From the NCBI GenBank assembly GCA_016213825.1, contig JACQZP010000013.1, forward strand, positions 62,001-126,000: DNA of 64,000 nt, read 5' to 3'. The stretch's first letter is position 1. Each line of letters starts with the position of its first letter. Positions 1-64,000 of this stretch are shown in pieces. The notes under the pieces were generated by a model that made no database searches, had not been told where the DNA came from, and saw only the letters and a list, made by a program, of their open reading frames with translations. This DNA is from Acetobacterium woodii (GTDB lineage Bacteria; Bacillota; Clostridia; Eubacteriales; Eubacteriaceae). A program made the position numbers and the translations under genes.

Positions 1-1317
1 GTTAATGCCCTTTACAACATTGTCGACCAGATTTTTATTGGTAGAGGGGTTGGTTTTCTGGGAAATGGTGCCACCAACGTGGTTTTACCAATTACCATTC
101 TGGTGATCGCCCTGGCCCTGTTAATCGGTGATGGCGGGGCTGCATACATGGCCCTGCAACTGGGTAAGGGCGATAAAAAGGCGGCAGCAAAGGGAGTCGG
201 TAATGTGGTGACCCTCGCTGTTATATTGGGCATCGGGTTTGCCGTCATCTGCATGGTATTTCTGGAACCTCTTTGCCTACTGTTAGGGGCAACCGAAAAC
301 ATTCTGCCATACGCCCTGGATTACGGACGGATCATTATTATCGGTTTTCCTTTTTCAGTGATCAGCATCGCTCTAAGTGGGGTGATTCGAGCTGATGGAA
401 ACCCAAAATATTCGATGATGGGAATGATTTTAGGATGTATTACCAATGTAATTTTAAACCCCATTTTTATCTTCATCTTTCATTGGGGCGTTCAGGGCTC
501 AGCGCTGGCGACAATTATTGGTCAGGCGTTAAATTGTGGCATGTATTTGCTTTACATCAGAAAATTTAAAAGCATTGACATGAAGCGAAACTACCTAAAA
601 TTAAAAGCTGGTGTGATTACAAAGGTATGCAGTCTGGGGGTCTCAAGTTTTATTACCCAGATAGCCATTGTCGTGGTGATTGCCGTCAGTAACAATGTGC
701 TGGTTAAGTATGGCGCCATGTCTGTTTACGGAGCCGATATCCCTCTGACAACCATGGGCATTACAATGAAGGTCAGCCAATTGAGTATGGCCATCGTTTT
801 AGGGATCGCAACTGGTGCTCAGCCGATTCTTGGATATAATTACGGGGCTGGAAATATGGAACGGACGAAGAAAACATTCAAGATCACCATTATCGCAGCG
901 ACGATTTGTATGGTGGTAGCAACCATTGTTTTCCAATTCTTTCCCAAAGCACTGGTGGATATTTTTGGAACAGAGTCCGAACTGTACACAACCTTTGCGA
1001 TTATGTGTTTCCGGGTTTTTCTGTTGTTTTCTGTTTTCAGCGCTTTTCAAATGTGTACCGGGATCTTTTTTCAGGCAATTGGTAAACCGGTTGAGGCAAC
1101 CATTTTATCGATGTCCCGACAGATTATCATCTTTATCCCTGCGACATTAATTTTGCCGATGTTTATGGGCGTTGAAGGGGTGCTTTGGGCAGGACCAGTA
1201 TCAGATTTACTGGCCTTTATTCTGGCTACTATACTGCTGACCACCCAATGGAATAAAATATTCCATAAAGAGCCAAGTAAAGAAGGCGTCAGCGAAAATG
1301 TTTTACAAAATGCATAA
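1..1317 (+). CDS. MATE-family efflux transporter (5' partial)
   Basis: The reading frame is open from base 1, so the true start lies outside the window; 438 residues are visible. The first visible residues contain the YNIVDQIFIG signature found near the start of MATE (multi antimicrobial extrusion) proteins, so only a short N-terminal piece is missing. About a dozen hydrophobic helices follow in the usual two-lobe arrangement. The family exports drugs or organic cations by exchange with Na+ or H+; the substrate here cannot be told. A strong terminator follows directly, so the gene ends its transcript. An internal ATG at 79 should not be taken as the start because the family signature lies upstream of it. 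Confidence 0.93.
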   Translation, partial: VNALYNIVDQIFIGRGVGFLGNGATNVVLPITILVIALALLIGDGGAAYMALQLGKGDKKAAAKGVGNVVTLAVILGIGFAVICMVFLEPLCLLLGATENILPYALDYGRIIIIGFPFSVISIALSGVIRADGNPKYSMMGMILGCITNVILNPIFIFIFHWGVQGSALATIIGQALNCGMYLLYIRKFKSIDMKRNYLKLKAGVITKVCSLGVSSFITQIAIVVVIAVSNNVLVKYGAMSVYGADIPLTTMGITMKVSQLSMAIVLGIATGAQPILGYNYGAGNMERTKKTFKITIIAATICMVVATIVFQFFPKALVDIFGTESELYTTFAIMCFRVFLLFSVFSAFQMCTGIFFQAIGKPVEATILSMSRQIIIFIPATLILPMFMGVEGVLWAGPVSDLLAFILATILLTTQWNKIFHKEPSKEGVSENVLQNA

Positions 1318-1360
1318 AAAACGATGAGTTGAAAAAATAAAATTATCTCTGACCTAAGGT

Positions 1361-1419
1361 CGATTATTGATAAATGCATGCTTCTGGTATACATTTATCA
1401 ATAATCGGCCATTTTTTTT
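1361..1419 (+). terminator. Intrinsic terminator after the MATE gene
   Basis: A perfect 16-bp stem (arms 1361-1376 and 1392-1407) with a 15-nt loop is followed by eight T at 1412-1419. It separates the MATE gene from the GntR operon. Confidence 0.9.
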
Positions 1420-1429
1420 GCAAAATAAC

Positions 1430-1487
1430 TTGACAAGACCATGAAAATTTGGCATAGTGTATATATAGTATATATACACTATGCCAA
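1430..1487 (+). promoter_or_regulatory. Promoter with 39-bp palindromic operator for the GntR/ABC operon
   Basis: TTGACA at 1430-1435 and CATAGT at 1453-1458 (17-bp spacer) form a sigma-A promoter. The -10 lies inside a palindrome spanning 1449-1487 (39 bp, every pair matching around a central G; each half is TTGGCATAGTGTATATATA). Overlap with the -10 and start site fits repression by the GntR protein encoded 19 bp downstream. The palindrome is seen directly; autoregulation is inferred from known YtrA-type regulators. Confidence 0.8.
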
Positions 1488-1505
1488 ACGAACAGAGGTG
1501 ATCCA

Positions 1506-1880
1506 TTGAATATCGTCATTAGTAATTCAAGTGACAAACCCATTTATGAACAGATATCAAATCAAATCAAAAAAATGATTATCAGCGGCGAGCTAAGCAC
1601 CGGAGAGGCATTGCCCAGCATGCGCTTTTTAGCTAAGGAACTGCGTATCAGCGTGATTACCACCAAGCGGGCCTATTCAGATCTGGAGCGGGATGGCTTT
1701 ATTGAAACCGTCACTGGCAAGGGCAGTTTTGTGGCCAGCCAGAATCTGTCATTTATCAGAGAAGAGCAATTACGGCTGACCGAAGATCTTTTGCAAAAGG
1801 CTGTGGATATTGCCAAAAGCAGTGATATTTCCTGGGATGAATTAATAGAGTTGCTGGAACTATTGTATAAGGGAGAATAA
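1506..1880 (+). CDS. GntR-family transcriptional regulator, YtrA-like
   Basis: 124 aa, with an N-terminal winged helix-turn-helix (about residues 8-75: PIYEQI...GEALPSMRFLA...) and only a short C-terminal helical tail. This is the layout of the small YtrA subgroup, which control ABC-2 exporters. The start is a TTG at 1506 with an AGAGGTGA ribosome-binding site at 1494-1501. It is the first gene of a three-gene operon, one base ahead of the ABC ATPase, and has a palindromic operator upstream, so it most likely represses its own operon. The effector is unknown; YtrA relatives often respond to cell-wall-active compounds. Confidence 0.88.
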   Translation: MNIVISNSSDKPIYEQISNQIKKMIISGELSTGEALPSMRFLAKELRISVITTKRAYSDLERDGFIETVTGKGSFVASQNLSFIREEQLRLTEDLLQKAVDIAKSSDISWDELIELLELLYKGE

Positions 1881-1881
1881 A

Positions 1882-2739
1882 ATGATTAACACCATCGAAA
1901 TTAAAAACTTAAGCAAGAACTATCATGATTTTAACTTAAAGGACGTCAGTTTTAATGTGCCCAAAGGGTGTATCGTAGGATTTATCGGTGAAAATGGTGC
2001 AGGGAAAACGACAACCATCAAAGCCATGCTTAATCTGATTAAGCATGATAGCGGAACCATCCAGATGCTGGGAATGGATACGGGTAAAGAAGAGAAAGCG
2101 ATCAAAGAATCGGTTGGTGTTGTTCTGGATGGCTGCAATTTTCATGACAACTTAAAAACCGGTGACATATCTCGGATGATGGCCAGCATTTATAAAAAAT
2201 GGAATGAGCCAGTTTACCAGCAATTTCTCAAAAAATTCAAATTGCCTGAGAATCAGATCATTAAAGAATATTCCCGGGGCATGAAAATGAAATTGCAAAT
2301 TGCCGTGGCCTTGTCCCATGAACCTAAGATACTGATCCTCGATGAAGCCACCAGTGGACTGGATCCCATCGTTCGGGAAGAAATTCTGGATGTCTTTATG
2401 GAATTTATCCAGGATGAAGAACATGCCATTCTGATATCGTCCCACATTACCAGTGATCTGGACAAAATCGCTGACTATATTGTGTTTATTCATCAGGGTG
2501 AAATTTTGCTGGATGAAGAAAAAGAGACGCTTCTTTCAACGAGGGGAATACTAAAGTGCGGCGAAGAGGATTTCAGAAAGCTTGAGCAAGATGAGTGCAT
2601 TCGTTACCGAAGAAATCATTTTGGTTTTGAAGTGTTGGTCAACGACAAGGAAGTGATTAAGAAGAAATTTCCAGATGCCGTGGTTGATGGTGTAACCATC
2701 GAAGAAATCATGTTGTTTTACATCAAGGGAGAGAAATAA
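1882..2739 (+). CDS. ABC transporter ATP-binding protein (YtrB-like)
   Basis: 285 aa. Walker A GENGAGKTT near residue 38, signature YSRGMKMKL near residue 132, and Walker B ILILDEATSGLD are all intact. About 70 residues after the nucleotide-binding domain form the extra C-terminal region common in ABC-2 exporter ATPases. Its stop codon overlaps the start of the permease gene by one base, so the two are translationally coupled. Together with the GntR gene upstream it forms an YtrAB-type exporter; the substrate is unknown. Confidence 0.9.
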   Translation: MINTIEIKNLSKNYHDFNLKDVSFNVPKGCIVGFIGENGAGKTTTIKAMLNLIKHDSGTIQMLGMDTGKEEKAIKESVGVVLDGCNFHDNLKTGDISRMMASIYKKWNEPVYQQFLKKFKLPENQIIKEYSRGMKMKLQIAVALSHEPKILILDEATSGLDPIVREEILDVFMEFIQDEEHAILISSHITSDLDKIADYIVFIHQGEILLDEEKETLLSTRGILKCGEEDFRKLEQDECIRYRRNHFGFEVLVNDKEVIKKKFPDAVVDGVTIEEIMLFYIKGEK

Positions 2740-3359
2740 TGAAAGGTCTTATTTTAAAAGATTTGCTAAATCTTAAAAGTACATTTAAAACCCTGGGAAT
2801 CATGATCATCTTTTTTGCATGTGTCTTTATTCCCCAGGGAAATAGTTTTGTTTTTGGAATAATTATTATGATGTTTGCCATGATGGTGGTGACGACCATC
2901 AGTTATGATGATCTGGCCAAGTGGGATACCTATGCATTGACAATGCCCGTGACCCGAAAAGAAATTGTGACCAGCAAATATCTGATCATGGCAATTCTAA
3001 ATGTGTTGGGAGCGATATTAGCTTTAGTTGTGGGAATACTTGGAACCTTAATCATGAGACAAAGCTTTGATCTGGAAATATTAGCCATCACTGGGGTGAT
3101 CTTTCTGATCGCTTTTATTTTTGGGAGTGTCATCATTCCCCTGATTTACAAGTTCGGCACCGAAAAAGCCCGTTTGATGCTGATTCTCTGTGCCCTGATT
3201 CCCACCGCTTTAATTTTGCTGGTTGAACAAATGAATGTCCCTTTGCCAAACACCGCGAACCCTTGGGTATACCTGATTTTGTTAGTTGGTCTGACAATTG
3301 TTGGATTAATCGTTTCATTTATAATTTCACTAAGAATTTACGAAAAAAAAGAATTTTAA
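2739..3359 (+). CDS. ABC-2 type permease subunit
   Basis: 206 aa with six predicted hydrophobic helices and a short conserved loop (DDLAKWDTYALTMPVTRKEI) after helix 2 that is typical of small ABC-2 permeases (ABC2_membrane_5 group). The loop contacts the ATPase. The gene overlaps the ATPase gene by one base and ends just before a terminator. Its role is export, together with the ATPase at 1882-2739; the cargo cannot be read from sequence. Confidence 0.85.
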   Translation: MKGLILKDLLNLKSTFKTLGIMIIFFACVFIPQGNSFVFGIIIMMFAMMVVTTISYDDLAKWDTYALTMPVTRKEIVTSKYLIMAILNVLGAILALVVGILGTLIMRQSFDLEILAITGVIFLIAFIFGSVIIPLIYKFGTEKARLMLILCALIPTALILLVEQMNVPLPNTANPWVYLILLVGLTIVGLIVSFIISLRIYEKKEF

Positions 3360-3368
3360 ATAAAAAAA

Positions 3369-3398
3369 GGGATCTGAGCAGCTACTCAGATCCCTTTT
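3369..3398. terminator. Bidirectional terminator between convergent genes
   Basis: A 10-bp perfect stem (3369-3378 with 3385-3394, GGGATCTGAG/CTCAGATCCC) and a 6-nt loop, with A7 on the left and T4 on the right. It can end both the ABC operon (+) and the reductase gene (-). Confidence 0.82.
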
Positions 3399-3414
3399 GC
3401 GATCAATCATTAAT

Positions 3415-4335
3415 TTAGCTTTCCAACCGTTCCAGTAAAGCCTCTTCAAAAGCATTAATCCCAATGCGATCAAGAACGGCACAGATTCGCTCGCCATCTC
3501 GGCCCAATTCCAGATAGGTTTCAAGTATTTTTTCAATTAGGTTAGGGACTTCAGCAACAGCATACAAATCGGTTAAGCGATCCCCGAAACGGTAGCCCCG
3601 ACCCATCCGACCACCCAGATAGACAGCAATTCCGCGCACCTCTTCAGCGATGGCACCGGTAGGACAAACCTGAGCACATTTGCCGCAATTGAGACATTTC
3701 CGTTCATCCCAAACTAAATTTTCATTTAGCATGGTAAGTGATTGGGTGCGACAAACCTTGGTGCATTTTCCGCAGTTAACGCAGGCATCCCAGTCAAATT
3801 GAATATACGCCTGTCCCACCAAGCCGATATCATTCGTATTGGCCTTGGCACAGTTGTTGGGGCAACCGACAAAGGTAATTTTCGTTTTGGCATGGAGGTC
3901 CCGACCAAAAAACTGATCATGACAGTCGCCGCACAGCTTTTGAGTATCATAAAGACCATGTTGGCAAACGGTGCCTTTACAGGCTACCAGAGGGCGGACT
4001 TTTTTGCCGGTACCACCATGAACCAATCCGCCGGCGGTGAGGGCAGCTTTGACCGATTCAATGTCTTCCAGAGCGATCCAGGGAATTTCAATGGCTAATC
4101 GAGTGGTTTCGCCCAGATAACCCCGGCCATACTTCTCGGCGATGACCGCCAGGGTCTGGATTTCTGTTGAAGTGAAATTTCCGGCCCGGCTTAAAACCCG
4201 AATAGAAAAATAACCCTCCTGCTGCTGGGCTAAGATCCCTTGAGCTTTCAATGCTGCAATTTCATTTTGTGTGATCACGCGGTTACCTGCTTTCATATAA
4301 AGGTATGAGGTGATTCCAAAAAAATAAGTGGTCAT
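3415..4335 (-). CDS. Siroheme-type nitrite/sulfite reductase-like protein with two [4Fe-4S] ferredoxin motifs
   Basis: 306 aa. An N-terminal ferredoxin-like half domain is followed by the siroheme/[4Fe-4S] ligand set C119, C124, C158, C162 (CKGTVC and CPNNC). An inserted ferredoxin domain carries two CxxCxxCxxxC clusters (C185-C195 and C214-C224). This is the architecture of the small anaerobic reductases related to AsrC and Fsr-type proteins. It stands alone, without AsrA or AsrB partners, so its electron donor and true substrate are open. The start is uncertain: ATG at 4335 has GAGGT 14 nt upstream, and a second ATG at 4296 (MKAGNRVITQ) matches the usual family N-terminus better but lacks an RBS. 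Confidence 0.85.
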   Translation of the reverse strand: MTTYFFGITSYLYMKAGNRVITQNEIAALKAQGILAQQQEGYFSIRVLSRAGNFTSTEIQTLAVIAEKYGRGYLGETTRLAIEIPWIALEDIESVKAALTAGGLVHGGTGKKVRPLVACKGTVCQHGLYDTQKLCGDCHDQFFGRDLHAKTKITFVGCPNNCAKANTNDIGLVGQAYIQFDWDACVNCGKCTKVCRTQSLTMLNENLVWDERKCLNCGKCAQVCPTGAIAEEVRGIAVYLGGRMGRGYRFGDRLTDLYAVAEVPNLIEKILETYLELGRDGERICAVLDRIGINAFEEALLERLES

Positions 4336-4506
4336 GGATGCGCAGTTCTACCTCATCATCATTGACCAGTTACGTTTTACGAAACACCTAAAGGTTTGTT
4401 TCCTCTATTGTATGCCATATTTCTAAAAACAATATTAAATTTTATCATCCCATCAGACTGTGATTGTGTTAAAATAAACTAAATTCAGAAGAAAAAGGAG
4501 CATCGT

Positions 4507-5229
4507 ATGCTGAAACTTGAACAGGTCTCAAAAACCTATGGAAATAAAAACGAAAAAGCTGTGGATGACGTCAGCTTTGAGGTAAATGCTGGTGAAATAT
4601 TTGGGTTTGTCGGACCTAATGGTGCCGGAAAAACCACCACCATTAAAATGATTGTTAGCCTTTTAGCGCCTAATAGCGGAAAAATTATAATCAACGGTAT
4701 CGACAATCAGGAAAATATCTTGGAAGCAAAAAAACAGTTTAGCTATGTGCCGGACAGCCCGGAACTGTTTGAAAAAATAAAAGGCCTCGAATATCTGAAA
4801 TTTATGGCCGACGTTTATCAGGTCCCAACCGCTGCAAGACAGGAACGGATCGAGAAATATCTGGATATCTTTGAAATTAAAGATGCTGTCAACGATCCGA
4901 TCGGATCCTTTTCTCATGGGATGAAGCAGAAACTGGCATTAGTTGGGGCACTGATTCACGATCCGCAGGTATTTATCCTGGATGAACCGATGGTTGGATT
5001 GGACCCCAAGGCATCCTTTGAGCTGAAAAAGATCATGCGGGATCATTGCGATCGAGGTCGGTCAGTATTCTTTTCGACCCATGTTCTGGATGTGGCTGAA
5101 AAAATCTGCGATCGGATTGCCATCATTAAAAAGGGTAAGATCATTGAAGTGGGAACAATGGCCGAAATTCGAGAAAAAGCCGGGAGCCAGGAATCATTGG
5201 AGAATATTTTCCTGGAGTTGACCGAATAA
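4507..5229 (+). CDS. ABC transporter ATP-binding protein
   Basis: 240 aa, a single nucleotide-binding domain: Walker A GPNGAGKTT, signature FSHGMKQKL, Walker B VFILDEPMVGLDPK, and a switch histidine in FFSTHVLD. The start ATG has AAGGAG 7 bp upstream. The stop overlaps the following large permease by one base. The pair forms an ABC-2-type exporter separate from the one at 1882-3359. Substrate unknown. Confidence 0.9.
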   Translation: MLKLEQVSKTYGNKNEKAVDDVSFEVNAGEIFGFVGPNGAGKTTTIKMIVSLLAPNSGKIIINGIDNQENILEAKKQFSYVPDSPELFEKIKGLEYLKFMADVYQVPTAARQERIEKYLDIFEIKDAVNDPIGSFSHGMKQKLALVGALIHDPQVFILDEPMVGLDPKASFELKKIMRDHCDRGRSVFFSTHVLDVAEKICDRIAIIKKGKIIEVGTMAEIREKAGSQESLENIFLELTE

Positions 5230-6914
5230 TGAAAGAGATCATTAATTTAACCAAATTATTTATCAACGAATCATTGGGATTTTCGTTGTTTTTCTACAAT
5301 CGCAAGTTTAACAAAAAAGAATATTACAAACAGTTATTTACCCTGATTATTGTACCAGTGGCGCTGATCCCGGCATTTTTTATGTATGTTTCCCTGATGT
5401 CAGCTACCTATTTTGGACTGACGATGATTAATCAGACCTCGGTGTTCTTGAGCATTGGGTATATTATGGCGACGGTGCTGATCATCGTTTTTGGCGTTAT
5501 GTATATTCTTTCGGAGTTTTATTTCTCAGATAATATGGAGGAACTCATTCCGCTGCCGATCAGTCCCAGAAAACTGATCATTTCAAAATTTCTTAGCATT
5601 CTGGTGTTTGAATATATTTTTGCCGCCTTCATTTTTCTGCCGATTTTGATTATTTATGGCGTTGGTCAGGGAATGGGACTATTTTATGTGTTGCTGTCCT
5701 TTTTTGTCTTTGTCACAATCCCGGTGTTGCCGCTTTCATTAATGACGGCACTGATTATGTTGATCATGCAATCAACTTCCCTTAAAGGCCGAAAAGACAT
5801 GCTTCAGATTATTTTTGTGTTTATCGGCATTGCGGTTATTTTTGGGGTGCAGATCTGGTTTACCAGTCAACTGGGAAATGGTGACGAGGCAGATTTTCAA
5901 CGCATCATGAATACGTTGCTGACCAATAATGAGGGTTTACTAAACATGATTGGCTTTGCTATGCCGACCAGCTTTTTAATGGCTTGGGCCCTGAATAAAA
6001 TCACCCTGATGTCTTTTGTCTGGGTGATTGCGTTGCTGGGAATTACATTTTTGGCCTGTGCATTGATGGTCGCAATCGGTGAACGGGTTTATATTAAAAG
6101 TATTGTCAGCGGAAAAATCATGAAAAAGGGTAAGCGGTTAAGCAGTGACGAGCGAAGCAAAGCCTTGATTAAAAAAAGTCATGGAGCCATGGCTGTATTT
6201 ACCATGGATTTGCGCCTCTTATTGCGGACGCCGGTTTACTTTTTTAATAATGTCAGCGTCGTCATTATTGCCCCACTGTGTGTCTGGATCAGTTTTTCAT
6301 TCATTCAAATTCCCCCAGAAGATTTACAAGGGATGCAGGATTTTTTTAGAGAGATGCCCGTCTTGGTCAACTTTTTACTGATTGCCTTCTTTATTTTTTT
6401 CGGCGGAACATCCGCGACGACCGCTACCACCTTTTCCCGGGAAGGAAAGGCCTCCTGGTTGACCCGGATGATTCCGGTAACCGCAAAGGACCAGATTATG
6501 GGACGAACTGGTGTCGCTATATTGATTCAAAGCCTGGGGATCCTGTTTACCATCATCGCGGTTCAGTCTATTTTTCCCTTAGCTCTGTCCACCTTGTTGT
6601 TAACTATTATACTGGGAATTCTGGGATCACTGCCGATTTTGCTATTTGGGTTATTCATGGATATGAATCGCCCGCTGCTCAATTGGGATAATCCCCAAAA
6701 GGCCATCAAGAACAATATGAATGTGGTGATCACGCTTTTTGTCGGCATGGCCTATACGGGACTGCTAATTGGAGTCAGTGGCTTGCTGGGATATTTTGTC
6801 AATTCTATTTTGGGTTATGGCGTGTTCGTTTTGATCAGTGCAATCCTCAGTTTTGTTTTTTACAAGGTGATTAATGAGCGGTTGGAAAGTGAATTTCTGA
6901 ACTTTGAATCCTGA
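5229..6914 (+). CDS. Large ABC-2 type exporter permease
   Basis: 561 aa with roughly 12 hydrophobic segments in two halves separated by a basic cytoplasmic loop near residue 295 (KIMKKGKRLSSDE). This resembles duplicated or full-length ABC-2 permeases of the EcsB/YthQ kind. It is translationally coupled to the ATPase upstream. No further gene or clear terminator follows before the next coding region; the 86-bp gap holds only the RBS of the next gene. Confidence 0.82.
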   Translation: MKEIINLTKLFINESLGFSLFFYNRKFNKKEYYKQLFTLIIVPVALIPAFFMYVSLMSATYFGLTMINQTSVFLSIGYIMATVLIIVFGVMYILSEFYFSDNMEELIPLPISPRKLIISKFLSILVFEYIFAAFIFLPILIIYGVGQGMGLFYVLLSFFVFVTIPVLPLSLMTALIMLIMQSTSLKGRKDMLQIIFVFIGIAVIFGVQIWFTSQLGNGDEADFQRIMNTLLTNNEGLLNMIGFAMPTSFLMAWALNKITLMSFVWVIALLGITFLACALMVAIGERVYIKSIVSGKIMKKGKRLSSDERSKALIKKSHGAMAVFTMDLRLLLRTPVYFFNNVSVVIIAPLCVWISFSFIQIPPEDLQGMQDFFREMPVLVNFLLIAFFIFFGGTSATTATTFSREGKASWLTRMIPVTAKDQIMGRTGVAILIQSLGILFTIIAVQSIFPLALSTLLLTIILGILGSLPILLFGLFMDMNRPLLNWDNPQKAIKNNMNVVITLFVGMAYTGLLIGVSGLLGYFVNSILGYGVFVLISAILSFVFYKVINERLESEFLNFES

Positions 6915-7000
6915 ATTAAAGCCTAAGTTAAAGGTTGCGAATCATAATAGAGATTAACAATTGTGATAATCTGTTAATAAAATAAAAAGGAGTTGAAGAA

Positions 7001-9061
7001 ATGGCTTTCGACGACGTTCAAAAGAAATCGAATCGACTCGTTCATGAAATGAGTCCCTATTTATTACAACACGCCTATAACCCGGTCAATTGGTATCCCT
7101 GGTCGGATGAGGCATTTAATTTAGCTAAAAGACAGGATAAACCCATTTTTCTTTCCATTGGTTACAGCACCTGCCACTGGTGTCATGTGATGGAGAAGGA
7201 ATCCTTTGAGGATGAAGAAGTGGCTGAAATCCTGAATAAATATTTTATCAGCATCAAGGTGGATCGGGAAGAGCGGCCGGATATTGATCAGATTTATATG
7301 ACCTTTTCCCAGGTCAGCACGGGTCAGGGGGGCTGGCCCCTCAATGTTTTTTTAACGGCGGACCGAAAACCTTTTTATGTCACTACCTATTTACCTAAAC
7401 AGTCACGATATGGTCATCCTGGAATTATGGATGTACTGATCGGAATTGAAAGCCAGTGGCGAAAAGATAAAGAAAACATTGTTGAATCAGCCAATCGGAT
7501 GACCGGGCTGTTAAATGATCTGGAGATTCGCAAAGATGAAAAAGAACTGAAACGCACTATTTTCTTTGAAGCCTATGATTTCTTTGATGAGAGCTTCGAT
7601 GACCGATACGGCGGTTTTGGAAAAGCCCCGAAATTCCCAACCCCGCATCATCTTTTCTATTTGTTACGATGCTACCAGGCCTTTAAACAACCGGACGCCT
7701 TGGTAATGGTAGAAAAAACCCTGCAGCAAATGTATAAGGGCGGGATCTTTGATCATATCGGCTTTGGCTTTTCCCGATATGCCACCGATGAACAATGGCT
7801 GGTTCCCCATTTTGAAAAAATGCTTTATGACAATGCCTTGCTGATTATGGTTTATGCCGAAACCTACCAGGCGACCGGTAATGAACTGTATAAAAAAATT
7901 GCCGAAAAGACAATTACCTATGTTAACCGGGATCTGCGATCCGCGGAAGGTGCTTTTTATTGTGCTGAAGATGCCGACTCGGAAGGGGAAGAAGGCAAGT
8001 TTTATGTCTGGTCGATGGATAAGGTTGAAAAAATACTGGGTAAAAAACGAGCTGAGGTGTTTTTTAAATTCTATCCCATGACGGCGAAGGGAAATTTTGA
8101 AGGCAAGAACATTCCCAATATGATCGATAGTGATATTGACCTGATCGAAGCCAATCTGGAGCTTGAAAAAGCCCTGGATGAAATGACGGCCGATCTGTTT
8201 GCCCAGCGGGAAAAGCGGGTCCATCCCCATAAGGATGATAAGATCCTGACTTCCTGGAATGGTTTAATGATTGCCGCCCTGGCCATGGCGGGTCGTGTTT
8301 TTAATCGAATCGCATACATCAGACAGGCTGAAGAGGCGATGGCCTTCATTGAAACCAATATGACCAGACGCAGCGGCCGTCTCTATGCCCGGTATCGCAA
8401 GGGTGAGGCAAAAATATTGGGCTATCTGGATGATTATGCCAGTGTCATCTGGGGCTATCTGGAGCTTTATCAGGCCACTTTTAAAACCGATTATCTGGAA
8501 AAAGCGATTCTAAGAGCGGTGGATATGATCAACCTCTTCGGCGATTCATTTGGGACTGCTGGCTTTTTTCTATACGGAAATGATGCCGAACAACTGATAG
8601 CCCGACCCAAGGAAGTCTATGATAATGCCAAACCATCGGGAAACGCGCTGGCGGCTTATTGTCTGCTTAAACTGGGGAAAATAACCGGGGAACAAAAGTA
8701 CATTGATATTGTCAATGGCATGTTTGCCTATTTTGCCGGAAACCTGAATCAGGCCCCGATGGCTGGTACGATGATGCTATGTGCAAAATTATTTCATGAA
8801 CGACCCACCACCGAAGTGGTATTTGCCGGTCACGAAAATGATCCTACAATCCGGGAAATGAATCGGCATCTGAACCAGCAGTTTTTACCTTTTTCAGTGG
8901 TCCTTTTTAATAAAAGTGAAAAGGACTTAAAAAAGATCAACGAATTTGCCGTTAATCAGCAAATGGTTCATGGCGAGCCCACTGCCTATATCTGTAAAAA
9001 TTATCGCTGTGAGCAGCCAGTCAATGATCTTGAAGCTTTTCTTAAAATTATTGAAGATTGA
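7001..9061 (+). CDS. Thioredoxin domain-containing protein, DUF255/YyaL (SSP411-like) family
   Basis: 686 aa, full length for the family. The N-terminal thioredoxin-fold domain (about residues 1-170) has the redox motif C58-H-W-C61. The rest is an (alpha/alpha)6 glycoside-hydrolase-like barrel (conserved [25 protein letters not shown] and [15 protein letters not shown] blocks). The biochemical role is not established; the family is often described as N-acylglucosamine epimerase-like. It lies 58 bp ahead of msrB, which suggests a link to thiol or methionine redox repair. RBS AAAGGAG. Confidence 0.92.
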
Positions 9062-9119
9062 TTAGCATCTTAAAAGATGGGGTACGAACAGAATAATCAC
9101 AGGAAAGGCAGGAACCATT

Positions 9120-9563
9120 ATGAAATACGAAAAAAAAGATCAGGATACCTTAGTAAAAACCCTGACGCCCGATCAATATGCGGTAACTCAGAAAAATGCC
9201 ACCGAACCACCGTTTCAGAATGAATATTATAACGAATACCGCAAAGGAATCTATGTAGATATCACCACCGGAGAACCGCTTTTTTCTTCTAGTGACAAAT
9301 TCGAGTCCGGCTGTGGCTGGCCCAGCTTCTCAAAGCCGATTGACCCGAAAGTTGTGAAAGAATTAAGTGATACCACACTGCGAATGAAGCGCATTGAGGT
9401 GCGAAGTGTAACCGGTGATGCTCATCTGGGTCATGTTTTTGACGATGGTCCGAGGGACGCAGGGGGGCTGCGCTATTGCATCAATAGTGCATCGCTTCGT
9501 TTTATCCCGGCCGATGAAATGGAATCCCAGGGTTATGGTGACTATTTGAAATTGGTTGGTTGA
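9120..9563 (+). CDS. msrB: Peptide-methionine (R)-S-oxide reductase MsrB
   Basis: 147 aa, the stand-alone MsrB length. The catalytic cysteine is C120 in [11 protein letters not shown]. The GCGWPSF motif with C65 supplies the likely resolving cysteine, and the [10 protein letters not shown] block is present. The two CxxC zinc pairs found in other MsrB proteins are absent, as in the non-zinc subgroup. It reduces methionine-R-sulfoxide in proteins using thioredoxin. It is probably cotranscribed with the DUF255 protein before it. Confidence 0.95.
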
Positions 9564-9671
9564 ATTTGTCAATCAGGGGTATATACAGAGTATGAATACG
9601 ATGGGTGAATGTGAAGCACATGATAACTTTACAAAAATCTAATAAATTCTATTTTGTGAGGAGTGATTTAA

Positions 9672-10007
9672 ATGCCAAAGGTATTACCAAACAACAAACG
9701 ATGGCCAAGAGGCGGCCGATTGAACCAGAAAAGACACATTGATATGACCGCAGAGGAAAAAGCCAATATTGCTACCTGTACCGGGATTAAGGATGATCAT
9801 CCTTGTAAAAATCCGGTCTTTCGATGTTCTGAATGCGGAAATTATGGTTGTGATCAGGAAGTTTTGGATAAATGCACCGAACAGGGCTTTAAAAATGATA
9901 AATGTCTCCATTGTGGATCAACCGGAACGCGGATCCCGGTTATGAAAGATGAGATGGCAGAATTCATTGCCCAGTGGGAAAAAGAAGTTCCGGGGATAGA
10001 ATCCTGA
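9672..10007 (+). CDS. Small cysteine-rich protein, probably metal binding
   Basis: 111 aa with eight cysteines at positions 36, 45, 52, 55, 60, 68, 78 and 81, including CSEC and CLHC pairs that look like a zinc ribbon or rubredoxin-like knuckle. The N-terminus is basic and the C-terminus acidic. I do not recognise a named family. A clear GAGGAG RBS lies at 9659-9664. Position between msrB and a ferritin-like protein suggests a role in oxidative-stress defence, which is inference only. Confidence 0.7.
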   Translation: MPKVLPNNKRWPRGGRLNQKRHIDMTAEEKANIATCTGIKDDHPCKNPVFRCSECGNYGCDQEVLDKCTEQGFKNDKCLHCGSTGTRIPVMKDEMAEFIAQWEKEVPGIES

Positions 10008-10046
10008 TTTATTAAAGAATTATAATTGATCATGAGGTGAAAGTGA

Positions 10047-10532
10047 ATGAATAGTATTGAATTTGCAATTAATATGGAGATTGATGGAGAAAAATATTAC
10101 CGGGAACAGGCCGAATTTAATAAGGATAACAGCTTAAATGCCGTGTTTTTATTGCTGGCAGAAGATGAAAATGGTCATGCCAAGTTGCTACAAAACGAGC
10201 TTAAGAAAATGACCTATGAATTATCAGATAATGAAACCCCTGCAAATGTAAACAATGTTTTTAAAGACAAGGGGGATTTTAAAAATCACTTCGAAGAAAT
10301 TCCCAATCAGTTGGATGTTTATCGGATGGCGCTCCAAATGGAAAAGGACAGCATCGCGCTTTATGAAAAACTTTTAAATGAAGCCACGGATGAACAGACA
10401 AAAAAATTATTTGGCTATCTGGTTAAGCAGGAAGAGAATCATTTCAAAATATTTGATAATCTGATCACCCTGGTTGAACGACCTGAAGAATGGGTGGAAG
10501 ACGCTGAATTTGGACCACGTGAGGAATATTAA
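10047..10532 (+). CDS. Rubrerythrin/ferritin-like diiron protein
   Basis: 161 aa of four-helix-bundle character. The diiron ligand pattern is visible as two ExxH motifs (EDENGHAKL near residue 47 and EENHFKIF near residue 133), each preceded by a glutamate helix (EIDGEKYY, EKDSIALYEK). The C-terminal rubredoxin domain of classical rubrerythrin is absent. Such proteins reduce peroxide or store iron in anaerobes. A strong palindromic terminator follows. Confidence 0.88.
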   Translation: MNSIEFAINMEIDGEKYYREQAEFNKDNSLNAVFLLLAEDENGHAKLLQNELKKMTYELSDNETPANVNNVFKDKGDFKNHFEEIPNQLDVYRMALQMEKDSIALYEKLLNEATDEQTKKLFGYLVKQEENHFKIFDNLITLVERPEEWVEDAEFGPREEY

Positions 10533-10548
10533 TTAACACCAACACATT

Positions 10549-10598
10549 AAAAAATTTTATCCTTCAATTGTAATTCAAATTGGAGGATAAAATTTTTT
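10549..10598. terminator. Terminator after the ferritin-like gene
   Basis: Arms 10549-10569 and 10578-10598 (21 bp with one G-T pair) start with A6 and end with T6, so the structure could work in either direction. The core is ATCCTTCAATT / AATTGGAGGAT. Confidence 0.85.
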
Positions 10599-10740
10599 GG
10601 TCATAGGGCTGACTTGCAGGTGACGGCGAATTACCAAAAGAATTTAATTGTGCGCTTGGTATTAGCGACATGGCCTGGCAAGACGCCGATAAAACGGTTA
10701 TTTTTGTTGGAAATACTTAAAACATTGGAGGCTGATGAAG

Positions 10741-11988
10741 ATGAAAAAAATAGCAGCAATTGTCGATCTTGGACATGTCTTTCCAGCTTTAAGATATCAG
10801 AATTTTCGTTATTTCTGGTTTGGTCAGTGCATTTCCCTGGTGGGAACATGGATGCAGGTAACAGCCCTTCAATGGTTGGTTTATACCATCACCAAATCGG
10901 CGTTGCTGCTGGGTTTTCTAGGGGTTGCCCAGTTCGGACCGATTATGATATTCTCGTTGTTTGCAGGGGTTTTTGTGGATCGACACTCGAAAAGAAATAT
11001 CTTGATCTTTACTCAAGTTGCGTCCATGATTCAGGCACTTATCTTATCCGCTTTTGTTTTAATCGGCCACGTTGTCTACTGGGAAATTCTACTCCTGGCA
11101 ATTTTTTCAGGATTTGTCAATACCCTGGATTCACCTGCCCGGCAATCATTCATCCACGATCTGGTGGATCAGAGTGACCTGGGAAGTGCCATCGGACTGA
11201 ATATGACAATTTTTAACAGTGCCCGTATTATTGGGCCAGCTTTAGCAGCAATTTTCATGGCGAAATTCGATTCCGGCTTACTATTTCTGATCAACGGACT
11301 CAGCTTTATTCCCGTTATTATTTTTTTATTTAAAATAAAGGTCAAGGGTACTGTGATAAATAAGGTACAAGTAAAAGTATTTTCGGAAATCATGGCAGGC
11401 CTTCGCTTCATCCGGCGATCACCCAAGATGTTCAGTACCATTTTATCCGTACTTGCGTTAGGGACGTTTATTATGAATTATAATGTCATCATTCCTCTCT
11501 ATTCATCAGATGTTCTTAATCAAGGCGTTAGCGGATATGGATTTCTGATGTCTGCTTTGGGGGTTGGCTCACTTTTGGGCTCGCTGCTCATTGCTTTTAG
11601 AGGAAAATCAGAAACAAAGATGGCGCGGCTATTCGCTTCGGCACTTGTTGTTTCAGCCTTATTTATCTTGCTCAATTTAATTCACGCCTATATAATGGCG
11701 ATTGTGCTGCTTATTATCATTGGTTTCCTGACGCTTGTGTTTATGTCCACCGCCAATCTGACCCTTCAGATTAATGCCAGCGATGACTACCGAGGGCGGG
11801 TTATGAGCGTTTATTCCTTTGCCTTTTTAGGAACTACGCCCATCGGAAATCTGGTAGCAGGTTTTATTACGGATCGGTTTGGTTCTGGAATGGGATTTTT
11901 GATTTGTGGTGCGATTACCGGAATGCTGATTATCGTGATTGCCATTGGATTTTATGTCAATAAACATAATGAGCCAACAATCGATTAA
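10741..11988 (+). CDS. MFS transporter, EntS/MFS_3-like exporter
   Basis: 415 aa from the chosen start. Twelve hydrophobic segments begin with the FRYFWFGQCISLVGTWMQ block typical of the MFS_3 (enterobactin exporter-like) group, and helix 2-3 carries FVDRHSKR, a form of the MFS motif A. An in-frame ATG at 10735 lies only 3 nt behind the GGAGG at 10727-10731, whereas the ATG at 10741 sits at a normal 9-nt spacing, so the second is preferred. It is probably an exporter of a small organic molecule; substrate unknown. Monocistronic. Confidence 0.88.
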   Translation: MKKIAAIVDLGHVFPALRYQNFRYFWFGQCISLVGTWMQVTALQWLVYTITKSALLLGFLGVAQFGPIMIFSLFAGVFVDRHSKRNILIFTQVASMIQALILSAFVLIGHVVYWEILLLAIFSGFVNTLDSPARQSFIHDLVDQSDLGSAIGLNMTIFNSARIIGPALAAIFMAKFDSGLLFLINGLSFIPVIIFLFKIKVKGTVINKVQVKVFSEIMAGLRFIRRSPKMFSTILSVLALGTFIMNYNVIIPLYSSDVLNQGVSGYGFLMSALGVGSLLGSLLIAFRGKSETKMARLFASALVVSALFILLNLIHAYIMAIVLLIIIGFLTLVFMSTANLTLQINASDDYRGRVMSVYSFAFLGTTPIGNLVAGFITDRFGSGMGFLICGAITGMLIIVIAIGFYVNKHNEPTID

Positions 11989-12076
11989 GAAGTCATTTTT
12001 TAACGTCATAATCGTTCAATGAATAATAGAAATTATTAGCACTTAAAAACAGTTGGATTCTGTGCAAAAAAAATCC

Positions 12077-12105
12077 GTGACAAAATAGAATTTATTTGGT
12101 ATAGT
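12077..12105 (+). promoter_or_regulatory. Promoter of the cobalamin operon
   Basis: GTGACA at 12077-12082 and TATAGT at 12100-12105 with a 17-bp spacer. It lies 36 bp ahead of the cobalamin aptamer, so the aptamer is in the 5' UTR. Confidence 0.6.
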
Positions 12106-12140
12106 AACTGAGAATTAAAAATTAAATAAAATCAATAAAA

Positions 12141-12310
12141 CAGGTGTCGGCTGTAATCAATGTATTATAAGCCGGTGAAAAGGGAAGTTGGGTGTAAATC
12201 CCACGCGGTCCCGCCGCTGTAAGAGAAGAGTTCCTCCAGGAATGCCACCATTTAATTGGGAAGGCAGGAGGTAATGTTGACGCTTGAGCCAGAAGACCTG
12301 CCTGCTTTAA
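12141..12310 (+). ncRNA. Cobalamin (B12) riboswitch
   Basis: Conserved elements appear in the right order: GGTGAAAAGGGAAGTTGGGT at 12163-12183, the CCCGCCGCTGTAA core near 12210-12223, GCCACC at 12244, and the B12-box form GAGCCAGAAGACCTGCC at 12285-12302. It is expected to bind a cobalamin and lower expression of the cbiJQOMN operon downstream. A terminator hairpin at 12366-12405 follows and is the likely expression platform. Confidence 0.95.
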
Positions 12311-12365
12311 TAACTCAAACTCTACGAGAGATAGAGGAGGTTTATTTTTGCGGGCTTTTTTTGCG

Positions 12366-12405
12366 ACCTCACTGTCTTTTTTAAAGAGAGAGTGAGGTTT
12401 TTTTT
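12366..12405 (+). terminator. Riboswitch-associated terminator
   Basis: The stem ACCTCACT (12366-12373) pairs with AGTGAGGT (12391-12398), with partial pairing inside, and T8 follows at 12398-12405. It lies between the aptamer and cbiJ and would stop transcription when cobalamin is bound. Confidence 0.8.
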
Positions 12406-12437
12406 GTGCAAAAAATATGTGATCGAATGATGGAGGG

Positions 12438-13217
12438 ATGATGTCAAAAGTATTGGTGATAGCCGGGACAACAGATGCAAAAGCAGTGATTAAAAAACTA
12501 TTGGAGATGAACCATGACACGGCGGTAACCGTTACGACCCGAATGGGATGCGGGATGCTGGAGGAGTTTGAAAATCTGGATATTTATCAAGGAAAGCTGA
12601 ATAAGGATCATATAACTCAGTTAATCAGAACGCTTAATCCGGCCTGTTTAATTGATGCTTCCAATCCATTTTCGTCAGAAGTAACCCGAAATGCAATAAA
12701 TGTCTGCAAATGCGAAGCGCTTCCTTATCTTCGTTTTGAACGGGAGCGGGTGAGTTACGAAGATGATCCGGAGATTAACAGTGTCAAGAATTATGGCGAG
12801 GCGTGCGATCAGCTGATCACTTGTGAAGGTAATATTCTGCTCACCCTGGGAAGCAATAAAATTGAAACTTTCACAAAAATACCCGACTTTCAGGAACGCG
12901 TTTATTTGAGAGTCCTGCCGGATTGGAAGGTTCTATGTAAATGCGAAAAGCTGGGCTTTAATCCGAAGAATATCATCGCCATCAAGGGTCCTTATAACGA
13001 AGCCCTAAACATTGAATTGTTCAAATATTGTAATGCATCGGTATTGGTAACAAAGGAAAGCGGCAACATGGGTGGGGTGGTGGACAAGATTAAGGCTGCA
13101 AAAAAGCTGGGTATGAAGATCATCCTTGTCGATCGGATCGAAGCGTGCTGTAGTAACAAGTTTAATTCGATTGAAGAGCTGCTAAAATGCGTCGATCGGA
13201 TTGATGCCAATCATTGA
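12438..13217 (+). CDS. cbiJ: Precorrin-6A/cobalt-precorrin-6A reductase
   Basis: 259 aa, normal for CbiJ/CobK. The N-terminal nucleotide-binding segment VLVIAGTTDAKA, the LIDASNPFSSEVTRNA block and the C-terminal LVTKESGNMGGVVDKI block match the family. The enzyme reduces (cobalt-)precorrin-6A with a pyridine nucleotide in anaerobic corrin ring synthesis. It is the only corrin-ring enzyme in this operon, so the remaining cbi genes must lie elsewhere. Start ATG at 12438 or 12441 (ATGATG) after GGAGGG. Confidence 0.9.
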   Translation: MMSKVLVIAGTTDAKAVIKKLLEMNHDTAVTVTTRMGCGMLEEFENLDIYQGKLNKDHITQLIRTLNPACLIDASNPFSSEVTRNAINVCKCEALPYLRFERERVSYEDDPEINSVKNYGEACDQLITCEGNILLTLGSNKIETFTKIPDFQERVYLRVLPDWKVLCKCEKLGFNPKNIIAIKGPYNEALNIELFKYCNASVLVTKESGNMGGVVDKIKAAKKLGMKIILVDRIEACCSNKFNSIEELLKCVDRIDANH

Positions 13218-13265
13218 CCGGCAATTGACAAAAGCAAAACAAATCTTGAAAGGGTTGGGTTACAG

Positions 13266-14159
13266 ATGGAAAATAGTTTAGCTAAATGGATCAGCTTCTT
13301 TCGAGCTGGTAATAAAGGTGAAGATCAGAAGACCCATCGTCAAGAGAAACATCATCACCGAATCGGACATAAACATGGGGAGGGTTCGGCGATTGATTTT
13401 TATGCCTATGCATCAAAAATCAGACACTGGAACCCGACCTTTAAAGTGATTTTTTCATTGATAACGCTGCTGCTCGTTATTCTGCTAAATAATCCCTTGG
13501 TATCCCTTGTGGTGATAATAAGTATGGCTTATTTGACTGTTATCAAAGGCGGGCTACCCTTGGGAGCTTATATTTCGGTGCTAATGATTCCGATCACCTT
13601 TATCATTTTGGGAACCATTGCTATCGGCATTGATTTTTCCAGCCTGCCAATGGGGCAATTTAATCTGTTTATTGGTTTTGGATATGTGTTCACATCGGCT
13701 GACAAACTCCAGGAAATGGCATTTCTGATGCTGAAGGTTTTTGGCGCCATCAGTGCCATGATCATGATGACCTTATCAACACCGTCTTCTGAAATCATCG
13801 GGGTGCTCCGAAAAGCCCATGTACCCAAGCTGATCATTGAACTGATGAACCTGATTTACCGTTATATTTTTATCTTGCTGGATGTTTTTAACAACATGCG
13901 AAATTCGGCCGATTCCCGGCAGGGCTACGGCGATTTTAAAACATCCTGCTATACCTTTGGCAGTGTAGCCAGCAACATGTTGGTAGTTTCGTTAAAAAAG
14001 GCCAACGCCTACTATACTGCTATGGAAGCTAGAGGGTATGAAGGCGATCTTATTTTTCTGGAGGAAGAAAAAAAGATGGCGGTGAGTCATCTGATCATTG
14101 GTGCCGCCTTTATAATTTTTCTGATTTTGCTTAGGATTATGACACCCTGGGAGGGATAA
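13266..14159 (+). CDS. cbiQ: Cobalt ECF transporter membrane (T) component CbiQ
   Basis: 297 aa with six hydrophobic segments and the conserved arginine-containing coupling motifs (NSADSRQGYGD and AMEARGYEGD) that contact CbiO. Unusual is a hydrophilic N-terminal extension of about 45 residues with a histidine-rich stretch (KHHHRIGHKH, residues about 28-38), which could bind Co2+ or Ni2+ at the membrane face. It sits in the order cbiJ-Q-O-M-N under the B12 riboswitch. Confidence 0.92.
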   Translation: MENSLAKWISFFRAGNKGEDQKTHRQEKHHHRIGHKHGEGSAIDFYAYASKIRHWNPTFKVIFSLITLLLVILLNNPLVSLVVIISMAYLTVIKGGLPLGAYISVLMIPITFIILGTIAIGIDFSSLPMGQFNLFIGFGYVFTSADKLQEMAFLMLKVFGAISAMIMMTLSTPSSEIIGVLRKAHVPKLIIELMNLIYRYIFILLDVFNNMRNSADSRQGYGDFKTSCYTFGSVASNMLVVSLKKANAYYTAMEARGYEGDLIFLEEEKKMAVSHLIIGAAFIIFLILLRIMTPWEG

Positions 14160-14162
14160 ATA

Positions 14163-15014
14163 ATGAGAGAACCAATACTTAAGTTCAGCAATCTTTATTA
14201 TCGTTATGGAAACGGTAACCCAGCATTGGATGGCATCAGTGTGGATATTTATCAAGGTGAAAAAATTGCTGTGATCGGATCCAATGGCTCCGGCAAGTCG
14301 ACCTTTTTTCTCAATGCCAATGGCGTACTCAAGGCTGATCATGGTGAAATCAGTTATCAGGGGACCATCATCAATAAAAAGAATGTTAGAGAACTACGAA
14401 AAAATATCGGCATTGTTTTTCAGGATGCCGACAATCAGATTATTGCGTCGACGGTAATGGCTGAGGTTGGTTTTGGACCGATGAATTTAAAATTGCCAAA
14501 AGCAGAAGTCATCCAGCGGGTTGACGAGGCCCTGACCTATATGAATATTCTGGATTTTAAGGATCGGCCGCCCCATTATTTAAGCGGCGGCGAAAAAAAA
14601 CGGGTGACCATCGCCGATGTTATTGCGATGAAATCGGAGGTGATTATTTTCGACGAACCCACGGCGGCCCTGGATCCTCTCAATGCCCAGATGTTGGAAG
14701 AGGTTCTGGGGAAGCTGGGCGCAGAAGGTAAAACCATGTTGATTTCCACCCATGACGTGGATTTTGCCTACCGCTGGGCAGAACGGGCGATGGTCTTTAA
14801 TCAGGGTAAGATCATTGCCGACGGCACGCCGTTGGAGATTTTTCAAAATCGGGAGATTCTGGAGCAGGCAAATTTGAAACGGCCAGTGATGTTGGATGTT
14901 TATGAGATGCTGATTGAAAAAGAAATGGTGGAAAACACGAATGCTTATCCCACAACACCCCAGGCCTTAAGAGATTTACTTGTGAACACCGCTTTATCGG
15001 CAGGCAAAGCGTAA
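14163..15014 (+). CDS. cbiO: Cobalt ECF transporter ATPase CbiO
   Basis: 283 aa. Walker A GSNGSGKST, Q-loop IVFQDADNQ, signature LSGGEKKRV, Walker B VIIFDEPTAALD, and switch histidine ISTHDVDF. The Q-loop DADNQI form is typical of ECF-type ATPases. It begins 3 bp after cbiQ. It powers Co2+ uptake with CbiQ, CbiM and CbiN. Confidence 0.95.
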   Translation: MREPILKFSNLYYRYGNGNPALDGISVDIYQGEKIAVIGSNGSGKSTFFLNANGVLKADHGEISYQGTIINKKNVRELRKNIGIVFQDADNQIIASTVMAEVGFGPMNLKLPKAEVIQRVDEALTYMNILDFKDRPPHYLSGGEKKRVTIADVIAMKSEVIIFDEPTAALDPLNAQMLEEVLGKLGAEGKTMLISTHDVDFAYRWAERAMVFNQGKIIADGTPLEIFQNREILEQANLKRPVMLDVYEMLIEKEMVENTNAYPTTPQALRDLLVNTALSAGKA

Positions 15015-15073
15015 CATCGTTTTGCAAACGCCTTTATCATAGATAAATTATTTATAACAAGAGGAGAATAGGT

Positions 15074-15838
15074 ATGAACAAAAGTATGAACATCAGAGAA
15101 AAAAGATTTGTCGCCATTGCTGCCGCTATTGCGTTGGTATTTGGGCTAACCCCGGTGGCTAACGCGATGCACATTATGGAAGGTTATCTGCCAGCCGGTT
15201 TCTGCATTGCCTGGGGCGCGATTTGTATCCCGTTTTTAATCGCTGGTTATATGTCCATTAGAAAAACACTCAAGGAGAATCCGAAAACCATTACCTTGCT
15301 GGCAATGGCCGGTGCTTATGTATTCGTCTTATCATCTTTAAAAATACCATCCGTCACTGGCAGTTGTTCGCATATGACCGGGACTGGGCTGGGGGCCATT
15401 CTTTTTGGACCAACGGCAGTCAGTATTTTGGGAATCATTGTACTGATTTTCCAGGCAATTCTGCTAGCTCACGGTGGACTGACTACCTTGGGGGCTAATA
15501 CTTTTTCGATGGCAATTGCTGGTCCATTTGTAACCTATGGCATCTTTGTTTTGTGTAAAAAGATAAAAGTTAATAAACATCTGGGCGTTTTTCTTGCAGC
15601 TGCCATCGGTGATTTATTCACCTATTGTGTCACTGCTTTTCAGCTGGCAATGGCTTATCCGTCTGAAAGTGGTGGGGTTGGCGTTTCGGTGGTAAAATTT
15701 CTGCTGGTGTTTGCGCCAACACAATTGCCATTGGCTATTATCGAAGGGATTTTGACCGTTGTGATCATTATTGGTCTTGAAACCTATGCATCATCAGAAC
15801 TTGCAGAGCTTGGATATTTAGCGGGAGGTGTAAAATAA
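15074..15838 (+). CDS. cbiM: Cobalt ECF transporter substrate-capture protein CbiM
   Basis: 254 aa. An N-terminal signal peptide ends at ...TPVANA, and the mature protein would begin M32-H33 (MHIMEGYLP). This fits the known CbiM/NikM mechanism in which the mature N-terminal Met-His loop coordinates the metal. The GSCSHMTGTGLGAILFGP block is also present. Cobalt rather than nickel is favoured by the riboswitch and by CbiN downstream. Its stop overlaps the cbiN start. Confidence 0.95.
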   Translation: MNKSMNIREKRFVAIAAAIALVFGLTPVANAMHIMEGYLPAGFCIAWGAICIPFLIAGYMSIRKTLKENPKTITLLAMAGAYVFVLSSLKIPSVTGSCSHMTGTGLGAILFGPTAVSILGIIVLIFQAILLAHGGLTTLGANTFSMAIAGPFVTYGIFVLCKKIKVNKHLGVFLAAAIGDLFTYCVTAFQLAMAYPSESGGVGVSVVKFLLVFAPTQLPLAIIEGILTVVIIIGLETYASSELAELGYLAGGVK

Positions 15839-16161
15839 TGTCAAAAACAAAGAAAACAGTGATCGGTCTTTTATTGGTGGTTGTGTTAATTGCGGTTGTT
15901 CCATTATTTGTGCTAAAAGGCGCTGAATTTGGTGGTTCAGACGATGCTGGAAGCGTGGCCATTTCGGAGATTACCGGTTCTGAGTATGAGCCCTGGTTTA
16001 CGCCAATTATGGAAACAGCCATTGGCGGCGAACTGCCAGGTGAAATTGAAAGCCTGCTCTTTTGTGTACAGACCGGGATCGGCGTGGGTATCATTGCCTT
16101 TGTCATGGGCCGGTTCGTGGAACGCAAGAAAAAAGAAGACCGTTTGGATAATGCCAAATAA
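15838..16161 (+). CDS. cbiN: Cobalt transporter accessory protein CbiN
   Basis: 107 aa with one hydrophobic helix at each end and an extracytoplasmic loop holding the conserved SEYEPWF motif. This is the CbiN layout. It is required with CbiM for Co2+ uptake. Its start overlaps the stop of cbiM by one base. Confidence 0.93.
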   Translation: MSKTKKTVIGLLLVVVLIAVVPLFVLKGAEFGGSDDAGSVAISEITGSEYEPWFTPIMETAIGGELPGEIESLLFCVQTGIGVGIIAFVMGRFVERKKKEDRLDNAK

Positions 16162-16215
16162 TTTGGGGTAATAAATTAATAATAAATTGATTATAAAAAA
16201 TAGGATGTGATAAGA

Positions 16216-17259
16216 ATGAAGAATTACTCCGTTTTGTATGCACTCCTGGCGGCGATGCTGTTTGGGTTTAATGCGCCATTCTCCAAGCTGTTGATCAATG
16301 AACTAAACCCGCTTTTTTTAGCTGCATTACTGTATCTTGGAGCAGGAATCGGGATGACGCTGCTGACTTTTTTTAATAAAAGTCGCAAAATCGAAGCAAA
16401 AGAAGCCAGACTGACAAAAAAAGAGACGCCCTATATCATTCTAATGATTTTGTTGGATATTGCTGCGCCGATTTTTTTGCTGTTCGGCATCAGCATGTCC
16501 AATTCCAGTACGGCAGCATTGTTGGGAACCTTCGAAATCGCAGCGACTTCCATTATTGCCATGATCATTTTTAAAGAGGCCATCGGAAAACGGCTTTGGA
16601 TTGCCATTGGTTTTATTTCTTTGGCAAGCATTTTGCTAACCGTTACCGATGCGGCGACCATCAGTTTATCCATCGGGTCAGTTTTAATTATACTTTCCTG
16701 TTTGTGCTGGGGATTAGAAAATAATTGTACGCGAAAGATCTCGCTGAAAGATCCACTCCAGATTGTGATTCTAAAAGGTTTCGGTTCGGGAATGGGTGCA
16801 TTACTGATTGCGTCTATCTGGGGCGAGCTGTCAGGATCACTGTTGTCGATTATTTCGGCGCTGGCTCTGGGTTTTGCTGCCTATGGGCTCAGTATTTACT
16901 TCTATGTAAAAGCACAGCGGGGGTTAGGGGCGGCCCGAACCAGTGCCTATTATGCAGCTGCACCTTTTATCGGTGTGCTGATTTCCTGGCTGGTTTTGAA
17001 AGAACCAATTACGATTTCCTTTCTTATTGCTTTGGGAATTATGGTGCTGGGGAGTTGGCTGGCCTTATCTGAAAACCATGAACATGCCCATATCCATCGT
17101 GATGAAACCCATGAGCACAAACACACGCATGAAGATGATCATCATAAGCACGAAGATCATTCTTTGATTATCAGTGAACATTGTCATGCCCATACCCACC
17201 AGCGTATGAAGCATAAACATGGACACCTTCCGGATAGTCATCATCATCATGTGCATTAA
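16216..17259 (+). CDS. EamA/DMT-family transporter with histidine-rich C-terminal tail
   Basis: 347 aa from the ATG at 16216 (RBS AGGA at 16202; an in-frame GTG at 16207 is too close to it). About ten transmembrane helices in two EamA repeats fill residues 1-290. The last 60 or so residues hold about two dozen histidines in HxH and HHHH runs plus one cysteine. It starts 54 bp after cbiN with no terminator between, so it probably belongs to the B12-riboswitch operon. A transition-metal role (Co2+/Ni2+ export, or sensing by the tail) is inferred from tail and context; most EamA proteins move organic metabolites. Confidence 0.85.
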   Translation: MKNYSVLYALLAAMLFGFNAPFSKLLINELNPLFLAALLYLGAGIGMTLLTFFNKSRKIEAKEARLTKKETPYIILMILLDIAAPIFLLFGISMSNSSTAALLGTFEIAATSIIAMIIFKEAIGKRLWIAIGFISLASILLTVTDAATISLSIGSVLIILSCLCWGLENNCTRKISLKDPLQIVILKGFGSGMGALLIASIWGELSGSLLSIISALALGFAAYGLSIYFYVKAQRGLGAARTSAYYAAAPFIGVLISWLVLKEPITISFLIALGIMVLGSWLALSENHEHAHIHRDETHEHKHTHEDDHHKHEDHSLIISEHCHAHTHQRMKHKHGHLPDSHHHHVH

Positions 17260-17468
17260 ATGATTTGGAGCCATTGGTATCAAATTGAAGAGGCTAAATT
17301 GTATCATAATGTTGATCAAATAAAGTTCTGCTGTCAGCAGAAGGTATCAATGAGACCAATTATTGCGGAATACGCCAAAACCAATGTGAATGGGCTTGTA
17401 ACAACCAGCTTATACTGTGCAAAACTCATCGATATTGGAGTTAGAATTGAAAAATTGCGATGTTTTTA

Positions 17469-17507
17469 AGATACAAGGATGCTTTGTTGATGCTTGTATC
17501 TTTTTTT
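17469..17507 (+). terminator. Terminator closing the cobalt operon
   Basis: AGATACAAG (17469-17477) pairs with CTTGTATCT (17493-17501), followed by a T run to 17507. The 209 bp between the EamA gene and this hairpin hold no gene I can support. Confidence 0.8.
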
Positions 17508-17538
17508 ATTGAAATATAATGAATTGTGAACGAAGTAG

Positions 17539-17595
17539 TTGTTTTGGCAGAAATTTGCGTTATAATACATTTAGATGCAAATGCAAATCATTTTC
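17539..17595 (+). promoter_or_regulatory. Promoter and candidate Zur box of znuACB
   Basis: TTGTTT (17539-17544), 16-bp spacer, TATAAT (17561-17566). Just downstream, around the likely start site, AAATGCAAATCATTT (about 17579-17593) has five matching base pairs at each end and resembles Fur/Zur-type operators. A Fur-family gene ends this operon. The box is a candidate only. Confidence 0.6.
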
Positions 17596-17612
17596 GTTTG
17601 GAGGAAAAGTGC

Positions 17613-18527
17613 GTGTTTACAAAAAAGATCCGATTTATTATTGGCTTAATGGTTTTTGTTTTGGTTTTAGGTGGTTGTGCATCAAACAAGGAAACAAGTG
17701 CTGGGACTGCCGAAAAAAAAGAGGGAATAACCATCGTAACTTCTTTTTATCCCATGTATGTGTCAACCCTCAATGTTACGAGAGACATTCCCAATGTGAA
17801 CGTCATTAATATGACAAAACCGCAAACCGGCTGCCTCCATGATTACCAGCTGACTCCCGAGGATTTGATCACCATCGAAGGGGCCGACGCTTTTGTTGTT
17901 AATGGCGCCGGAATGGAGTCGTTTCTGGATGATGTATTAAAACAACAACAAGATCTTAAAATTGTTGAAGCCAGTAAGGGCATTGAGTTGATAAAAGATG
18001 AATCAGGAGAAGAGAACCCCCATGTCTGGGTAAGTATCACTAATTCAATCACTCAGGTCAGAAATATTGCTGAACAATTATCGCTGATCGATCCGGAAAA
18101 TGCCGAAAAATATAACAGTAATGCAGACGCTTATATTGCCAAATTGGAAGCGTTGAAAGAAAAAATGCATGCCTCGTTAGATTCAATCAGTAATCGCGAT
18201 ATTATCACCTTTCATGAAGCGTTCCCATATTTTGCCAAAGAATTTAATCTCAATATTGTTGATGTCATCGAGCGGGAACCGGGAACTGCTCCGACCCCAA
18301 AAGAACTTGAGGAGACCATCAATATAATCAAGGCATCAAAGGTTAAGGCACTTTTTGCCGAACCGCAATACGAAGCAGCAGCGGCGGAGACCATTGCAAA
18401 TGAAACTGGCGCAAAAATTTATTCGCTTGATCCCGGAGTTACCGGAGAAGCGGATGAAACGGCTTATGATGATTACCTGAACGTCATGGAAGCTAATTTA
18501 AAATCATTGGAAGAGGCATTAAAATAG
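17613..18527 (+). CDS. znuA: Zinc ABC transporter substrate-binding lipoprotein
   Basis: 304 aa starting at a GTG (17613) with GGAGG 8 nt upstream. The longer frame from 17526 has no RBS and would bury the signal peptide. The signal peptide ends in the lipobox VLGGC, so the protein is membrane anchored. Family blocks: SFYPMY near the N-terminus, a central CLHDYQLTPED metal-ligand histidine, NPHVWVS, and TFHEAFPYFA. The long His/Asp loop of many ZnuA proteins is replaced by a short stretch. Zinc is likely; manganese is possible. Confidence 0.9.
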   Translation: MFTKKIRFIIGLMVFVLVLGGCASNKETSAGTAEKKEGITIVTSFYPMYVSTLNVTRDIPNVNVINMTKPQTGCLHDYQLTPEDLITIEGADAFVVNGAGMESFLDDVLKQQQDLKIVEASKGIELIKDESGEENPHVWVSITNSITQVRNIAEQLSLIDPENAEKYNSNADAYIAKLEALKEKMHASLDSISNRDIITFHEAFPYFAKEFNLNIVDVIEREPGTAPTPKELEETINIIKASKVKALFAEPQYEAAAAETIANETGAKIYSLDPGVTGEADETAYDDYLNVMEANLKSLEEALK

Positions 18528-19348
18528 TGGAACAGTTGAAAGAAAAAAATCCTCAAAAAATAAAATCGAATGAAAATCAATGCTCAGGTTTATGCTGTAC
18601 CAGGGTTGAGAATTTTTGCGTGAATTTTGGCAATATGAAGGTTCTGGAAGATGTCAATCTGCATATTCATTGCGGTGAATTAACAGCGATTATCGGTCCC
18701 AATGGTGGCGGAAAAAGTACCCTTTTAAAAGCCATGCTGGGAGAAGTGCGGCATTCTGGAGAACTGAAGTATCTGGATGAAAAAGATCAGAGCAGCGGAC
18801 AACCAGTGATCGGATATGTTCCCCAGCATCTCAGTTTTGATACCGATACACCAACCAGCGTGTTGGATCTTTTTACTGCGTGCAATTCAAATATTCCGGC
18901 GTGGTTATTAAGTACCAAAAAAATAAAAACCAAGGTTAAAGAAAGTCTGGCGGTCACCAAAGCAGAGCATCTTATTAATCGAAGAATCGGGGCATTATCT
19001 GGTGGCGAGCTGCAACGGGTTTTGCTTGCCTTGGCGCTCGACCCGATGCCGGATTTGCTGCTTTTAGATGAACCCGTGTCGGGGATTGATCAGAATGGGC
19101 TAGAGGTTTTTTATGATACGGTTTCAGAAATAAGAAAAAAATATGATTTGTCAATTATTCTGGTTTCTCATGATTTGGATCTTGTGGAAAAGTATGCCGA
19201 TCGGGTTATTTTATTAAATGGCACCGTTTTATGCAGCGGATCTGCAAAAGCGGTTTTCAATGATCCGATTACCGCAAAAATATTTGGCTTGACCTGGTTT
19301 AAAAATAGATCCAGCGATCAGGGGAAGGATGACGAGGACAATCAATGA
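18527..19348 (+). CDS. znuC: Zinc ABC transporter ATPase
   Basis: 273 aa, GTG start overlapping the znuA stop by one base. Walker A GPNGGGKST, signature LSGGELQRV, Walker B LLLLDEPVSGID, switch histidine VSHDL. A 25-residue N-terminal extension carries CSGLCCT, a possible metal-touching site not typical of ZnuC. It powers zinc uptake with ZnuB. Confidence 0.92.
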   Translation: MEQLKEKNPQKIKSNENQCSGLCCTRVENFCVNFGNMKVLEDVNLHIHCGELTAIIGPNGGGKSTLLKAMLGEVRHSGELKYLDEKDQSSGQPVIGYVPQHLSFDTDTPTSVLDLFTACNSNIPAWLLSTKKIKTKVKESLAVTKAEHLINRRIGALSGGELQRVLLALALDPMPDLLLLDEPVSGIDQNGLEVFYDTVSEIRKKYDLSIILVSHDLDLVEKYADRVILLNGTVLCSGSAKAVFNDPITAKIFGLTWFKNRSSDQGKDDEDNQ

Positions 19349-20190
19349 TGCTTAATTTATGGTTTGATTTTATTGAGTTCCTGCTGCCCTTTCAATGGGC
19401 GGGACATGATTTTATGAAAAGTGCCTTACTGGCGATCCTGCTCATTACCCCTCTTTTTGGTTTGCTGGGAACGATGATTGTCAGCAATAAGATGGCTTTT
19501 TTTTCGGATGCTTTAGGCCATGGGGCATTTACCGGCATCGCCATAGGGTCTTTGATTGGGTTAATCAGCCCGATTATGGCGGCTGTTATTTTTTCAATTA
19601 TTTTTGCTTTGATTATAACAGTTATAAAAAATAAAAGCCGCGCTTCAACGGATACAATCATTGGGGTTTTCTCTTCAATTGCTATTGCTTTGGGGCTGGT
19701 GTTGATGTCGTTCGGGGGGAGTTTCAACAAGTATTCATCCTATCTGATTGGCGATTTGCTAAGCATATCACCGACAGAAATTTTAATTTTAACCATTGTG
19801 TTTATTATTGTGATTGCCCTGTGGGTGATTATTTTCAACAAACTGCTAATGGTAAGTATCAATCAATCCCTGGCCCACAGCAGAGGTGTAAATACCCTGC
19901 TGATTGAAATCATATTTACCGCGATGATTGCGGTTATCGTTACGATTTCAATTCAGTGGGTGGGACTTCTGATTATCAATTCCCTGTTGGTATTGCCAGC
20001 GGCAGGAGCAAGAAATATAACAAAAAATGTCAGGCAATATACACTGGTAGCGATTATCATTGCCGTTTTTTCCGGGGTGTGCGGTTTGATTGCTTCATAC
20101 TATTTAAATACTGCAACTGGTGCGACGATTGTTTTGGTAGCCGGGATTATTTTCTTCTTAACACTTATACTTAAAAATAAATTTGATTAA
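19345..20190 (+). CDS. znuB: Zinc ABC transporter permease
   Basis: 281 aa, eight or nine hydrophobic helices of the ABC-3 family, with the conserved FFSDALGHGAFTGIA motif that couples to the ATPase. It overlaps the end of znuC by four bases (ATGA). Confidence 0.92.
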   Translation: MMLNLWFDFIEFLLPFQWAGHDFMKSALLAILLITPLFGLLGTMIVSNKMAFFSDALGHGAFTGIAIGSLIGLISPIMAAVIFSIIFALIITVIKNKSRASTDTIIGVFSSIAIALGLVLMSFGGSFNKYSSYLIGDLLSISPTEILILTIVFIIVIALWVIIFNKLLMVSINQSLAHSRGVNTLLIEIIFTAMIAVIVTISIQWVGLLIINSLLVLPAAGARNITKNVRQYTLVAIIIAVFSGVCGLIASYYLNTATGATIVLVAGIIFFLTLILKNKFD

Positions 20191-20233
20191 AATAGCTGGA
20201 TTATTTTTAAATTGCCAGGAAGCGAGGATCAAT

Positions 20234-20707
20234 ATGAATGAAATATCAACCCACAAAGAAATGTTGAAAGATAGCGGTTTAAAAAACACGAAGCATCGCA
20301 ATTCAATATTAAGTATATTCGAAAAAAACGCTCAGCCGTTAACAGCAGAGCAAATCTATGCTGAACTTGCAAATCAGAATACGTCGATAAATTTATCAAC
20401 TATTTATAGAATTTTAAAAACCCTCACCGAGAAGGGATTGGTCATAAAAACAACAATAAAAGGTGACAGCAAAGCATTATTTGAATTGAATAACAATGAG
20501 CACAGGCATCATCTCGTCTGTATCGAGTGTAAAGAAATAACCATGGTTGATGAATGCCCATTTGAAGAATACGAAAAAAAACTAAAAGAAAAAATGGGTT
20601 TCACAATTCTCGATCACAAACTCGAAATTTATGGAGTTTGCAACCATTGTCAGGAAAAAGCAGATGAAAAAAATAAAACTGGAATAGACCAACCGAGTAA
20701 AGGTTGA
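20234..20707 (+). CDS. zur: Fur-family regulator, probably Zur
   Basis: 157 aa from the ATG at 20234, which has GAGGAT 6 nt upstream; the longer frame from 20183 overlaps znuB and lacks an RBS. Winged helix (about residues 10-85), then HRHHLVCIEC and CNHC, giving the CxxC pairs of the structural zinc site and the His-rich regulatory site. Placement at the end of znuACB supports a zinc-sensing repressor of this operon. Fur or PerR activity cannot be excluded from sequence. Confidence 0.85.
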   Translation: MNEISTHKEMLKDSGLKNTKHRNSILSIFEKNAQPLTAEQIYAELANQNTSINLSTIYRILKTLTEKGLVIKTTIKGDSKALFELNNNEHRHHLVCIECKEITMVDECPFEEYEKKLKEKMGFTILDHKLEIYGVCNHCQEKADEKNKTGIDQPSKG

Positions 20708-20783
20708 GAGTATTGTTTGTAAAAATTGATGTTATGAAGATAAAGTGAAATTAGACATAGATTTGTGAAATAAAAAAATTTAC

Positions 20784-20811
20784 TTGACATATTATTATGT
20801 TATAATATAAT
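20784..20811 (+). promoter_or_regulatory. Promoter of arsR-CoA-disulfide reductase operon
   Basis: TTGACA (20784-20789), 16-bp spacer, TATAAT (20806-20811); both hexamers match consensus. The AT-rich spacer and -10 region (ATTATTATGTTATAATATAAT) is partly palindromic and may hold the ArsR operator. Confidence 0.78.
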
Positions 20812-20852
20812 GGTATTGTGATTAACTTAACATAGTTGATTGGAGAAATTAA

Positions 20853-21140
20853 ATGAAAATGAAACCAAATGATTGTGATGAACAAGCGGAGATTTTGAAA
20901 ATTCTGGGAAATCCAGTTAGATTGTGCATTGCCCGAGGTCTGATGAAAAAGGGTAACTGCAATGTGACCTATATGGAAGAATGTCTGGGGGTATCACAAT
21001 CGTCTATTTCTCAACACTTGGCAAAATTAAAAAGTGCTGGGATTGTTAAAGGATATCGGTCTGGAACTGAAATCTATTATGAAGTGGTATCTGAAAGTGC
21101 AAAAAAAATAATTAATGCAATATATGAGGAGGAAGATTGA
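20853..21140 (+). CDS. ArsR-family transcriptional regulator
   Basis: 95 aa winged helix protein; the recognition region is SQSSISQHLAKLKSAGIV. Cysteines are at 8, 25, 36 and 44. C44 lies just before the recognition helices, where ArsR metal or persulfide sensors often have a reactive cysteine. The gene overlaps the CoA-disulfide reductase gene by one base. A role as a repressor responding to persulfide or sulfane sulfur, as in BigR/SqrR, is inferred from the downstream rhodanese/TusA/DsrE enzyme. Confidence 0.88.
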   Translation: MKMKPNDCDEQAEILKILGNPVRLCIARGLMKKGNCNVTYMEECLGVSQSSISQHLAKLKSAGIVKGYRSGTEIYYEVVSESAKKIINAIYEEED

Positions 21141-23641
21141 TGAAAAAGATTTTGATTGTAGGGGGTGTCGCCGGTGGTGCGACTGCGGCCGCCCGACTAC
21201 GACGTTTAAGTGAAGAGGATGAAATTATTCTGTTTGAACGGGATGAATATATTTCTTTTGCTAATTGTGGTTTGCCTTATTACATCGGGGATGTGATTAA
21301 GGATCGAAATAAATTATTGGTACAAACCGTTGAAGGAATGTCCAAACGGTTTAATCTGGATATTCGCAATTTCAGCGAAGTGATTGCCATTGATCCGGTT
21401 GCCAAAACCGTTGAAGTGAAAAATCATCAAACTGGAAAAACATATACGGAAACCTATGACAAGCTGATTTTATCACCCGGAGCAAAACCCATTGCGCCAC
21501 CGATTCCCGGGCTGTCAGAAGCAAAGAATGTTCTAACCTTGCGAAATATCCCGGATACCGATAAAATCAAAGCCGTGGTTGATAGCGGTAAGGTACGACG
21601 GGCAGTAGTCATCGGTGGTGGTTTTATTGGGGTGGAAATGGCCGAGAATCTGCAAGAACTGGGCGCAAATGTTACCCTGGTAGAAAAAATGAATCAGGTG
21701 TTAAAACCGCTGGATTTCGAAATGGCACAACTGGTTCATCAGGAAATCAATGCCAATTGTGTTAATCTGATCTTAGAAGATGGGGTCGATCATTTCCAGA
21801 AAGAGGGAACTGAAGTGGTTCTCGAGAGCGGCCGAGTGTTGGAAGCCGACCTGGTCATCTTAGCCATTGGCGTTGTGCCGGAAAATGCCCTTGCCAAGCA
21901 GGCAAAGCTGAAATGCGGACCCCGGGGTCATATTGTAACAACTGAAAACTACGAAGTGCTCAGTGCTGAAGGCGACATCGTTAATCCCGATATTTTTGCC
22001 ATCGGTGATGCCATCGAGGTAAAAGATTTTGTTACTGGGAATCAAACGGCTATCCCGCTGGCCTGGCCGGCTAATCGACAGGGACGAGTCGTTGCTGATT
22101 ATATCAATGGCAAAACCGTTCGTAATTTGGGCATTCAGGGAACTGCGGTGGCAAAGGTATTTAACAAAACGATTGCCTCAACTGGTAATAATGCCGCTCA
22201 ACTTGATATGAAAAAAATTGACTATCAAATTGTGGTCGCCCATCGAGCCAATCATGCGGGCTATTATCCCCATTCAACTAATATTGCCCTAAAGCTGTTA
22301 TACGATCCCAAAACCCTTAAAATTCTGGGAGCCCAGGCCGTTGGTCAGGACGGCACTGAAAAGCGCATTGATGTGATTGCCTCAGCCATGAAAATGGGTG
22401 CGACGGTGCTGGATCTTCAGGACTTTGAGCTCTGTTATGCACCACCGTTCTCATCCGCTAAAGATCCGGTTAATATCCTCGGCTATATCGCTGAAAATAT
22501 CGAAGATGGCGTGTATAAAACCGTTGAATGGTATGAAATTGACGATGTTGTCGCCAAAGGGGGATTTTTATTGGATGTGCGATCACCGGTTGAAGTCAGT
22601 GCTGGGGCCATCAAAGGGGCTGTTAACATTGAATTGGATAGCTTAAGAGATCGCATTGCTGAAATTCCCATTGCCAAGGATGCGCCCATTTATGTAACCT
22701 GTCAGGTGGGTCAACGGGCCTACCTTGCCATTCGGATTTTAAAAGGCAATGGCTTTACCAATATTTACAATCTGGCTGGTGGTTACAGCACTTATAAAAC
22801 GGCTCATTACAAGCTGGCCGAATTGAACTTTACGGTGGGCGAGTGCATTGCCAAAAAAGATGACTCTGATGATGGTGACATCGATCAAGGTGGAAAAGGA
22901 AACGATGTGATTAAGAAAAAAGTTGATGTAACCGGACTTCAATGCCCGGGGCCGCTGATGGCCACCTATGATGCCATAAAAAGCGTGGACTCAGACGATC
23001 TGGTGCAGATTATCGCAACCGATTTTGGTTTTGTCAGTGATATTAAAAGCTGGTGTGAAACCAACGGCCATACCCTGGTTTCTCAGGAAACCGAAGGGAA
23101 AAGCTATATTAGTGTGATCCGTAAAGGCAACGAGGGGGAAGCCTGCAGTTTGATGCCTACAGTTTCAACTCAGAAAAATGCCACCTTAGTAGTTTTTAGT
23201 GGCGAACTGGACAAAGTATTGGCTTCGATGATTATTGCTCAAGGCGCTGCCGCCCAAGGAAAAAATGTCACCCTCTTTTTCACCTTCTGGGGACTCAATG
23301 CTCTTAGAAAACGAGATGGTAAAGGACATAACAAAACCTTTATTGAAAAAATGTTTGGCGCAATGATGCCTAAAGGCGCTGTAAAACTGCCACTTTCAAC
23401 AATGAATATGTTGGGTGCTGGTCCCGCCATGATTAAAGGAATTATGAAAAAGAAACATGTGGATGATCTCGATACGATGATCAAAAAAGCGCAAAATGCC
23501 GGGGTTCGTTTCATTGCGTGCACCATGAGTATGGACCTGATGGGGATTAAAGAAGAGGAACTCATCGATGGCATTGAATATGCCGGTGTGGGAACCTACA
23601 TCGCCAGCAATGAAAATGCCGGAACGACTTTGTTCGTCTGA
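21140..23641 (+). CDS. CoA-disulfide reductase fused to rhodanese, TusA and DsrE-like domains
   Basis: 833 aa from the ATG at 21140 (GAGGAGGAA upstream). Order: pyridine nucleotide-disulfide oxidoreductase with FAD motif VGGVAGGATAA and active-site cysteine in NCGLPYY (about residues 1-450); rhodanese with catalytic Cys in YVTCQVGQRA (about 460-555); TusA-like domain with CPGP (about 590-660); DsrE/DrsE2-like domain (about 670-833). The whole reads as a sulfur-relay protein that reduces CoA-disulfides or persulfides and passes sulfane sulfur between its own domains. The substrate is not proven by sequence. Cotranscribed with the ArsR gene. Confidence 0.92.
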   Translation: MKKILIVGGVAGGATAAARLRRLSEEDEIILFERDEYISFANCGLPYYIGDVIKDRNKLLVQTVEGMSKRFNLDIRNFSEVIAIDPVAKTVEVKNHQTGKTYTETYDKLILSPGAKPIAPPIPGLSEAKNVLTLRNIPDTDKIKAVVDSGKVRRAVVIGGGFIGVEMAENLQELGANVTLVEKMNQVLKPLDFEMAQLVHQEINANCVNLILEDGVDHFQKEGTEVVLESGRVLEADLVILAIGVVPENALAKQAKLKCGPRGHIVTTENYEVLSAEGDIVNPDIFAIGDAIEVKDFVTGNQTAIPLAWPANRQGRVVADYINGKTVRNLGIQGTAVAKVFNKTIASTGNNAAQLDMKKIDYQIVVAHRANHAGYYPHSTNIALKLLYDPKTLKILGAQAVGQDGTEKRIDVIASAMKMGATVLDLQDFELCYAPPFSSAKDPVNILGYIAENIEDGVYKTVEWYEIDDVVAKGGFLLDVRSPVEVSAGAIKGAVNIELDSLRDRIAEIPIAKDAPIYVTCQVGQRAYLAIRILKGNGFTNIYNLAGGYSTYKTAHYKLAELNFTVGECIAKKDDSDDGDIDQGGKGNDVIKKKVDVTGLQCPGPLMATYDAIKSVDSDDLVQIIATDFGFVSDIKSWCETNGHTLVSQETEGKSYISVIRKGNEGEACSLMPTVSTQKNATLVVFSGELDKVLASMIIAQGAAAQGKNVTLFFTFWGLNALRKRDGKGHNKTFIEKMFGAMMPKGAVKLPLSTMNMLGAGPAMIKGIMKKKHVDDLDTMIKKAQNAGVRFIACTMSMDLMGIKEEELIDGIEYAGVGTYIASNENAGTTLFV

Positions 23642-23692
23642 TCCATTCATTATGACTGACTAAATTAAACAGAATAATTGTGTATATTAATG

Positions 23693-23725
23693 AAGCGACA
23701 GAAAGCAAATTTCTGTCGCTTTTAT
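23693..23725 (+). terminator. Terminator after the fused CoA-disulfide reductase
   Basis: AAGCGACAGAAA (23693-23704) pairs perfectly with TTTCTGTCGCTT (23710-23721) around a 5-nt loop; T-rich tail. I see nothing else in the rest of 23642-23933 apart from the RBS of the next gene. Confidence 0.85.
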
Positions 23726-23933
23726 ATTTATTAAAAAGGGCATAACGTTATGTGTAAGCTTAGAGCAGATTATTTTATTAAATCAAAAGTCGGATTGATG
23801 AAAGACTTTTGTAGTTATAAAGACGCAAAAATTCTAACGATCTGTTGCAGAATCAAGTGAAGATTTAAATCCATGCTTATTTGATAAGGAATGAGGTATA
23901 TATTTAAAATAGGAGAACTATGGAGGTTTCATT

Positions 23934-24509
23934 ATGAAAAAACCCTTTATAAATCCACCCAAAAGAATCCCCTTTTTACTTAAAATGGGATTGTACATAG
24001 CAAAAAAAGAAACCGGTAAAGACTTGATGCCGGCGCGTCTATTAACGTGGTATCCGAGAGCTGCCATCGGTTCTGGTGTATTGGAACTGATGACTGCAAA
24101 AGGGAAAGATAATCAGGAGATTCGGCTGCTTAATTTGGTCAGGCTCCAGGCATCATTGATCTGCTCCTGTTCGTTTTGTATTGACATGAACGCTGTTGGG
24201 ATCGTCAAAAATGGAATAACGGATGAAGAGTTGTTAGTCTTACAAGGCAAACGAGCGGTGCAATCTGTTCACACATTCGAACTGCGTGAACTGTTGGCTA
24301 TTGAGTATGCCATCTGCTTGTCAAGTACACCACCAGATCTTACTGAAAAATTCATTGAAAATTTAACCAGAGAATTCACTGAAAAAGAAATCGTAATGTT
24401 GGCGAGTACCATTGCAAGTGTCAATTATTGGGCGAGGTTGAATCAGGGGTTAGGGATACCACCAGCAGGATTCAGTGACCACTGTTTGGTTTATAATAAC
24501 AATAAATAA
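23934..24509 (+). CDS. Carboxymuconolactone decarboxylase/AhpD-like protein
   Basis: 191 aa, all-helical. The AhpD core motif CSFCIDMN (CxxC near residue 78) with preceding RLQASLICS is present, so a redox or peroxidase-coupled thiol role is likely rather than lactone decarboxylation. It lies between the two CoA-disulfide reductase paralogs and 35 bp ahead of the second, with which it is probably cotranscribed. RBS TATGGAGG. Confidence 0.85.
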   Translation: MKKPFINPPKRIPFLLKMGLYIAKKETGKDLMPARLLTWYPRAAIGSGVLELMTAKGKDNQEIRLLNLVRLQASLICSCSFCIDMNAVGIVKNGITDEELLVLQGKRAVQSVHTFELRELLAIEYAICLSSTPPDLTEKFIENLTREFTEKEIVMLASTIASVNYWARLNQGLGIPPAGFSDHCLVYNNNK

Positions 24510-24544
24510 AATTTTTTGTTTATATCATTAAAGGAGGGAATTTA

Positions 24545-26257
24545 ATGAAAAAGATAGTAATTGTTGGCGGTGTCGCCGGCGGGGCAACGGCGGCAGCACG
24601 ACTGCGTCGTTTGAGTGAGAACGATGAGATTATTTTGTTTGAACGGGATGAGTACATTTCATTTGCAAATTGTGGTCTGCCCTATTATATTGGCGATGTG
24701 ATCAGGGATCGAAATAAACTGCTGGTTCAGACCGTAGCGGGAATGTCCAAACGGTTTAATCTGGATATCCGGAATTTCAGCGAAGTGACTTTCATTGATA
24801 CGTCTGGTAAAACGGTGGAAGTCAAAAACCGTCTGACCGGCGAAACGTATCGCGAAAGCTATGACAAACTGATTTTGTCACCCGGAGCCAAACCAATTGC
24901 ACCGCCAATTCCTGGACTATCCGAAGCCTCTAATGCGCTGACCCTGCGAAACATCCCCGATACTGATAAAATAAAAACAGTAGTGGACAGTGGCAAAGTG
25001 AAACGGGCAGTGGTCATTGGCGGCGGTTTTATCGGTGTTGAAATGGCCGAGAACCTCCGGGATCTGGGTATCAATGTCACGCTGGTCGAAAAACTGAATC
25101 AGGTGATGAAACCACTTGATTTTGAAATGGCGCAGCTTGTCCATCAGGAACTCAACGCTCATGGGGTCAATCTGATTTTGGAAGATGGCGTCGATCATTT
25201 TCAGAAGAAGGGAACCGAAGTGGTTCTGGAAAGCGGCACTGTGCTGGCGGCCGACCTAGTAATTTTAGCGATCGGCGTTTTACCTGAAAATGGGCTGGCC
25301 AAAAGTGCGAACCTCAAATGCGGCCCCCGTGGACATATTGTCACCACCGAAAACTACGAAGTGCTGAGCGCCGAAAATGACGTCGTTAATCCGGATGTTT
25401 TTGCCATTGGCGATGCTATCGAAGTGAAAGATTTTGTTACCGGCCATCAGACAGCAGTTGCATTGGCCTGGCCGGCCAACCGTCAGGGCCGGGTGGTGGC
25501 GGATTATATCAATGGGAAAACCATCAGGAATGTCGGTGTTCAGGGAACTGCGGTAGCCAAAGTATTCAATAAGGTCATCGCTGCTACCGGAAACAATGCT
25601 GCTCAGCTGACGATGAAAAAAATCCCCTATCAGGTGGTGGTTGCCCATCGATCCAACCATGCCGGTTATTATCCGAACGCCACCAACATTGCCCTGAAAC
25701 TTCTCTATGATCCCAAAACCCTGAAAATACTAGGAGCTCAGGCCGTCGGTCAGGAGGGCACCGAAAAGCGGATAGATGTCATTGCCACGGCTATGAAAAT
25801 GGGAGCCACCGTACTGGATATTCAGGACTTTGAGCTTTGTTATGCGCCGCCCTTCTCATCAGCCAAAGATCCGGTAAATGTACTGGGCTATATTGCTGAA
25901 AATATCATTGATGGGGTTTACAAAACCGTGGAGTGGTATGAAATTGACGAAATCGTCGCCGCTGGTGGCTTCCTGCTGGATGTTCGCTCGCCGGGTGAAG
26001 TCAGAGCTGGTGGCATTAACGGTGCGGTCAATATTGAACTGGATGCGTTGCGAAACCGAATTGATGAAATTTCCATTGCCAAAGATGCCCCAATCTATGT
26101 CACCTGCCAGGTGGGACAGCGGGCCTATCTTGCCATTCGTATCTTGCAAGGCAACGGCTTTACCAATATTTACAATTTAGCCGGGGGCTACAGCACCTAT
26201 CAAACAGCCCACTACAAACTGGCGGAAATGGATTTTGCCCAGGAGAGCGATGTCTAA
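24545..26257 (+). CDS. CoA-disulfide reductase with rhodanese domain (paralog)
   Basis: 570 aa. It matches the first ~555 residues of the 833-aa protein upstream almost block for block (active-site NCGLPYY, rhodanese YVTCQVGQRA) but ends soon after the rhodanese domain and lacks TusA and DsrE. Many third-codon positions differ, so the duplication is not very recent. Being in a separate transcript with an AhpD-like partner suggests the two copies answer to different conditions. RBS AAAGGAGGG. Confidence 0.92.
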   Translation: MKKIVIVGGVAGGATAAARLRRLSENDEIILFERDEYISFANCGLPYYIGDVIRDRNKLLVQTVAGMSKRFNLDIRNFSEVTFIDTSGKTVEVKNRLTGETYRESYDKLILSPGAKPIAPPIPGLSEASNALTLRNIPDTDKIKTVVDSGKVKRAVVIGGGFIGVEMAENLRDLGINVTLVEKLNQVMKPLDFEMAQLVHQELNAHGVNLILEDGVDHFQKKGTEVVLESGTVLAADLVILAIGVLPENGLAKSANLKCGPRGHIVTTENYEVLSAENDVVNPDVFAIGDAIEVKDFVTGHQTAVALAWPANRQGRVVADYINGKTIRNVGVQGTAVAKVFNKVIAATGNNAAQLTMKKIPYQVVVAHRSNHAGYYPNATNIALKLLYDPKTLKILGAQAVGQEGTEKRIDVIATAMKMGATVLDIQDFELCYAPPFSSAKDPVNVLGYIAENIIDGVYKTVEWYEIDEIVAAGGFLLDVRSPGEVRAGGINGAVNIELDALRNRIDEISIAKDAPIYVTCQVGQRAYLAIRILQGNGFTNIYNLAGGYSTYQTAHYKLAEMDFAQESDV

Positions 26258-26692
26258 CGGGAACGAAATGCTTGTTTTTCAACTAAATCAGCGACCACAT
26301 ATAGTAAACAAAAAATGGGGGACGATTTCATTTATGATTATGGAAACGCCCCCTAATTCTAATCTTATATTTTTGTCTTATGTCATCGCTATTTGTCTTG
26401 ACCGTTTTTCTGTACAACCAAAAACAGTTTTCGGGGAAGTGCACCTTCTTCAAATTGATCGATTTTTATTGTTTTGAATGAACCCGCTATTTTTTTAACC
26501 TTTTTAAGTGAAGTTTAAAATGACTCTTGGCTCAACCGAAGTAGAAGTAAGAATTATTGATGGATTTTTAAATTAACACAAAAGTATTTAATCAAATGGC
26601 CTGAAAGATAAAAGCTGATTTCTTTGCTGTGAAGAAGTCAGCTTTTCTATTAAAAAAATTCGAGCAAAATAATCCGGCGTTTTGAATTACAA
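26258..26692. other. Intergenic stretch without a supported gene
   Basis: An open frame of 80 codons (26235-26477) has no RBS and no recognisable sequence. A terminator hairpin lies at 26610-26646: AAAAGCTGA pairs with TCAGCTTTT, with weaker inner pairing. Nothing else is visible. Confidence 0.6.
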
Positions 26693-26758
26693 ATAGTTAT
26701 TGACATATGCTATTTATGTAATATAATATTGTTGTTGATAGCATATGTCAATAACTAT
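26693..26758 (+). promoter_or_regulatory. Promoter flanked by a perfect 21-bp inverted repeat
   Basis: Arms 26693-26713 and 26738-26758 are exact reverse complements (core TTGACATATGCTAT / ATAGCATATGTCAA), 24 bp apart. The left arm contains the -35 TTGACA (26700-26705). TATAAT (26722-26727, 16-bp spacer) lies between the arms, and the right arm covers about +4 to +25. This is a two-site operator geometry. The DUF134 protein in the same operon is a candidate binder, but that is inference. Confidence 0.82.
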
Positions 26759-26799
26759 GCGAACAAATTACATCAAACATAATCGGAGGTATTAGTATT

Positions 26800-27168
26800 A
26801 TGAAAATCGCATTACCAACGCGGGAGAATTTAATTGATGGCCATTTTGGTCACTGTGAATATTTTACGGTGTTTACCATTGATGATAGTAGCAAAGAGAT
26901 ATTAAACCAGGAAATCATCTCATCGCCAGCGGGCTGTGGCTGTAAATCCAATATTGCCACGTCCCTGGCAGAAATGGGTGTAAAACTATTGCTAGCAGGC
27001 AATATGGGCGAAGGCGCTGTCAATGTCCTCGGTCGATCAGGCATTGAAGTCATTCGCGGGTGTTCTGGTGATGTCAAAGAAGTGGCGCTGAATTGGTTGG
27101 CCGGTTCGGTAATGGATTCTGGAGAAATGTGTCATGCCCACGAAGAAGGGCATGAATGCCAGCACTAA
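26800..27168 (+). CDS. NifX/NifB-type dinitrogenase iron-molybdenum cofactor family protein
   Basis: 122 aa. The N-terminal MKIALPTRENLIDGHFGHCEYF is the usual start of this small Fe-Mo-co binding fold. A CGCK motif follows near residue 45, and the tail is rich in His and Cys (CHAHEEGHECQH). No nif structural genes are near. In non-nif settings such proteins accompany Mrp-type ATPases and are thought to handle Fe-S or metal clusters. Confidence 0.88.
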   Translation: MKIALPTRENLIDGHFGHCEYFTVFTIDDSSKEILNQEIISSPAGCGCKSNIATSLAEMGVKLLLAGNMGEGAVNVLGRSGIEVIRGCSGDVKEVALNWLAGSVMDSGEMCHAHEEGHECQH

Positions 27169-27205
27169 ATCCCAGAACACTCATTTTTGTAAGGAGTATT
27201 AGATT

Positions 27206-27577
27206 ATGTCCAGACCTGTAAAATGGAAAAAAGTCTGTTGTCTGCCGGAAACGGATTTATTTGGTCCTCTCAATGCAAAAAATCTGGAAGATGGCATCAT
27301 AACAATGTCGGTTGAGGAATACGAAACCATCCGTTTGATCGATTTGGAAGGCCTACTTCAGGAAGAGTGTGCCGAAAGTATGCATGTAGCGAGAACAACG
27401 GTTCAGAAAATATATAATGAGGCTCGAAAAAAGCTGGCCGATGCATTGGTGAATGGCAATGTCCTTAAGATCGAAGGCGGAAATTATAAACTGTGTGAAG
27501 AGGGGCAGGAAAACTACGGCTGCAGCCGATGCCGTAAACGTCGAGCGAATGATCGTTGTGATAACATAGCAGATTGA
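27206..27577 (+). CDS. DUF134 family protein, helix-turn-helix
   Basis: 123 aa. The opening [13 protein letters not shown], then the [30 protein letters not shown] block, followed by a sigma-70 region 4-like helix-turn-helix ([20 protein letters not shown]), define the family. The C-terminal part has [11 protein letters not shown]134 proteins regularly sit beside NifX-like and Mrp ATPase genes, as here. DNA binding is likely, and the inverted repeat upstream of the operon is a candidate target. Confidence 0.88.
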
Positions 27578-27622
27578 AGAAAAAAGATCAATAAATTAAA
27601 CGAACGAAAGAGGAGAATTTGT

Positions 27623-28519
27623 ATGAGTGAAGATTGCGGTCAATCCTGTGGATCATGTGGTGAAGAATGTGGCGATCGAAAAGTTGATTTTTTGGAACAA
27701 TCCCATGAATTAAGCAGAATCAAAAAAGTCATTGGTGTCGTTAGTGGAAAAGGTGGGGTTGGTAAATCCATGGTCACTTCGCTGATGGCGGTTAGCATGA
27801 AGCGGCAAGGTTATAATACCGCTATTCTTGATGCGGATATAACCGGCCCATCCATTCCCAAAGCCTTTGGCATCAATAAAAAAGCGATGCCCACAGAATT
27901 AGGTTTGTTTCCCATTTCCAGTAAAACCGGGATTGAAATTATGTCGATAAATCTTTTATTAGAAAATGATACTGATCCAGTTGTTTGGCGAGGACCGGTG
28001 ATTGCAAACACGGTTAAACAATTCTGGACCGATGTGATTTGGGGTGATGTGGATTATATGTTTGTGGACATGCCGCCAGGAACTGGAGATGTGCCATTGA
28101 CTGTTTTTCAATCTCTTCCGGTTGATGGGATTATCATTGTTACCTCGCCCCAGGAATTGGTTTCAATGATTGTGGCCAAAGCCGTTAAGATGGCAAAAAT
28201 GATGAATATTCCAGTTATCGGTCTGGTTGAAAACATGTCCTACTTCGAATGTCCAGATTGCGATAAAAAACACTATTTATTTGGCGAAAGCCGGATCGAA
28301 GAAGTGGCCAAACAGTATGGCATCGATGTGGTTGCAAAAATGCCCATTGATCCATCACTGGCTGGAGCCTGTGACAAAGGGCTGATCGAACTTTTTGAAA
28401 ATAATTGGCTGGATCGCATTATTGAGATTCTGGAGAAGAGTGAACAAGCAGATGAACTGTTTTCGCCAGAATTAGGTAGACATGCGGCAGCAAATCATGT
28501 GGATAGCCGAGCATACTAG
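27623..28519 (+). CDS. Mrp/NBP35-type Fe-S cluster carrier ATPase
   Basis: 298 aa. The N-terminal cysteine-rich leader (CGQSCGSCGEEC, residues about 4-15) resembles the NBP35 N-terminal cluster site. A deviant Walker A, SGKGGVGKS, lies near residue 44, and the ApbC-type CPDC pair near residue 209. It probably carries and inserts [4Fe-4S] clusters. Third gene of the operon, followed by a terminator. Confidence 0.9.
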   Translation: MSEDCGQSCGSCGEECGDRKVDFLEQSHELSRIKKVIGVVSGKGGVGKSMVTSLMAVSMKRQGYNTAILDADITGPSIPKAFGINKKAMPTELGLFPISSKTGIEIMSINLLLENDTDPVVWRGPVIANTVKQFWTDVIWGDVDYMFVDMPPGTGDVPLTVFQSLPVDGIIIVTSPQELVSMIVAKAVKMAKMMNIPVIGLVENMSYFECPDCDKKHYLFGESRIEEVAKQYGIDVVAKMPIDPSLAGACDKGLIELFENNWLDRIIEILEKSEQADELFSPELGRHAAANHVDSRAY

Positions 28520-28570
28520 AATCTGCTCAAAATCAGAAAAAATGATACGATAATTAATCTGAAAATACAA

Positions 28571-28608
28571 AAAACTCTGGTTCGCTTAGTTGAACCAGAG
28601 TTTTTTTT
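28571..28608 (+). terminator. Terminator after the Mrp-type ATPase gene
   Basis: AAAACTCTGGTTC (28571-28583) pairs perfectly with GAACCAGAGTTTT (28592-28604); T run continues to 28608. Confidence 0.92.
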
Positions 28609-28692
28609 ATTGCCTTTGATCTAAATAATATGATTGTCGATATTGGTTAATTCTGATAGAATAAAATAAAAAAACTAAGGGGGTCTGTTCTT

Positions 28693-30024
28693 ATGTCAGC
28701 TTTTAAAAATACCGCACCAGTTGTTTGGTTACTGATTTCCATTGCCGTGTTCATTGGTGGGCTAATTATGCTATTGAATGTTAAACTTGCCTGGGACATT
28801 ATGATGATGAGCATGTCGATTATGCTGATTATCGTGGGTATTATGTACCTGGCATCGATATTTTTGCAAAAAGATGAGAGCAAGTTTAAAGCGCTTGGGA
28901 TTGGGTTAGTTTGTATCCTGGGTGGGATTTTTGTCTACTTCTATCCCCAGTTTTTAAAAGGACCCTTTAGTTTTGCAGTCGGGATGCTGGGGATCATTAT
29001 TGGTTGTTTTGTCTTGATCAGCAGTTTGAAACTAAAAAACGATGGCGCTCCCTGGGTATGGACGCTGTTGGTAGCTCTGGTGTATATCGGGCTGGGTATT
29101 GACATGGCTTTTTTTGCTACCACTGGTCGGTTATTTGGAATCATTTTTGGAATCTATCTGATCTTTTTTGCCTTTAATATTTTTGGCGATGCGCTGGTCA
29201 GTTTGATGAAACACAATGATGGGGCTCAAAAAGCCAAGAAACACATGCGCGTAACCTTGCCGTTGGTTTTTGCAGCATTTTTACCGATGCGAATGTTGAA
29301 AAAGGTGAATGAACTGGTGGAAGAAGAACCCGATGCCTTGTTGCTGTTGGAAGACCACGCTATTGAACGTACCACAGACATGGAGATTTTCATTCATACT
29401 AAAGAGGGGCTGATTCCAGGGATGGGGCATGTGGACGCATCCATCGGAGAGAATGTTTACAGTTATGGGAATTATGACGACTCCACCTGGAAACTGGGCG
29501 GTTTTTTAGCCGATGGCGTTCTGGTTGAAATGCCCAAAGCCGAACATGTAAAACAGGCGCTGAAAGTTGAAAAGAAAATATTAATGGGTTATGGCCTCTC
29601 GCTGACTCCCGAACAAAAAAAAGGCGTCCAGGATCAATTGGACAACCTCCTTTCGCAGGTGCTTCCCTGGGAACCAAAGGCGGAACAAGCCGATAAGGGA
29701 GAAATTGAAGGCGATCCAAAGGATTTTGAAGATGTATCCAGTCAACTTTACAACGACGCCAAAGCAAGCTTTTATAAATTTCAGCAGGGTAATGAATTTA
29801 AAACTTATTATGCTCTAGGAACCAATTGCGTCAAACTGGTAGACGTTATTGTGGGTAAAACCGGGATCGATCTGATTAAGGTAAATGGTATTATTACCCC
29901 TGGAGCCTATCTAGATTATTTGGATCGGTTATATGACCGGGGCGATTCGATTGTGGTGTCCAGAACCTTATATCAGGACATTGAGAACAACATCGAAAAG
30001 GATGCGGCAGTCAATCCGGCATAA
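28693..30024 (+). CDS. DUF308/HdeD-like membrane protein with large C-terminal cytosolic domain
   Basis: 443 aa. About six hydrophobic helices occupy residues 10-185, in the repeated hairpin pattern of HdeD/DUF308 proteins. The remaining ~250 residues are soluble, with alternating charged helices and a segment (about 225-285) that contains HTKEGLIPGMGHVDASIG. I do not know a function for the soluble part; the fusion is longer than a typical HdeD protein (about 190 aa). Monocistronic, convergent with the Crp-family gene. Confidence 0.72.
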   Translation: MSAFKNTAPVVWLLISIAVFIGGLIMLLNVKLAWDIMMMSMSIMLIIVGIMYLASIFLQKDESKFKALGIGLVCILGGIFVYFYPQFLKGPFSFAVGMLGIIIGCFVLISSLKLKNDGAPWVWTLLVALVYIGLGIDMAFFATTGRLFGIIFGIYLIFFAFNIFGDALVSLMKHNDGAQKAKKHMRVTLPLVFAAFLPMRMLKKVNELVEEEPDALLLLEDHAIERTTDMEIFIHTKEGLIPGMGHVDASIGENVYSYGNYDDSTWKLGGFLADGVLVEMPKAEHVKQALKVEKKILMGYGLSLTPEQKKGVQDQLDNLLSQVLPWEPKAEQADKGEIEGDPKDFEDVSSQLYNDAKASFYKFQQGNEFKTYYALGTNCVKLVDVIVGKTGIDLIKVNGIITPGAYLDYLDRLYDRGDSIVVSRTLYQDIENNIEKDAAVNPA

Positions 30025-30050
30025 AGGCTGAAAAGCGCTGCAAATATTTC

Positions 30051-30707
30051 TTAAAGTAGCTTGAAATGATTATTATCATATTCGATAGTGCCTTCTTTTT
30101 GAAGTTTGGAAAGAACGCGGGATAAGGCACTACGATCAACACATAAAAAATCTGCTAATTCATTACGGGTAAAGGGAATCTCAAAGGCGAGGTTTCCTTT
30201 TTTTTCGGCCTGAAGTGATAAATAGGAAAGAACCTTATCCTGAATCGATCGTCGCGACAATAACTGGTTCTTATTGCTGAGCAGGATATTCTTCCGGGCG
30301 AGAATTTTTAACAAATTTTCAATCAGATGATTATGAAAAACGCAAGAGTTGGGGCAGGTATTAATAATCCGTTCGATCCCCAGAAACATGACGGTCGCGT
30401 TGGTTTTGGCTAGAACCGTCACCGGACTTTCCTTGATACCGGCACTGGCAAAGGCTTCGCCAAAGATATGGCTGGGACTTAGTTCTGTGAGAATCGAGCG
30501 ATTGCCATAATAATCTTCCTGAATCACCTGAGCTTCTCCGGATAAGATGACCCCCACTGCGGTCACCGGTTGACCGGTTAGCAGAATGATTTCACCCCGG
30601 TCATAGGACTTTTCTTCACCACCCAAACATTGAAGCATGGCTTCAAGATTTTCATCAATGCCATCAAATAACTTTACTTTTCTTAATATATCTAAGTTTT
30701 TATTCAT
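30051..30707 (-). CDS. Crp/Fnr-family transcriptional regulator
   Basis: 218 aa. N-terminal cyclic-nucleotide-binding-like domain (about 15-130), then a CPNSC/VFHN segment common in Clostridia Crp/Fnr proteins, then the C-terminal helix-turn-helix (TRNELADFLCVDRSALSRVL). It lacks an obvious four-cysteine FNR cluster. It is divergent from the ferredoxin-like gene at 30807, and a perfect palindrome lies 14 bp from its start, so it probably controls both directions. Confidence 0.9.
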   Translation of the reverse strand: MNKNLDILRKVKLFDGIDENLEAMLQCLGGEEKSYDRGEIILLTGQPVTAVGVILSGEAQVIQEDYYGNRSILTELSPSHIFGEAFASAGIKESPVTVLAKTNATVMFLGIERIINTCPNSCVFHNHLIENLLKILARKNILLSNKNQLLSRRSIQDKVLSYLSLQAEKKGNLAFEIPFTRNELADFLCVDRSALSRVLSKLQKEGTIEYDNNHFKLL

Positions 30708-30720
30708 AATTTCCCTTTAT

Positions 30721-30734
30721 GTTGCATATGCAAC
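30721..30734. promoter_or_regulatory. Candidate Crp/Fnr operator
   Basis: Perfect 14-bp palindrome GTTGCATATGCAAC in the gap between the divergent Crp/Fnr gene and the ferredoxin-like gene. AT-rich -10-like sequence for the + gene follows near 30751-30757, placing the palindrome about 40 bp before the start site, a usual activator position. Confidence 0.65.
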
Positions 30735-30806
30735 AGTAGTTTTGGGTAGATTATATTATGATTGGTACAAGAAATCAATACACGATATTCCAAGGAGGAA
30801 AAAAAG

Positions 30807-31610
30807 ATGATCCGAAAAATAATTACGATAGATGAAAAAAAATGCAATGGCTGTGGACTATGTGCAGAAGCCTGCCACGAAGGCGCCATCGGAATGGTTG
30901 ATGGGGTGGCAAAATTATTAAGAGATGACTATTGTGATGGACTGGGAGATTGTTTGCCAAGCTGTCCCACCGAAGCGATTACCTTTGTCGAACGAGAAGC
31001 GGAGGCTTATGACGAAGCGGCCGTTCTTGAAAATATGAAAAAGAAAGCAGCGACACAAAAAAGTAATGAGAAAAAATCGGGCGGATGTCCGGGAACCCAG
31101 GCGAAAACAATTACCCATGAAACCACGGCAGCGGATGACGGTTTAGAACCGTTGGCCTGTGGCTGTCCTGGTTCCTCGTCAAAAGCAATTGTCAGAGAAA
31201 CCGCAGTAGAAGAAAAACAGACTACATCGGCAGCCCCAGAATCCCAATTACGACAATGGCCGGTTCAAATCAAACTGGCTCCGGTTAATGCTCCTTATTT
31301 CAATGGTGCCCACTTGTTGATTGCGGCCGATTGTACGGCATATGCCTATGCTGATTTTCATAATCGCTTTATCAAAAATAAAATTACTCTAATTGGTTGC
31401 CCCAAGCTGGATGCTGTCGATTATGCGGAAAAGCTTACTGAGATATTGAAACTCAATGATATTAAAAGCGTCACCGTCGTACGAATGGAAGTACCCTGTT
31501 GCGGAGGAATCACGGCAGCGGTTACCACTGCGCTCCAAAATTCAGGAAAAATGATTCCCTGGCAGGTACTGACTGTCACCACCGACGGAAAAGTTTTAGA
31601 AAATGTATAA
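30807..31610 (+). CDS. Ferredoxin-like protein with two N-terminal [4Fe-4S] motifs
   Basis: 267 aa from the ATG at 30807 (CAAGGAGGAA upstream; the longer frame from 30762 lacks an RBS). CxxCxxCxxxC at C14-C24 and a second cluster with CDGLGDCLPSCP give two clusters. Two CGCPG/GGCPG motifs follow in a linker, then a C-terminal domain with GCPKLD and PCCGG, similar to proteins annotated as 4Fe-4S binding with a CooC/Hcp context. It is probably an electron carrier for an enzyme elsewhere, activated by the divergent Crp/Fnr regulator. Confidence 0.82.
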   Translation: MIRKIITIDEKKCNGCGLCAEACHEGAIGMVDGVAKLLRDDYCDGLGDCLPSCPTEAITFVEREAEAYDEAAVLENMKKKAATQKSNEKKSGGCPGTQAKTITHETTAADDGLEPLACGCPGSSSKAIVRETAVEEKQTTSAAPESQLRQWPVQIKLAPVNAPYFNGAHLLIAADCTAYAYADFHNRFIKNKITLIGCPKLDAVDYAEKLTEILKLNDIKSVTVVRMEVPCCGGITAAVTTALQNSGKMIPWQVLTVTTDGKVLENV

Positions 31611-31640
31611 AAATGATTACAAACTAGGAGGATCCAACTT

Positions 31641-31982
31641 ATGGAAAAAAACTATTTGAAAAATATTGATGTTGCTGAGGTATTGACGCTGGTAGACCTG
31701 GTAGCATATCAAAGTAATCAGATCGTCAGCAAGACCTTGGCCCAGTCATCAGCACTGAGCTTAACATTATTTGCTTTTGACAAGGGCGAAGAAATCAGCT
31801 CCCACGCATCTGATGGCGATGCAATGATTATTGCCCTTGATGGGGAGGGCGAAATTACAATTTCTGGTGAAAAATATGTCGTAAAAAAAGGTGAAACGAT
31901 TGTTATGCCAGCTAATAAACCACATGCGGTTTATGCAAAAGAACAATTTAAGATGTTTTTAGTTGTCGTTTTCCCTCAATAG
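31641..31982 (+). CDS. Small cupin-domain protein
   Basis: 113 aa single cupin barrel. Motif 1 is partly degenerate (EEISSHASDGDAMIIALDGEGE) and motif 2 is GETIVMPANKPHAVYA with the metal-ligand histidine. Starts 30 bp after the ferredoxin-like gene and is likely cotranscribed. Such cupins often sit with Crp-controlled anaerobic redox genes; the ligand is unknown. Confidence 0.88.
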   Translation: MEKNYLKNIDVAEVLTLVDLVAYQSNQIVSKTLAQSSALSLTLFAFDKGEEISSHASDGDAMIIALDGEGEITISGEKYVVKKGETIVMPANKPHAVYAKEQFKMFLVVVFPQ

Positions 31983-32292
31983 GGGGAGTAAATTAAGATA
32001 AGTTGACAAAGAATAATTTCAAATAACACCCTAACCTGTAAAAATTTGTCCTGAAATTTGTTGCCTTTAAAATATGGTTCTATCCCAAATCTCCAGGGAT
32101 AGGACTTTTTTTATTTAAAAATGGAACAATAGCTCAATTTAGAGATCGAAAATGAAATGCATTTGAAATTAGAATGCAATGTCCGAATGACAAAAAAATA
32201 CTGGTGCTAGCATAGTTTCGTAAACCTTTACAGAACTTAGAAAAAAATATTTTACAAAGGTCTTAATTTGAGCTTTATATGATAAAGTTCTG
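31983..32292. other. Intergenic stretch upstream of the acs cluster
   Basis: It holds a terminator at 32077-32112 (TATCCC pairs with GGGATA, extended to 10 pairs with one wobble, then T7). No gene is supported in the rest of this span. Confidence 0.7.
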
Positions 32293-32349
32293 TTGTAAAA
32301 TCAGAATGATTATGATATGATAGCCCTGTCGATACATATATATACAAGT
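32293..32349 (+). promoter_or_regulatory. Promoter of the acs cluster with shared element
   Basis: TTGTAA (32293-32298), 17-bp spacer, TATGAT (32316-32321). Starting 11 bp past the -10, 32332-32349 reads ATACATATATATACAAGT; this matches 16 of 18 bases with the element at 36606-36623 behind the acsD promoter. Confidence 0.65.
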
Positions 32350-32446
32350 TGACAAAATACGAATTTTTCCTGTTGAAAAATCAGTGATAATAACATACAC
32401 TGTAAAAAGAAAATTGACCGGGAAAACAATAATGGAGGAAAACATT

Positions 32447-33235
32447 ATGGCTTTTAATATTGCAGTTGCAGGTAAAGGTGGCGTTGGTAAAACAAGTCTG
32501 ACCGGTATGCTTATTGAATATTTAGTTGCAGAAGGCTTAGGTCCTATCTTAGCAGTGGATGCTGATGCCAATGCAAACCTTAACGAAGTGCTGGGGGAAG
32601 AGGTAGATCTTTCCATTGGTGAAATTAAAGAAGAGGTTAATCGGGCTGAAATGGAGGGGGTACCACTATCTCCTGGCGTTACAAAATCAGATTTTCTTCA
32701 ATTACGATTAAATCAGGCGGTTGCAGAAGGTAACGGTTATGATCTGCTTGTTATGGGACGTAGTCAGGGCGCTGGTTGCTACTGTTATGTTAATGGGATT
32801 TTAAAAACTCAACTGGATCTGTTAGCTAAAAATTACCAATACATCATTGTCGATAACGAAGCTGGAATGGAACATTTAAGTCGCGGTACACTGGGTAAAA
32901 TTGACATGCTTATTCTTGTCAGTGACTGTTCCCGTCGAGGGATTCAGGCAGTTGGTCGGATTAAAGAGTTAGTGGCTGAACTTAAATTAAAAGTACCAGT
33001 GATTAAACTCATTGTCAACCGCGCACCAGATGGCGTGTTAAACGAAGGAACTGCTGAAGAAATTGAAAAACAGGGTTTGGATCTGATCGGTGTTGTGCCA
33101 CTGGATCAAAATGTTTTTGAATATGACGCCTATGGCAAACCATTGGTTCAGCTTCCGGCTGATTCACCAGCTAAAGTTGCCTTGAGAGATATTGTTAATA
33201 AATTGGAAATCATCAAAAACGGAAAAAATAAATAA
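32447..33235 (+). CDS. cooC: CooC-type nickel-insertion ATPase (copy 1)
   Basis: 262 aa from the ATG at 32447 (GGAGG at 32434-32438); the frame extends upstream without an RBS. Deviant Walker A GKGGVGKTS at residues 9-17, and the CooC nickel-binding motif CYC in GAGCYCYVNG near residue 112. CooC/AcsF proteins use ATP to mature the nickel site of CODH or ACS. It differs clearly from the second copy at 42093, so the two probably serve different clusters (C-cluster versus A-cluster). Confidence 0.92.
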   Translation: MAFNIAVAGKGGVGKTSLTGMLIEYLVAEGLGPILAVDADANANLNEVLGEEVDLSIGEIKEEVNRAEMEGVPLSPGVTKSDFLQLRLNQAVAEGNGYDLLVMGRSQGAGCYCYVNGILKTQLDLLAKNYQYIIVDNEAGMEHLSRGTLGKIDMLILVSDCSRRGIQAVGRIKELVAELKLKVPVIKLIVNRAPDGVLNEGTAEEIEKQGLDLIGVVPLDQNVFEYDAYGKPLVQLPADSPAKVALRDIVNKLEIIKNGKNK

Positions 33236-33240
33236 TAAAA

Positions 33241-33264
33241 AAAAGGGCTGTTTACAGCCCTTTT
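33241..33264 (+). terminator. Hairpin between cooC1 and acsV
   Basis: AAAAGGGCTG (33241-33250) pairs with CAGCCCTTTT (33255-33264), 4-nt loop, with T4 only. It may be a leaky terminator that sets cooC1 apart from acsV. Confidence 0.75.
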
Positions 33265-33297
33265 AGACGGAAACTGCGGAAAAGGGGAGATTGTTAG

Positions 33298-35223
33298 ATG
33301 AATAAGGTACGATTTAAAATTAAAGGTAAAAGAGCTGTTGATTTAATTGCAAGAGACGATGAAAATTTACTGGAAGCCGCAAGACGAGCTGGTGTTATGA
33401 TCGACTCACCGTGTAGTGGAAATGCTACTTGCGGTAAATGTAAGGTGAAAATTGAATCTGGTCAGGTTAAAACGGAAAAAACCAGACATATTTCAGAGGA
33501 AGAAATGGCCCAGGGAATCGTCCTTTCCTGTAACTCAACCATCATTGAAGATATCGAGGTGGAAGTACCTGATTTAGCGTCTTCTTTTGTAAACGAAATG
33601 CAGATTACCGATCTATCGAACAATGAAAATAAAAACATCAAATATGTTCGTAAGAAAATGATCAAGGAAGGTATGACCAATGCCAGTCGGCTCTGGTCAG
33701 AGATCATTCAGCTTCCATGTCCCAGCATTGAAGACAACAGTGCCGATGAAGATCGGTTGAAACTATATTTTAAACAGAACCTAGGTTATGAAGATATTGC
33801 CATCAGTTTGAATGTCATTAAAAAGCTTCCAGATGCGTTTAGAAAAAATGATTTTTTGATTGAAGTAGTTTATCTGAAACGACGGGAAGTGGCTGAAATT
33901 CTTGATGTCAAACCGGCAAACGGCGAAAAGTCGGTTCTCTATGGGATTGCCCTGGACATTGGAACCACTTCTGTTTCGGCCTGTCTGGTGGATATGAATA
34001 CCAATGAGATTCTGACAAAAGCTTCAATGGGAAATGCTCAGGTCAAATATGGAGCAGACGTTATTAATCGGATCGTCTATTCAGAAAAACCTGGTGGCCT
34101 GGAAAATCTGCGAAAAGCGATTGTGGATGAAAGCATTAACAACCTGATCGAAAAGATGGTCAAGACCGTCGGCATCACCAAAGAAGACATCTATGAAGTG
34201 TGTGCTGCAGGTAATACCACCATGAACCACTTGCTATTGGGTGTAAACCCGGATTATTTAAGACGGGAACCATTTATTCCGGCTATTAATGATATTCCCG
34301 AAATGAAATGTGCAGACCTCGGCATCAATGTCAATCTGGAAGGAAAAATTTATTTGGCGCCATCAGTGGCCAGTTACGTTGGCGGTGATATAACTGCCGG
34401 AGTCTTTGCAGTGCCAGTCTGGATGCGGGAAGACTTCACCATGCTGGTGGATTTGGGAACCAATGGAGAGATTGTCTTCGGTAACAAAGACTTTTTGATG
34501 ACCTGCGCCTGTTCCGCTGGACCAGCCTTTGAAGGCGGAGAAATCAGTTGTGGGACCAGAGCGGTGCCAGGAGCCATTGAAGAAGTTAAAATAAATGACG
34601 AAGATTTGCGTCCTTTTTACAATACCATTGGACATACAAGTCCAGTTGGAATTTGCGGTTCCGGAATTATCGACTTAATCTGCGAAATGAAGCGAACCGG
34701 CATTATTAACGGTAAAGGGCGAATGGAACGGGATCTGAATCATCCCCGGATCAAATTTGATGAATATGGCATTGGCCAATATTATCTTTACTCTAAGGAA
34801 TTAGATAATGGCTCAAAAGATATTTATATCACAGAAATTGACATCGACAGTTTTATTAAGGCTAAAGGGGCAGTATTCTCTGCTATTTATATCTTGATGG
34901 AAAGCCTGGATATGCCCATCGATGTGCTGGAAAATATTTATGTCGCCGGTGGTATTGGTACCAATCTGGACATTACCAATGCGATCGCCCTGGGAATGCT
35001 CCCTGATATACCGGTGGAAAAGTATTTCTATATTGGCAATAGTTCGATGCAGGGATGTTATCTGGCATTGACCCTCAGTGAAGGCAAAGACAAAATTAGG
35101 GAAATATCTCAAAATATGACCTATATGGAATTAAGTGTTCACCCAACCTATATGGATGAATTTATATCAGCCTGCTTTATTCCGCATACAAACATGAATT
35201 TATTCCCTTCTCTGCAAAACTAA
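33298..35223 (+). CDS. acsV: Reductive activator of the corrinoid iron-sulfur protein (AcsV/RACo)
   Basis: 641 aa. N-terminal [2Fe-2S] domain with ligands C39, C45, C48 and C78, a linker, and a C-terminal ASKHA-type ATPase domain starting near residue 217 (IALDIGTTSVSACL) with the AAGNTTMNHLLLG and VDLGTNGEIVFG nucleotide motifs. RACo uses ATP to reduce inactive Co(II) in the corrinoid protein AcsCD back to Co(I). Length is normal for the family. Confidence 0.94.
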   Translation: MNKVRFKIKGKRAVDLIARDDENLLEAARRAGVMIDSPCSGNATCGKCKVKIESGQVKTEKTRHISEEEMAQGIVLSCNSTIIEDIEVEVPDLASSFVNEMQITDLSNNENKNIKYVRKKMIKEGMTNASRLWSEIIQLPCPSIEDNSADEDRLKLYFKQNLGYEDIAISLNVIKKLPDAFRKNDFLIEVVYLKRREVAEILDVKPANGEKSVLYGIALDIGTTSVSACLVDMNTNEILTKASMGNAQVKYGADVINRIVYSEKPGGLENLRKAIVDESINNLIEKMVKTVGITKEDIYEVCAAGNTTMNHLLLGVNPDYLRREPFIPAINDIPEMKCADLGINVNLEGKIYLAPSVASYVGGDITAGVFAVPVWMREDFTMLVDLGTNGEIVFGNKDFLMTCACSAGPAFEGGEISCGTRAVPGAIEEVKINDEDLRPFYNTIGHTSPVGICGSGIIDLICEMKRTGIINGKGRMERDLNHPRIKFDEYGIGQYYLYSKELDNGSKDIYITEIDIDSFIKAKGAVFSAIYILMESLDMPIDVLENIYVAGGIGTNLDITNAIALGMLPDIPVEKYFYIGNSSMQGCYLALTLSEGKDKIREISQNMTYMELSVHPTYMDEFISACFIPHTNMNLFPSLQN

Positions 35224-35238
35224 AATAGGAGATTATGA

Positions 35239-35886
35239 ATGGAAAATACATTACGGGATGAAACCGCAATTGAAGAAAAAAGAAAAGATAAAATACCCTA
35301 TGATCACTATAAAGGGCTGTTAAAAGATCTTGATCCTCAAACGATCGCTCGAAACAGCACCTGTCCCTATGATGAAGAAGGTAGCTTTTTTACCGCTACC
35401 CTGATGGGAACCCCTTATAAGGTTGCCTATCCGCAGGGTGATGTGACCGACATAAATGGACAGGACTTTGATAATTATAAACTCAAAACCATGATCTTGC
35501 GTTATCTTATCAATGCCAAAGGGGTCAAAGCGACTGGCGAAAATATTGCTTATCGGGATGTTTCAGGTGGCAATGTTTATTTTGCCTGCTTTGAAGGACG
35601 TTGCTTGAAGCGATTTGCCTTCACCTTTAACTATAATATTGAAGGTTTGAAAAAAGCCATGGCGGCTTTAAATGCCGAACCACAAAAACTTGGAGACTTG
35701 TCTTACCGGTTCGAGGTTATCAATAATATGTTTATGACCGTGATCTTATGGGTCGGTGATGATGAATTCCCGCCAGAGGCGCAGATACTATTTGATGCTA
35801 ATTTCCCCAGTGCCTTTAGTGCTGAGGATATGGCAGTTATGGGTGATATTTTCATTCCGGCTTTAAAAGAACTCAGTAAGAAATAA
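35239..35886 (+). CDS. DUF3786 protein (first of two)
   Basis: 215 aa soluble protein. Recognisable blocks are the ILRYLINAKGV segment near the middle and VGDDEFPPEAQILFDANFP near the end. The family is common beside acs genes, but no function is established. Its stop and the next start overlap by one base. A role in corrinoid protein or cluster maturation is inferred from place only. Confidence 0.78.
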   Translation: MENTLRDETAIEEKRKDKIPYDHYKGLLKDLDPQTIARNSTCPYDEEGSFFTATLMGTPYKVAYPQGDVTDINGQDFDNYKLKTMILRYLINAKGVKATGENIAYRDVSGGNVYFACFEGRCLKRFAFTFNYNIEGLKKAMAALNAEPQKLGDLSYRFEVINNMFMTVILWVGDDEFPPEAQILFDANFPSAFSAEDMAVMGDIFIPALKELSKK

Positions 35887-36539
35887 TGCAACAACAAAAA
35901 ATAAATATGGATCCCCATTTTTCGGAAAGTAGCTACATCGTTAACCGTGATTTATTTAAAAATTATGATCCCGTTGATATGAGTGAAAAATCAAAATCCA
36001 GTTTTGATCCGAAAAGTGGGCGGTTTGAGATAGCCGTTCTTGGTGAAACTTATTTTATTGACTACCCCAGTGGTATTGTGCTCAATGCCCAGAGTGAAGA
36101 ATTTGACAATTACTCGATAAAAATTTTTATTCTCAGATATTTAATGAATGCCGATGGAAAAGAAAATACCAATCAATGGATTAGTTTTAAAGAATTTCCA
36201 GACGGCCCAATCTATTATGCTAATTTCCATAAACGTTGTCTGCAGGTTTTTGCACAAATAGGGAATCAAAACCCTGAGTCCCTAAAAGACTATATGAAAG
36301 TATTGAATGGCGTCCCTTTTGACAAAGGTGATCTTTCCTGGCAGTTTACGGTAATGCCTGGAGTCGACATTGTCTGGATTTTATGGTTTGGGGATGATGA
36401 GTTTGAAGCGGAATCGCAAATACTGTTTGATAAAAAATTAACAAATGTTTTTAATATCAAAGATCTAGCGATTTTAGGTGATGTTTTAATGATTTCACTG
36501 AAAACCTTTACTTTCTCTTTAGGGTCTGAAAAAAATTAG
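35886..36539 (+). CDS. DUF3786 protein (second of two)
   Basis: 217 aa, a diverged paralog of the preceding gene (shared ILRYLMNADGK, KRCLQVFA, WFGDDEFEAESQILFD). Coupled to it by a one-base overlap. Two tandem copies suggest a heterodimer or specialised pair. Followed by a fresh promoter for acsD. Confidence 0.76.
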   Translation: MQQQKINMDPHFSESSYIVNRDLFKNYDPVDMSEKSKSSFDPKSGRFEIAVLGETYFIDYPSGIVLNAQSEEFDNYSIKIFILRYLMNADGKENTNQWISFKEFPDGPIYYANFHKRCLQVFAQIGNQNPESLKDYMKVLNGVPFDKGDLSWQFTVMPGVDIVWILWFGDDEFEAESQILFDKKLTNVFNIKDLAILGDVLMISLKTFTFSLGSEKN

Positions 36540-36569
36540 GATAAATTTTAGAAAAATGCCGAAAATTAA

Positions 36570-36623
36570 TTGACAAACTTTTAACTAATATAGTACAATC
36601 TGTGTATACTTATATATACAGGT
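36570..36623 (+). promoter_or_regulatory. Promoter of acsD with shared element
   Basis: TTGACA (36570-36575), 18-bp spacer, TACAAT (36594-36599). The 18-bp element ATACTTATATATACAGGT at 36606-36623 starts 7 bp past the -10. It gives the structural acs genes their own strong promoter apart from the maturation genes. Confidence 0.75.
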
Positions 36624-36725
36624 AAAAAGCTGTAGAATATGTAATGGTTTTAATTTGGTTTTAAAGTGTCATGCTTTGAAATAAATATTTTGAAAAAAGG
36701 TAACAGGTTAGGAGGAAACAAAAAA

Positions 36726-37661
36726 ATGCCATACAAAAAAGCAGAACAAAAATTTAGTGGCAAGATCAACGTATGTGAGATAGGTGTTGGAGATGCAACT
36801 ATCAGCATAGGTGGTGAAAACTCATTACCATTTTTAGGTACTGAAGGTTTCAAGACCGCGGTTGGAATCGCAATTTCTGATACAACAGGTGACTGGTCAG
36901 ATTGCTTTGGAACAATTTACGGTGATGATCTTAAAAACCCAGCAGCTTTAGCAAAAGCAGCAGTAGAAAAATCAGGTGCTGATTTCTTATTAATCAAACT
37001 TGAAAGTGCAGATCCAAACGGAGCTGATGCATCAATCGAAAGCTGTGTTGCTACAGCAGTAGCAGTAGAAGCTGCAATTAACGTACCTTTAGTTGTAGAA
37101 GGATGTAAAAACGCAGAAAAAGACGCTAAGTTATTAGAAGAAGTAGCTAAAGCTCTTGAAGGAAAAAATGTTGTTTTATTCTCTGCAGTAGAAGATAATT
37201 ACAAAACAATCGGTGCTGCTGGTGGAATGGCTTACGGACAAAAAGTATCCGCTGAGTCTGCAGTAGACATCAACCTTGCAAAACAATTAAACATCTTATT
37301 AACACAACTAGGTGTTAAGAGCAAAGATATCGTCATGGATGTTGGAACAGCAGCAGCTGGTTACGGTTTTGAATATGTTGCTTCAACCATGGACCGTATT
37401 CGTTTAGCCGGCCTAGGTCAAAATGATGAAGCTTTACAGATGCCAATCGTTACTAATGTTTCTAATGAATCATGGGGCGTAAAAGAAGCCGTGTCAACAC
37501 TTGAAGATGCACCAGAATGGGGCGATCAAGAAGCACGTGGTATTGGTATGGAAGTTACGACAGCATCAGCTTGTGTTGTTGGCGGATCAAACGCTATCAT
37601 CGTAAGACATCCAGAATCAGCTAAAACTATCAAAGCTTTAGTTGCTGGAATCATAGGTTAG
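36726..37661 (+). CDS. acsD: Corrinoid iron-sulfur protein, small subunit
   Basis: 311 aa from the ATG at 36726 (TTAGGAGG RBS at 36708-36715). A TIM barrel of the AcsD/CdhD family, ending in the SNAIIVRHPESAKTIKALV block. With AcsC it forms the CFeSP that carries the methyl group from methyl-THF (via AcsE) to acetyl-CoA synthase. Strongly biased, AT-ending codons (GCA, GTA, TTA, AAA) mark a very highly expressed gene. Confidence 0.95.
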   Translation: MPYKKAEQKFSGKINVCEIGVGDATISIGGENSLPFLGTEGFKTAVGIAISDTTGDWSDCFGTIYGDDLKNPAALAKAAVEKSGADFLLIKLESADPNGADASIESCVATAVAVEAAINVPLVVEGCKNAEKDAKLLEEVAKALEGKNVVLFSAVEDNYKTIGAAGGMAYGQKVSAESAVDINLAKQLNILLTQLGVKSKDIVMDVGTAAAGYGFEYVASTMDRIRLAGLGQNDEALQMPIVTNVSNESWGVKEAVSTLEDAPEWGDQEARGIGMEVTTASACVVGGSNAIIVRHPESAKTIKALVAGIIG

Positions 37662-37680
37662 GAAAGGAAGGCGAATACAA

Positions 37681-39021
37681 ATGGCAGTAAAAGGTTTAGA
37701 TATTTTTAAACTCACTCCTAAAACAAACTGTAAAGAGTGTGGTTTCCCAACATGTATGGCTTTCTCAATGAAAGCAGCCACCGGTGGCGTGCCTATCGAA
37801 AAATGTCCATACATTTCTGAAGAATCAAAAGAATTATTATCAGAAGCAACTGCTCCTCCAATGAAATCAATCAAAGTTGGTGCTGGCGATGCTGAAGCAA
37901 CACTTGGTGGAGAAACAGTATTATTCAGACACGAAAAAACATTAGTAAACAAAAACTTATTCGCAATTGAATTATCAGATGCATTAAGTGACGCTGATGT
38001 TGATGCAGCATTTGCAAAATTACAAAAAGTAAACTATGACCGTATCGGCGAAATGATGTTCGTTGAAGTTGTAGCAGTACGATTTGTTGCTGATGCAGCT
38101 AAATTTGCAACTCTTGTTAAAAAAGTTGCAGATGCTGGCAAAATTCCAATGATCATTACAGTGGATGCTGAAGTAGCAAAAGCAGCGGTTGCAGGCGCAG
38201 GCGCAAAAGCGATTATCATGGGTGCAACCAAAGATAACGCAGCAGCTATGGTAGACGTAGCTAAAGCTGCAGATGCTGTTCTTGGTGTTTCTGCAGATGG
38301 CATTGAAGCATTACACGATTTAGTAGAAGAAATCGAAAAATTAGGATACAAAAACTTAGTATTAAACGTAGGCGAAGCATCAATCAAAGAAGCTTATGCA
38401 AATGCAGTTGATATCCGTACAGCAGCTATTAAGGGCAATGACCGAACATTCGGATATCCTTCAGTAGTATTTGCAAACAAATTAGCACCAGCTAACACTA
38501 ACCTGCAAATTGCTTTAGCATCAGCTTTCGTTCTTCGTTACGGTTCAATCATCGTAATGGACGAAATGGACTTCAACGCAGCTTTACCACTGTTTGGTTT
38601 AAGACAAAACATCTTTACAGATCCTCAAAAACCAATGCGTGTTGAACCTAAGGTTTATGAATTCAACAAACCAACCGGTAAAGATCCAGTTTTAGTAACT
38701 GTTGACTTCGCTTTATCTTACTTTGTTGTTGCTGGTGAAATCGAACGATCTAAAGTTCCTGCTTATCTTGCAATTCCAGATGCTGGTGGTTACTCAGTTC
38801 TTACTGCTTGGGCTGCTGGTAAATTCGGTTCTACCGTTATTGCTAACTTCATCAAAGAAAACAACGTTGCAGATTTAACAACATCACGTAAGTTAATCTT
38901 ACCTGGTAAAGTTGCTGTTCTTCAAGGCGATTTAGCTGAATTACTGCCTGAATGGGAAGTAATCGTTGGACCAAATGAAGCAATGCAATTACCTAAGTTC
39001 TTACGAGACCTGCAAGCATAA
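37681..39021 (+). CDS. acsC: Corrinoid iron-sulfur protein, large subunit
   Basis: 446 aa. The N-terminal [4Fe-4S] domain has ligands C17, C20, C25 and C42 (NCKECGFPTC); a TIM barrel and a C-terminal B12-binding domain follow. The [4Fe-4S] cluster passes electrons for reductive activation and the corrinoid carries the methyl group. Lies 19 bp after acsD, with the same biased codon use. Confidence 0.96.
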   Translation: MAVKGLDIFKLTPKTNCKECGFPTCMAFSMKAATGGVPIEKCPYISEESKELLSEATAPPMKSIKVGAGDAEATLGGETVLFRHEKTLVNKNLFAIELSDALSDADVDAAFAKLQKVNYDRIGEMMFVEVVAVRFVADAAKFATLVKKVADAGKIPMIITVDAEVAKAAVAGAGAKAIIMGATKDNAAAMVDVAKAADAVLGVSADGIEALHDLVEEIEKLGYKNLVLNVGEASIKEAYANAVDIRTAAIKGNDRTFGYPSVVFANKLAPANTNLQIALASAFVLRYGSIIVMDEMDFNAALPLFGLRQNIFTDPQKPMRVEPKVYEFNKPTGKDPVLVTVDFALSYFVVAGEIERSKVPAYLAIPDAGGYSVLTAWAAGKFGSTVIANFIKENNVADLTTSRKLILPGKVAVLQGDLAELLPEWEVIVGPNEAMQLPKFLRDLQA

Positions 39022-39030
39022 TATACAATC

Positions 39031-39056
39031 TGTGCTCGGGGCTAAACCCGAGCACA
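39031..39056 (+). other. Hairpin between acsC and acsE
   Basis: TGTGCTCGGG (39031-39040) pairs perfectly with CCCGAGCACA (39047-39056), 6-nt loop. A T run follows only 14 bases later, so it looks more like an mRNA-processing or stability hairpin than a full terminator. Confidence 0.65.
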
Positions 39057-39092
39057 CCTAAAATATTTTTTTCAATTTGAAAGGGGAACAAT

Positions 39093-39878
39093 ATGTCAAA
39101 ATTCATGGTTATTGGTGAAAGAATTCACTGTATTTCTCCAGCTATTAGACAAGCATTCGCAGATAGAAATCCAGAACCAATTCTTTTAAGAGCAAAAGAA
39201 CAATTAGATGCTGGTGCAGATTATTTAGATTTAAATATCGGACCTGCTGAAAGAGGCGGCGAAGAGTTAATGCAATGGGGTGTTAAATTACTCCAGGAAA
39301 ACTTCGATAACGTGCCAATCGCACTTGATACAGCTAACATGAAAGCTATCGAAGCTGGTATTCAGGTTTATAACCGATCAAAAGGAAAACCAATCGTTAA
39401 CTCTGCTGATGCAGGCGACCGTATTGAATATGTAGATTTAGCAGCAGCTAATGATGCTATGGTTATCGCTCTTTGTTCTAAAGAAGGCGTACCAGGTAAT
39501 AATGACGAACGTATTGCTTATTGTTCAGAATTATTAGAACGCGGTATGGAACGCGGTATGGAACCAACTGATTTATTGTTTGATCCATTATTCATCGTTA
39601 TCAAAGGAATGCAAGATCAATTAGTTGATGTATTAGAAGCAATCCAAATGATTACTGACATGGGTCTGTTAACTACTGGTGGATTAAGTAACGTATCTAA
39701 TGGTGCGCCAAAACATATCCGTCCGTTATTAGACTGTGCTGTTTTAGCAATGGCTATGCAATGTGGATTTAGTTCTGCAATCGTTAATCCTTGTGACAAA
39801 CGATTAAGAGAAACCATCGTAGCTTGTGATATTGTCAAAAATAATATCCTTTATGCAGATTCAGTATTAGAGTTTTAG
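39093..39878 (+). CDS. acsE: Methyltetrahydrofolate:corrinoid/iron-sulfur protein methyltransferase
   Basis: 261 aa, a pterin-binding TIM barrel. The DAGADYLDLNIGPAERGG block and the NSADAGDRIEYVDL loop match AcsE/MeTr. It moves the methyl group from 5-methyl-THF to the Co(I) of CFeSP, joining the folate branch to the carbonyl branch. The folate genes near 57-60 kb make the THF it uses. Confidence 0.95.
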   Translation: MSKFMVIGERIHCISPAIRQAFADRNPEPILLRAKEQLDAGADYLDLNIGPAERGGEELMQWGVKLLQENFDNVPIALDTANMKAIEAGIQVYNRSKGKPIVNSADAGDRIEYVDLAAANDAMVIALCSKEGVPGNNDERIAYCSELLERGMERGMEPTDLLFDPLFIVIKGMQDQLVDVLEAIQMITDMGLLTTGGLSNVSNGAPKHIRPLLDCAVLAMAMQCGFSSAIVNPCDKRLRETIVACDIVKNNILYADSVLEF

Positions 39879-40168
39879 GAAAGATACCTTTTTAAATAAA
39901 AAAATAGGTATTTGAAAATACTCAAAAAAAAAGAAGCCCCTGACTTCGATTCATCCTTGCTGCACAGGGAAAATGAATTATCAGGAGCAAACAACTATGT
40001 ATAATGTATCACTCACCTACATTGTATAACATTTAACAATGTTTGTAAAGACTATTTTGATTATTTTTTTTAGATGTGATAAATATTTTTGCAAATACGT
40101 AAAAAATATCTTTTATACGAAACAGGTGCGTTGATATAAATTATAAAATTTAGAGAGGTAGAAAAAAT
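39879..40168 (+). other. Structured 5' region between acsE and acsA
   Basis: 290 bp without a gene. Two clear folds are visible: one at 39935-39988 (GCCCCTGA with TCAGGAGC, one mismatch, and inner ATTCAT with ATGAAT), and one at 39997-40042, where TACATTGTATAACAT can pair either back with ATGTATAATGTA or forward with AACAATGT. A T8 run follows at 40064-40071. It may set acsA level apart from acsE; no known RNA family is recognised. Confidence 0.5.
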
Positions 40169-42067
40169 ATGAGCAATGAAATTTTGAATTACGATAAGGT
40201 CGCTGAAGAATCTCTAGCGAAAGCTCAAAGAGATGGCGCAGAAACAATGTGGGATCGTCGTGCTGCACAAAAAACCCAATGTGGTTTTGGAGAAGCTGGA
40301 GTCTGTTGTAGAATTTGTGCAATGGGTCCATGTCGTGTAAGTCCAGTACCTGGAAAAGGCGCTGAAAGAGGTATTTGTGGAGCTAATGCTGACACAATTG
40401 TAGCAAGAAACTTTGCTAGAATGGTTGCTGCAGGAACATCTGCCCACTCCGATCATGCCCGTGATATCGTTCATGCTATGCATCATGCAAAAGCTGAAGG
40501 TCCTTTCAAAATCCGTGATGAAGCAAAATTGCGACGAATCGCAGCAGAATGGGAAATCGAAGATGCAGCTACCAAAGAAACTTATGCACTAGCTCATCAA
40601 ATGGCTGAAATTGCATTAGAAGAGTTTGGTAAACCTTTTGGAACCCAACGATTCCTTAAAAGAGCACCGCAAGCTCGTCAAGATATCTGGGCTCGAGAAG
40701 ATATTGCACCAAGAGCGATTGACCAAGAAGTTGTAACTTTGCTTCACTCTACTCATATGGGTTGTGCTGCAGATTACGAAAGTATCTTCCGACGTGGTAT
40801 GAGAACAGGTATGGCAGATGGTTGGGGCGGATCAATGATCGGAACCGAATTCTCTGATATCTTATACGGAACACCAACTGCCCGTGCATCTTCTTCTAAC
40901 TTAGGTGTTATTGATGCAGAAATGGTTAATATCCTGATCCACGGTCATGATCCTAACCTTGCTGAAATGGTTGTATTAGCTGCTCAAAACCCAGAAATGG
41001 TTGAAATGGCAAAAGCTAAAGGCGCTAAAGGCATTAACATCGTTGGTATGTGTTGTACAGGTAATGAAATGACTATGAGACATGGGATTAAAATTGCCGG
41101 TAACTTCTACCAACAAGAAATGTGTATCATTACTGGTGCGATTGAAGCTGTTGTAGTAGATGTTCAATGTATCTTCCCGGCTCTTCCAGAACTGGCTAAA
41201 ACATACCATACCCGATTCATCAGTACTTCACAAAAAGCAAAAATTGCTGGTGATATGTATATTGAATTCTCAGAAGCAACTGGTTTAGACAATGCAGCCG
41301 AAATCGTTAAATTAGCGGTTGAAAACTTCCCTAACAGAGATGCTGCTAAAGTAGAAATTCCAGATATTAAACAGGATACAATGGTAGGTTACTCTGTAGA
41401 AACCATTATTCAACATTTGGATGCTGTTGTTAACTCTCAATTAGAAGATGGATTGGGAACCGTTAAACCATTAACTGATGTTATCTACGCTGGTGTTATC
41501 CGTGGTGCTGCTGGTGTTGTTGGTTGTAATAACCCTAAACAACAACATGACTATGCTCATATCACCGTTATGGAAGAACTAATCAAACGTGACGTTATCT
41601 GTGTAGTTACAGGTTGTGCCGCTCAAGCTGCTGCAAAAGCTGGTTTATTGACATTAGAAGCAAAAGAAAAATGTGGTCGTGGTCTTTTAGAAGTTTGCGA
41701 ACGTGTAAACATTCCACCAGTTCTTCATATGGGTTCTTGTGTTGATATCAGCCGTATCCTTCACTTAGTAAACTTATGTGCAGATTTAAAAGGAATTGAT
41801 CCAGCATTATTACCAGTAGTTGGTATTGCACCAGAGTGGATGTCAGAAAAAGCGGTAGCGATCGCTAACTACGTAGTTGGTTCTGGTATCAATACTTACC
41901 TTGGAGTTATTCCACAAGTATTAGGATCACCAAACTTCACAAAACTAATGACTGAAGATGTTCAGGAATTCATTGGAGCACACTTCGTATTTGAAAAAGA
42001 TCCAATTGTCATGGTTGATAAAATCATGGAAGATTTAGAAGCTAAACGAGTTGGATTAGGTATCTAA
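40169..42067 (+). CDS. acsA: Carbon monoxide dehydrogenase catalytic subunit
   Basis: 632 aa. The N-terminal cluster ligands are C38, C46, C47, C50, C55 and C70 (GVCCRICAMGPC), matching the B- and D-clusters. C-cluster segments, including VGCNNPK, TGCAAQAAAK and LHMGSCVDISR, are intact. The enzyme reduces CO2 to CO for the ACS reaction and forms an alpha2beta2 complex with AcsB. RBS AGAGAGGTAG. Codon bias as in acsCD. Confidence 0.96.
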   Translation: MSNEILNYDKVAEESLAKAQRDGAETMWDRRAAQKTQCGFGEAGVCCRICAMGPCRVSPVPGKGAERGICGANADTIVARNFARMVAAGTSAHSDHARDIVHAMHHAKAEGPFKIRDEAKLRRIAAEWEIEDAATKETYALAHQMAEIALEEFGKPFGTQRFLKRAPQARQDIWAREDIAPRAIDQEVVTLLHSTHMGCAADYESIFRRGMRTGMADGWGGSMIGTEFSDILYGTPTARASSSNLGVIDAEMVNILIHGHDPNLAEMVVLAAQNPEMVEMAKAKGAKGINIVGMCCTGNEMTMRHGIKIAGNFYQQEMCIITGAIEAVVVDVQCIFPALPELAKTYHTRFISTSQKAKIAGDMYIEFSEATGLDNAAEIVKLAVENFPNRDAAKVEIPDIKQDTMVGYSVETIIQHLDAVVNSQLEDGLGTVKPLTDVIYAGVIRGAAGVVGCNNPKQQHDYAHITVMEELIKRDVICVVTGCAAQAAAKAGLLTLEAKEKCGRGLLEVCERVNIPPVLHMGSCVDISRILHLVNLCADLKGIDPALLPVVGIAPEWMSEKAVAIANYVVGSGINTYLGVIPQVLGSPNFTKLMTEDVQEFIGAHFVFEKDPIVMVDKIMEDLEAKRVGLGI

Positions 42068-42092
42068 TTAAAAAAGATAGACAGGTGAAAAA

Positions 42093-42878
42093 ATGAAGAT
42101 AGCATTAACAGGAAAAGGTGGAGTTGGAAAAACAACCATCTCAGCAAGTTTAAGCCGATATTTTGCCGACCAAGGATATAATGTATTAACAGTTGATGCT
42201 GATCCCGATGCGAATCTTGGTCTTGCCCTGGGCATGAGCGAGGAAATGATCGCCAGTATTGTTCCCATTTCTGAAATGAAAGATTTAGTGGAAGAACGAA
42301 CAGCTGCCGATACCGGTTCTTTTGGTTCGATGTTTAGAATGAATCCTGAGGTTGCCGATATACCGGAGCGTTATGCCAAAGAATTTAATGGGGTCAAACT
42401 CTTAACCATGGGAACCGTAGACGCCGGAGGATCTGGTTGTGTATGTCCTGAGCATGTTTTATTAAAAATGCTGATGAGCCATTTGGTGCTTTACCAAAAG
42501 GACGTTGTGATCATGGATATGGAAGCTGGAATTGAGCATTTGGGTCGAGGTACTGCCGGTGCAGTTGACGCATTTATTGTTGTCGTCGAACCGGGAGTCC
42601 GTAGTATTCAGACGTTTCATAAAGTTAAATCCATGGCAATGGATATTGGTGTTAAACAAGTTTATGTTATTGGAAATAAAATCCGGAATGACGGAGATAT
42701 CGCCTTTATTACTGAAAAAGTCGGAGCTGAAAACATCATTGGTTTTTTAAACTACCGGGATGCCATTTCAGAATCTGATCGCAACAATCAATCGCCATAC
42801 GACGATCCTGTCATGAAAGAAGATATTGCCGCTTTAGGTAAAAAAATTCTGGCGATTGTCGAAGAAAAAAAGAAATAG
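42093..42878 (+). CDS. cooC: CooC-type nickel-insertion ATPase (copy 2, AcsF-like)
   Basis: 261 aa. Walker A GKGGVGKTT at the N-terminus, and the nickel-binding CxC in GSGCVCPEHV near residue 112. It sits between acsA and acsB, the place of AcsF in other acetogens, so ACS A-cluster maturation is the best guess. Only distantly similar to copy 1. Codon use is less biased than in acsA and acsB1, as expected for a chaperone. Confidence 0.92.
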   Translation: MKIALTGKGGVGKTTISASLSRYFADQGYNVLTVDADPDANLGLALGMSEEMIASIVPISEMKDLVEERTAADTGSFGSMFRMNPEVADIPERYAKEFNGVKLLTMGTVDAGGSGCVCPEHVLLKMLMSHLVLYQKDVVIMDMEAGIEHLGRGTAGAVDAFIVVVEPGVRSIQTFHKVKSMAMDIGVKQVYVIGNKIRNDGDIAFITEKVGAENIIGFLNYRDAISESDRNNQSPYDDPVMKEDIAALGKKILAIVEEKKK

Positions 42879-42944
42879 CGAATTTTTAAAAAATCAACAA
42901 AAATCTAATGTTAATTGAACTAATCTAAGGAGGAAAAAGTCCAT

Positions 42945-45119
42945 ATGAATATGAATCTTTTTGATATAATTTACGACGGCCAAGCTCAGTACCTACAACG
43001 TGCTGAAGAAATGGTAGCCAAAGTCGTTGCTGAAAAGGGAAAAGAAACACCAGTGAAATTCCCTGCTACTGCTTATGCTTTACCTTGTATTTATGCTATT
43101 ACAGGTAAAAAAATCACCAACGTAGGTGAATTGGAAGAAGCTTTAGCATTAGCTAAGGAAAAAATCCACAGAACAAATTACCTACAAGATGCTTTAGATG
43201 CTGGTACAGCTGCTGCAATGTGTGCAGAAATTATCGAAGCAGTAAAATATGTATACACTGAACTTCCATACGAAGGACGTCATGTAGAAGATTTAAATAC
43301 AACTGATGCCCGTTGTTTAGGACATATCACTGATGCTGAAGTTCGTAACTTTGGTGTGCCATTGGTAACAGATGACATCCCAGGTGTTGCGGTAATTATC
43401 GGCGAGTGTAAAGATGCCGAAATGCTTGCTAGTATCGTAAAAGACTACCAGGGCAAAGGTTTATTAACCTTCATGGTTGGTAAAGTAATCGATCAAGCAA
43501 TTGAACAAAAAATTAAAATGGGTATTGACCTTCGTGTTATTCCTTTGGGATACGAAATCGAATCTGTTATCCACGTTGTTTCTGTTGCGATTCGTGCCAG
43601 CTTAATCTTTGGTGCGACACCTCCAGGCGACTTCCTGGCTCACAGAACCTACACAAAAAACCGTGTTAAAGCATTTGTTAATGTATTTGGACCATGGGAT
43701 AACAAAATTATCGCTGCCGGTGCTGCTGCCATCGAATTAGGCTTCCCAGCAGTAACAGAAACTTTCATTAATGAAGTACCAACTTTATTATTACACCAAC
43801 CAGATAACAGCAAAGTTGTTGCAACTTCTTTAGAAGCTCGTAACATTAAAATCAAAGTTACCGAAATCGATTGTCCAGTTGCTGTTTCTTCAGCATTTGA
43901 AGGCGAACGTGTTCGTAAAGATACCATGTTTGCTGAATTCGGTGGAAACAAAACTGAATGTTGGGAACTTGTTACAACCGGCGATTTAGCTGAAATGGAA
44001 GATCATAAAATTACTGTTGTTGGACCAGATATTGATGACGCTATGTTCGAAGGAAAAGACGTTGTACGTTTACCTTTGGGTGTTGTTGTTACAGTTGGTG
44101 GTAAAGCAATGCAGAAAGACTTTGAAACCGTACTTGAAAGACGTATCCATTACTTTACAAACTATATTGAAGGTGCAATGCATGTTGGACAAAGAAATAT
44201 TGCTTGGATCCGTTTAACAAAAGAAGCATTTGAAAAAGGCTTCCGTTTAAAACATATCGGTGAAGTTTTATACGCAAAAATGCGTTCTGACTTTGACAAA
44301 GTTGTTGATAAATGTGAAGTAACTATTTATACAAACGCTGAAGATGTAAAACGACTTGGCGAAGAAATGGTTAAACCAATCTATGCAGAACGTGATGAAA
44401 GAATGGGCGCACTGACTGATGAAAGTGTTGATGAATTCTACACCTGTTTATTATGTCAATCATTTGCTCCTAGCCACGTTTGTGTTGTTACACCAGAACG
44501 TTTAGGTCTTTGTGGTGCAGTATCCTGGTTGGATGCTAAAGCTACTAAAGAATTAGATCCAATGGGACCAAATCAACCAATCGTTAAGGGTACAGCAACT
44601 GACGAACGTCTTGGAACCTGGGATTCAGTAAACGAAGTTGTAGCTCAAACTTCACAAGGTGCAGTTGAAAAAGTTACACTGTACTCAATCCTTGAAGATC
44701 CAATGACCTCTTGTGGTTGTTTCGAATGTATCTGTGGTATCATGCCAGAAGCTAACGGTGTTATTATTGTAAACCGTGAGTTCCCTGACACCTCACCAGT
44801 AGGTATGACTTTCGGTGAATTAGCATCTATGACAGGTGGTGGGGTTCAAACTCCAGGCTTCATGGGTCATGGTCGATTCCTCATCGGTTCTAAAAAATTC
44901 ATGTCAGCTGAAGGCGGTTTATCACGAATCGTTTGGATGCCAAAAGAATTAAAAGACGATGTTGCAGAACGTTTGAATAAAGCAGTAAAAGAAATGACTG
45001 GCATTGAAAACTTCGCAGACATGGTTTGTGATGAAACAATCGCTATCGATTCTGAAGCTGTATTAGAATTCTTAGAATCAAAAGGACATCCAGCTTTAGC
45101 TATGGATCCAATTATGTAA
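42945..45119 (+). CDS. acsB: CO-methylating acetyl-CoA synthase, copy 1
   Basis: 724 aa, normal length. A-cluster ligands are C501, C504, C513, C523 and the CGC pair C590/C592, in the spacing known for the Moorella enzyme. The N-terminal CODH-binding domain holds cysteines at 48, 93, 124, 155 and 310. It joins CO, the methyl group from CFeSP and CoA to acetyl-CoA. RBS AAGGAGGAAA; strong AT-ending codon bias. A terminator follows, so this closes the main acs operon. Confidence 0.97.
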   Translation: MNMNLFDIIYDGQAQYLQRAEEMVAKVVAEKGKETPVKFPATAYALPCIYAITGKKITNVGELEEALALAKEKIHRTNYLQDALDAGTAAAMCAEIIEAVKYVYTELPYEGRHVEDLNTTDARCLGHITDAEVRNFGVPLVTDDIPGVAVIIGECKDAEMLASIVKDYQGKGLLTFMVGKVIDQAIEQKIKMGIDLRVIPLGYEIESVIHVVSVAIRASLIFGATPPGDFLAHRTYTKNRVKAFVNVFGPWDNKIIAAGAAAIELGFPAVTETFINEVPTLLLHQPDNSKVVATSLEARNIKIKVTEIDCPVAVSSAFEGERVRKDTMFAEFGGNKTECWELVTTGDLAEMEDHKITVVGPDIDDAMFEGKDVVRLPLGVVVTVGGKAMQKDFETVLERRIHYFTNYIEGAMHVGQRNIAWIRLTKEAFEKGFRLKHIGEVLYAKMRSDFDKVVDKCEVTIYTNAEDVKRLGEEMVKPIYAERDERMGALTDESVDEFYTCLLCQSFAPSHVCVVTPERLGLCGAVSWLDAKATKELDPMGPNQPIVKGTATDERLGTWDSVNEVVAQTSQGAVEKVTLYSILEDPMTSCGCFECICGIMPEANGVIIVNREFPDTSPVGMTFGELASMTGGGVQTPGFMGHGRFLIGSKKFMSAEGGLSRIVWMPKELKDDVAERLNKAVKEMTGIENFADMVCDETIAIDSEAVLEFLESKGHPALAMDPIM

Positions 45120-45160
45120 TTAAATTTGACTTAAGTCGAATTTTGTAACATGCCTGAAGG

Positions 45161-45190
45161 CAGAACACAGACGTGTTCTGTCTTTTTTTT
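45161..45190 (+). terminator. Terminator closing the main acs operon
   Basis: CAGAACAC (45161-45168) pairs with GTGTTCTG (45173-45180), 4-nt loop, followed by TC and T8. Confidence 0.88.
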
Positions 45191-45303
45191 CGAAATTAAA
45201 TAGAAATTCAAATGTAAATTAGATTAATTCTTGATGATCTATAGGTTTATTAAGGAAAAAGTGTTATAATTATAACTAATTTAGAACATTAGGAGGAAAT
45301 AAT

Positions 45304-45933
45304 ATGTGTAATAATAAAGATCTTCATAGTCATGGCGAACACCACGATCACGAAGAAGGACATCCCCATAACAATGTTGCCGAACATGCTCACGACCACG
45401 TTCATCCTCATGACAGTCAAGAAGGACATGCCCATGATCATGAACACAGCCATGAACATGACCACAAACATAGCCATCCCCATAGTGATGATCACGACCA
45501 TGGCAGTGATCATACCCATGAGAGCGAGCATGAACACGAACATACTCACCAACACGCTCATCCCCATCCTCATCAGCATGAACATCCTCATCCACATGAA
45601 GGACAAGAACAGGCCCATGGTCATGAACACCCTCATGGACATGAACATCCTCATCCTCACAAACATGGAGATGGACATTGTGGTAACCATGGTAAAAATG
45701 GCGCCGGTTGCTGTCATGGTGGAGATGTTGAAAACAAAGACATTGAGATTTTAGGTTTGTTATTAGACCATTGGGTTGCTCATAATCAGGATCATGCCAT
45801 GGAATATAATACTTGGGTTGAAAAAATGAACCGATTGGGTAAAAATGATGTAGCTGAATCGCTCATTGAAGCGATTGCTTTAATGAGCGAAGCAGATAAA
45901 CATCTGGTTGAAGCAAAAAAAGAACTGAATTAA
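45304..45933 (+). CDS. Histidine-rich protein with a C-terminal helical domain (candidate nickel store/chaperone)
   Basis: 209 aa. Residues 8-138 hold about 50 histidines, mostly in HxH repeats with Asp, Glu and Pro; a GCCH motif closes the tract. Residues about 144-209 form a compact alpha-helical domain (LLLDHWVAHNQDH...YNTWVEKM) that is homologous to the whole 72-aa protein at 48981-49199. Met-Cys starts the protein, as in CooT. Own weak promoter (TATAAT at 45265) and RBS TTAGGAGGAA. A role in Ni2+ storage or delivery for the adjacent ACS genes is inferred from composition and place. Confidence 0.9.
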   Translation: MCNNKDLHSHGEHHDHEEGHPHNNVAEHAHDHVHPHDSQEGHAHDHEHSHEHDHKHSHPHSDDHDHGSDHTHESEHEHEHTHQHAHPHPHQHEHPHPHEGQEQAHGHEHPHGHEHPHPHKHGDGHCGNHGKNGAGCCHGGDVENKDIEILGLLLDHWVAHNQDHAMEYNTWVEKMNRLGKNDVAESLIEAIALMSEADKHLVEAKKELN

Positions 45934-46019
45934 TGTTATTAGCTGCGTTTTAAGTTGTCGTATTACACTAAAAGTGCAGGTTTCGTAAATCAACAATAAA
46001 AATAGAAATGCTATTGATG

Positions 46020-46043
46020 GGCGTTTGGATTTATTCAAACGCC
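46020..46043 (+). other. Hairpin before acsB copy 2
   Basis: GGCGTTTG (46020-46027) pairs with CAAACGCC (46036-46043), 8-nt loop, and no T run. The gap 45934-46103 holds no gene; the hairpin may be a processing or stability site. Confidence 0.55.
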
Positions 46044-46103
46044 TGTGAATACGTTTATTAATGCTTGAAAGCATTGAATTTCTTTAGAAAAGGAAGTGTG
46101 TTT

Positions 46104-48239
46104 ATGAGTTTAACAGATTTAATTTATGCTGGTTCAAATGCCGTTGCAGGTTTAACCGAAGGAGCTGTCAATGATGCCATCGCCAAATATGGTGAGGGTC
46201 ATTCCGTCGGATACCCGGATACGGCTTATTTTTTACCGATCATTTATGCAGCAACAGGGGTTAAGATTAAAACATTAGGTGATTTGCCAGCAGCAGTCGG
46301 CATTCTAAAAAGTTTAATTACCAATAAGGAAGATTTAGGCGAAGCTTTAAATGCCGGACTGGCCACCGCCGTCGGAGCCGAAATTATCGAAGCGATCCGC
46401 TATTTAGATGGCGATCCCTATGCCAATGATTCTGGCATTGGTTTTGTCGCTGATCCGATCATCCGTTCACTTGGGGTACCATTGGTAACTGGCGATATTC
46501 CCGGGATTGCGGTTCTTTTAGGAGAGTCATCCGATCCGGCTGCTTTGGCTGCGATTGTCAAAGATTATCAGGAAAAAGGCTTACTGACTTTTATGGTTGG
46601 TAATATTATTGAGCAAGCTTTAGAAGCCGGAGTGAAAATGGGACTGGACTACCGGGTCATTCCGTTAGGCCATGAGGTGACCTCGGTTATTCATGTTGTC
46701 TCCGTTGCTATTCGGGCTGCCTTGATCTTCGGTGGGATCGAACCCGGTAAATTACCTGAATTCCTGACTTATACCAAAGAACGGGTACCGGCTTTTGTTA
46801 ATACCTTCGGTGAATTAAATGAAGTCATTGTTTCGGTTGGCGCTGGTGCGATTGCGCTGGGCTTCCCGGTTATTGCTGACGTTCCAGTACCAGAGGTACC
46901 CGGTGCCTTAATGACCCAGGCTGATCATGCTAAAACAGTCGAATTCTCATTAGAAGCCCGAGATATTAAAATTAAAGTTACCAAAATTGATGTTCCTGTT
47001 TCGGTTGCTTCTGCCTTTGAAGGCGAGCGGGTCCGTAAAGACACCATGTTTGCCGAATTTGGCGGCAATAAAACAAAATGTTGGGAATTAGTCAAAGAAG
47101 CAGAATTAAGTGAAGTAGAAGACCATAAGATTACAGTCGTGGGACCGGAAATTGATGACGCCCAATTTGAAGGTGTTGATGTTGTCCGCTTACCACTGGG
47201 TATTTTGGTTGAAGTGGCTGGCAAGAGTATGCAAAAAGATTTTGAATCGGTTCTTGAACGTCGAATTCATTATTTCACCAATTACATCGACGGGGCTATG
47301 CATGTCGGACAACGGAATATTGCCTGGATTCGTTTGACTAAAGAAGCCTTTGAAAAAGGGTTCCGGTTAAAACACATTGGCGAAGTGCTCTACGCAAAAA
47401 TGCGCGCAGACTTTGACAATGTTGTGGATAAATGCCAGGTTACATTATACACCAATCTGGCAGATGTCGAACGGCTGGAAGAAGAAATGGTTAAACCAAT
47501 CTACGCCGAACGTGATGAACGAATGGGTGCACTAACTGACGAAAGTGTTGAAACTTTCTATACCTGTACGCTATGCCAGTCATTTGCTCCAAGCCACGTT
47601 TGTGTGGTCACACCGGAACGGCTCGGTTTGTGTGGCGCGGTTTCCTGGTTGGATAGCAAAGCTACCAAGGAATTGGATCCCGCTGGTCCTTCCCAACCAA
47701 TTGAAAAAGGCGAAGCCGTTGATGAAAAAATAGGTATTTGGGAATCGGTTAACAAAACGGTTGCGGCCGCTTCTCAGGGTGCTGTTGAGCGGGTAACGCT
47801 GTACTCAATCCTGGAAGATCCGATGACCTCCTGTGGTTGTTTTGAATGTATCTGCGGAATCATGCCAGAAGCCAATGGTGTTGTCATTGTTAACCGGGAG
47901 TTTAGTGAAATTTCGCCAGTAGGAATGACTTTTGGCGAACTGGCTTCGATGACTGGTGGTGGGGTTCAGACACCTGGCTTTATGGGTCACGGTCGTCATT
48001 TCATCGGCTCTAAAAAATTCATGTCAGCTGAAGGCGGTTTAACGCGAATTGTCTGGATGCCAAAAGAATTAAAAGACGATGTGGCTGAACGCTTAAATAA
48101 AGCAGCATTTGAGTTAACCGGGATCGAAAATTTCGTCGACATGGTTTGCGACGAAACGATTGCCACTGATTCTGAAGCGGTATTGGAATTCCTGGAATCT
48201 AAAGGCCATCCAGCCTTGGCGATGGATCCAATTATGTAA
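46104..48239 (+). CDS. acsB: CO-methylating acetyl-CoA synthase, copy 2
   Basis: 711 aa from the ATG at 46104 (AAAGGAAGTG upstream). All A-cluster ligands are kept: C488, C491, C500, C510, C577, C579. From about residue 305 on it is nearly the same as copy 1, but the N-terminal domain is much more diverged and has no cysteine before C326, where copy 1 has five. Codon use is less biased (CGG, GCC, CTG common). It could assemble with a different CODH or serve when copy 1 is not made; catalytic ability looks intact. Confidence 0.95.
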   Translation: MSLTDLIYAGSNAVAGLTEGAVNDAIAKYGEGHSVGYPDTAYFLPIIYAATGVKIKTLGDLPAAVGILKSLITNKEDLGEALNAGLATAVGAEIIEAIRYLDGDPYANDSGIGFVADPIIRSLGVPLVTGDIPGIAVLLGESSDPAALAAIVKDYQEKGLLTFMVGNIIEQALEAGVKMGLDYRVIPLGHEVTSVIHVVSVAIRAALIFGGIEPGKLPEFLTYTKERVPAFVNTFGELNEVIVSVGAGAIALGFPVIADVPVPEVPGALMTQADHAKTVEFSLEARDIKIKVTKIDVPVSVASAFEGERVRKDTMFAEFGGNKTKCWELVKEAELSEVEDHKITVVGPEIDDAQFEGVDVVRLPLGILVEVAGKSMQKDFESVLERRIHYFTNYIDGAMHVGQRNIAWIRLTKEAFEKGFRLKHIGEVLYAKMRADFDNVVDKCQVTLYTNLADVERLEEEMVKPIYAERDERMGALTDESVETFYTCTLCQSFAPSHVCVVTPERLGLCGAVSWLDSKATKELDPAGPSQPIEKGEAVDEKIGIWESVNKTVAAASQGAVERVTLYSILEDPMTSCGCFECICGIMPEANGVVIVNREFSEISPVGMTFGELASMTGGGVQTPGFMGHGRHFIGSKKFMSAEGGLTRIVWMPKELKDDVAERLNKAAFELTGIENFVDMVCDETIATDSEAVLEFLESKGHPALAMDPIM

Positions 48240-48357
48240 TAAAACAGCCTTAAATTAAGACTGATATAGTATTATAAATGTATAGTCGCCCCTTAGCTTG
48301 TGTTAAGGGGTGGACTGTGTTAAAATAGCCTCAAATAAAAGAAAGGAGACTGAGAAC

Positions 48358-48555
48358 ATGTGTGAATCTTCAGCTTATATGATTACTCCTGAAGGAGAAA
48401 CAAAGATAATGGACTATGTTGTCGATATCGTTCCAAATGACGATGGTAGCTTGACCCTGTCCGATTTATTGGGTGGTACAAAAATTGTTCAAGGCAAACT
48501 AAAAGAAGTGAAACTTCTTAACCACAAAATTATTATCGAAGGAACAACGGTTTAA
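48358..48555 (+). CDS. cooT: CooT-family nickel-binding protein
   Basis: 65 aa from the ATG at 48358 (AAAGGAGAC upstream). Starts MCESSAYM, with the invariant Cys2 that binds Ni2+ in CooT of Rhodospirillum rubrum; the rest is a small beta barrel (VVDIVPNDDGSLTLSDLLGG). CooT is a dimeric nickel chaperone for CODH. Placed right after acsB copy 2, it supports a nickel-delivery function for the whole tail of the cluster. Confidence 0.88.
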   Translation: MCESSAYMITPEGETKIMDYVVDIVPNDDGSLTLSDLLGGTKIVQGKLKEVKLLNHKIIIEGTTV

Positions 48556-48557
48556 TT

Positions 48558-48980
48558 ATGAACATTGTTGTGCTCGACGGTATGGGAGGCGGCATTGGGT
48601 CACGGATTGTTGGAATCCTTAAAGAAGAAATTCCACCATATATTGAAGTATATGGGCTGGGAACTAACGCCTTGGCCACTGCTGCGATGCTAAAAAAGGG
48701 TGCCAATAAAGGGGCCACTGGTGAAAATGCCATCGCTGTAACAGTAAAAAAAGCGGATTTTATTATCGGCTCAATTGCGATGACGATTCCAAACTCCATG
48801 ATGGGCGAAGTGACGCCGAAAATGGTTGAAGCCATTGGAAATAGTGACGGATTTAAAATCTATATCCCGATTCTTCCTGAAAATCACCACATTGTTTCAC
48901 TGGAGGAAAAACCATTATTGCTCCAAATTCGTGAAGCCGTGTCGTTGATTAAAAAAGAACTCAATTTAGGAGACGTGTAA
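48558..48980 (+). CDS. DUF3842 family protein
   Basis: 140 aa. Opens with VVLDGMGGGIGSRIV, a glycine-rich nucleotide-binding-like loop, followed by GLGTNALATAAMLKKGAN and a GSIAMTIPNSMMGEVTP block typical of DUF3842. Function unknown; it follows cooT by 2 bp and is directly joined to the next gene, so it is part of the same unit. Confidence 0.85.
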   Translation: MNIVVLDGMGGGIGSRIVGILKEEIPPYIEVYGLGTNALATAAMLKKGANKGATGENAIAVTVKKADFIIGSIAMTIPNSMMGEVTPKMVEAIGNSDGFKIYIPILPENHHIVSLEEKPLLLQIREAVSLIKKELNLGDV

Positions 48981-49199
48981 ATGGATGCTAAATTAAATAT
49001 GGATAAGGATGAAGAAATCTTCAAAGTTTTTCTGGCACATTGGATTAACCATACGGGTGATCACATTGAAGGTTACCGGGAATGGGCAGAAAAATTAAAG
49101 GATACATCAAAAGACAGTGTTTCTAGAGAAATATTTTTAGCGATTGAAAAAATGCGAGCTGCGCAAAAGAAGATAATGGAAGCAAAAATGCGTTTCTAA
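48981..49199 (+). CDS. Small helical protein homologous to the C-terminal domain of the histidine-rich protein
   Basis: 72 aa, start immediately after the DUF3842 stop (AGGAGACGTG RBS). The whole length after residue 8 lines up with residues 144-209 of the His-rich protein: shared pattern HWxxHxxDHxxxYxxWxEK, then KxxVxxxIxxAI, then EAK near the end. The HW..H..DH histidines may bind a metal. No named family is recognised. Confidence 0.83.
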   Translation: MDAKLNMDKDEEIFKVFLAHWINHTGDHIEGYREWAEKLKDTSKDSVSREIFLAIEKMRAAQKKIMEAKMRF

Positions 49200-49249
49200 G
49201 AATTTTTTTCACTGCAAAATAAAAGCCAACCACAACCCATGCTTGAAAG

Positions 49250-49361
49250 CAGGACTTTTAGTTCTGTTTTTTTTATGTGCATGAATTGATTGGTGATTGG
49301 GAAGATGTATTTTGTAATTAGCCATCGAAGAAATGAAAATCATTTTTTCGGTGGCTTTTTT
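49250..49361 (+). terminator. Two terminators after the acs tail
   Basis: Hairpin 1: CAGGAC (49250-49255) with GTTCTG (49261-49266) and T8. Hairpin 2: GCCATCGAA (49321-49329) with TTCGGTGGC (49347-49355, one G-T pair) and T6. Together they isolate the acs region from the next gene. Confidence 0.8.
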
Positions 49362-49436
49362 AATAAAAGGTTATGTGCTTATTTAGAGTTAGTGTATAAT
49401 AAGTGAAAATAGAAAAATAAAAGAAGGTTTTAAAAA

Positions 49437-50258
49437 ATGCGAATAAAAGATAAAAAACGGTTTATAATTGCCTGTGGGGGATTGGCTGCAATTGTAATTC
49501 TGGTTATTGTAGTATTAACCATCGGGTTTATGAATAATAATAAAACCCAAACATCGGCAAACAATAAACAGAATGTCGAAACAACAACCGTACAGACCAC
49601 AACGGCCAAAGAAACAGCACCGGTATCCAATTCACAAACCGTTGCAGTTGAACAGCCAGTACCGGTCGAAACGAAAGATGACACTAAAAATGCCAATACG
49701 ACCAGCACTGATAGCATCACCATGCTGGTCAATAAAAACCATAGCATTGCAGCCAGTTATGTGCCCGCCGATCTGGTGACAGTTAATTTGCCATCAACCC
49801 GAGAAACGCAGATGCGAAGCGTAGCGGCGGAAGCCTTGGTTAAACTTTTTAATGCGGCCAGTAGTGCCGGTTATGATCTTTCCTGTTGTTCCGGCTACCG
49901 ATCTTACGAAACTCAGTCCGAATTGTACGCCTGGAATGTCGATATCTATGGGGTTGATGGAGCTGAACTGGTCAGCGCCCGACCGGGAATGAGTGAACAT
50001 CAGCTTGGGCTGGCCATGGATGTGACCAGCGCTACGGTAGGGTTTGATTTATTGGAAAGTTTCGGTTCGACTCCGGAAGGTCAATTCCTTAAAGACAATG
50101 CGTATAAATATGGCTTTATTGTTCGTTATCCTCAAGGTAAAACAGAGATTACCGGCTATGCCTATGAACCTTGGCATCTGCGCTATTTGGGCGTGGATGT
50201 CGCGACGGAGATTTATAACAGTGGAAAAACCATGGAAGAATATTATGGAACAAATTAA
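49437..50258 (+). CDS. M15-family D-alanyl-D-alanine carboxypeptidase (VanY-like)
   Basis: 273 aa. One N-terminal hydrophobic helix (about residues 12-32) and a Thr/Gln-rich linker to about residue 85 place the domain outside the cell. Zinc-ligand motifs SEHQLGLAMDV and EPWHLRYLG are intact, as is SGYRSYETQ. It trims the last D-Ala of peptidoglycan stem peptides. Single gene. Confidence 0.92.
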   Translation: MRIKDKKRFIIACGGLAAIVILVIVVLTIGFMNNNKTQTSANNKQNVETTTVQTTTAKETAPVSNSQTVAVEQPVPVETKDDTKNANTTSTDSITMLVNKNHSIAASYVPADLVTVNLPSTRETQMRSVAAEALVKLFNAASSAGYDLSCCSGYRSYETQSELYAWNVDIYGVDGAELVSARPGMSEHQLGLAMDVTSATVGFDLLESFGSTPEGQFLKDNAYKYGFIVRYPQGKTEITGYAYEPWHLRYLGVDVATEIYNSGKTMEEYYGTN

Positions 50259-50392
50259 TTAAGCAACTATTTTGTCTGGATTGCAAAAGGGTATCTGTTG
50301 AAGATATCCTTTTGTTTTTAAAAAATAAAAACGAATCATAAAAAACTATTTAAATAAAAGTGTTTTATTGGTATAATAAGCAGGTATTTCGT

Positions 50393-50469
50393 GCGCCCGT
50401 AGCTCAGGTGGATAGAGCAGTAGTTTCCTAAACTGCGTGCCGGAGGTTCAAATCCTCTCGGGTGCACCA
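50393..50469 (+). tRNA. tRNA-Arg (anticodon CCU)
   Basis: Cloverleaf folds fully: acceptor GCGCCCG/CGGGTGC, D arm GCTC/GAGC, anticodon stem GTAGT/ACTGC with loop TTCCTAA (anticodon CCT at 50427-50429), T arm with GGTTCAAATCC. CCA is encoded (50467-50469). It reads the AGG codon. Confidence 0.95.
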
Positions 50470-50479
50470 AAAAGAATTT

Positions 50480-50500
50480 AACGGCGTTTGGCCGTTTTTT
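50480..50500 (+). terminator. Terminator after tRNA-Arg
   Basis: AACGGC pairs with GCCGTT around a 5-nt loop, then T6. Confidence 0.75.
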
Positions 50501-50604
50501 ATTTTAAAAATATCTTAAATAAGAAAATAAAGCCATTGCAATGTCGAACAACAAGGTTTATACTTTCAAAGATTGCAAATAAACAGAATGGGATGAGGAT
50601 TAGA

Positions 50605-50790
50605 ATGGAAGACTACAAGAAATATTTAATCGTTTTTGGGCTTTTATTGTTGTTTGCACTGATATCACCCATTATTCTGGCCTGGTTGAATATTATCCTT
50701 TCGCCCTATATTACAACGGCTGGCGTCGCAATGATCATCTTTGTCGTAACGGTTCTGATTGCCTGGTTTGGAAAGATTGGGCGAAAATAA
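50605..50790 (+). CDS. Small two-helix membrane protein
   Basis: 61 aa from the ATG at 50605, which has GAGG 6 nt upstream; the longer frame from 50488 has no RBS. Two hydrophobic helices (about residues 7-25 and 33-53) with a short turn. No family recognised. Confidence 0.6.
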   Translation: MEDYKKYLIVFGLLLLFALISPIILAWLNIILSPYITTAGVAMIIFVVTVLIAWFGKIGRK

Positions 50791-50866
50791 CGCGGTTAAC
50801 ATTAACTAGAGATGAAGAACAAATATAACAGATAGAACTAATTTAGAAAAACAGCAGGAGATTAAG

Positions 50867-51364
50867 TTGAAGATACGATTAGTAGAAGAGAAAGATTATC
50901 AGCGGGTACTGGATATTTTGAATGAAGCCATTGCCGCCAGGAAGTTTACGGCGCAATTGTCACCAGCGACCATGGCAATGCGTAAAGACTGGTTTATCCA
51001 TCATTCAGCACCACGACATCCGATGTTTGTTGCCGAAATAGATGATCAGGTTGTCGGTTGGATCACCCTGACAGAATTCCGGGCTGGTCGGGAAGGCTTT
51101 CGGTTTACATCCGAAGTCAGTTATTATATCGATAGCCGCTGTCATCGAAAGGGGATTGGCTCGATGCTGATGAGCCGTGCCATTGAAGCAGCAAAGGAAA
51201 TCGGTTTTCGCAATCTCGTCGCGGTGGTGTTTGACAGTAATATCAGTAGCCGAAAATTGGTGAAAAAATTTGGCTTTAAACTATGGGGACATATGCCAGA
51301 AGCAGTTGATATTGATGGAAAAAGCATCGGTTGCGATTATTGGGGATTAAAAATAGAAAAATAA
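50867..51364 (+). CDS. GNAT-family N-acetyltransferase
   Basis: 165 aa, TTG start with CAGGAG 6 nt upstream. The acetyl-CoA loop is CHRKGIGSMLM, and the layout resembles phosphinothricin acetyltransferases (RLVEEKDY start, GHMPEAVDIDGK near the end). Target unknown; amino-acid or drug acetylation is typical. Confidence 0.88.
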   Translation: MKIRLVEEKDYQRVLDILNEAIAARKFTAQLSPATMAMRKDWFIHHSAPRHPMFVAEIDDQVVGWITLTEFRAGREGFRFTSEVSYYIDSRCHRKGIGSMLMSRAIEAAKEIGFRNLVAVVFDSNISSRKLVKKFGFKLWGHMPEAVDIDGKSIGCDYWGLKIEK

Positions 51365-51415
51365 TAAAACGCGCTTGATTATTTGTGGCGTTGCTGATAT
51401 AATTTTAATGTTGTT

Positions 51416-51438
51416 CAAAAAGGCTTGGCCTTTTTTTT
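51416..51438 (+). terminator. Terminator upstream of rpmG
   Basis: AAAAAGGC (51417-51424) pairs with GCCTTTTT around TTG, with T run to 51438. Confidence 0.65.
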
Positions 51439-51498
51439 ATTTGGGCAGAAGCATTGGTCAAAGATAAAGAAAATCATGAATAATCAACAATGTTTTCA

Positions 51499-51528
51499 TT
51501 GACAAAAATAAGGTTGTCGTGGTATTCT
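51499..51528 (+). promoter_or_regulatory. Promoter of rpmG-secE-nusG
   Basis: TTGACA (51499-51504), 18-bp spacer, TATTCT (51523-51528). Confidence 0.75.
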
Positions 51529-51608
51529 ATGTTAGTGACTATGAAAATAGGGAACGTGTGCCTGCGTGTTCCTGCGGGTGTTGATATAAGGATGTAGGAG
51601 GTGCTGGA

Positions 51609-51758
51609 ATGAGAGTAAAAGTTACTTTAGCATGTACAGAATGCAAGCAAAGAAATTACGATACCATGAAAAACAAGAAGAATAACCCTGATCGTTTAGA
51701 AGTGGATAAGTATTGCAGATTTTGCAAGAAGCATACACCACATAAAGAAACGAAATAA
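51609..51758 (+). CDS. rpmG: 50S ribosomal protein L33
   Basis: 49 aa. Starts [12 protein letters not shown]; the two CxxC pairs (C9/C12 and C36/C39) make this the zinc-binding form of L33. RBS TAGGAGGTG at 51596-51604. First gene before secE and nusG, the usual bacterial order. Confidence 0.95.
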
Positions 51759-51776
51759 TGGATAAAGAGGAATATC

Positions 51777-52154
51777 ATGGCAACAAATAAAAAAGCTAAA
51801 AATGCCAGTAGTAAGCAAGGAAAAGAAAACACCCAGCAACAGGCACAAAAAACCGGAGATAAGGCAACAAACCTGGTAAAAGAGGAAAAGAAAACGCCTC
51901 AATCAACGGCAAAAAATGAGAAAAAAACACAAAAGAAGTCAAGCGAAAAAAGTAAAGAACCAAATATTTTTCAAAGAATGGTCGGCTTTTTAAAAGGTGT
52001 TCACCATGAATTAAGAAAAGTTACTTGGTTGACTAAAGAAGAATTGCTTCAACGTACCGGTATTGTAGCTGGAATTGTTGGGATATTCACTTTTCTCGTT
52101 TGGGTTGTTGATACAGGATTAGGTGCACTTGCCGCGTTATTTATAAACATTTAG
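51777..52154 (+). CDS. secE: Preprotein translocase subunit SecE
   Basis: 125 aa. A long Lys/Gln/Thr-rich N-terminal extension (about 60 residues) precedes the SecE core: FLKGVHHELRKVTWLTKEEL and a single C-terminal membrane helix. The extension is unusually long for a one-helix SecE. Between rpmG and nusG. Confidence 0.93.
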   Translation: MATNKKAKNASSKQGKENTQQQAQKTGDKATNLVKEEKKTPQSTAKNEKKTQKKSSEKSKEPNIFQRMVGFLKGVHHELRKVTWLTKEELLQRTGIVAGIVGIFTFLVWVVDTGLGALAALFINI

Positions 52155-52167
52155 GTAAGGGAGAACC

Positions 52168-52704
52168 ATGGATAGTAATCAACACGAACAGGCCCAATGG
52201 TTTGTTGCACATACCTATTCCGGTTATGAGAATAAGGTTAAAGCAAGCATTGAAGCCACAGTAGAAAACAGAAATATGGAGGACGTGATCCTAGAGGTTC
52301 AGGTTCCCGTACAAGAAGTAGTGGAAAGTAAGAACGGCAAGCGGGTCGTTAAAGAAAAGAAACTATTTCCAGGTTATGTCATGATCAAAATGTTCATGAC
52401 AGATGATTCATGGTATGTTGTTAGAAATACCCGTGGTGTCACCGGGTTTGTTGGTCCTGCCTCAAAACCTGTACCCTTGTCCAAGGCTGAACTAAAAAGC
52501 ATGGGCATTCGTCAACAGCGTGTTGAAATAAGCATGCATGTTGGAGAAGAAGTCAAGGTTATTGAAGGACCATTGGAAGGTTTCACCGGAGTTATTGAAG
52601 AAGTACATGCTGAGAAATCAAAAGTTAAGGTCAATGTTTCCATGTTTGGACGAGATACTCTCGCTGAACTGGGATTTGAACAAATAGAAAAAATTATCAC
52701 TTAA
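52168..52704 (+). CDS. nusG: Transcription termination/antitermination protein NusG
   Basis: 178 aa. N-terminal NGN domain (WFVAHTYSGYENKVK) and C-terminal KOW domain (VIEGPLEGFTGVIEEV). Binds RNA polymerase and affects pausing, Rho and ribosome coupling. 13 bp after secE. Confidence 0.96.
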   Translation: MDSNQHEQAQWFVAHTYSGYENKVKASIEATVENRNMEDVILEVQVPVQEVVESKNGKRVVKEKKLFPGYVMIKMFMTDDSWYVVRNTRGVTGFVGPASKPVPLSKAELKSMGIRQQRVEISMHVGEEVKVIEGPLEGFTGVIEEVHAEKSKVKVNVSMFGRDTLAELGFEQIEKIIT

Positions 52705-52775
52705 GGAAAAAACTATTCTTCATGCTACTCCCACTGGGAGAAAAAATACTATAATAAAATGAAGGAGGTGTTAAC

Positions 52776-53201
52776 ATGGCAAAAAAAGTAATTGGTATGA
52801 TTAAATTACAAATTCCTGCCGGTAAAGCAACACCAGCACCACCAGTTGGACCTGCATTAGGTCAACATGGGGTTAATATTATGGGATTCTGTAAAGAATT
52901 CAACGCAAAAACTGCAAATGATGCAGGAATGATTATTCCTGTTGTAATCACTGTTTATCAGGATCGTTCTTACTCATTTATTACAAAAACACCACCAGCA
53001 GCCGTTCTGTTAAAGAAAATTGCTGGAATTGAGTCTGGATCTGGCGTACCTAACAAAACTAAGGTAGCTAAGGTTACAACTGAACAATTAAGAGAAATCG
53101 CAACATTAAAAATGCCTGATTTAAATGCGGCATCTGTAGAATCAGCGATGAGAATGATCGCTGGAACCGCCCGTAGCATGGGTATTACAATCGAAGAATA
53201 A
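52776..53201 (+). CDS. rplK: 50S ribosomal protein L11
   Basis: 141 aa, full length, with the [20 protein letters not shown] block. RBS AAGGAGGTG. The 71-bp gap to nusG holds a short hairpin (CTCCCACTGGGAG). Confidence 0.97.
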
Positions 53202-53262
53202 TTTTAGAAGGTAGAAACACCTTAAGTGGGAGGGAAACCGCTATTACCACAAGGAGGCAAAG

Positions 53263-53952
53263 ATGAAAAAAGGAAAAAAATATCAAGATTTGGTAAAAAG
53301 CTTTGATAAGCAAGAGTTATTTGAACTGGATGCAGCTATTGCACAGGTTAAAAAACTTGCCACTGCAAAGTTTGACGAAACCATTGAATTGCATGTAAAA
53401 CTGGGTGTTGACTCACGTCATGCCGATCAACAGGTTCGTGGAGCAATCGTTCTGCCACATGGTACAGGTAAAACAGTTAAAGTTCTTGTTATCGCCAAAG
53501 GTGATAAATTGAAAGAAGCTGAGGATGCCGGTGCAGATTTCTTTGGTGAAGACGATATTATCGATAAAATTCAAAAAGAAAACTGGTTTGATTTTGATGT
53601 AATGATTGCTACTCCAGATATGATGGGTAAGGTTGGTCGTTTAGGTCGAGTATTAGGACCTAAAGGTTTAATGCCTAATCCAAAATCAGGAACTGTAACC
53701 ATGGATGTTGCAAAAGCTGTTGCAGATACAAAAGCCGGTAAGGTTGAGTATCGTTTAGACAAAACCAATATTATTCATGTAATCATTGGTAAAGCATCTT
53801 TTACCGAAGAAGCTTTAAAAGAAAACATGATGGTATTATTGGATACTGTTAAAAAAGCAAAACCAGCTGCTTCAAAGGGTCAATACTTTAGAAGTGTTAC
53901 TCTGGCAAGTACCATGAGTCCTGGAGTTAAAGTCAACACAGGAAAAATCTAG
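53263..53952 (+). CDS. rplA: 50S ribosomal protein L1
   Basis: 229 aa, normal. [20 protein letters not shown] and the [17 protein letters not shown]-terminus are diagnostic. L1 of many bacteria represses its own L11-L1 operon; the AGGGAAACCG region before it may be part of such a site. Confidence 0.97.
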
Positions 53953-53990
53953 GAGTTTATTGATTGATTTTACATAAACTCTAAAACGAC

Positions 53991-54019
53991 TTGACATAGA
54001 AAATGACAAATGATACAAT
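53991..54019 (+). promoter_or_regulatory. Promoter of rplJL
   Basis: TTGACA (53991-53996), 17-bp spacer, TACAAT (54014-54019). It gives rplJ-rplL its own transcript with the L10 leader. Confidence 0.85.
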
Positions 54020-54029
54020 AGCGTCGTTG

Positions 54030-54148
54030 TTAAAGACGCATTCATCCATAGACAGTAGGTGTACATAAATCCTACCGAGGTTGAAGAGAAAAAAGCTTAT
54101 TATTAAATATAAAGCTCTCTTCACGCTGTGGAGTGAGCTTTTTTGATA
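54030..54148 (+). ncRNA. Ribosomal protein L10 leader
   Basis: The leader between the promoter and rplJ has the GTAGGTG...CCTACCG stem region near 54055-54080 seen in Firmicute L10 leaders, followed by an attenuator-like hairpin (AAAGCTCTCTT near 54110 with GAGTGAGCTTTTTT ending at 54145). L10(L12) complex is known to bind such leaders and lower its own expression. Confidence 0.82.
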
Positions 54149-54177
54149 CGATTTTTAAAAGGAGGTGCAGATAATAC

Positions 54178-54699
54178 ATGCCAAAGATTGAAGTAAAACA
54201 AGTTGTAGTACAAGAAATTGCAGAAAAACTTCGTAACGCTCAAACAGCGGTTCTCGTCGACTATCGTGGTTTGAATGTTGAAGAAGTAACTGAGTTGCGA
54301 TCCCTGGCTCGAGCAGCAGGTATCGACTACAAGGTATATAAAAATTCAATGATGCGGTTCGCTGCTAAAGAAACCGGCTTTGAAGGTTTACTTGACGTTT
54401 TGGTTGGACCTACTGCAATTGCTTTCTGTGATACAGATCCAGTTGCGCCAGCAAAACTACTTAGCGAGTTTGCAAAAAAACATAAAGCTTTAGAAATTAA
54501 AGCAGGTATGGTTGATGGTAAGGTTTTAGACGTTCAAGGCGTTGCGGATCTTGCAGAATTACCACCACGAGAAGTACTGGTTGCCCAGGTTCTTGGTGGC
54601 TTAAACGCACCAATTTCAGGTTTTGTTAACGTACTTAACGGAAACATGCGTGGATTGGTTGTCGCATTAAATGCGATTGCAGAACAAAAACAAGCTTAA
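54178..54699 (+). CDS. rplJ: 50S ribosomal protein L10
   Basis: 173 aa. Conserved VLVDYRGLNVEEVTELR and YKNSMMRFA segments; the C-terminal helix binds L12 dimers. RBS AAAGGAGGTG. Confidence 0.96.
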   Translation: MPKIEVKQVVVQEIAEKLRNAQTAVLVDYRGLNVEEVTELRSLARAAGIDYKVYKNSMMRFAAKETGFEGLLDVLVGPTAIAFCDTDPVAPAKLLSEFAKKHKALEIKAGMVDGKVLDVQGVADLAELPPREVLVAQVLGGLNAPISGFVNVLNGNMRGLVVALNAIAEQKQA

Positions 54700-54747
54700 C
54701 TCAATTCAAAATTAAATTAAAGAAAGAATATTTGGAGGTTTTATAAA

Positions 54748-55131
54748 ATGGCAAGTGAAAAAGTAACACAATTAATTGAAGACGTAAAAGGTTTAACAGT
54801 ATTAGAATTATCTGAACTGGTAAAAGCATTAGAAGAAGAATTTGGCGTAAGTGCTGCTGCACCTATGGCTATGATGGCTGCTCCAGCTGCTGGTGGTGCT
54901 GCTGAAGAAGTAGAAGAAAAAACTGATTTTGATGTAATTTTATCTGCTGCTGGCGACCAAAAAATCAAAGTTATCAAAGTTGTTCGTGAATTAACTGGCT
55001 TAGGCTTAAAAGAAGCAAAAGCATTAGTTGACGAAGCTCCAAAACCAATTAAAGAAGGCGCTACTAAAGAAGAAGCTGATGATATTAAAGCTAAAATTGA
55101 AGAAGTTGGCGGAAGCGTCGAAGTAAAATAA
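54748..55131 (+). CDS. rplL: 50S ribosomal protein L7/L12
   Basis: 127 aa. N-terminal dimer domain, Ala/Met-rich hinge (about residues 36-55), then the C-terminal factor-binding domain ([20 protein letters not shown]). Strong codon bias. Followed by a terminator. Confidence 0.97.
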
Positions 55132-55147
55132 TTACTCGATAACCACT

Positions 55148-55179
55148 AAAAATCACTTGCTTGCGCAGGTGATTTTTTT
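55148..55179 (+). terminator. Terminator after rplL
   Basis: AAAAATCACTTGC (55148-55160) pairs with GCAGGTGATTTTT (55165-55177, one wobble), 4-nt loop, T run. Confidence 0.88.
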
Positions 55180-55214
55180 GTTTAACAGACGAACTGGTCT
55201 GAGAAAGAAAAACA

Positions 55215-56666
55215 ATGGGAAAAAAACAGACAAATCAAGTGAAAGAAATTACGCCGATGGCGGTAGACTTCCCACAATGGTATACGGATGTTATATCTAA
55301 AACTGAAATGGTGGACTATTCACCGGTAAAAGGTTTTATGGTCATTCGTCCCTATGGTTATGCCATCTGGGAATTAATTCAACAAGCCTATGATAAACGG
55401 TTCAAGGAAACCGGTCACGAAAACATGTACTTTCCGCTTTTAATTCCAGAAAGTCTGCTGACTAAAGAAGCAGAACATGTCGAAGGGTTTGCGCCTGAGG
55501 TAGCCTGGGTAACCCATGGTGGCGGTAAAGAACTGGCCGAACGTTTAGCGGTTCGCCCCACTTCCGAAACGATTATTTGCAGCATGTACTCAAAATGGCT
55601 GAATTCGTACCGACAACTGCCTTATTTATATAATCAATGGTGTTCAGTTGTGCGTTGGGAAAAAACCACCCGACCGTTCTTAAGAACCTCTGAGTTTTTA
55701 TGGCAGGAAGGTCATACCCTTCATGAAACGCCGGAAGAAGCTCAGACTGAAACCATGCAGATGCTGGGCATCTATCGGGAAATCGCTGAAAGCCACTTGG
55801 CCATGCCGATGGTCGTGGGACGAAAAAGTGACAAAGAAAAATTTGCTGGGGCTGATGCAACCTATACCATGGAAGCACTGATGCATGATGGTCAGGCCCT
55901 GCAATCAGGAACCTCCCATAATCTGGGACAACATTTTACCAAAGCCTTCGATATTACCTATCTGGATCGAAACAATGAACAATCCTACCCATTCCACACT
56001 TCCTGGGGTGTGTCAACCCGGTTGATCGGTGGAATCATTATGGTTCATGGGGATGACAATGGCCTGGTTTTGCCACCAATGATTGCGCCCATTCAAGTTG
56101 TTGTAATTCCAGTTGCGCAACACAAAGAAGGCGTTTTGGATAAAGCCTGGGAAATCAGTAAAACGCTAGGTAAAGATTTCAGAGTAAAAGTTGATGATTT
56201 GGATGGCTATTCACCTGGCTGGAAATTTAACCAGTGGGAAATGAAGGGTGTGCCAATCCGTCTGGAAATCGGACCCCGAGACATCGAAAATGGTCAATGT
56301 GTGCTGGCCCGTCGGGATACTGGCGAAAAAATTCAGGTCAGTTTGGATAATGTGGCCAATGAAGTTGATAATTTACTGAAAGAAATTCAAACTAATTTAT
56401 TTGACAGAGCTTTAAAAATGCGGGAAGAAAAAACTTCAACCGCAGAAAATATGGAAGAATTTAAGACTAAGCTAAAAGAAAATCCTGGTTTCATCAAAGC
56501 CATGTGGTGTGGCGATCGCAGTTGTGAAGATATGGTTAAGGAAGAAACCGGCGCTTCCATCCGTTGCGTTCCTTTTGATGATGAACAGGAAGTTTTATAT
56601 GAAGGCAAATGTGTATGCTGTGGAAAGCCGGCGCAAAAAATGGCTTACTTTGCCCGAGCTTATTAG
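55215..56666 (+). CDS. proS: Prolyl-tRNA synthetase, archaeal/eukaryote-type (ProS type 3)
   Basis: 483 aa. Class II motif 2 region ([21 protein letters not shown]) and motif 3 ([19 protein letters not shown]) are intact. It lacks the INS editing insertion of the long bacterial enzyme and ends with a zinc-binding C-terminal domain (CGDRSCED ... CVCCG) and terminal Tyr. This eukaryote-like form is known in some Clostridia and was likely gained by transfer. Confidence 0.95.
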
Positions 56667-56685
56667 AAAAAGTGAGTGTGTGAAG

Positions 56686-57264
56686 ATGAGCAGCATAACA
56701 ATGACTAATCTGGGATTTTTCTTAAACGAAACGGAATTTTATGATCATATCCGCATGAAAAAAGGATCAAAACGGGCCCTACCCATTGAACGGATTCTAG
56801 AGCGAGCAAGAAATATTCCCAAACCAAAGGTTTTATATCGGGTTTCCGAAGCAAAAATCATTGATGCTACACATTTTACACTGGATGGCATTGAATTTGT
56901 CAGTGACATTGGTGTGGAAAAAATTTCGAAAGCGACCTATGTTTTTCCGAATGTGGTTACCGCTGGTGCTGAAATCGAAAATTATTGCTTATCCCGGGAA
57001 AATGTCCTGGAACAGTACATTATCATGGAGCTATGTAATTTTGCCTGTGAATTTGCCCGGGAAGCCCTGATTCGGGACATAAAAAATCGTTACGGCGTTG
57101 AGATAAAGGATTGTATTTATCCCGGTGAAGATGGATTTCGTCTGGAATCTGGAAAGCGGATCTTTGATCTTTTTGAAAATGTGGAAGAAGAAATTGGTGT
57201 CACTGTCACCGACATGGGACTAACCACACCGAGCCGCACGGCTTATGCCATTTATTTTGGATAG
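56686..57264 (+). CDS. Vitamin B12-dependent methionine synthase activation-domain protein
   Basis: 192 aa from the ATG at 56686; the longer frame from 56509 overlaps proS and is not supported. It resembles the reactivation domain of MetH, ending with GLTTPSRTAYAIYFG (MetH has a related P-S-x-S/T motif). In acetogens such free-standing domains accompany MetH proteins lacking their own activation domain. It lies next to the folate genes, whose product methyl-THF is a MetH substrate. RBS weak. Confidence 0.78.
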   Translation: MSSITMTNLGFFLNETEFYDHIRMKKGSKRALPIERILERARNIPKPKVLYRVSEAKIIDATHFTLDGIEFVSDIGVEKISKATYVFPNVVTAGAEIENYCLSRENVLEQYIIMELCNFACEFAREALIRDIKNRYGVEIKDCIYPGEDGFRLESGKRIFDLFENVEEEIGVTVTDMGLTTPSRTAYAIYFG

Positions 57265-57320
57265 AAAATGCTTAAACTAAAAAAGAGGCTATTAAGCCTC
57301 TTTTTTAGTTTAAGCATTTT
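57265..57320. terminator. Long bidirectional terminator
   Basis: A perfect 26-bp stem (57265-57290 with 57295-57320) with a 4-nt loop (ATTA). Its right part includes the stop codon and last codons of folBK on the minus strand. T and A runs in both directions suit termination of both convergent transcripts. Confidence 0.9.
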
Positions 57321-58128
57321 TTAGCGTTTCAAAAATTTCCATCATCCGCTTATTTAAAAGGGGATGGACAAAATAAGGGGCGATTTCAGCCATGGATTCC
57401 ATCACAAAAGCCCGATCTTGGATACGGGGATGAGGCAGGATTACGTGAGGATCATCAGTTACCAGATGGTCGTAGAATAAGATATCCAAATCGATGGTCC
57501 GGGGGCCCCAGTGAATCGTCCGTTCCCGTTTGAGTCCCAGCTCGATTTCAAGCAACAGGGTCATCAGAGTATGAGGCGGCAGGGTGGTTTTCACTTTAAG
57601 AACGCAATTGAGAAAAGCATCCTGATCGGTATAACCCCAGGGTTCGGTTTCAATAATGCTGGATTGGGTAAGCACGTGAATACCGGGAGTATTGGCGATT
57701 GCATCAATCGCTTCTTTTAAATTTTGACTCCGGTCGCCCATATTGGTGCCCAGTCCGATAAAGGCATCGTGCCAGCCCCGGTTAATTTCGATGGCCACCG
57801 TATCCATGGATTTTAATATCGGCGCCCAGGGTTTTTTGATCATAATACTCACATGGTTAACCATCGGGTAGTTATTTAAAACATAGTCAGCCAGCATTTC
57901 GCCGGCGGTTTCGATGAGATCGTAACTTTCTTTCTTAAACTCGATTTCCAGTGCATGGCATAATTCGCCATAATGAACGGATTTTGTCAAGTCACCGGTA
58001 AGGGCGGCTTCCTGCATATCCAGGGTCAGTGTTACCGAAATCAGGAATTTCTGACCCAGGGTTTTTTCTTCGGGGAAAACCCCGTGATAGGCAAAAACCT
58101 CAAAGTCTTTTATATAGAGTTTGTCCAT
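57310..58128 (-). CDS. folBK: Bifunctional dihydroneopterin aldolase / HPPK
   Basis: 272 aa fusion. N-terminal FolB (about 1-118: DFEVFAYHGVFPEEKTLGQ, TKSVHYGEL) and C-terminal FolK (about 120-272: FIGLGTNMGDRSQNL, RTIDLDILFYD). It makes 6-hydroxymethyl-dihydropterin and activates it with ATP for FolP. Overlaps folP by 19 bp; RBS AAAGGAGCACC. Confidence 0.95.
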   Translation of the reverse strand: MDKLYIKDFEVFAYHGVFPEEKTLGQKFLISVTLTLDMQEAALTGDLTKSVHYGELCHALEIEFKKESYDLIETAGEMLADYVLNNYPMVNHVSIMIKKPWAPILKSMDTVAIEINRGWHDAFIGLGTNMGDRSQNLKEAIDAIANTPGIHVLTQSSIIETEPWGYTDQDAFLNCVLKVKTTLPPHTLMTLLLEIELGLKRERTIHWGPRTIDLDILFYDHLVTDDPHVILPHPRIQDRAFVMESMAEIAPYFVHPLLNKRMMEIFETLKNA

Positions 58129-58937
58129 GGTGCTCCTTTCATAATGCCGGCCGTCATTTGGGCGGCGCGCTTATTTTCCAGTACATCGTGGACCCGGATA
58201 ATGGAAGCACCCTTCATAATGCCGATGACGGTGGTGGCAACCGTTCCTTCTACGCGCTGGGTGACTGGTAAATCCAGGGTTAGCCCGATAAAGCCTTTAC
58301 GGGAGGTGCCAAGTAGAATTGGGTAGCCCAGGGTTTGGAGAGCCTCCAGGTTATGCATCGTTTCCATATTTTGGGCGTAATCCTTGGCAAAACCGATGCC
58401 GGGATCAAGGATGATGGCGTCTCGGGAAATACCGGCTTCGAGAGCAATATCGATGGATTCCTGAAGATCGCTGTTAATATCAGCCATCAGGTGGTTGTAA
58501 TTCTGATTGTTACGGTTATGCATCAGAATACAGGGAACCTTGTATTTCGCCGTGACATCAGCCAGGGTTGGGTCATATTTAAAGCCCCAAATGTCGTTGA
58601 CCAGGGCCGCTCCGGCCTTAAGGGCCGCTTCGCCAACGGCGCCTTTATAGGTGTCAATCGAAATGGGGATGTCGAACCGTTGTCGAATGGCTGTGATCAT
58701 CGGCACGATCCGATCGATTTCCTCGGCATCGCTGATTTGGGTATGACCGGGACGGGTAGATTCACCACCAAGATCGATGAGATCGGCACCATAGGCGATC
58801 ATTTTTTCAACCTGCTTAAGACTGGCGTCCAGGGTGTTAAATTTGCCACCGTCGGAAAACGAATCCGGGGTAACGTTTAAGATCCCCATAATGAGGATCT
58901 CGTTTGTTAAGTCAAAATTTTTATTGCCAATTTGCAT
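58110..58937 (-). CDS. folP: Dihydropteroate synthase
   Basis: 275 aa from the ATG at 58937 with AAAGGAG upstream (a longer frame to 58958 has no RBS). MGILNVTPDSFSDGG and DLIDLGGESTRPGH are the family signatures; LLGTSRKGFIG completes the pterin site. It joins the pterin to p-aminobenzoate. Confidence 0.96.
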   Translation of the reverse strand: MQIGNKNFDLTNEILIMGILNVTPDSFSDGGKFNTLDASLKQVEKMIAYGADLIDLGGESTRPGHTQISDAEEIDRIVPMITAIRQRFDIPISIDTYKGAVGEAALKAGAALVNDIWGFKYDPTLADVTAKYKVPCILMHNRNNQNYNHLMADINSDLQESIDIALEAGISRDAIILDPGIGFAKDYAQNMETMHNLEALQTLGYPILLGTSRKGFIGLTLDLPVTQRVEGTVATTVIGIMKGASIIRVHDVLENKRAAQMTAGIMKGAPWTNSI

Positions 58938-58947
58938 GGTAACTCCT

Positions 58948-59430
58948 TTAATAAACAATGGTCAGGTTTTTCTTTTCTTTTGACCAATCACATTCGTGTT
59001 CAACCGGGCATGAAAAACATGCCCGGGACAATTTATCACTTTCATAAAATATATGGCTGAATCCTTGTGCTTCCGGGTTACGATGATTGAGGATAGCATC
59101 CAGGATCAGTTTATTTTCATCATCCGTAAAATCCAGGGTCTCCAATAATGGAATTGCCAATTGATGAGAGGCAATTTCATGGGGTGTTTTATCTTGATAT
59201 TGAACAAAACGACCGATATCGTGCAGCAGTGCCGTTGTATAGATCAGATCCCGGGAGAAGTTTAAACCGGCTTCCATGGTCTTTATGGTGGCAATGCGGG
59301 CGACTGATAAAAAATGTGGAATATTGTGACGACAGAAACGGCGTTGTTTTTCACATTTTTTTATTTTATTGAGATAGTTTTGATAGTCTGCATTCTGATA
59401 AAGCAGATTGGTGTTTTGCAACTGATCCAT
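58948..59430 (-). CDS. HD-domain phosphohydrolase in folate operon
   Basis: 160 aa. HD motif in TTALLHDIGRFVQYQD with the first His in HFLSVARIA; the C-terminus has four cysteines or histidines (CFSCPVEHECDW). Between folE and folP, the place for dihydroneopterin triphosphate dephosphorylation, so it may be the missing phosphatase of this pathway; that step is inferred. Confidence 0.83.
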   Translation of the reverse strand: MDQLQNTNLLYQNADYQNYLNKIKKCEKQRRFCRHNIPHFLSVARIATIKTMEAGLNFSRDLIYTTALLHDIGRFVQYQDKTPHEIASHQLAIPLLETLDFTDDENKLILDAILNHRNPEAQGFSHIFYESDKLSRACFSCPVEHECDWSKEKKNLTIVY

Positions 59431-59440
59431 TAACCACGTC

Positions 59441-60001
59441 CTATTTAATGCTTAACAGCTTATGAACTTCATCTTTCAGTTCTTTGTTATGGGCGAAAAT
59501 ACCGGCTTGCATCGCTGTTACTGTCCGTGTTCCAGGACGTTTGACACCGCGCATGTTCATGCATAAATGCTCGGCTTCGATGATAACCATGACGCCGCGG
59601 GCCTGAAGATAATCCATAATCGCTTCGCCGATATCGGTGGTTAAAACTTCTTGAAGCTGAGGTCGTTTTGAATACAAATCAACCGTTCTCACAAGTTTTG
59701 AAAGTCCGGCTACGCGACCGTTGGGGATGTAGGCGATATGCACCTTACCGTAAAATGGCAACAGATGGTGTTCGCACATGGAATAAAACGGGATATCCCG
59801 TTCGATGACAATATCATCGGATTTGACAGCAAAGGTCTTGGAAAGGTGGACTTCAGCGGTATGACCCAGTCCTGAAAAGATTTCGGCATACATCCGGGCA
59901 ACACGGGCCGGGGTTTCAATCAGACCTTCCCGGGTGGGGTCTTCGCCAATGGCTTCCAAAATCATGGTTACAGCTTCTTGAATTTTTTGTTGATCAATCA
60001 T
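59441..60001 (-). CDS. folE: GTP cyclohydrolase I
   Basis: 186 aa. Zinc and substrate motifs [18 protein letters not shown] and [16 protein letters not shown] are intact; this is the type IA enzyme. It makes dihydroneopterin triphosphate from GTP. First gene of the minus-strand folate operon, behind the THF riboswitch. Confidence 0.96.
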
Positions 60002-60061
60002 TTTTCTCCTATCGCCGAATCACATTACTTCGATTCGGAATGGTTTTTACTAAAACCAAAT

Positions 60062-60107
60062 AAAAAAAGCATTACTCAAATAAAACAAAATGTTTTAAGC
60101 AATGCTT
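60062..60107 (-). terminator. Terminator arm of the THF riboswitch
   Basis: On the minus strand AAGCATTGCTT (60107-60097) can pair with GAGTAATGCTT (60077-60067) before T8. The upstream alternative pairs GCTTCCGC of the aptamer with GCGGAAGC and CCCTTAA with TTAAGGG, which uses up the 5' arm of the terminator. Confidence 0.75.
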
Positions 60108-60133
60108 CCGCAACCCTTAATTGGTCGTTAAGG

Positions 60134-60228
60134 GGTCCAGCGGAAGCAACAAGATATCGCAATGAGTTCATTTCGTTTAAAGGCAACTTCCCATCCTCTA
60201 ACACTTTACGCATCTTGTCTACTCTGTT
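60134..60228 (-). ncRNA. Tetrahydrofolate (THF) riboswitch
   Basis: Read on the minus strand: GAGTAGACAAGATGCGTAAA, GTGTTAGAGGATGGGAAGTT, AACGAA, GCG and ATCTTGTTGCTTCCGCT, in the same order and spacing as the known folE/folT-associated THF aptamer. It precedes folE by about 130 nt and is expected to reduce folate gene expression when THF is plentiful. Confidence 0.9.
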
Positions 60229-60244
60229 ATATTTAATTGGGTGT

Positions 60245-60273
60245 ATTTTAACATGGGATAGGGTTAGTTACAA
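60245..60273 (-). promoter_or_regulatory. Promoter of the folate operon
   Basis: On the minus strand TTGTAA (60273-60268), 17-bp spacer, TAAAAT (60250-60245), about 15 bp before the THF aptamer. Confidence 0.72.
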
Positions 60274-60511
60274 GGGTAATATAACGCATTCTTAAAAGAT
60301 ATAAGCATATTAGTTTAAAGAAATTAAGGTTAAAAACACCTGTTAAAAAATAAACAATGAAAATGCAAAAGTAAAGAGAAAATATTTAACCATTTTTTTA
60401 ACAAAGTATCAAAAAAATGTAATCGATGGACATTTTTTTTACTTATTCTTTAAAAAAATTGGCAAATGATGAATAAAACTAACTTAAAAGATTATCATGA
60501 AAATTTAAGAA

Positions 60512-60540
60512 TTGCATCGTTTACTTAAGATGACTATGCT
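60512..60540 (+). promoter_or_regulatory. Promoter of the 60.6-62.9 kb operon
   Basis: TTGCAT (60512-60517), 17-bp spacer, TATGCT (60535-60540). The AT-rich stretch 60274-60511 between the two promoters holds no gene I can support. Confidence 0.6.
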
Positions 60541-60574
60541 AAAATAATTTAAAATATGAAAAGAAAGGAGAAGG

Positions 60575-60880
60575 ATGATGAATGAACCAGCTGTAAGTAC
60601 TTTAATAACAAAGAATCCTGAAGAATTTACCATAAAAACGCTTTATATGCGTGGCGTGCCCAGATGGGAATTTGAACGGTACCTCATTAAAATAGCCAAA
60701 ACAGTAACAGGCGACACTTATAATGGGGATGGTTGGCAGGTAGTCTTGTCGGAAGAACGACAGGAATCCCTTGGCCAGTTCAATCTTATTGCGGTGGACG
60801 TAACGATTGCCGCAGAGAAAGATCAATTCGATGAATTTCTGGGAACCTTTCGGAAGAATTTTCTGAGGGGCGGGGGCTGA
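60575..60880 (+). CDS. Small protein of unknown function (acyltransferase operon)
   Basis: 101 aa, start ATGATG with AAAGGAGAAGG upstream. No family recognised. Alternating strands and a helix (FERYLIKIAKTV) suggest a compact alpha/beta fold. It ends 2 bp before the next gene and is coupled to it. Confidence 0.7.
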   Translation: MMNEPAVSTLITKNPEEFTIKTLYMRGVPRWEFERYLIKIAKTVTGDTYNGDGWQVVLSEERQESLGQFNLIAVDVTIAAEKDQFDEFLGTFRKNFLRGGG

Positions 60881-60882
60881 GT

Positions 60883-62178
60883 TTGGAAGAAAAAAACCAT
60901 AAAAAAAAGTTCTATTCCCTGGACAATGCCGGGGTCCTTTATACGGCCATTGCGTCATCACGGATAACAACGGTGTATCGGATGACCGTGGAATTATCAG
61001 AAGTAGTTGATCCGAAAACATTGCAGCAAGCTCTGGAGCAGATCATTCATCGCTTTCCTTATTTTCAGGTCACGCTGAAGCGAGGTTTTTTCTGGTATTA
61101 TTATGAACATACCGAAGCCATCCCAACGGTCGAGGAAGAAGCTTATTATCCCTGCAAAACCATGCGGCAACGCCAGGGAAAAACATTTCCTTTTCGGGTG
61201 CTTTATTATAAAAAATATATTCATGTGGAGTTTAATCACAGTATCTGTGATGGTAGTGGCGGTCTGGCTTTTCTGCAAACGTTGATTATTGAGTATTTTA
61301 AACTGCTAAAAGGTATTATTCCGCAAAATCTGGGGAAAGCCATGGATATTCATGCGGAAGTGGATCCGGGTGAGTTTGAAGATTCGTTTAAGGTTTATTA
61401 TGAAGAAAATGTACCGCCACCGCCCAGCAGTAAAAAAGTCTTTCATTTTCCCTTTGAACTGCTGGATAAGGGCGAGTATCTGCTGCTGACCGGGATTGTT
61501 CCGGTTGCGCCCTTACTGGCCTTGGCAAAAAGCGATCATTGCACCCTGACTCAATTTATTCTGGCCCTTTATTTCGAAAGTATACAGGAGTATATTCAGG
61601 GACTTCCGATGAGTGAAAAAAAGAAACATCAGCAACGGATTGCCATCAATGTGCCGGTCGATTTAAGAAAGATGTTCCCTTCCATTACACTGAGAAATTT
61701 CTTTATCAGCCTGAATCCCGAGATTGATCTGGCTTTGGGTTATTACACCCGGGCGGAAATTATCGAGCAAATTAAGGGCTATATGGGCCTTTATATGAAT
61801 CGCAAAAACATCAGCCGTTACATTTCCAGAAATGTGAAAAATGAACAGTTGCTTTTTCTCAGGCTGATTCCGCTATGGGTAAAAAAACTGTTTATGCCAT
61901 TGGTTTACAAGTGGTATGGCGAACGGGGCTATACCAGCGGATTGTCCAATTTAGGGGTCGTCACAGTTCCTGATGAGATAAAACCTTTTGTCAAGAGCTT
62001 TGAAGTCTTTCCATCACCCAGTGCTGAAAGCAGGCTTAAGCTGGTAACTGTCAGTTATGACGGAAAACTGGCCTTGTGCTTTGGTAAAACCACAGGAGAA
62101 ACAGTGGTTGAAAAAATATTTTTCAGAAAAATCAGACAACTGGGTGTCCCGGTAAAAATAGAAACGAATAAGAGGTGA
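60883..62178 (+). CDS. HxxxDG-type acyltransferase (alcohol acetyltransferase/condensation-like)
   Basis: 431 aa, TTG start. The motif H119-S-I-C-D123-G124 (NHSICDGSGG) is the catalytic HxxxDG of the condensation/wax-ester/acetyltransferase superfamily. The LRKMFPSITLRNF and lone C-terminal domain fit single acyltransferases of the alcohol acetyltransferase type. The acceptor is unknown; a lipid or alcohol is likely. It is flanked by a small protein and a zinc-ribbon membrane protein in one operon. Confidence 0.85.
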   Translation: MEEKNHKKKFYSLDNAGVLYTAIASSRITTVYRMTVELSEVVDPKTLQQALEQIIHRFPYFQVTLKRGFFWYYYEHTEAIPTVEEEAYYPCKTMRQRQGKTFPFRVLYYKKYIHVEFNHSICDGSGGLAFLQTLIIEYFKLLKGIIPQNLGKAMDIHAEVDPGEFEDSFKVYYEENVPPPPSSKKVFHFPFELLDKGEYLLLTGIVPVAPLLALAKSDHCTLTQFILALYFESIQEYIQGLPMSEKKKHQQRIAINVPVDLRKMFPSITLRNFFISLNPEIDLALGYYTRAEIIEQIKGYMGLYMNRKNISRYISRNVKNEQLLFLRLIPLWVKKLFMPLVYKWYGERGYTSGLSNLGVVTVPDEIKPFVKSFEVFPSPSAESRLKLVTVSYDGKLALCFGKTTGETVVEKIFFRKIRQLGVPVKIETNKR

Positions 62179-62182
62179 GACT

Positions 62183-62902
62183 ATGGCTTATTGTCCTAAA
62201 TGTGGTGTGGAAGTCGAAGATGACGTAAAAAACTGTCCCCTATGCGATTTCCCAATACCTGACATCAATGAAGATCGGCAACCCAAAGACAGTAAATATC
62301 CTCAGGCCATCAATACCTACGACGAAGACCACTTAGGAAAGAAGAATAAGGCCTTTTTTTCCATCAGCATTATTGCCGTCAGTATGGTGGTGATCATTGG
62401 AGTAATTTATTTGGTTTACCCCTGGAATCATGTCCTGCTTAAATATATTGTGTTGGCGGATCTCAGTATTTTTGCCATTGTCTTTTTTGCCATGGGTTAC
62501 TTAAAACCGAATTACAATTATCTTGGTGCCTATATTACGGTGGTAATTACCTGCTTTTGTGTCTATCTGATCAGTGGGAGCCAAACGGCCTGGTTCTTAA
62601 ATTATGCTTTTCCCATTGCGACTCTGATTTATTTAGATATCAGTCTTTTTCGCTTTGTCTTTAAACATACGCGTCACAAAAGCCAGTTCATTTTTATCCC
62701 CTCTAATCTCATTCTTTTTGTGATTATTCTGGCAATTGGTATTGATGGGATCATCAGTTTAAACGTATTGGGAAGTCTTCATTTGACCTGGTCATTGATT
62801 GTCGCCGTTTCGGGATTTTGCATCATTATTCTGCTCCAGACGATCTATCATCGGATCCCGGAAAAAACAAGAAGAATGCTGAAAAAGAAAATGCATGTCT
62901 AA
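62183..62902 (+). CDS. Zinc-ribbon membrane protein (DUF6320-like)
   Basis: 239 aa. N-terminal zinc ribbon (CPKCG ... CPLC, C4-C21), a charged linker, then six hydrophobic helices. I tentatively place it in DUF6320. These proteins are often next to HxxxDG acyltransferases, as here. Confidence 0.75.
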   Translation: MAYCPKCGVEVEDDVKNCPLCDFPIPDINEDRQPKDSKYPQAINTYDEDHLGKKNKAFFSISIIAVSMVVIIGVIYLVYPWNHVLLKYIVLADLSIFAIVFFAMGYLKPNYNYLGAYITVVITCFCVYLISGSQTAWFLNYAFPIATLIYLDISLFRFVFKHTRHKSQFIFIPSNLILFVIILAIGIDGIISLNVLGSLHLTWSLIVAVSGFCIIILLQTIYHRIPEKTRRMLKKKMHV

Positions 62903-62974
62903 AAATTAACGAAATACGCTACTAAAGTCGATTAAGAGTAACGTTAAAATAATAATAAAATGGTATCAATAAAT

Positions 62975-63017
62975 AAAATACTGGATAAATCAGATTGACT
63001 GATTTATCCAGTATTTT
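62975..63017 (+). terminator. Terminator after the zinc-ribbon protein
   Basis: A perfect 18-bp stem (62975-62992 with 63000-63017) around a 7-nt loop, then T2 more. Confidence 0.9.
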
Positions 63018-63396
63018 TTATGTTTTGCATAGATGAACATGCGGATGAGTAAAATATCGTTGTGTAAAAAGAATATAATTCGTTATTTAACAAACAAACG
63101 AATCAAATCTGAAGAAATCTTAAATTTTATTAATAAATGAATAATATCTTGCCAAAAGATGATTTTTAAAACAGCTCTTGACTGGGATTAATGATACCTG
63201 AATAACGATTATAAGAGTAACATTAATATCTCAAATGTACGCTTAAGAATCATAGGCTTAAACCCTATGAAATTATCATGAAAAATTCCTGATATCGGTC
63301 AAAAAATTATAGTTTTAATTTGCCGGATTCGTGTTAAATTTAGGAACCATCTCGAAACGATTTGGGATATACGAAGTACAAAAGGAGGTCATTGCT
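63018..63396. other. Intergenic stretch before the CoA-transferase
   Basis: AT-rich, no gene seen. I find no sigma-54 -24/-12 pair and no clear sigma-A promoter. The RBS AAAGGAGGT (63381-63389) of the next gene ends the stretch. Confidence 0.6.
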
Positions 63397-64000
63397 ATGG
63401 CAGTACAAATTACGCCGGAAGAAGCTGTAAAAAAGATTATTGACAAATCTTCTGTTATGATCGGAGGATTTTTAGGGGCGGCTGTTCCACTGATCATGCT
63501 GGATCTGATCGCGGCAGCAGGAGTCAAAGATCTGACAGTTATCAGCATCGGAGCAGGCTATCGTGGTGGTGGCGTTGACATTGGAAAATTAGTTTTAAAT
63601 AAACAGGTGATTAAATATGTTACCGCCCATGTGGGAACGGATCCTAATTTAATTAAACAGATTGTCAACGGTGAAGTAGAACTGGAGTTAAGTCCCATGG
63701 GTACCTTTGTGGAACGGGTGCGAGCCGGAGGCGCCGGGCTGGGCGCAGTGGTGACACCAGTTGGTTTGGGAACGGAGGTTGAAGAGATGGCTGAAAAGAT
63801 CATGGTTGATGGGAAGCCCTATCTTTTATTTAAACCGATCCGGGCCGATGTGGCAGTGATCAAAGCCTATCGCAGTGATCCCTTGGGGAATTTACAGTAT
63901 CAGGGCATGAGCAATACGAATCCGATTATGGCGACTGCGGCCGACATTGTCATTGCTGAAGTTGATGAAATGGTTGAAGTCGGCGACATTGCCTGTGAAG
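63397..64000 (+). CDS. CoA-transferase subunit A (3' partial)
   Basis: 201 codons are visible and the frame runs off the window. VMIGGFLGAAVP near residue 21, GAGYRGGGVDIGKL, and SPMGTFVERVRAGGAGLGAV match subunit A of acetoacetate/short-chain acyl-CoA transferases (CtfA/AtoD/ScoA). Subunit B with the catalytic glutamate should follow outside the window. The substrate is open: acetoacetate, butyrate or another short acid. Confidence 0.9.
   Translation, partial: MAVQITPEEAVKKIIDKSSVMIGGFLGAAVPLIMLDLIAAAGVKDLTVISIGAGYRGGGVDIGKLVLNKQVIKYVTAHVGTDPNLIKQIVNGEVELELSPMGTFVERVRAGGAGLGAVVTPVGLGTEVEEMAEKIMVDGKPYLLFKPIRADVAVIKAYRSDPLGNLQYQGMSNTNPIMATAADIVIAEVDEMVEVGDIACE

Follow-up and report, generated by a model that had tools for sequence, protein, structure and literature searches.

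The two small proteins encoded on either side of acsB2, the second acetyl-CoA synthase (ACS) gene in a 64,000-nucleotide stretch of Acetobacterium woodii DNA (the window, meaning the whole stretch analysed here), share a helical-hairpin (coiled-coil) domain that, judged from sequence, is that of CooJ, the nickel-binding protein belonging to the CO dehydrogenase (CODH) of Rhodospirillum rubrum. Because they are homologous to CooJ, both the His-rich protein and the 72-residue protein are read as CooJ-type nickel proteins, nickel binding being a prediction from that kinship. Probably, they form a CooJ-type nickel store and a tail-less nickel carrier serving ACS maturation. More tentatively, they may represent an ACS-specialised branch of CooJ in which a store with a histidine tail and a carrier lacking one relay nickel to the A-cluster in two steps, possibly as a heterodimer and once fused to the enzyme.

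Both open reading frames, and a domain common to them, had been recognised in a sequence-only reading of the window, and both observations hold. Each frame has a ribosome-binding site: AGGAGG precedes the ATG at 45304, and AGGAG the one at 48981, which directly abuts the DUF3842 stop codon. Overlapping frames are also open in the His-rich gene; a composition artefact was considered for this frame and ruled out, and the frame is taken as real since other genera preserve the domain in the same frame. In BLASTP, residues 144-205 of the His-rich protein match residues 8-69 of the 72-residue protein at 39% identity over 62 residues without a gap (E 2e-11). The two domains have a Smith-Waterman score of 123, whereas 5000 shuffles averaged 26 (sd 5) and never exceeded 55. 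Furthermore, conservation of the two proteins extends to almost every species sampled from the genus and to other genera of its family, with dN/dS of about 0.06-0.17 where dS is computable. In the His-rich protein, the histidine tract is N-terminal and the CooJ-type domain C-terminal. This protein of 209 residues contains 54 histidines; the tract region of the family orthologues holds 25-59 and differs in length among species, and in an extreme case (genome G039) the entire orthologue has just 7. The 72-residue protein has 3 histidines in total, every one inside the motif (3-4 in the orthologues), and AlphaFold2 models it with confidence as a hairpin of two helices (H2-39/H45-70; mean pLDDT 91.8). 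Positions of the features are collected in the table.

Table. Features around acsB2, in window coordinates.
Feature	Position	Strand	Basis
Terminator-like hairpin (intrinsic), between acsB1 and the His-rich gene	45156..45185	+	pattern scan, stem of 13 pairs followed by a run of T; consensus match only
His-rich protein gene, 209 aa	45304..45933	+	ORF, AGGAGG ribosome-binding site, same-place orthologues across the family
Histidine tract, about residues 8-138, ending in a short Cys/His stretch	45325..45717	+	translation
CooJ-type helical-hairpin domain, residues 144-205 of the His-rich protein	45733..45918	+	BLASTP E 2e-11, CooJ profile matches
HWVAHNQDH motif, His 156, 160, 164, putative Ni site	45769..45795	+	column conservation, 67 sequences including CooJ
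acsB2, the second ACS gene, flanked by the domain genes	46065..48239	+	Pfam PF19436/PF03598/PF18537
cooT, CO dehydrogenase accessory protein	48310..48555	+	Pfam PF10133, E 4e-21
DUF3842 gene, a conserved neighbour of cooT and the domain gene, lying next to or between them	48558..48980	+	Pfam PF12953, E 1e-48
72-aa protein gene, tail-less paralogue consisting of the bare CooJ-type domain	48981..49199	+	homology, orthologues, AlphaFold2 model
HWINHTGDH motif, His 20, 24, 28, putative Ni site	49038..49064	+	motif conservation
Pair of terminator-like hairpins 3′ of the 72-aa protein gene	49245..49356	+	pattern scan; consensus match only

The domain had been thought undescribed. This fails because it belongs with CooJ, whose structure is solved (6HK5). 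In Pfam and NCBIfam scans no model covers the domain in either protein, and the same is true of Pfam for eight distant relatives; a PDB search with the 72-residue sequence alone as a query gave chance matches only. A profile of family sequences, searched against the whole PDB, matched CooJ (6HK5) at E 0.21, aligned on LAHFLDHVEGH, and a wider profile brought 6HK5 to E 0.018 at rank 2 behind a designed helical protein, the match being in register on the HxxxHxxxH motif. A search with a CooJ fragment led to one locus, the cooS-cooC locus of Pleomorphomonas carboxyditropha, and from its approximately 60 ORFs a CooJ-free profile picks the P. carboxyditropha CooJ at E 1.8e-6. With this bridge included and R. 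rubrum CooJ excluded, the profile ranks 6HK5 first (E 2.4e-6), a match that is not fully independent because the bridge itself was found with CooJ. Alignment to CooJ by hhalign gave E of about 7e-6. The AlphaFold2 model of the 72-residue protein superposes on 6HK5 at 1.2 Å (64 residues), keeping the residue offset seen in the sequence alignment; the fold search scored several unrelated hairpins as high as CooJ, and the structural match is only consistent with CooJ, and weak alone, because hairpin folds are common and others fit equally. Taken together, the comparisons argue strongly for homology to CooJ. The outcome that the sequence-only reading had named as fatal to its idea, a family unrelated to metals and scattered over acs-free genomes, was looked for and did not occur.

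The consensus of the domain motif is H-(W/F/L/M)-x2-H-x3-H, and both CooJ sequences compared have HF..H...H at this place. Among 67 sequences, the two CooJs included, the second and third histidines (His 24 and His 28 of the 72-residue protein) are invariant, the first (His 20) is kept in 63 and replaced by Tyr in the others, and the motif histidines are the most conserved residues of the domain. Spaced at i, i+4 and i+8, they share one helix face as calculated from helix periodicity. The motif had originally been written HW..H..DH; its histidines stand over the 67 sequences, while its Asp is variable (D/E/S/H/G/A). The proposal that it binds metal is strengthened by the homology to CooJ and loses the Asp, which is not conserved.

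In the tree, the His-tailed and the bare forms make up two separate clades with supports of 99/99 and 95/97 (row L022_p0_93 of the tree group list is mislabelled “small”); with few columns in the alignment, the domains of the His-tailed proteins in G029 and G039 lie outside the first of these. The two forms are old paralogues. Genes in the family neighbourhoods follow a fixed order: CODH, cooC, acsB1, the His-rich gene, an optional acsB2, cooT, DUF3842 and the 72-residue protein gene, with acsB2 missing from several relatives. The AcsF/CooC gene of the window is at 42093-42878. The domain paralogues frame acsB2-cooT-DUF3842, and this gene order agrees with the early description of a domain used once with a histidine store and once bare. 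The hairpins downstream of the 72-residue protein gene likely mark the end of the transcription unit.

Some further features of the region are recorded here. Identity between the ACS copies at 42945-45119 and 46065-48239 is about 40-50% over the N-terminal third and 75-100% over the C-terminal part, an unevenness that suggests either gene conversion or selection acting on just one half; a third ACS gene is found elsewhere in the same genome (G000:C21). DUF3842 (48558-48980), whose start, VLDGMGGGIG, resembles a nucleotide-binding loop, regularly accompanies cooT and the CooJ-type domain throughout the phylum. Rfam matches in the window are a cobalamin riboswitch (12125-12319), a THF riboswitch (60136-60228) and a ribosomal protein L10 leader (54028-54153).

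The distribution of the domain follows ACS. Of 40 genomes from the family to which the window belongs, 28 have the domain, mostly in two copies. Among 391 genomes sampled from the class, it is present in 19, ACS in 22, CooT in 43 and CODH in 74, with two weak matches (G127 and G222, E 0.003-0.004) left out as non-members. All 22 ACS genomes also have CODH. The domain was found in 18 of these 22, in 0 of 52 genomes with CODH only, and in 1 of 317 with neither, the sole exception (G259) carrying it beside cooT; Fisher p for the association with ACS is 3e-26, a value that ignores kinship, and domain and ACS occur together in six taxonomic families. A deeper profile adds one genome (G096, E 9e-10), giving 19 of 22 ACS genomes, and detects no domain in 16 CODH-only genomes searched again, while the same profile does find P. 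carboxyditropha CooJ. Since 3 of the 22 ACS genomes have no detectable copy even by this profile, the domain is not universally needed. In the phylum sample, from which G530 and G565 were left out as non-members with unmatched motif histidines, ACS is present in every one of the 12 additional genomes that bear the motif, and in several of them the cooT cassette and acsB lie on separate contigs. In addition, 17 of the 19 class genomes and 11 of the 12 phylum-sample genomes have cooT no more than 1 kb from the domain gene. From this distribution, the client in the phylum would be ACS or the ACS/CODH complex.

There are more unusual arrangements in relatives. In two genomes (G401, L078:6196-10115, and G315, L083:9719-14648), a His-tailed CooJ-type gene is located directly 5′ of a NikA-like importer operon, one permease of which starts with a short His-rich tag, MSTHTHTHTD. 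In another (G017, L035:9737-14704), an extra DUF3842/72-residue protein pair is found 3′ of a NikABCDE-type importer, away from acs. The permease of this importer exceeds the NCBI nickel cut-off (327.7 vs 300 bits); the importer binding proteins have NikA as their best match, yet stay below the cut-off. In a further genome (G029, L036:8696-11617), a His-rich tract and a CooJ-type domain are fused in frame to ACS in an ORF of 973 codons, which occupies the site of the separate genes and was seen in this one genome; ACS may also be made alone there, because an internal GGAGG is kept before the ACS start. The link to nickel and ACS first suspected from gene position and composition is strengthened by the homology to CooJ, the co-occurrence with ACS, the adjacency of cooT, the nickel-type importer neighbours in two lineages and this single fusion.

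In the mechanism that we favour, the His-rich protein would collect Ni(II) in its N-terminal histidine store and would feed it to the ACS/CODH maturation machinery, namely the CooC/AcsF-type ATPase and CooT. The 72-residue protein would be a duplicated CooJ domain that has no store and keeps the HxxxHxxxH site alone; its probable role is to carry nickel at the interface of a dimer, or to dock with CooT/DUF3842 as their partner. The two proteins may thereby divide into a store and a carrier or partner and act as a two-part nickel store/handover pair, with dimerisation and transfer to the A-cluster as presumed steps. The pair might instead serve the C-cluster of CODH, the tie to ACS reflecting a cooT/cooJ-like cassette that travels with the ACS-linked CODHs of this lineage. 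This explanation, of which we are doubtful without thinking it far-fetched, draws on the shared cluster of cooC, cooT and CODH, on the known CooJ, which acts on CODH (PMC6006190), and on CooJ genes that PSI-BLAST revealed alongside one-carbon genes in operons of clade E CODHs (eLife 2026, PMC13056359). The absence of the domain from all 52 CODH-only genomes argues against it, 16 of them staying negative with a profile sensitive enough to find CooJ, and so does the fusion in G029, where the partner is ACS and not CODH.

A general nickel buffer, in which the His-rich form stores or detoxifies nickel in the way of Hpn or HypB tails and the 72-residue protein is a nickel sensor or importer partner, would suit the importers adjoining the domain genes (G401/G315) and the DUF3842/72-residue protein pair (G017), as well as the freely varying length of the tract among species; it is unlikely in view of the near absence of the domain from genomes without ACS, many of which import or use nickel, and of cooT as a nearly constant neighbour. 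We give very little credence to an unrelated coiled-coil hairpin that has converged on CooJ and has a structural role, docking or oligomerisation of acs products, with no metal binding. Low pairwise identity to CooJ, the frequency of chance coiled-coil matches and the lack of a Pfam or NCBIfam model would allow for it, whereas a match in register on three histidines and flanking residues, ranking first or second in the PDB, a genomic setting (cooC, cooT, CODH) that is CooJ's own, and the motif histidines as the most conserved residues all oppose it.

As a CooJ-type pair following ACS and not CODH, the two proteins are short, testable candidates for upstream nickel supply, and would be useful co-expression partners for producing active ACS in other hosts. 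Having the tailed and bare forms in one genome may also allow the tail and coiled-coil nickel sites of CooJ to be studied separately. The ACS-linked pattern points to a dedicated nickel supply for an ancient carbon-fixing enzyme.

Among known systems, the histidine tails of Hpn/Hpn-like, HypB and UreE resemble the His-rich protein in their long His-rich tract; to our knowledge, these proteins have no CooJ domain and have other partners. Such tracts can hold several nickel ions (table in PMC8704837). CooT, which binds nickel in R. rubrum (PMC6006190), is likewise a small accessory protein of the same cassette, but has another fold and family (PF10133), matched in Pfam by the neighbouring gene at 48310-48555 and by neither the His-rich nor the 72-residue protein, and it is spread more widely (43 vs 19 genomes). 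AcsF/CooC shares the role in nickel delivery to ACS/CODH and a gene in the cluster; unlike the two proteins here, which are without an ATPase domain, it is a P-loop ATPase performing the insertion, and the CooJ-type proteins would act upstream of it.

The closest relative is CooJ. R. rubrum CooJ was reportedly described by Watt and Ludden in 1998 and by Alfano et al. in 2019. Canonical CooJ is a homodimer binding Ni(II) in the tail and the coiled coil, its His-rich tract is at the C-terminus, and we know of no role for it in ACS maturation in that organism. CooJ binds nickel, and loss of cooJ makes growth of R. rubrum on CO dependent on added nickel (PMC6006190). The His-rich form is probably already on the list of PMC13056359, because CooJ was sought there by PSI-BLAST for lack of a model; the main text of that paper makes no mention of a tail-less paralogue, of a pattern following ACS but not CODH, or of a fusion. 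The His-rich protein has the helical hairpin, matched by profile to 6HK5 and P. carboxyditropha CooJ, with the H-aromatic-x2-H-x3-H motif, here HWVAHNQDH, at the same place as in CooJ, a His-rich tract in the same polypeptide, and a gene beside cooC/cooT and the Ni-CODH. A C-terminal tract is missing, and because its tract is N-terminal the protein is filed as a CooJ variant, not a canonical CooJ; the tract is also much longer (54 histidines in the protein vs 16 in the CooJ tail). The 72-residue protein has the hairpin with the HxxxHxxxH motif and lacks a His-rich tract. Unlike CooJ, the system here includes a tail-less paralogue, and its client would, by distribution, be ACS.
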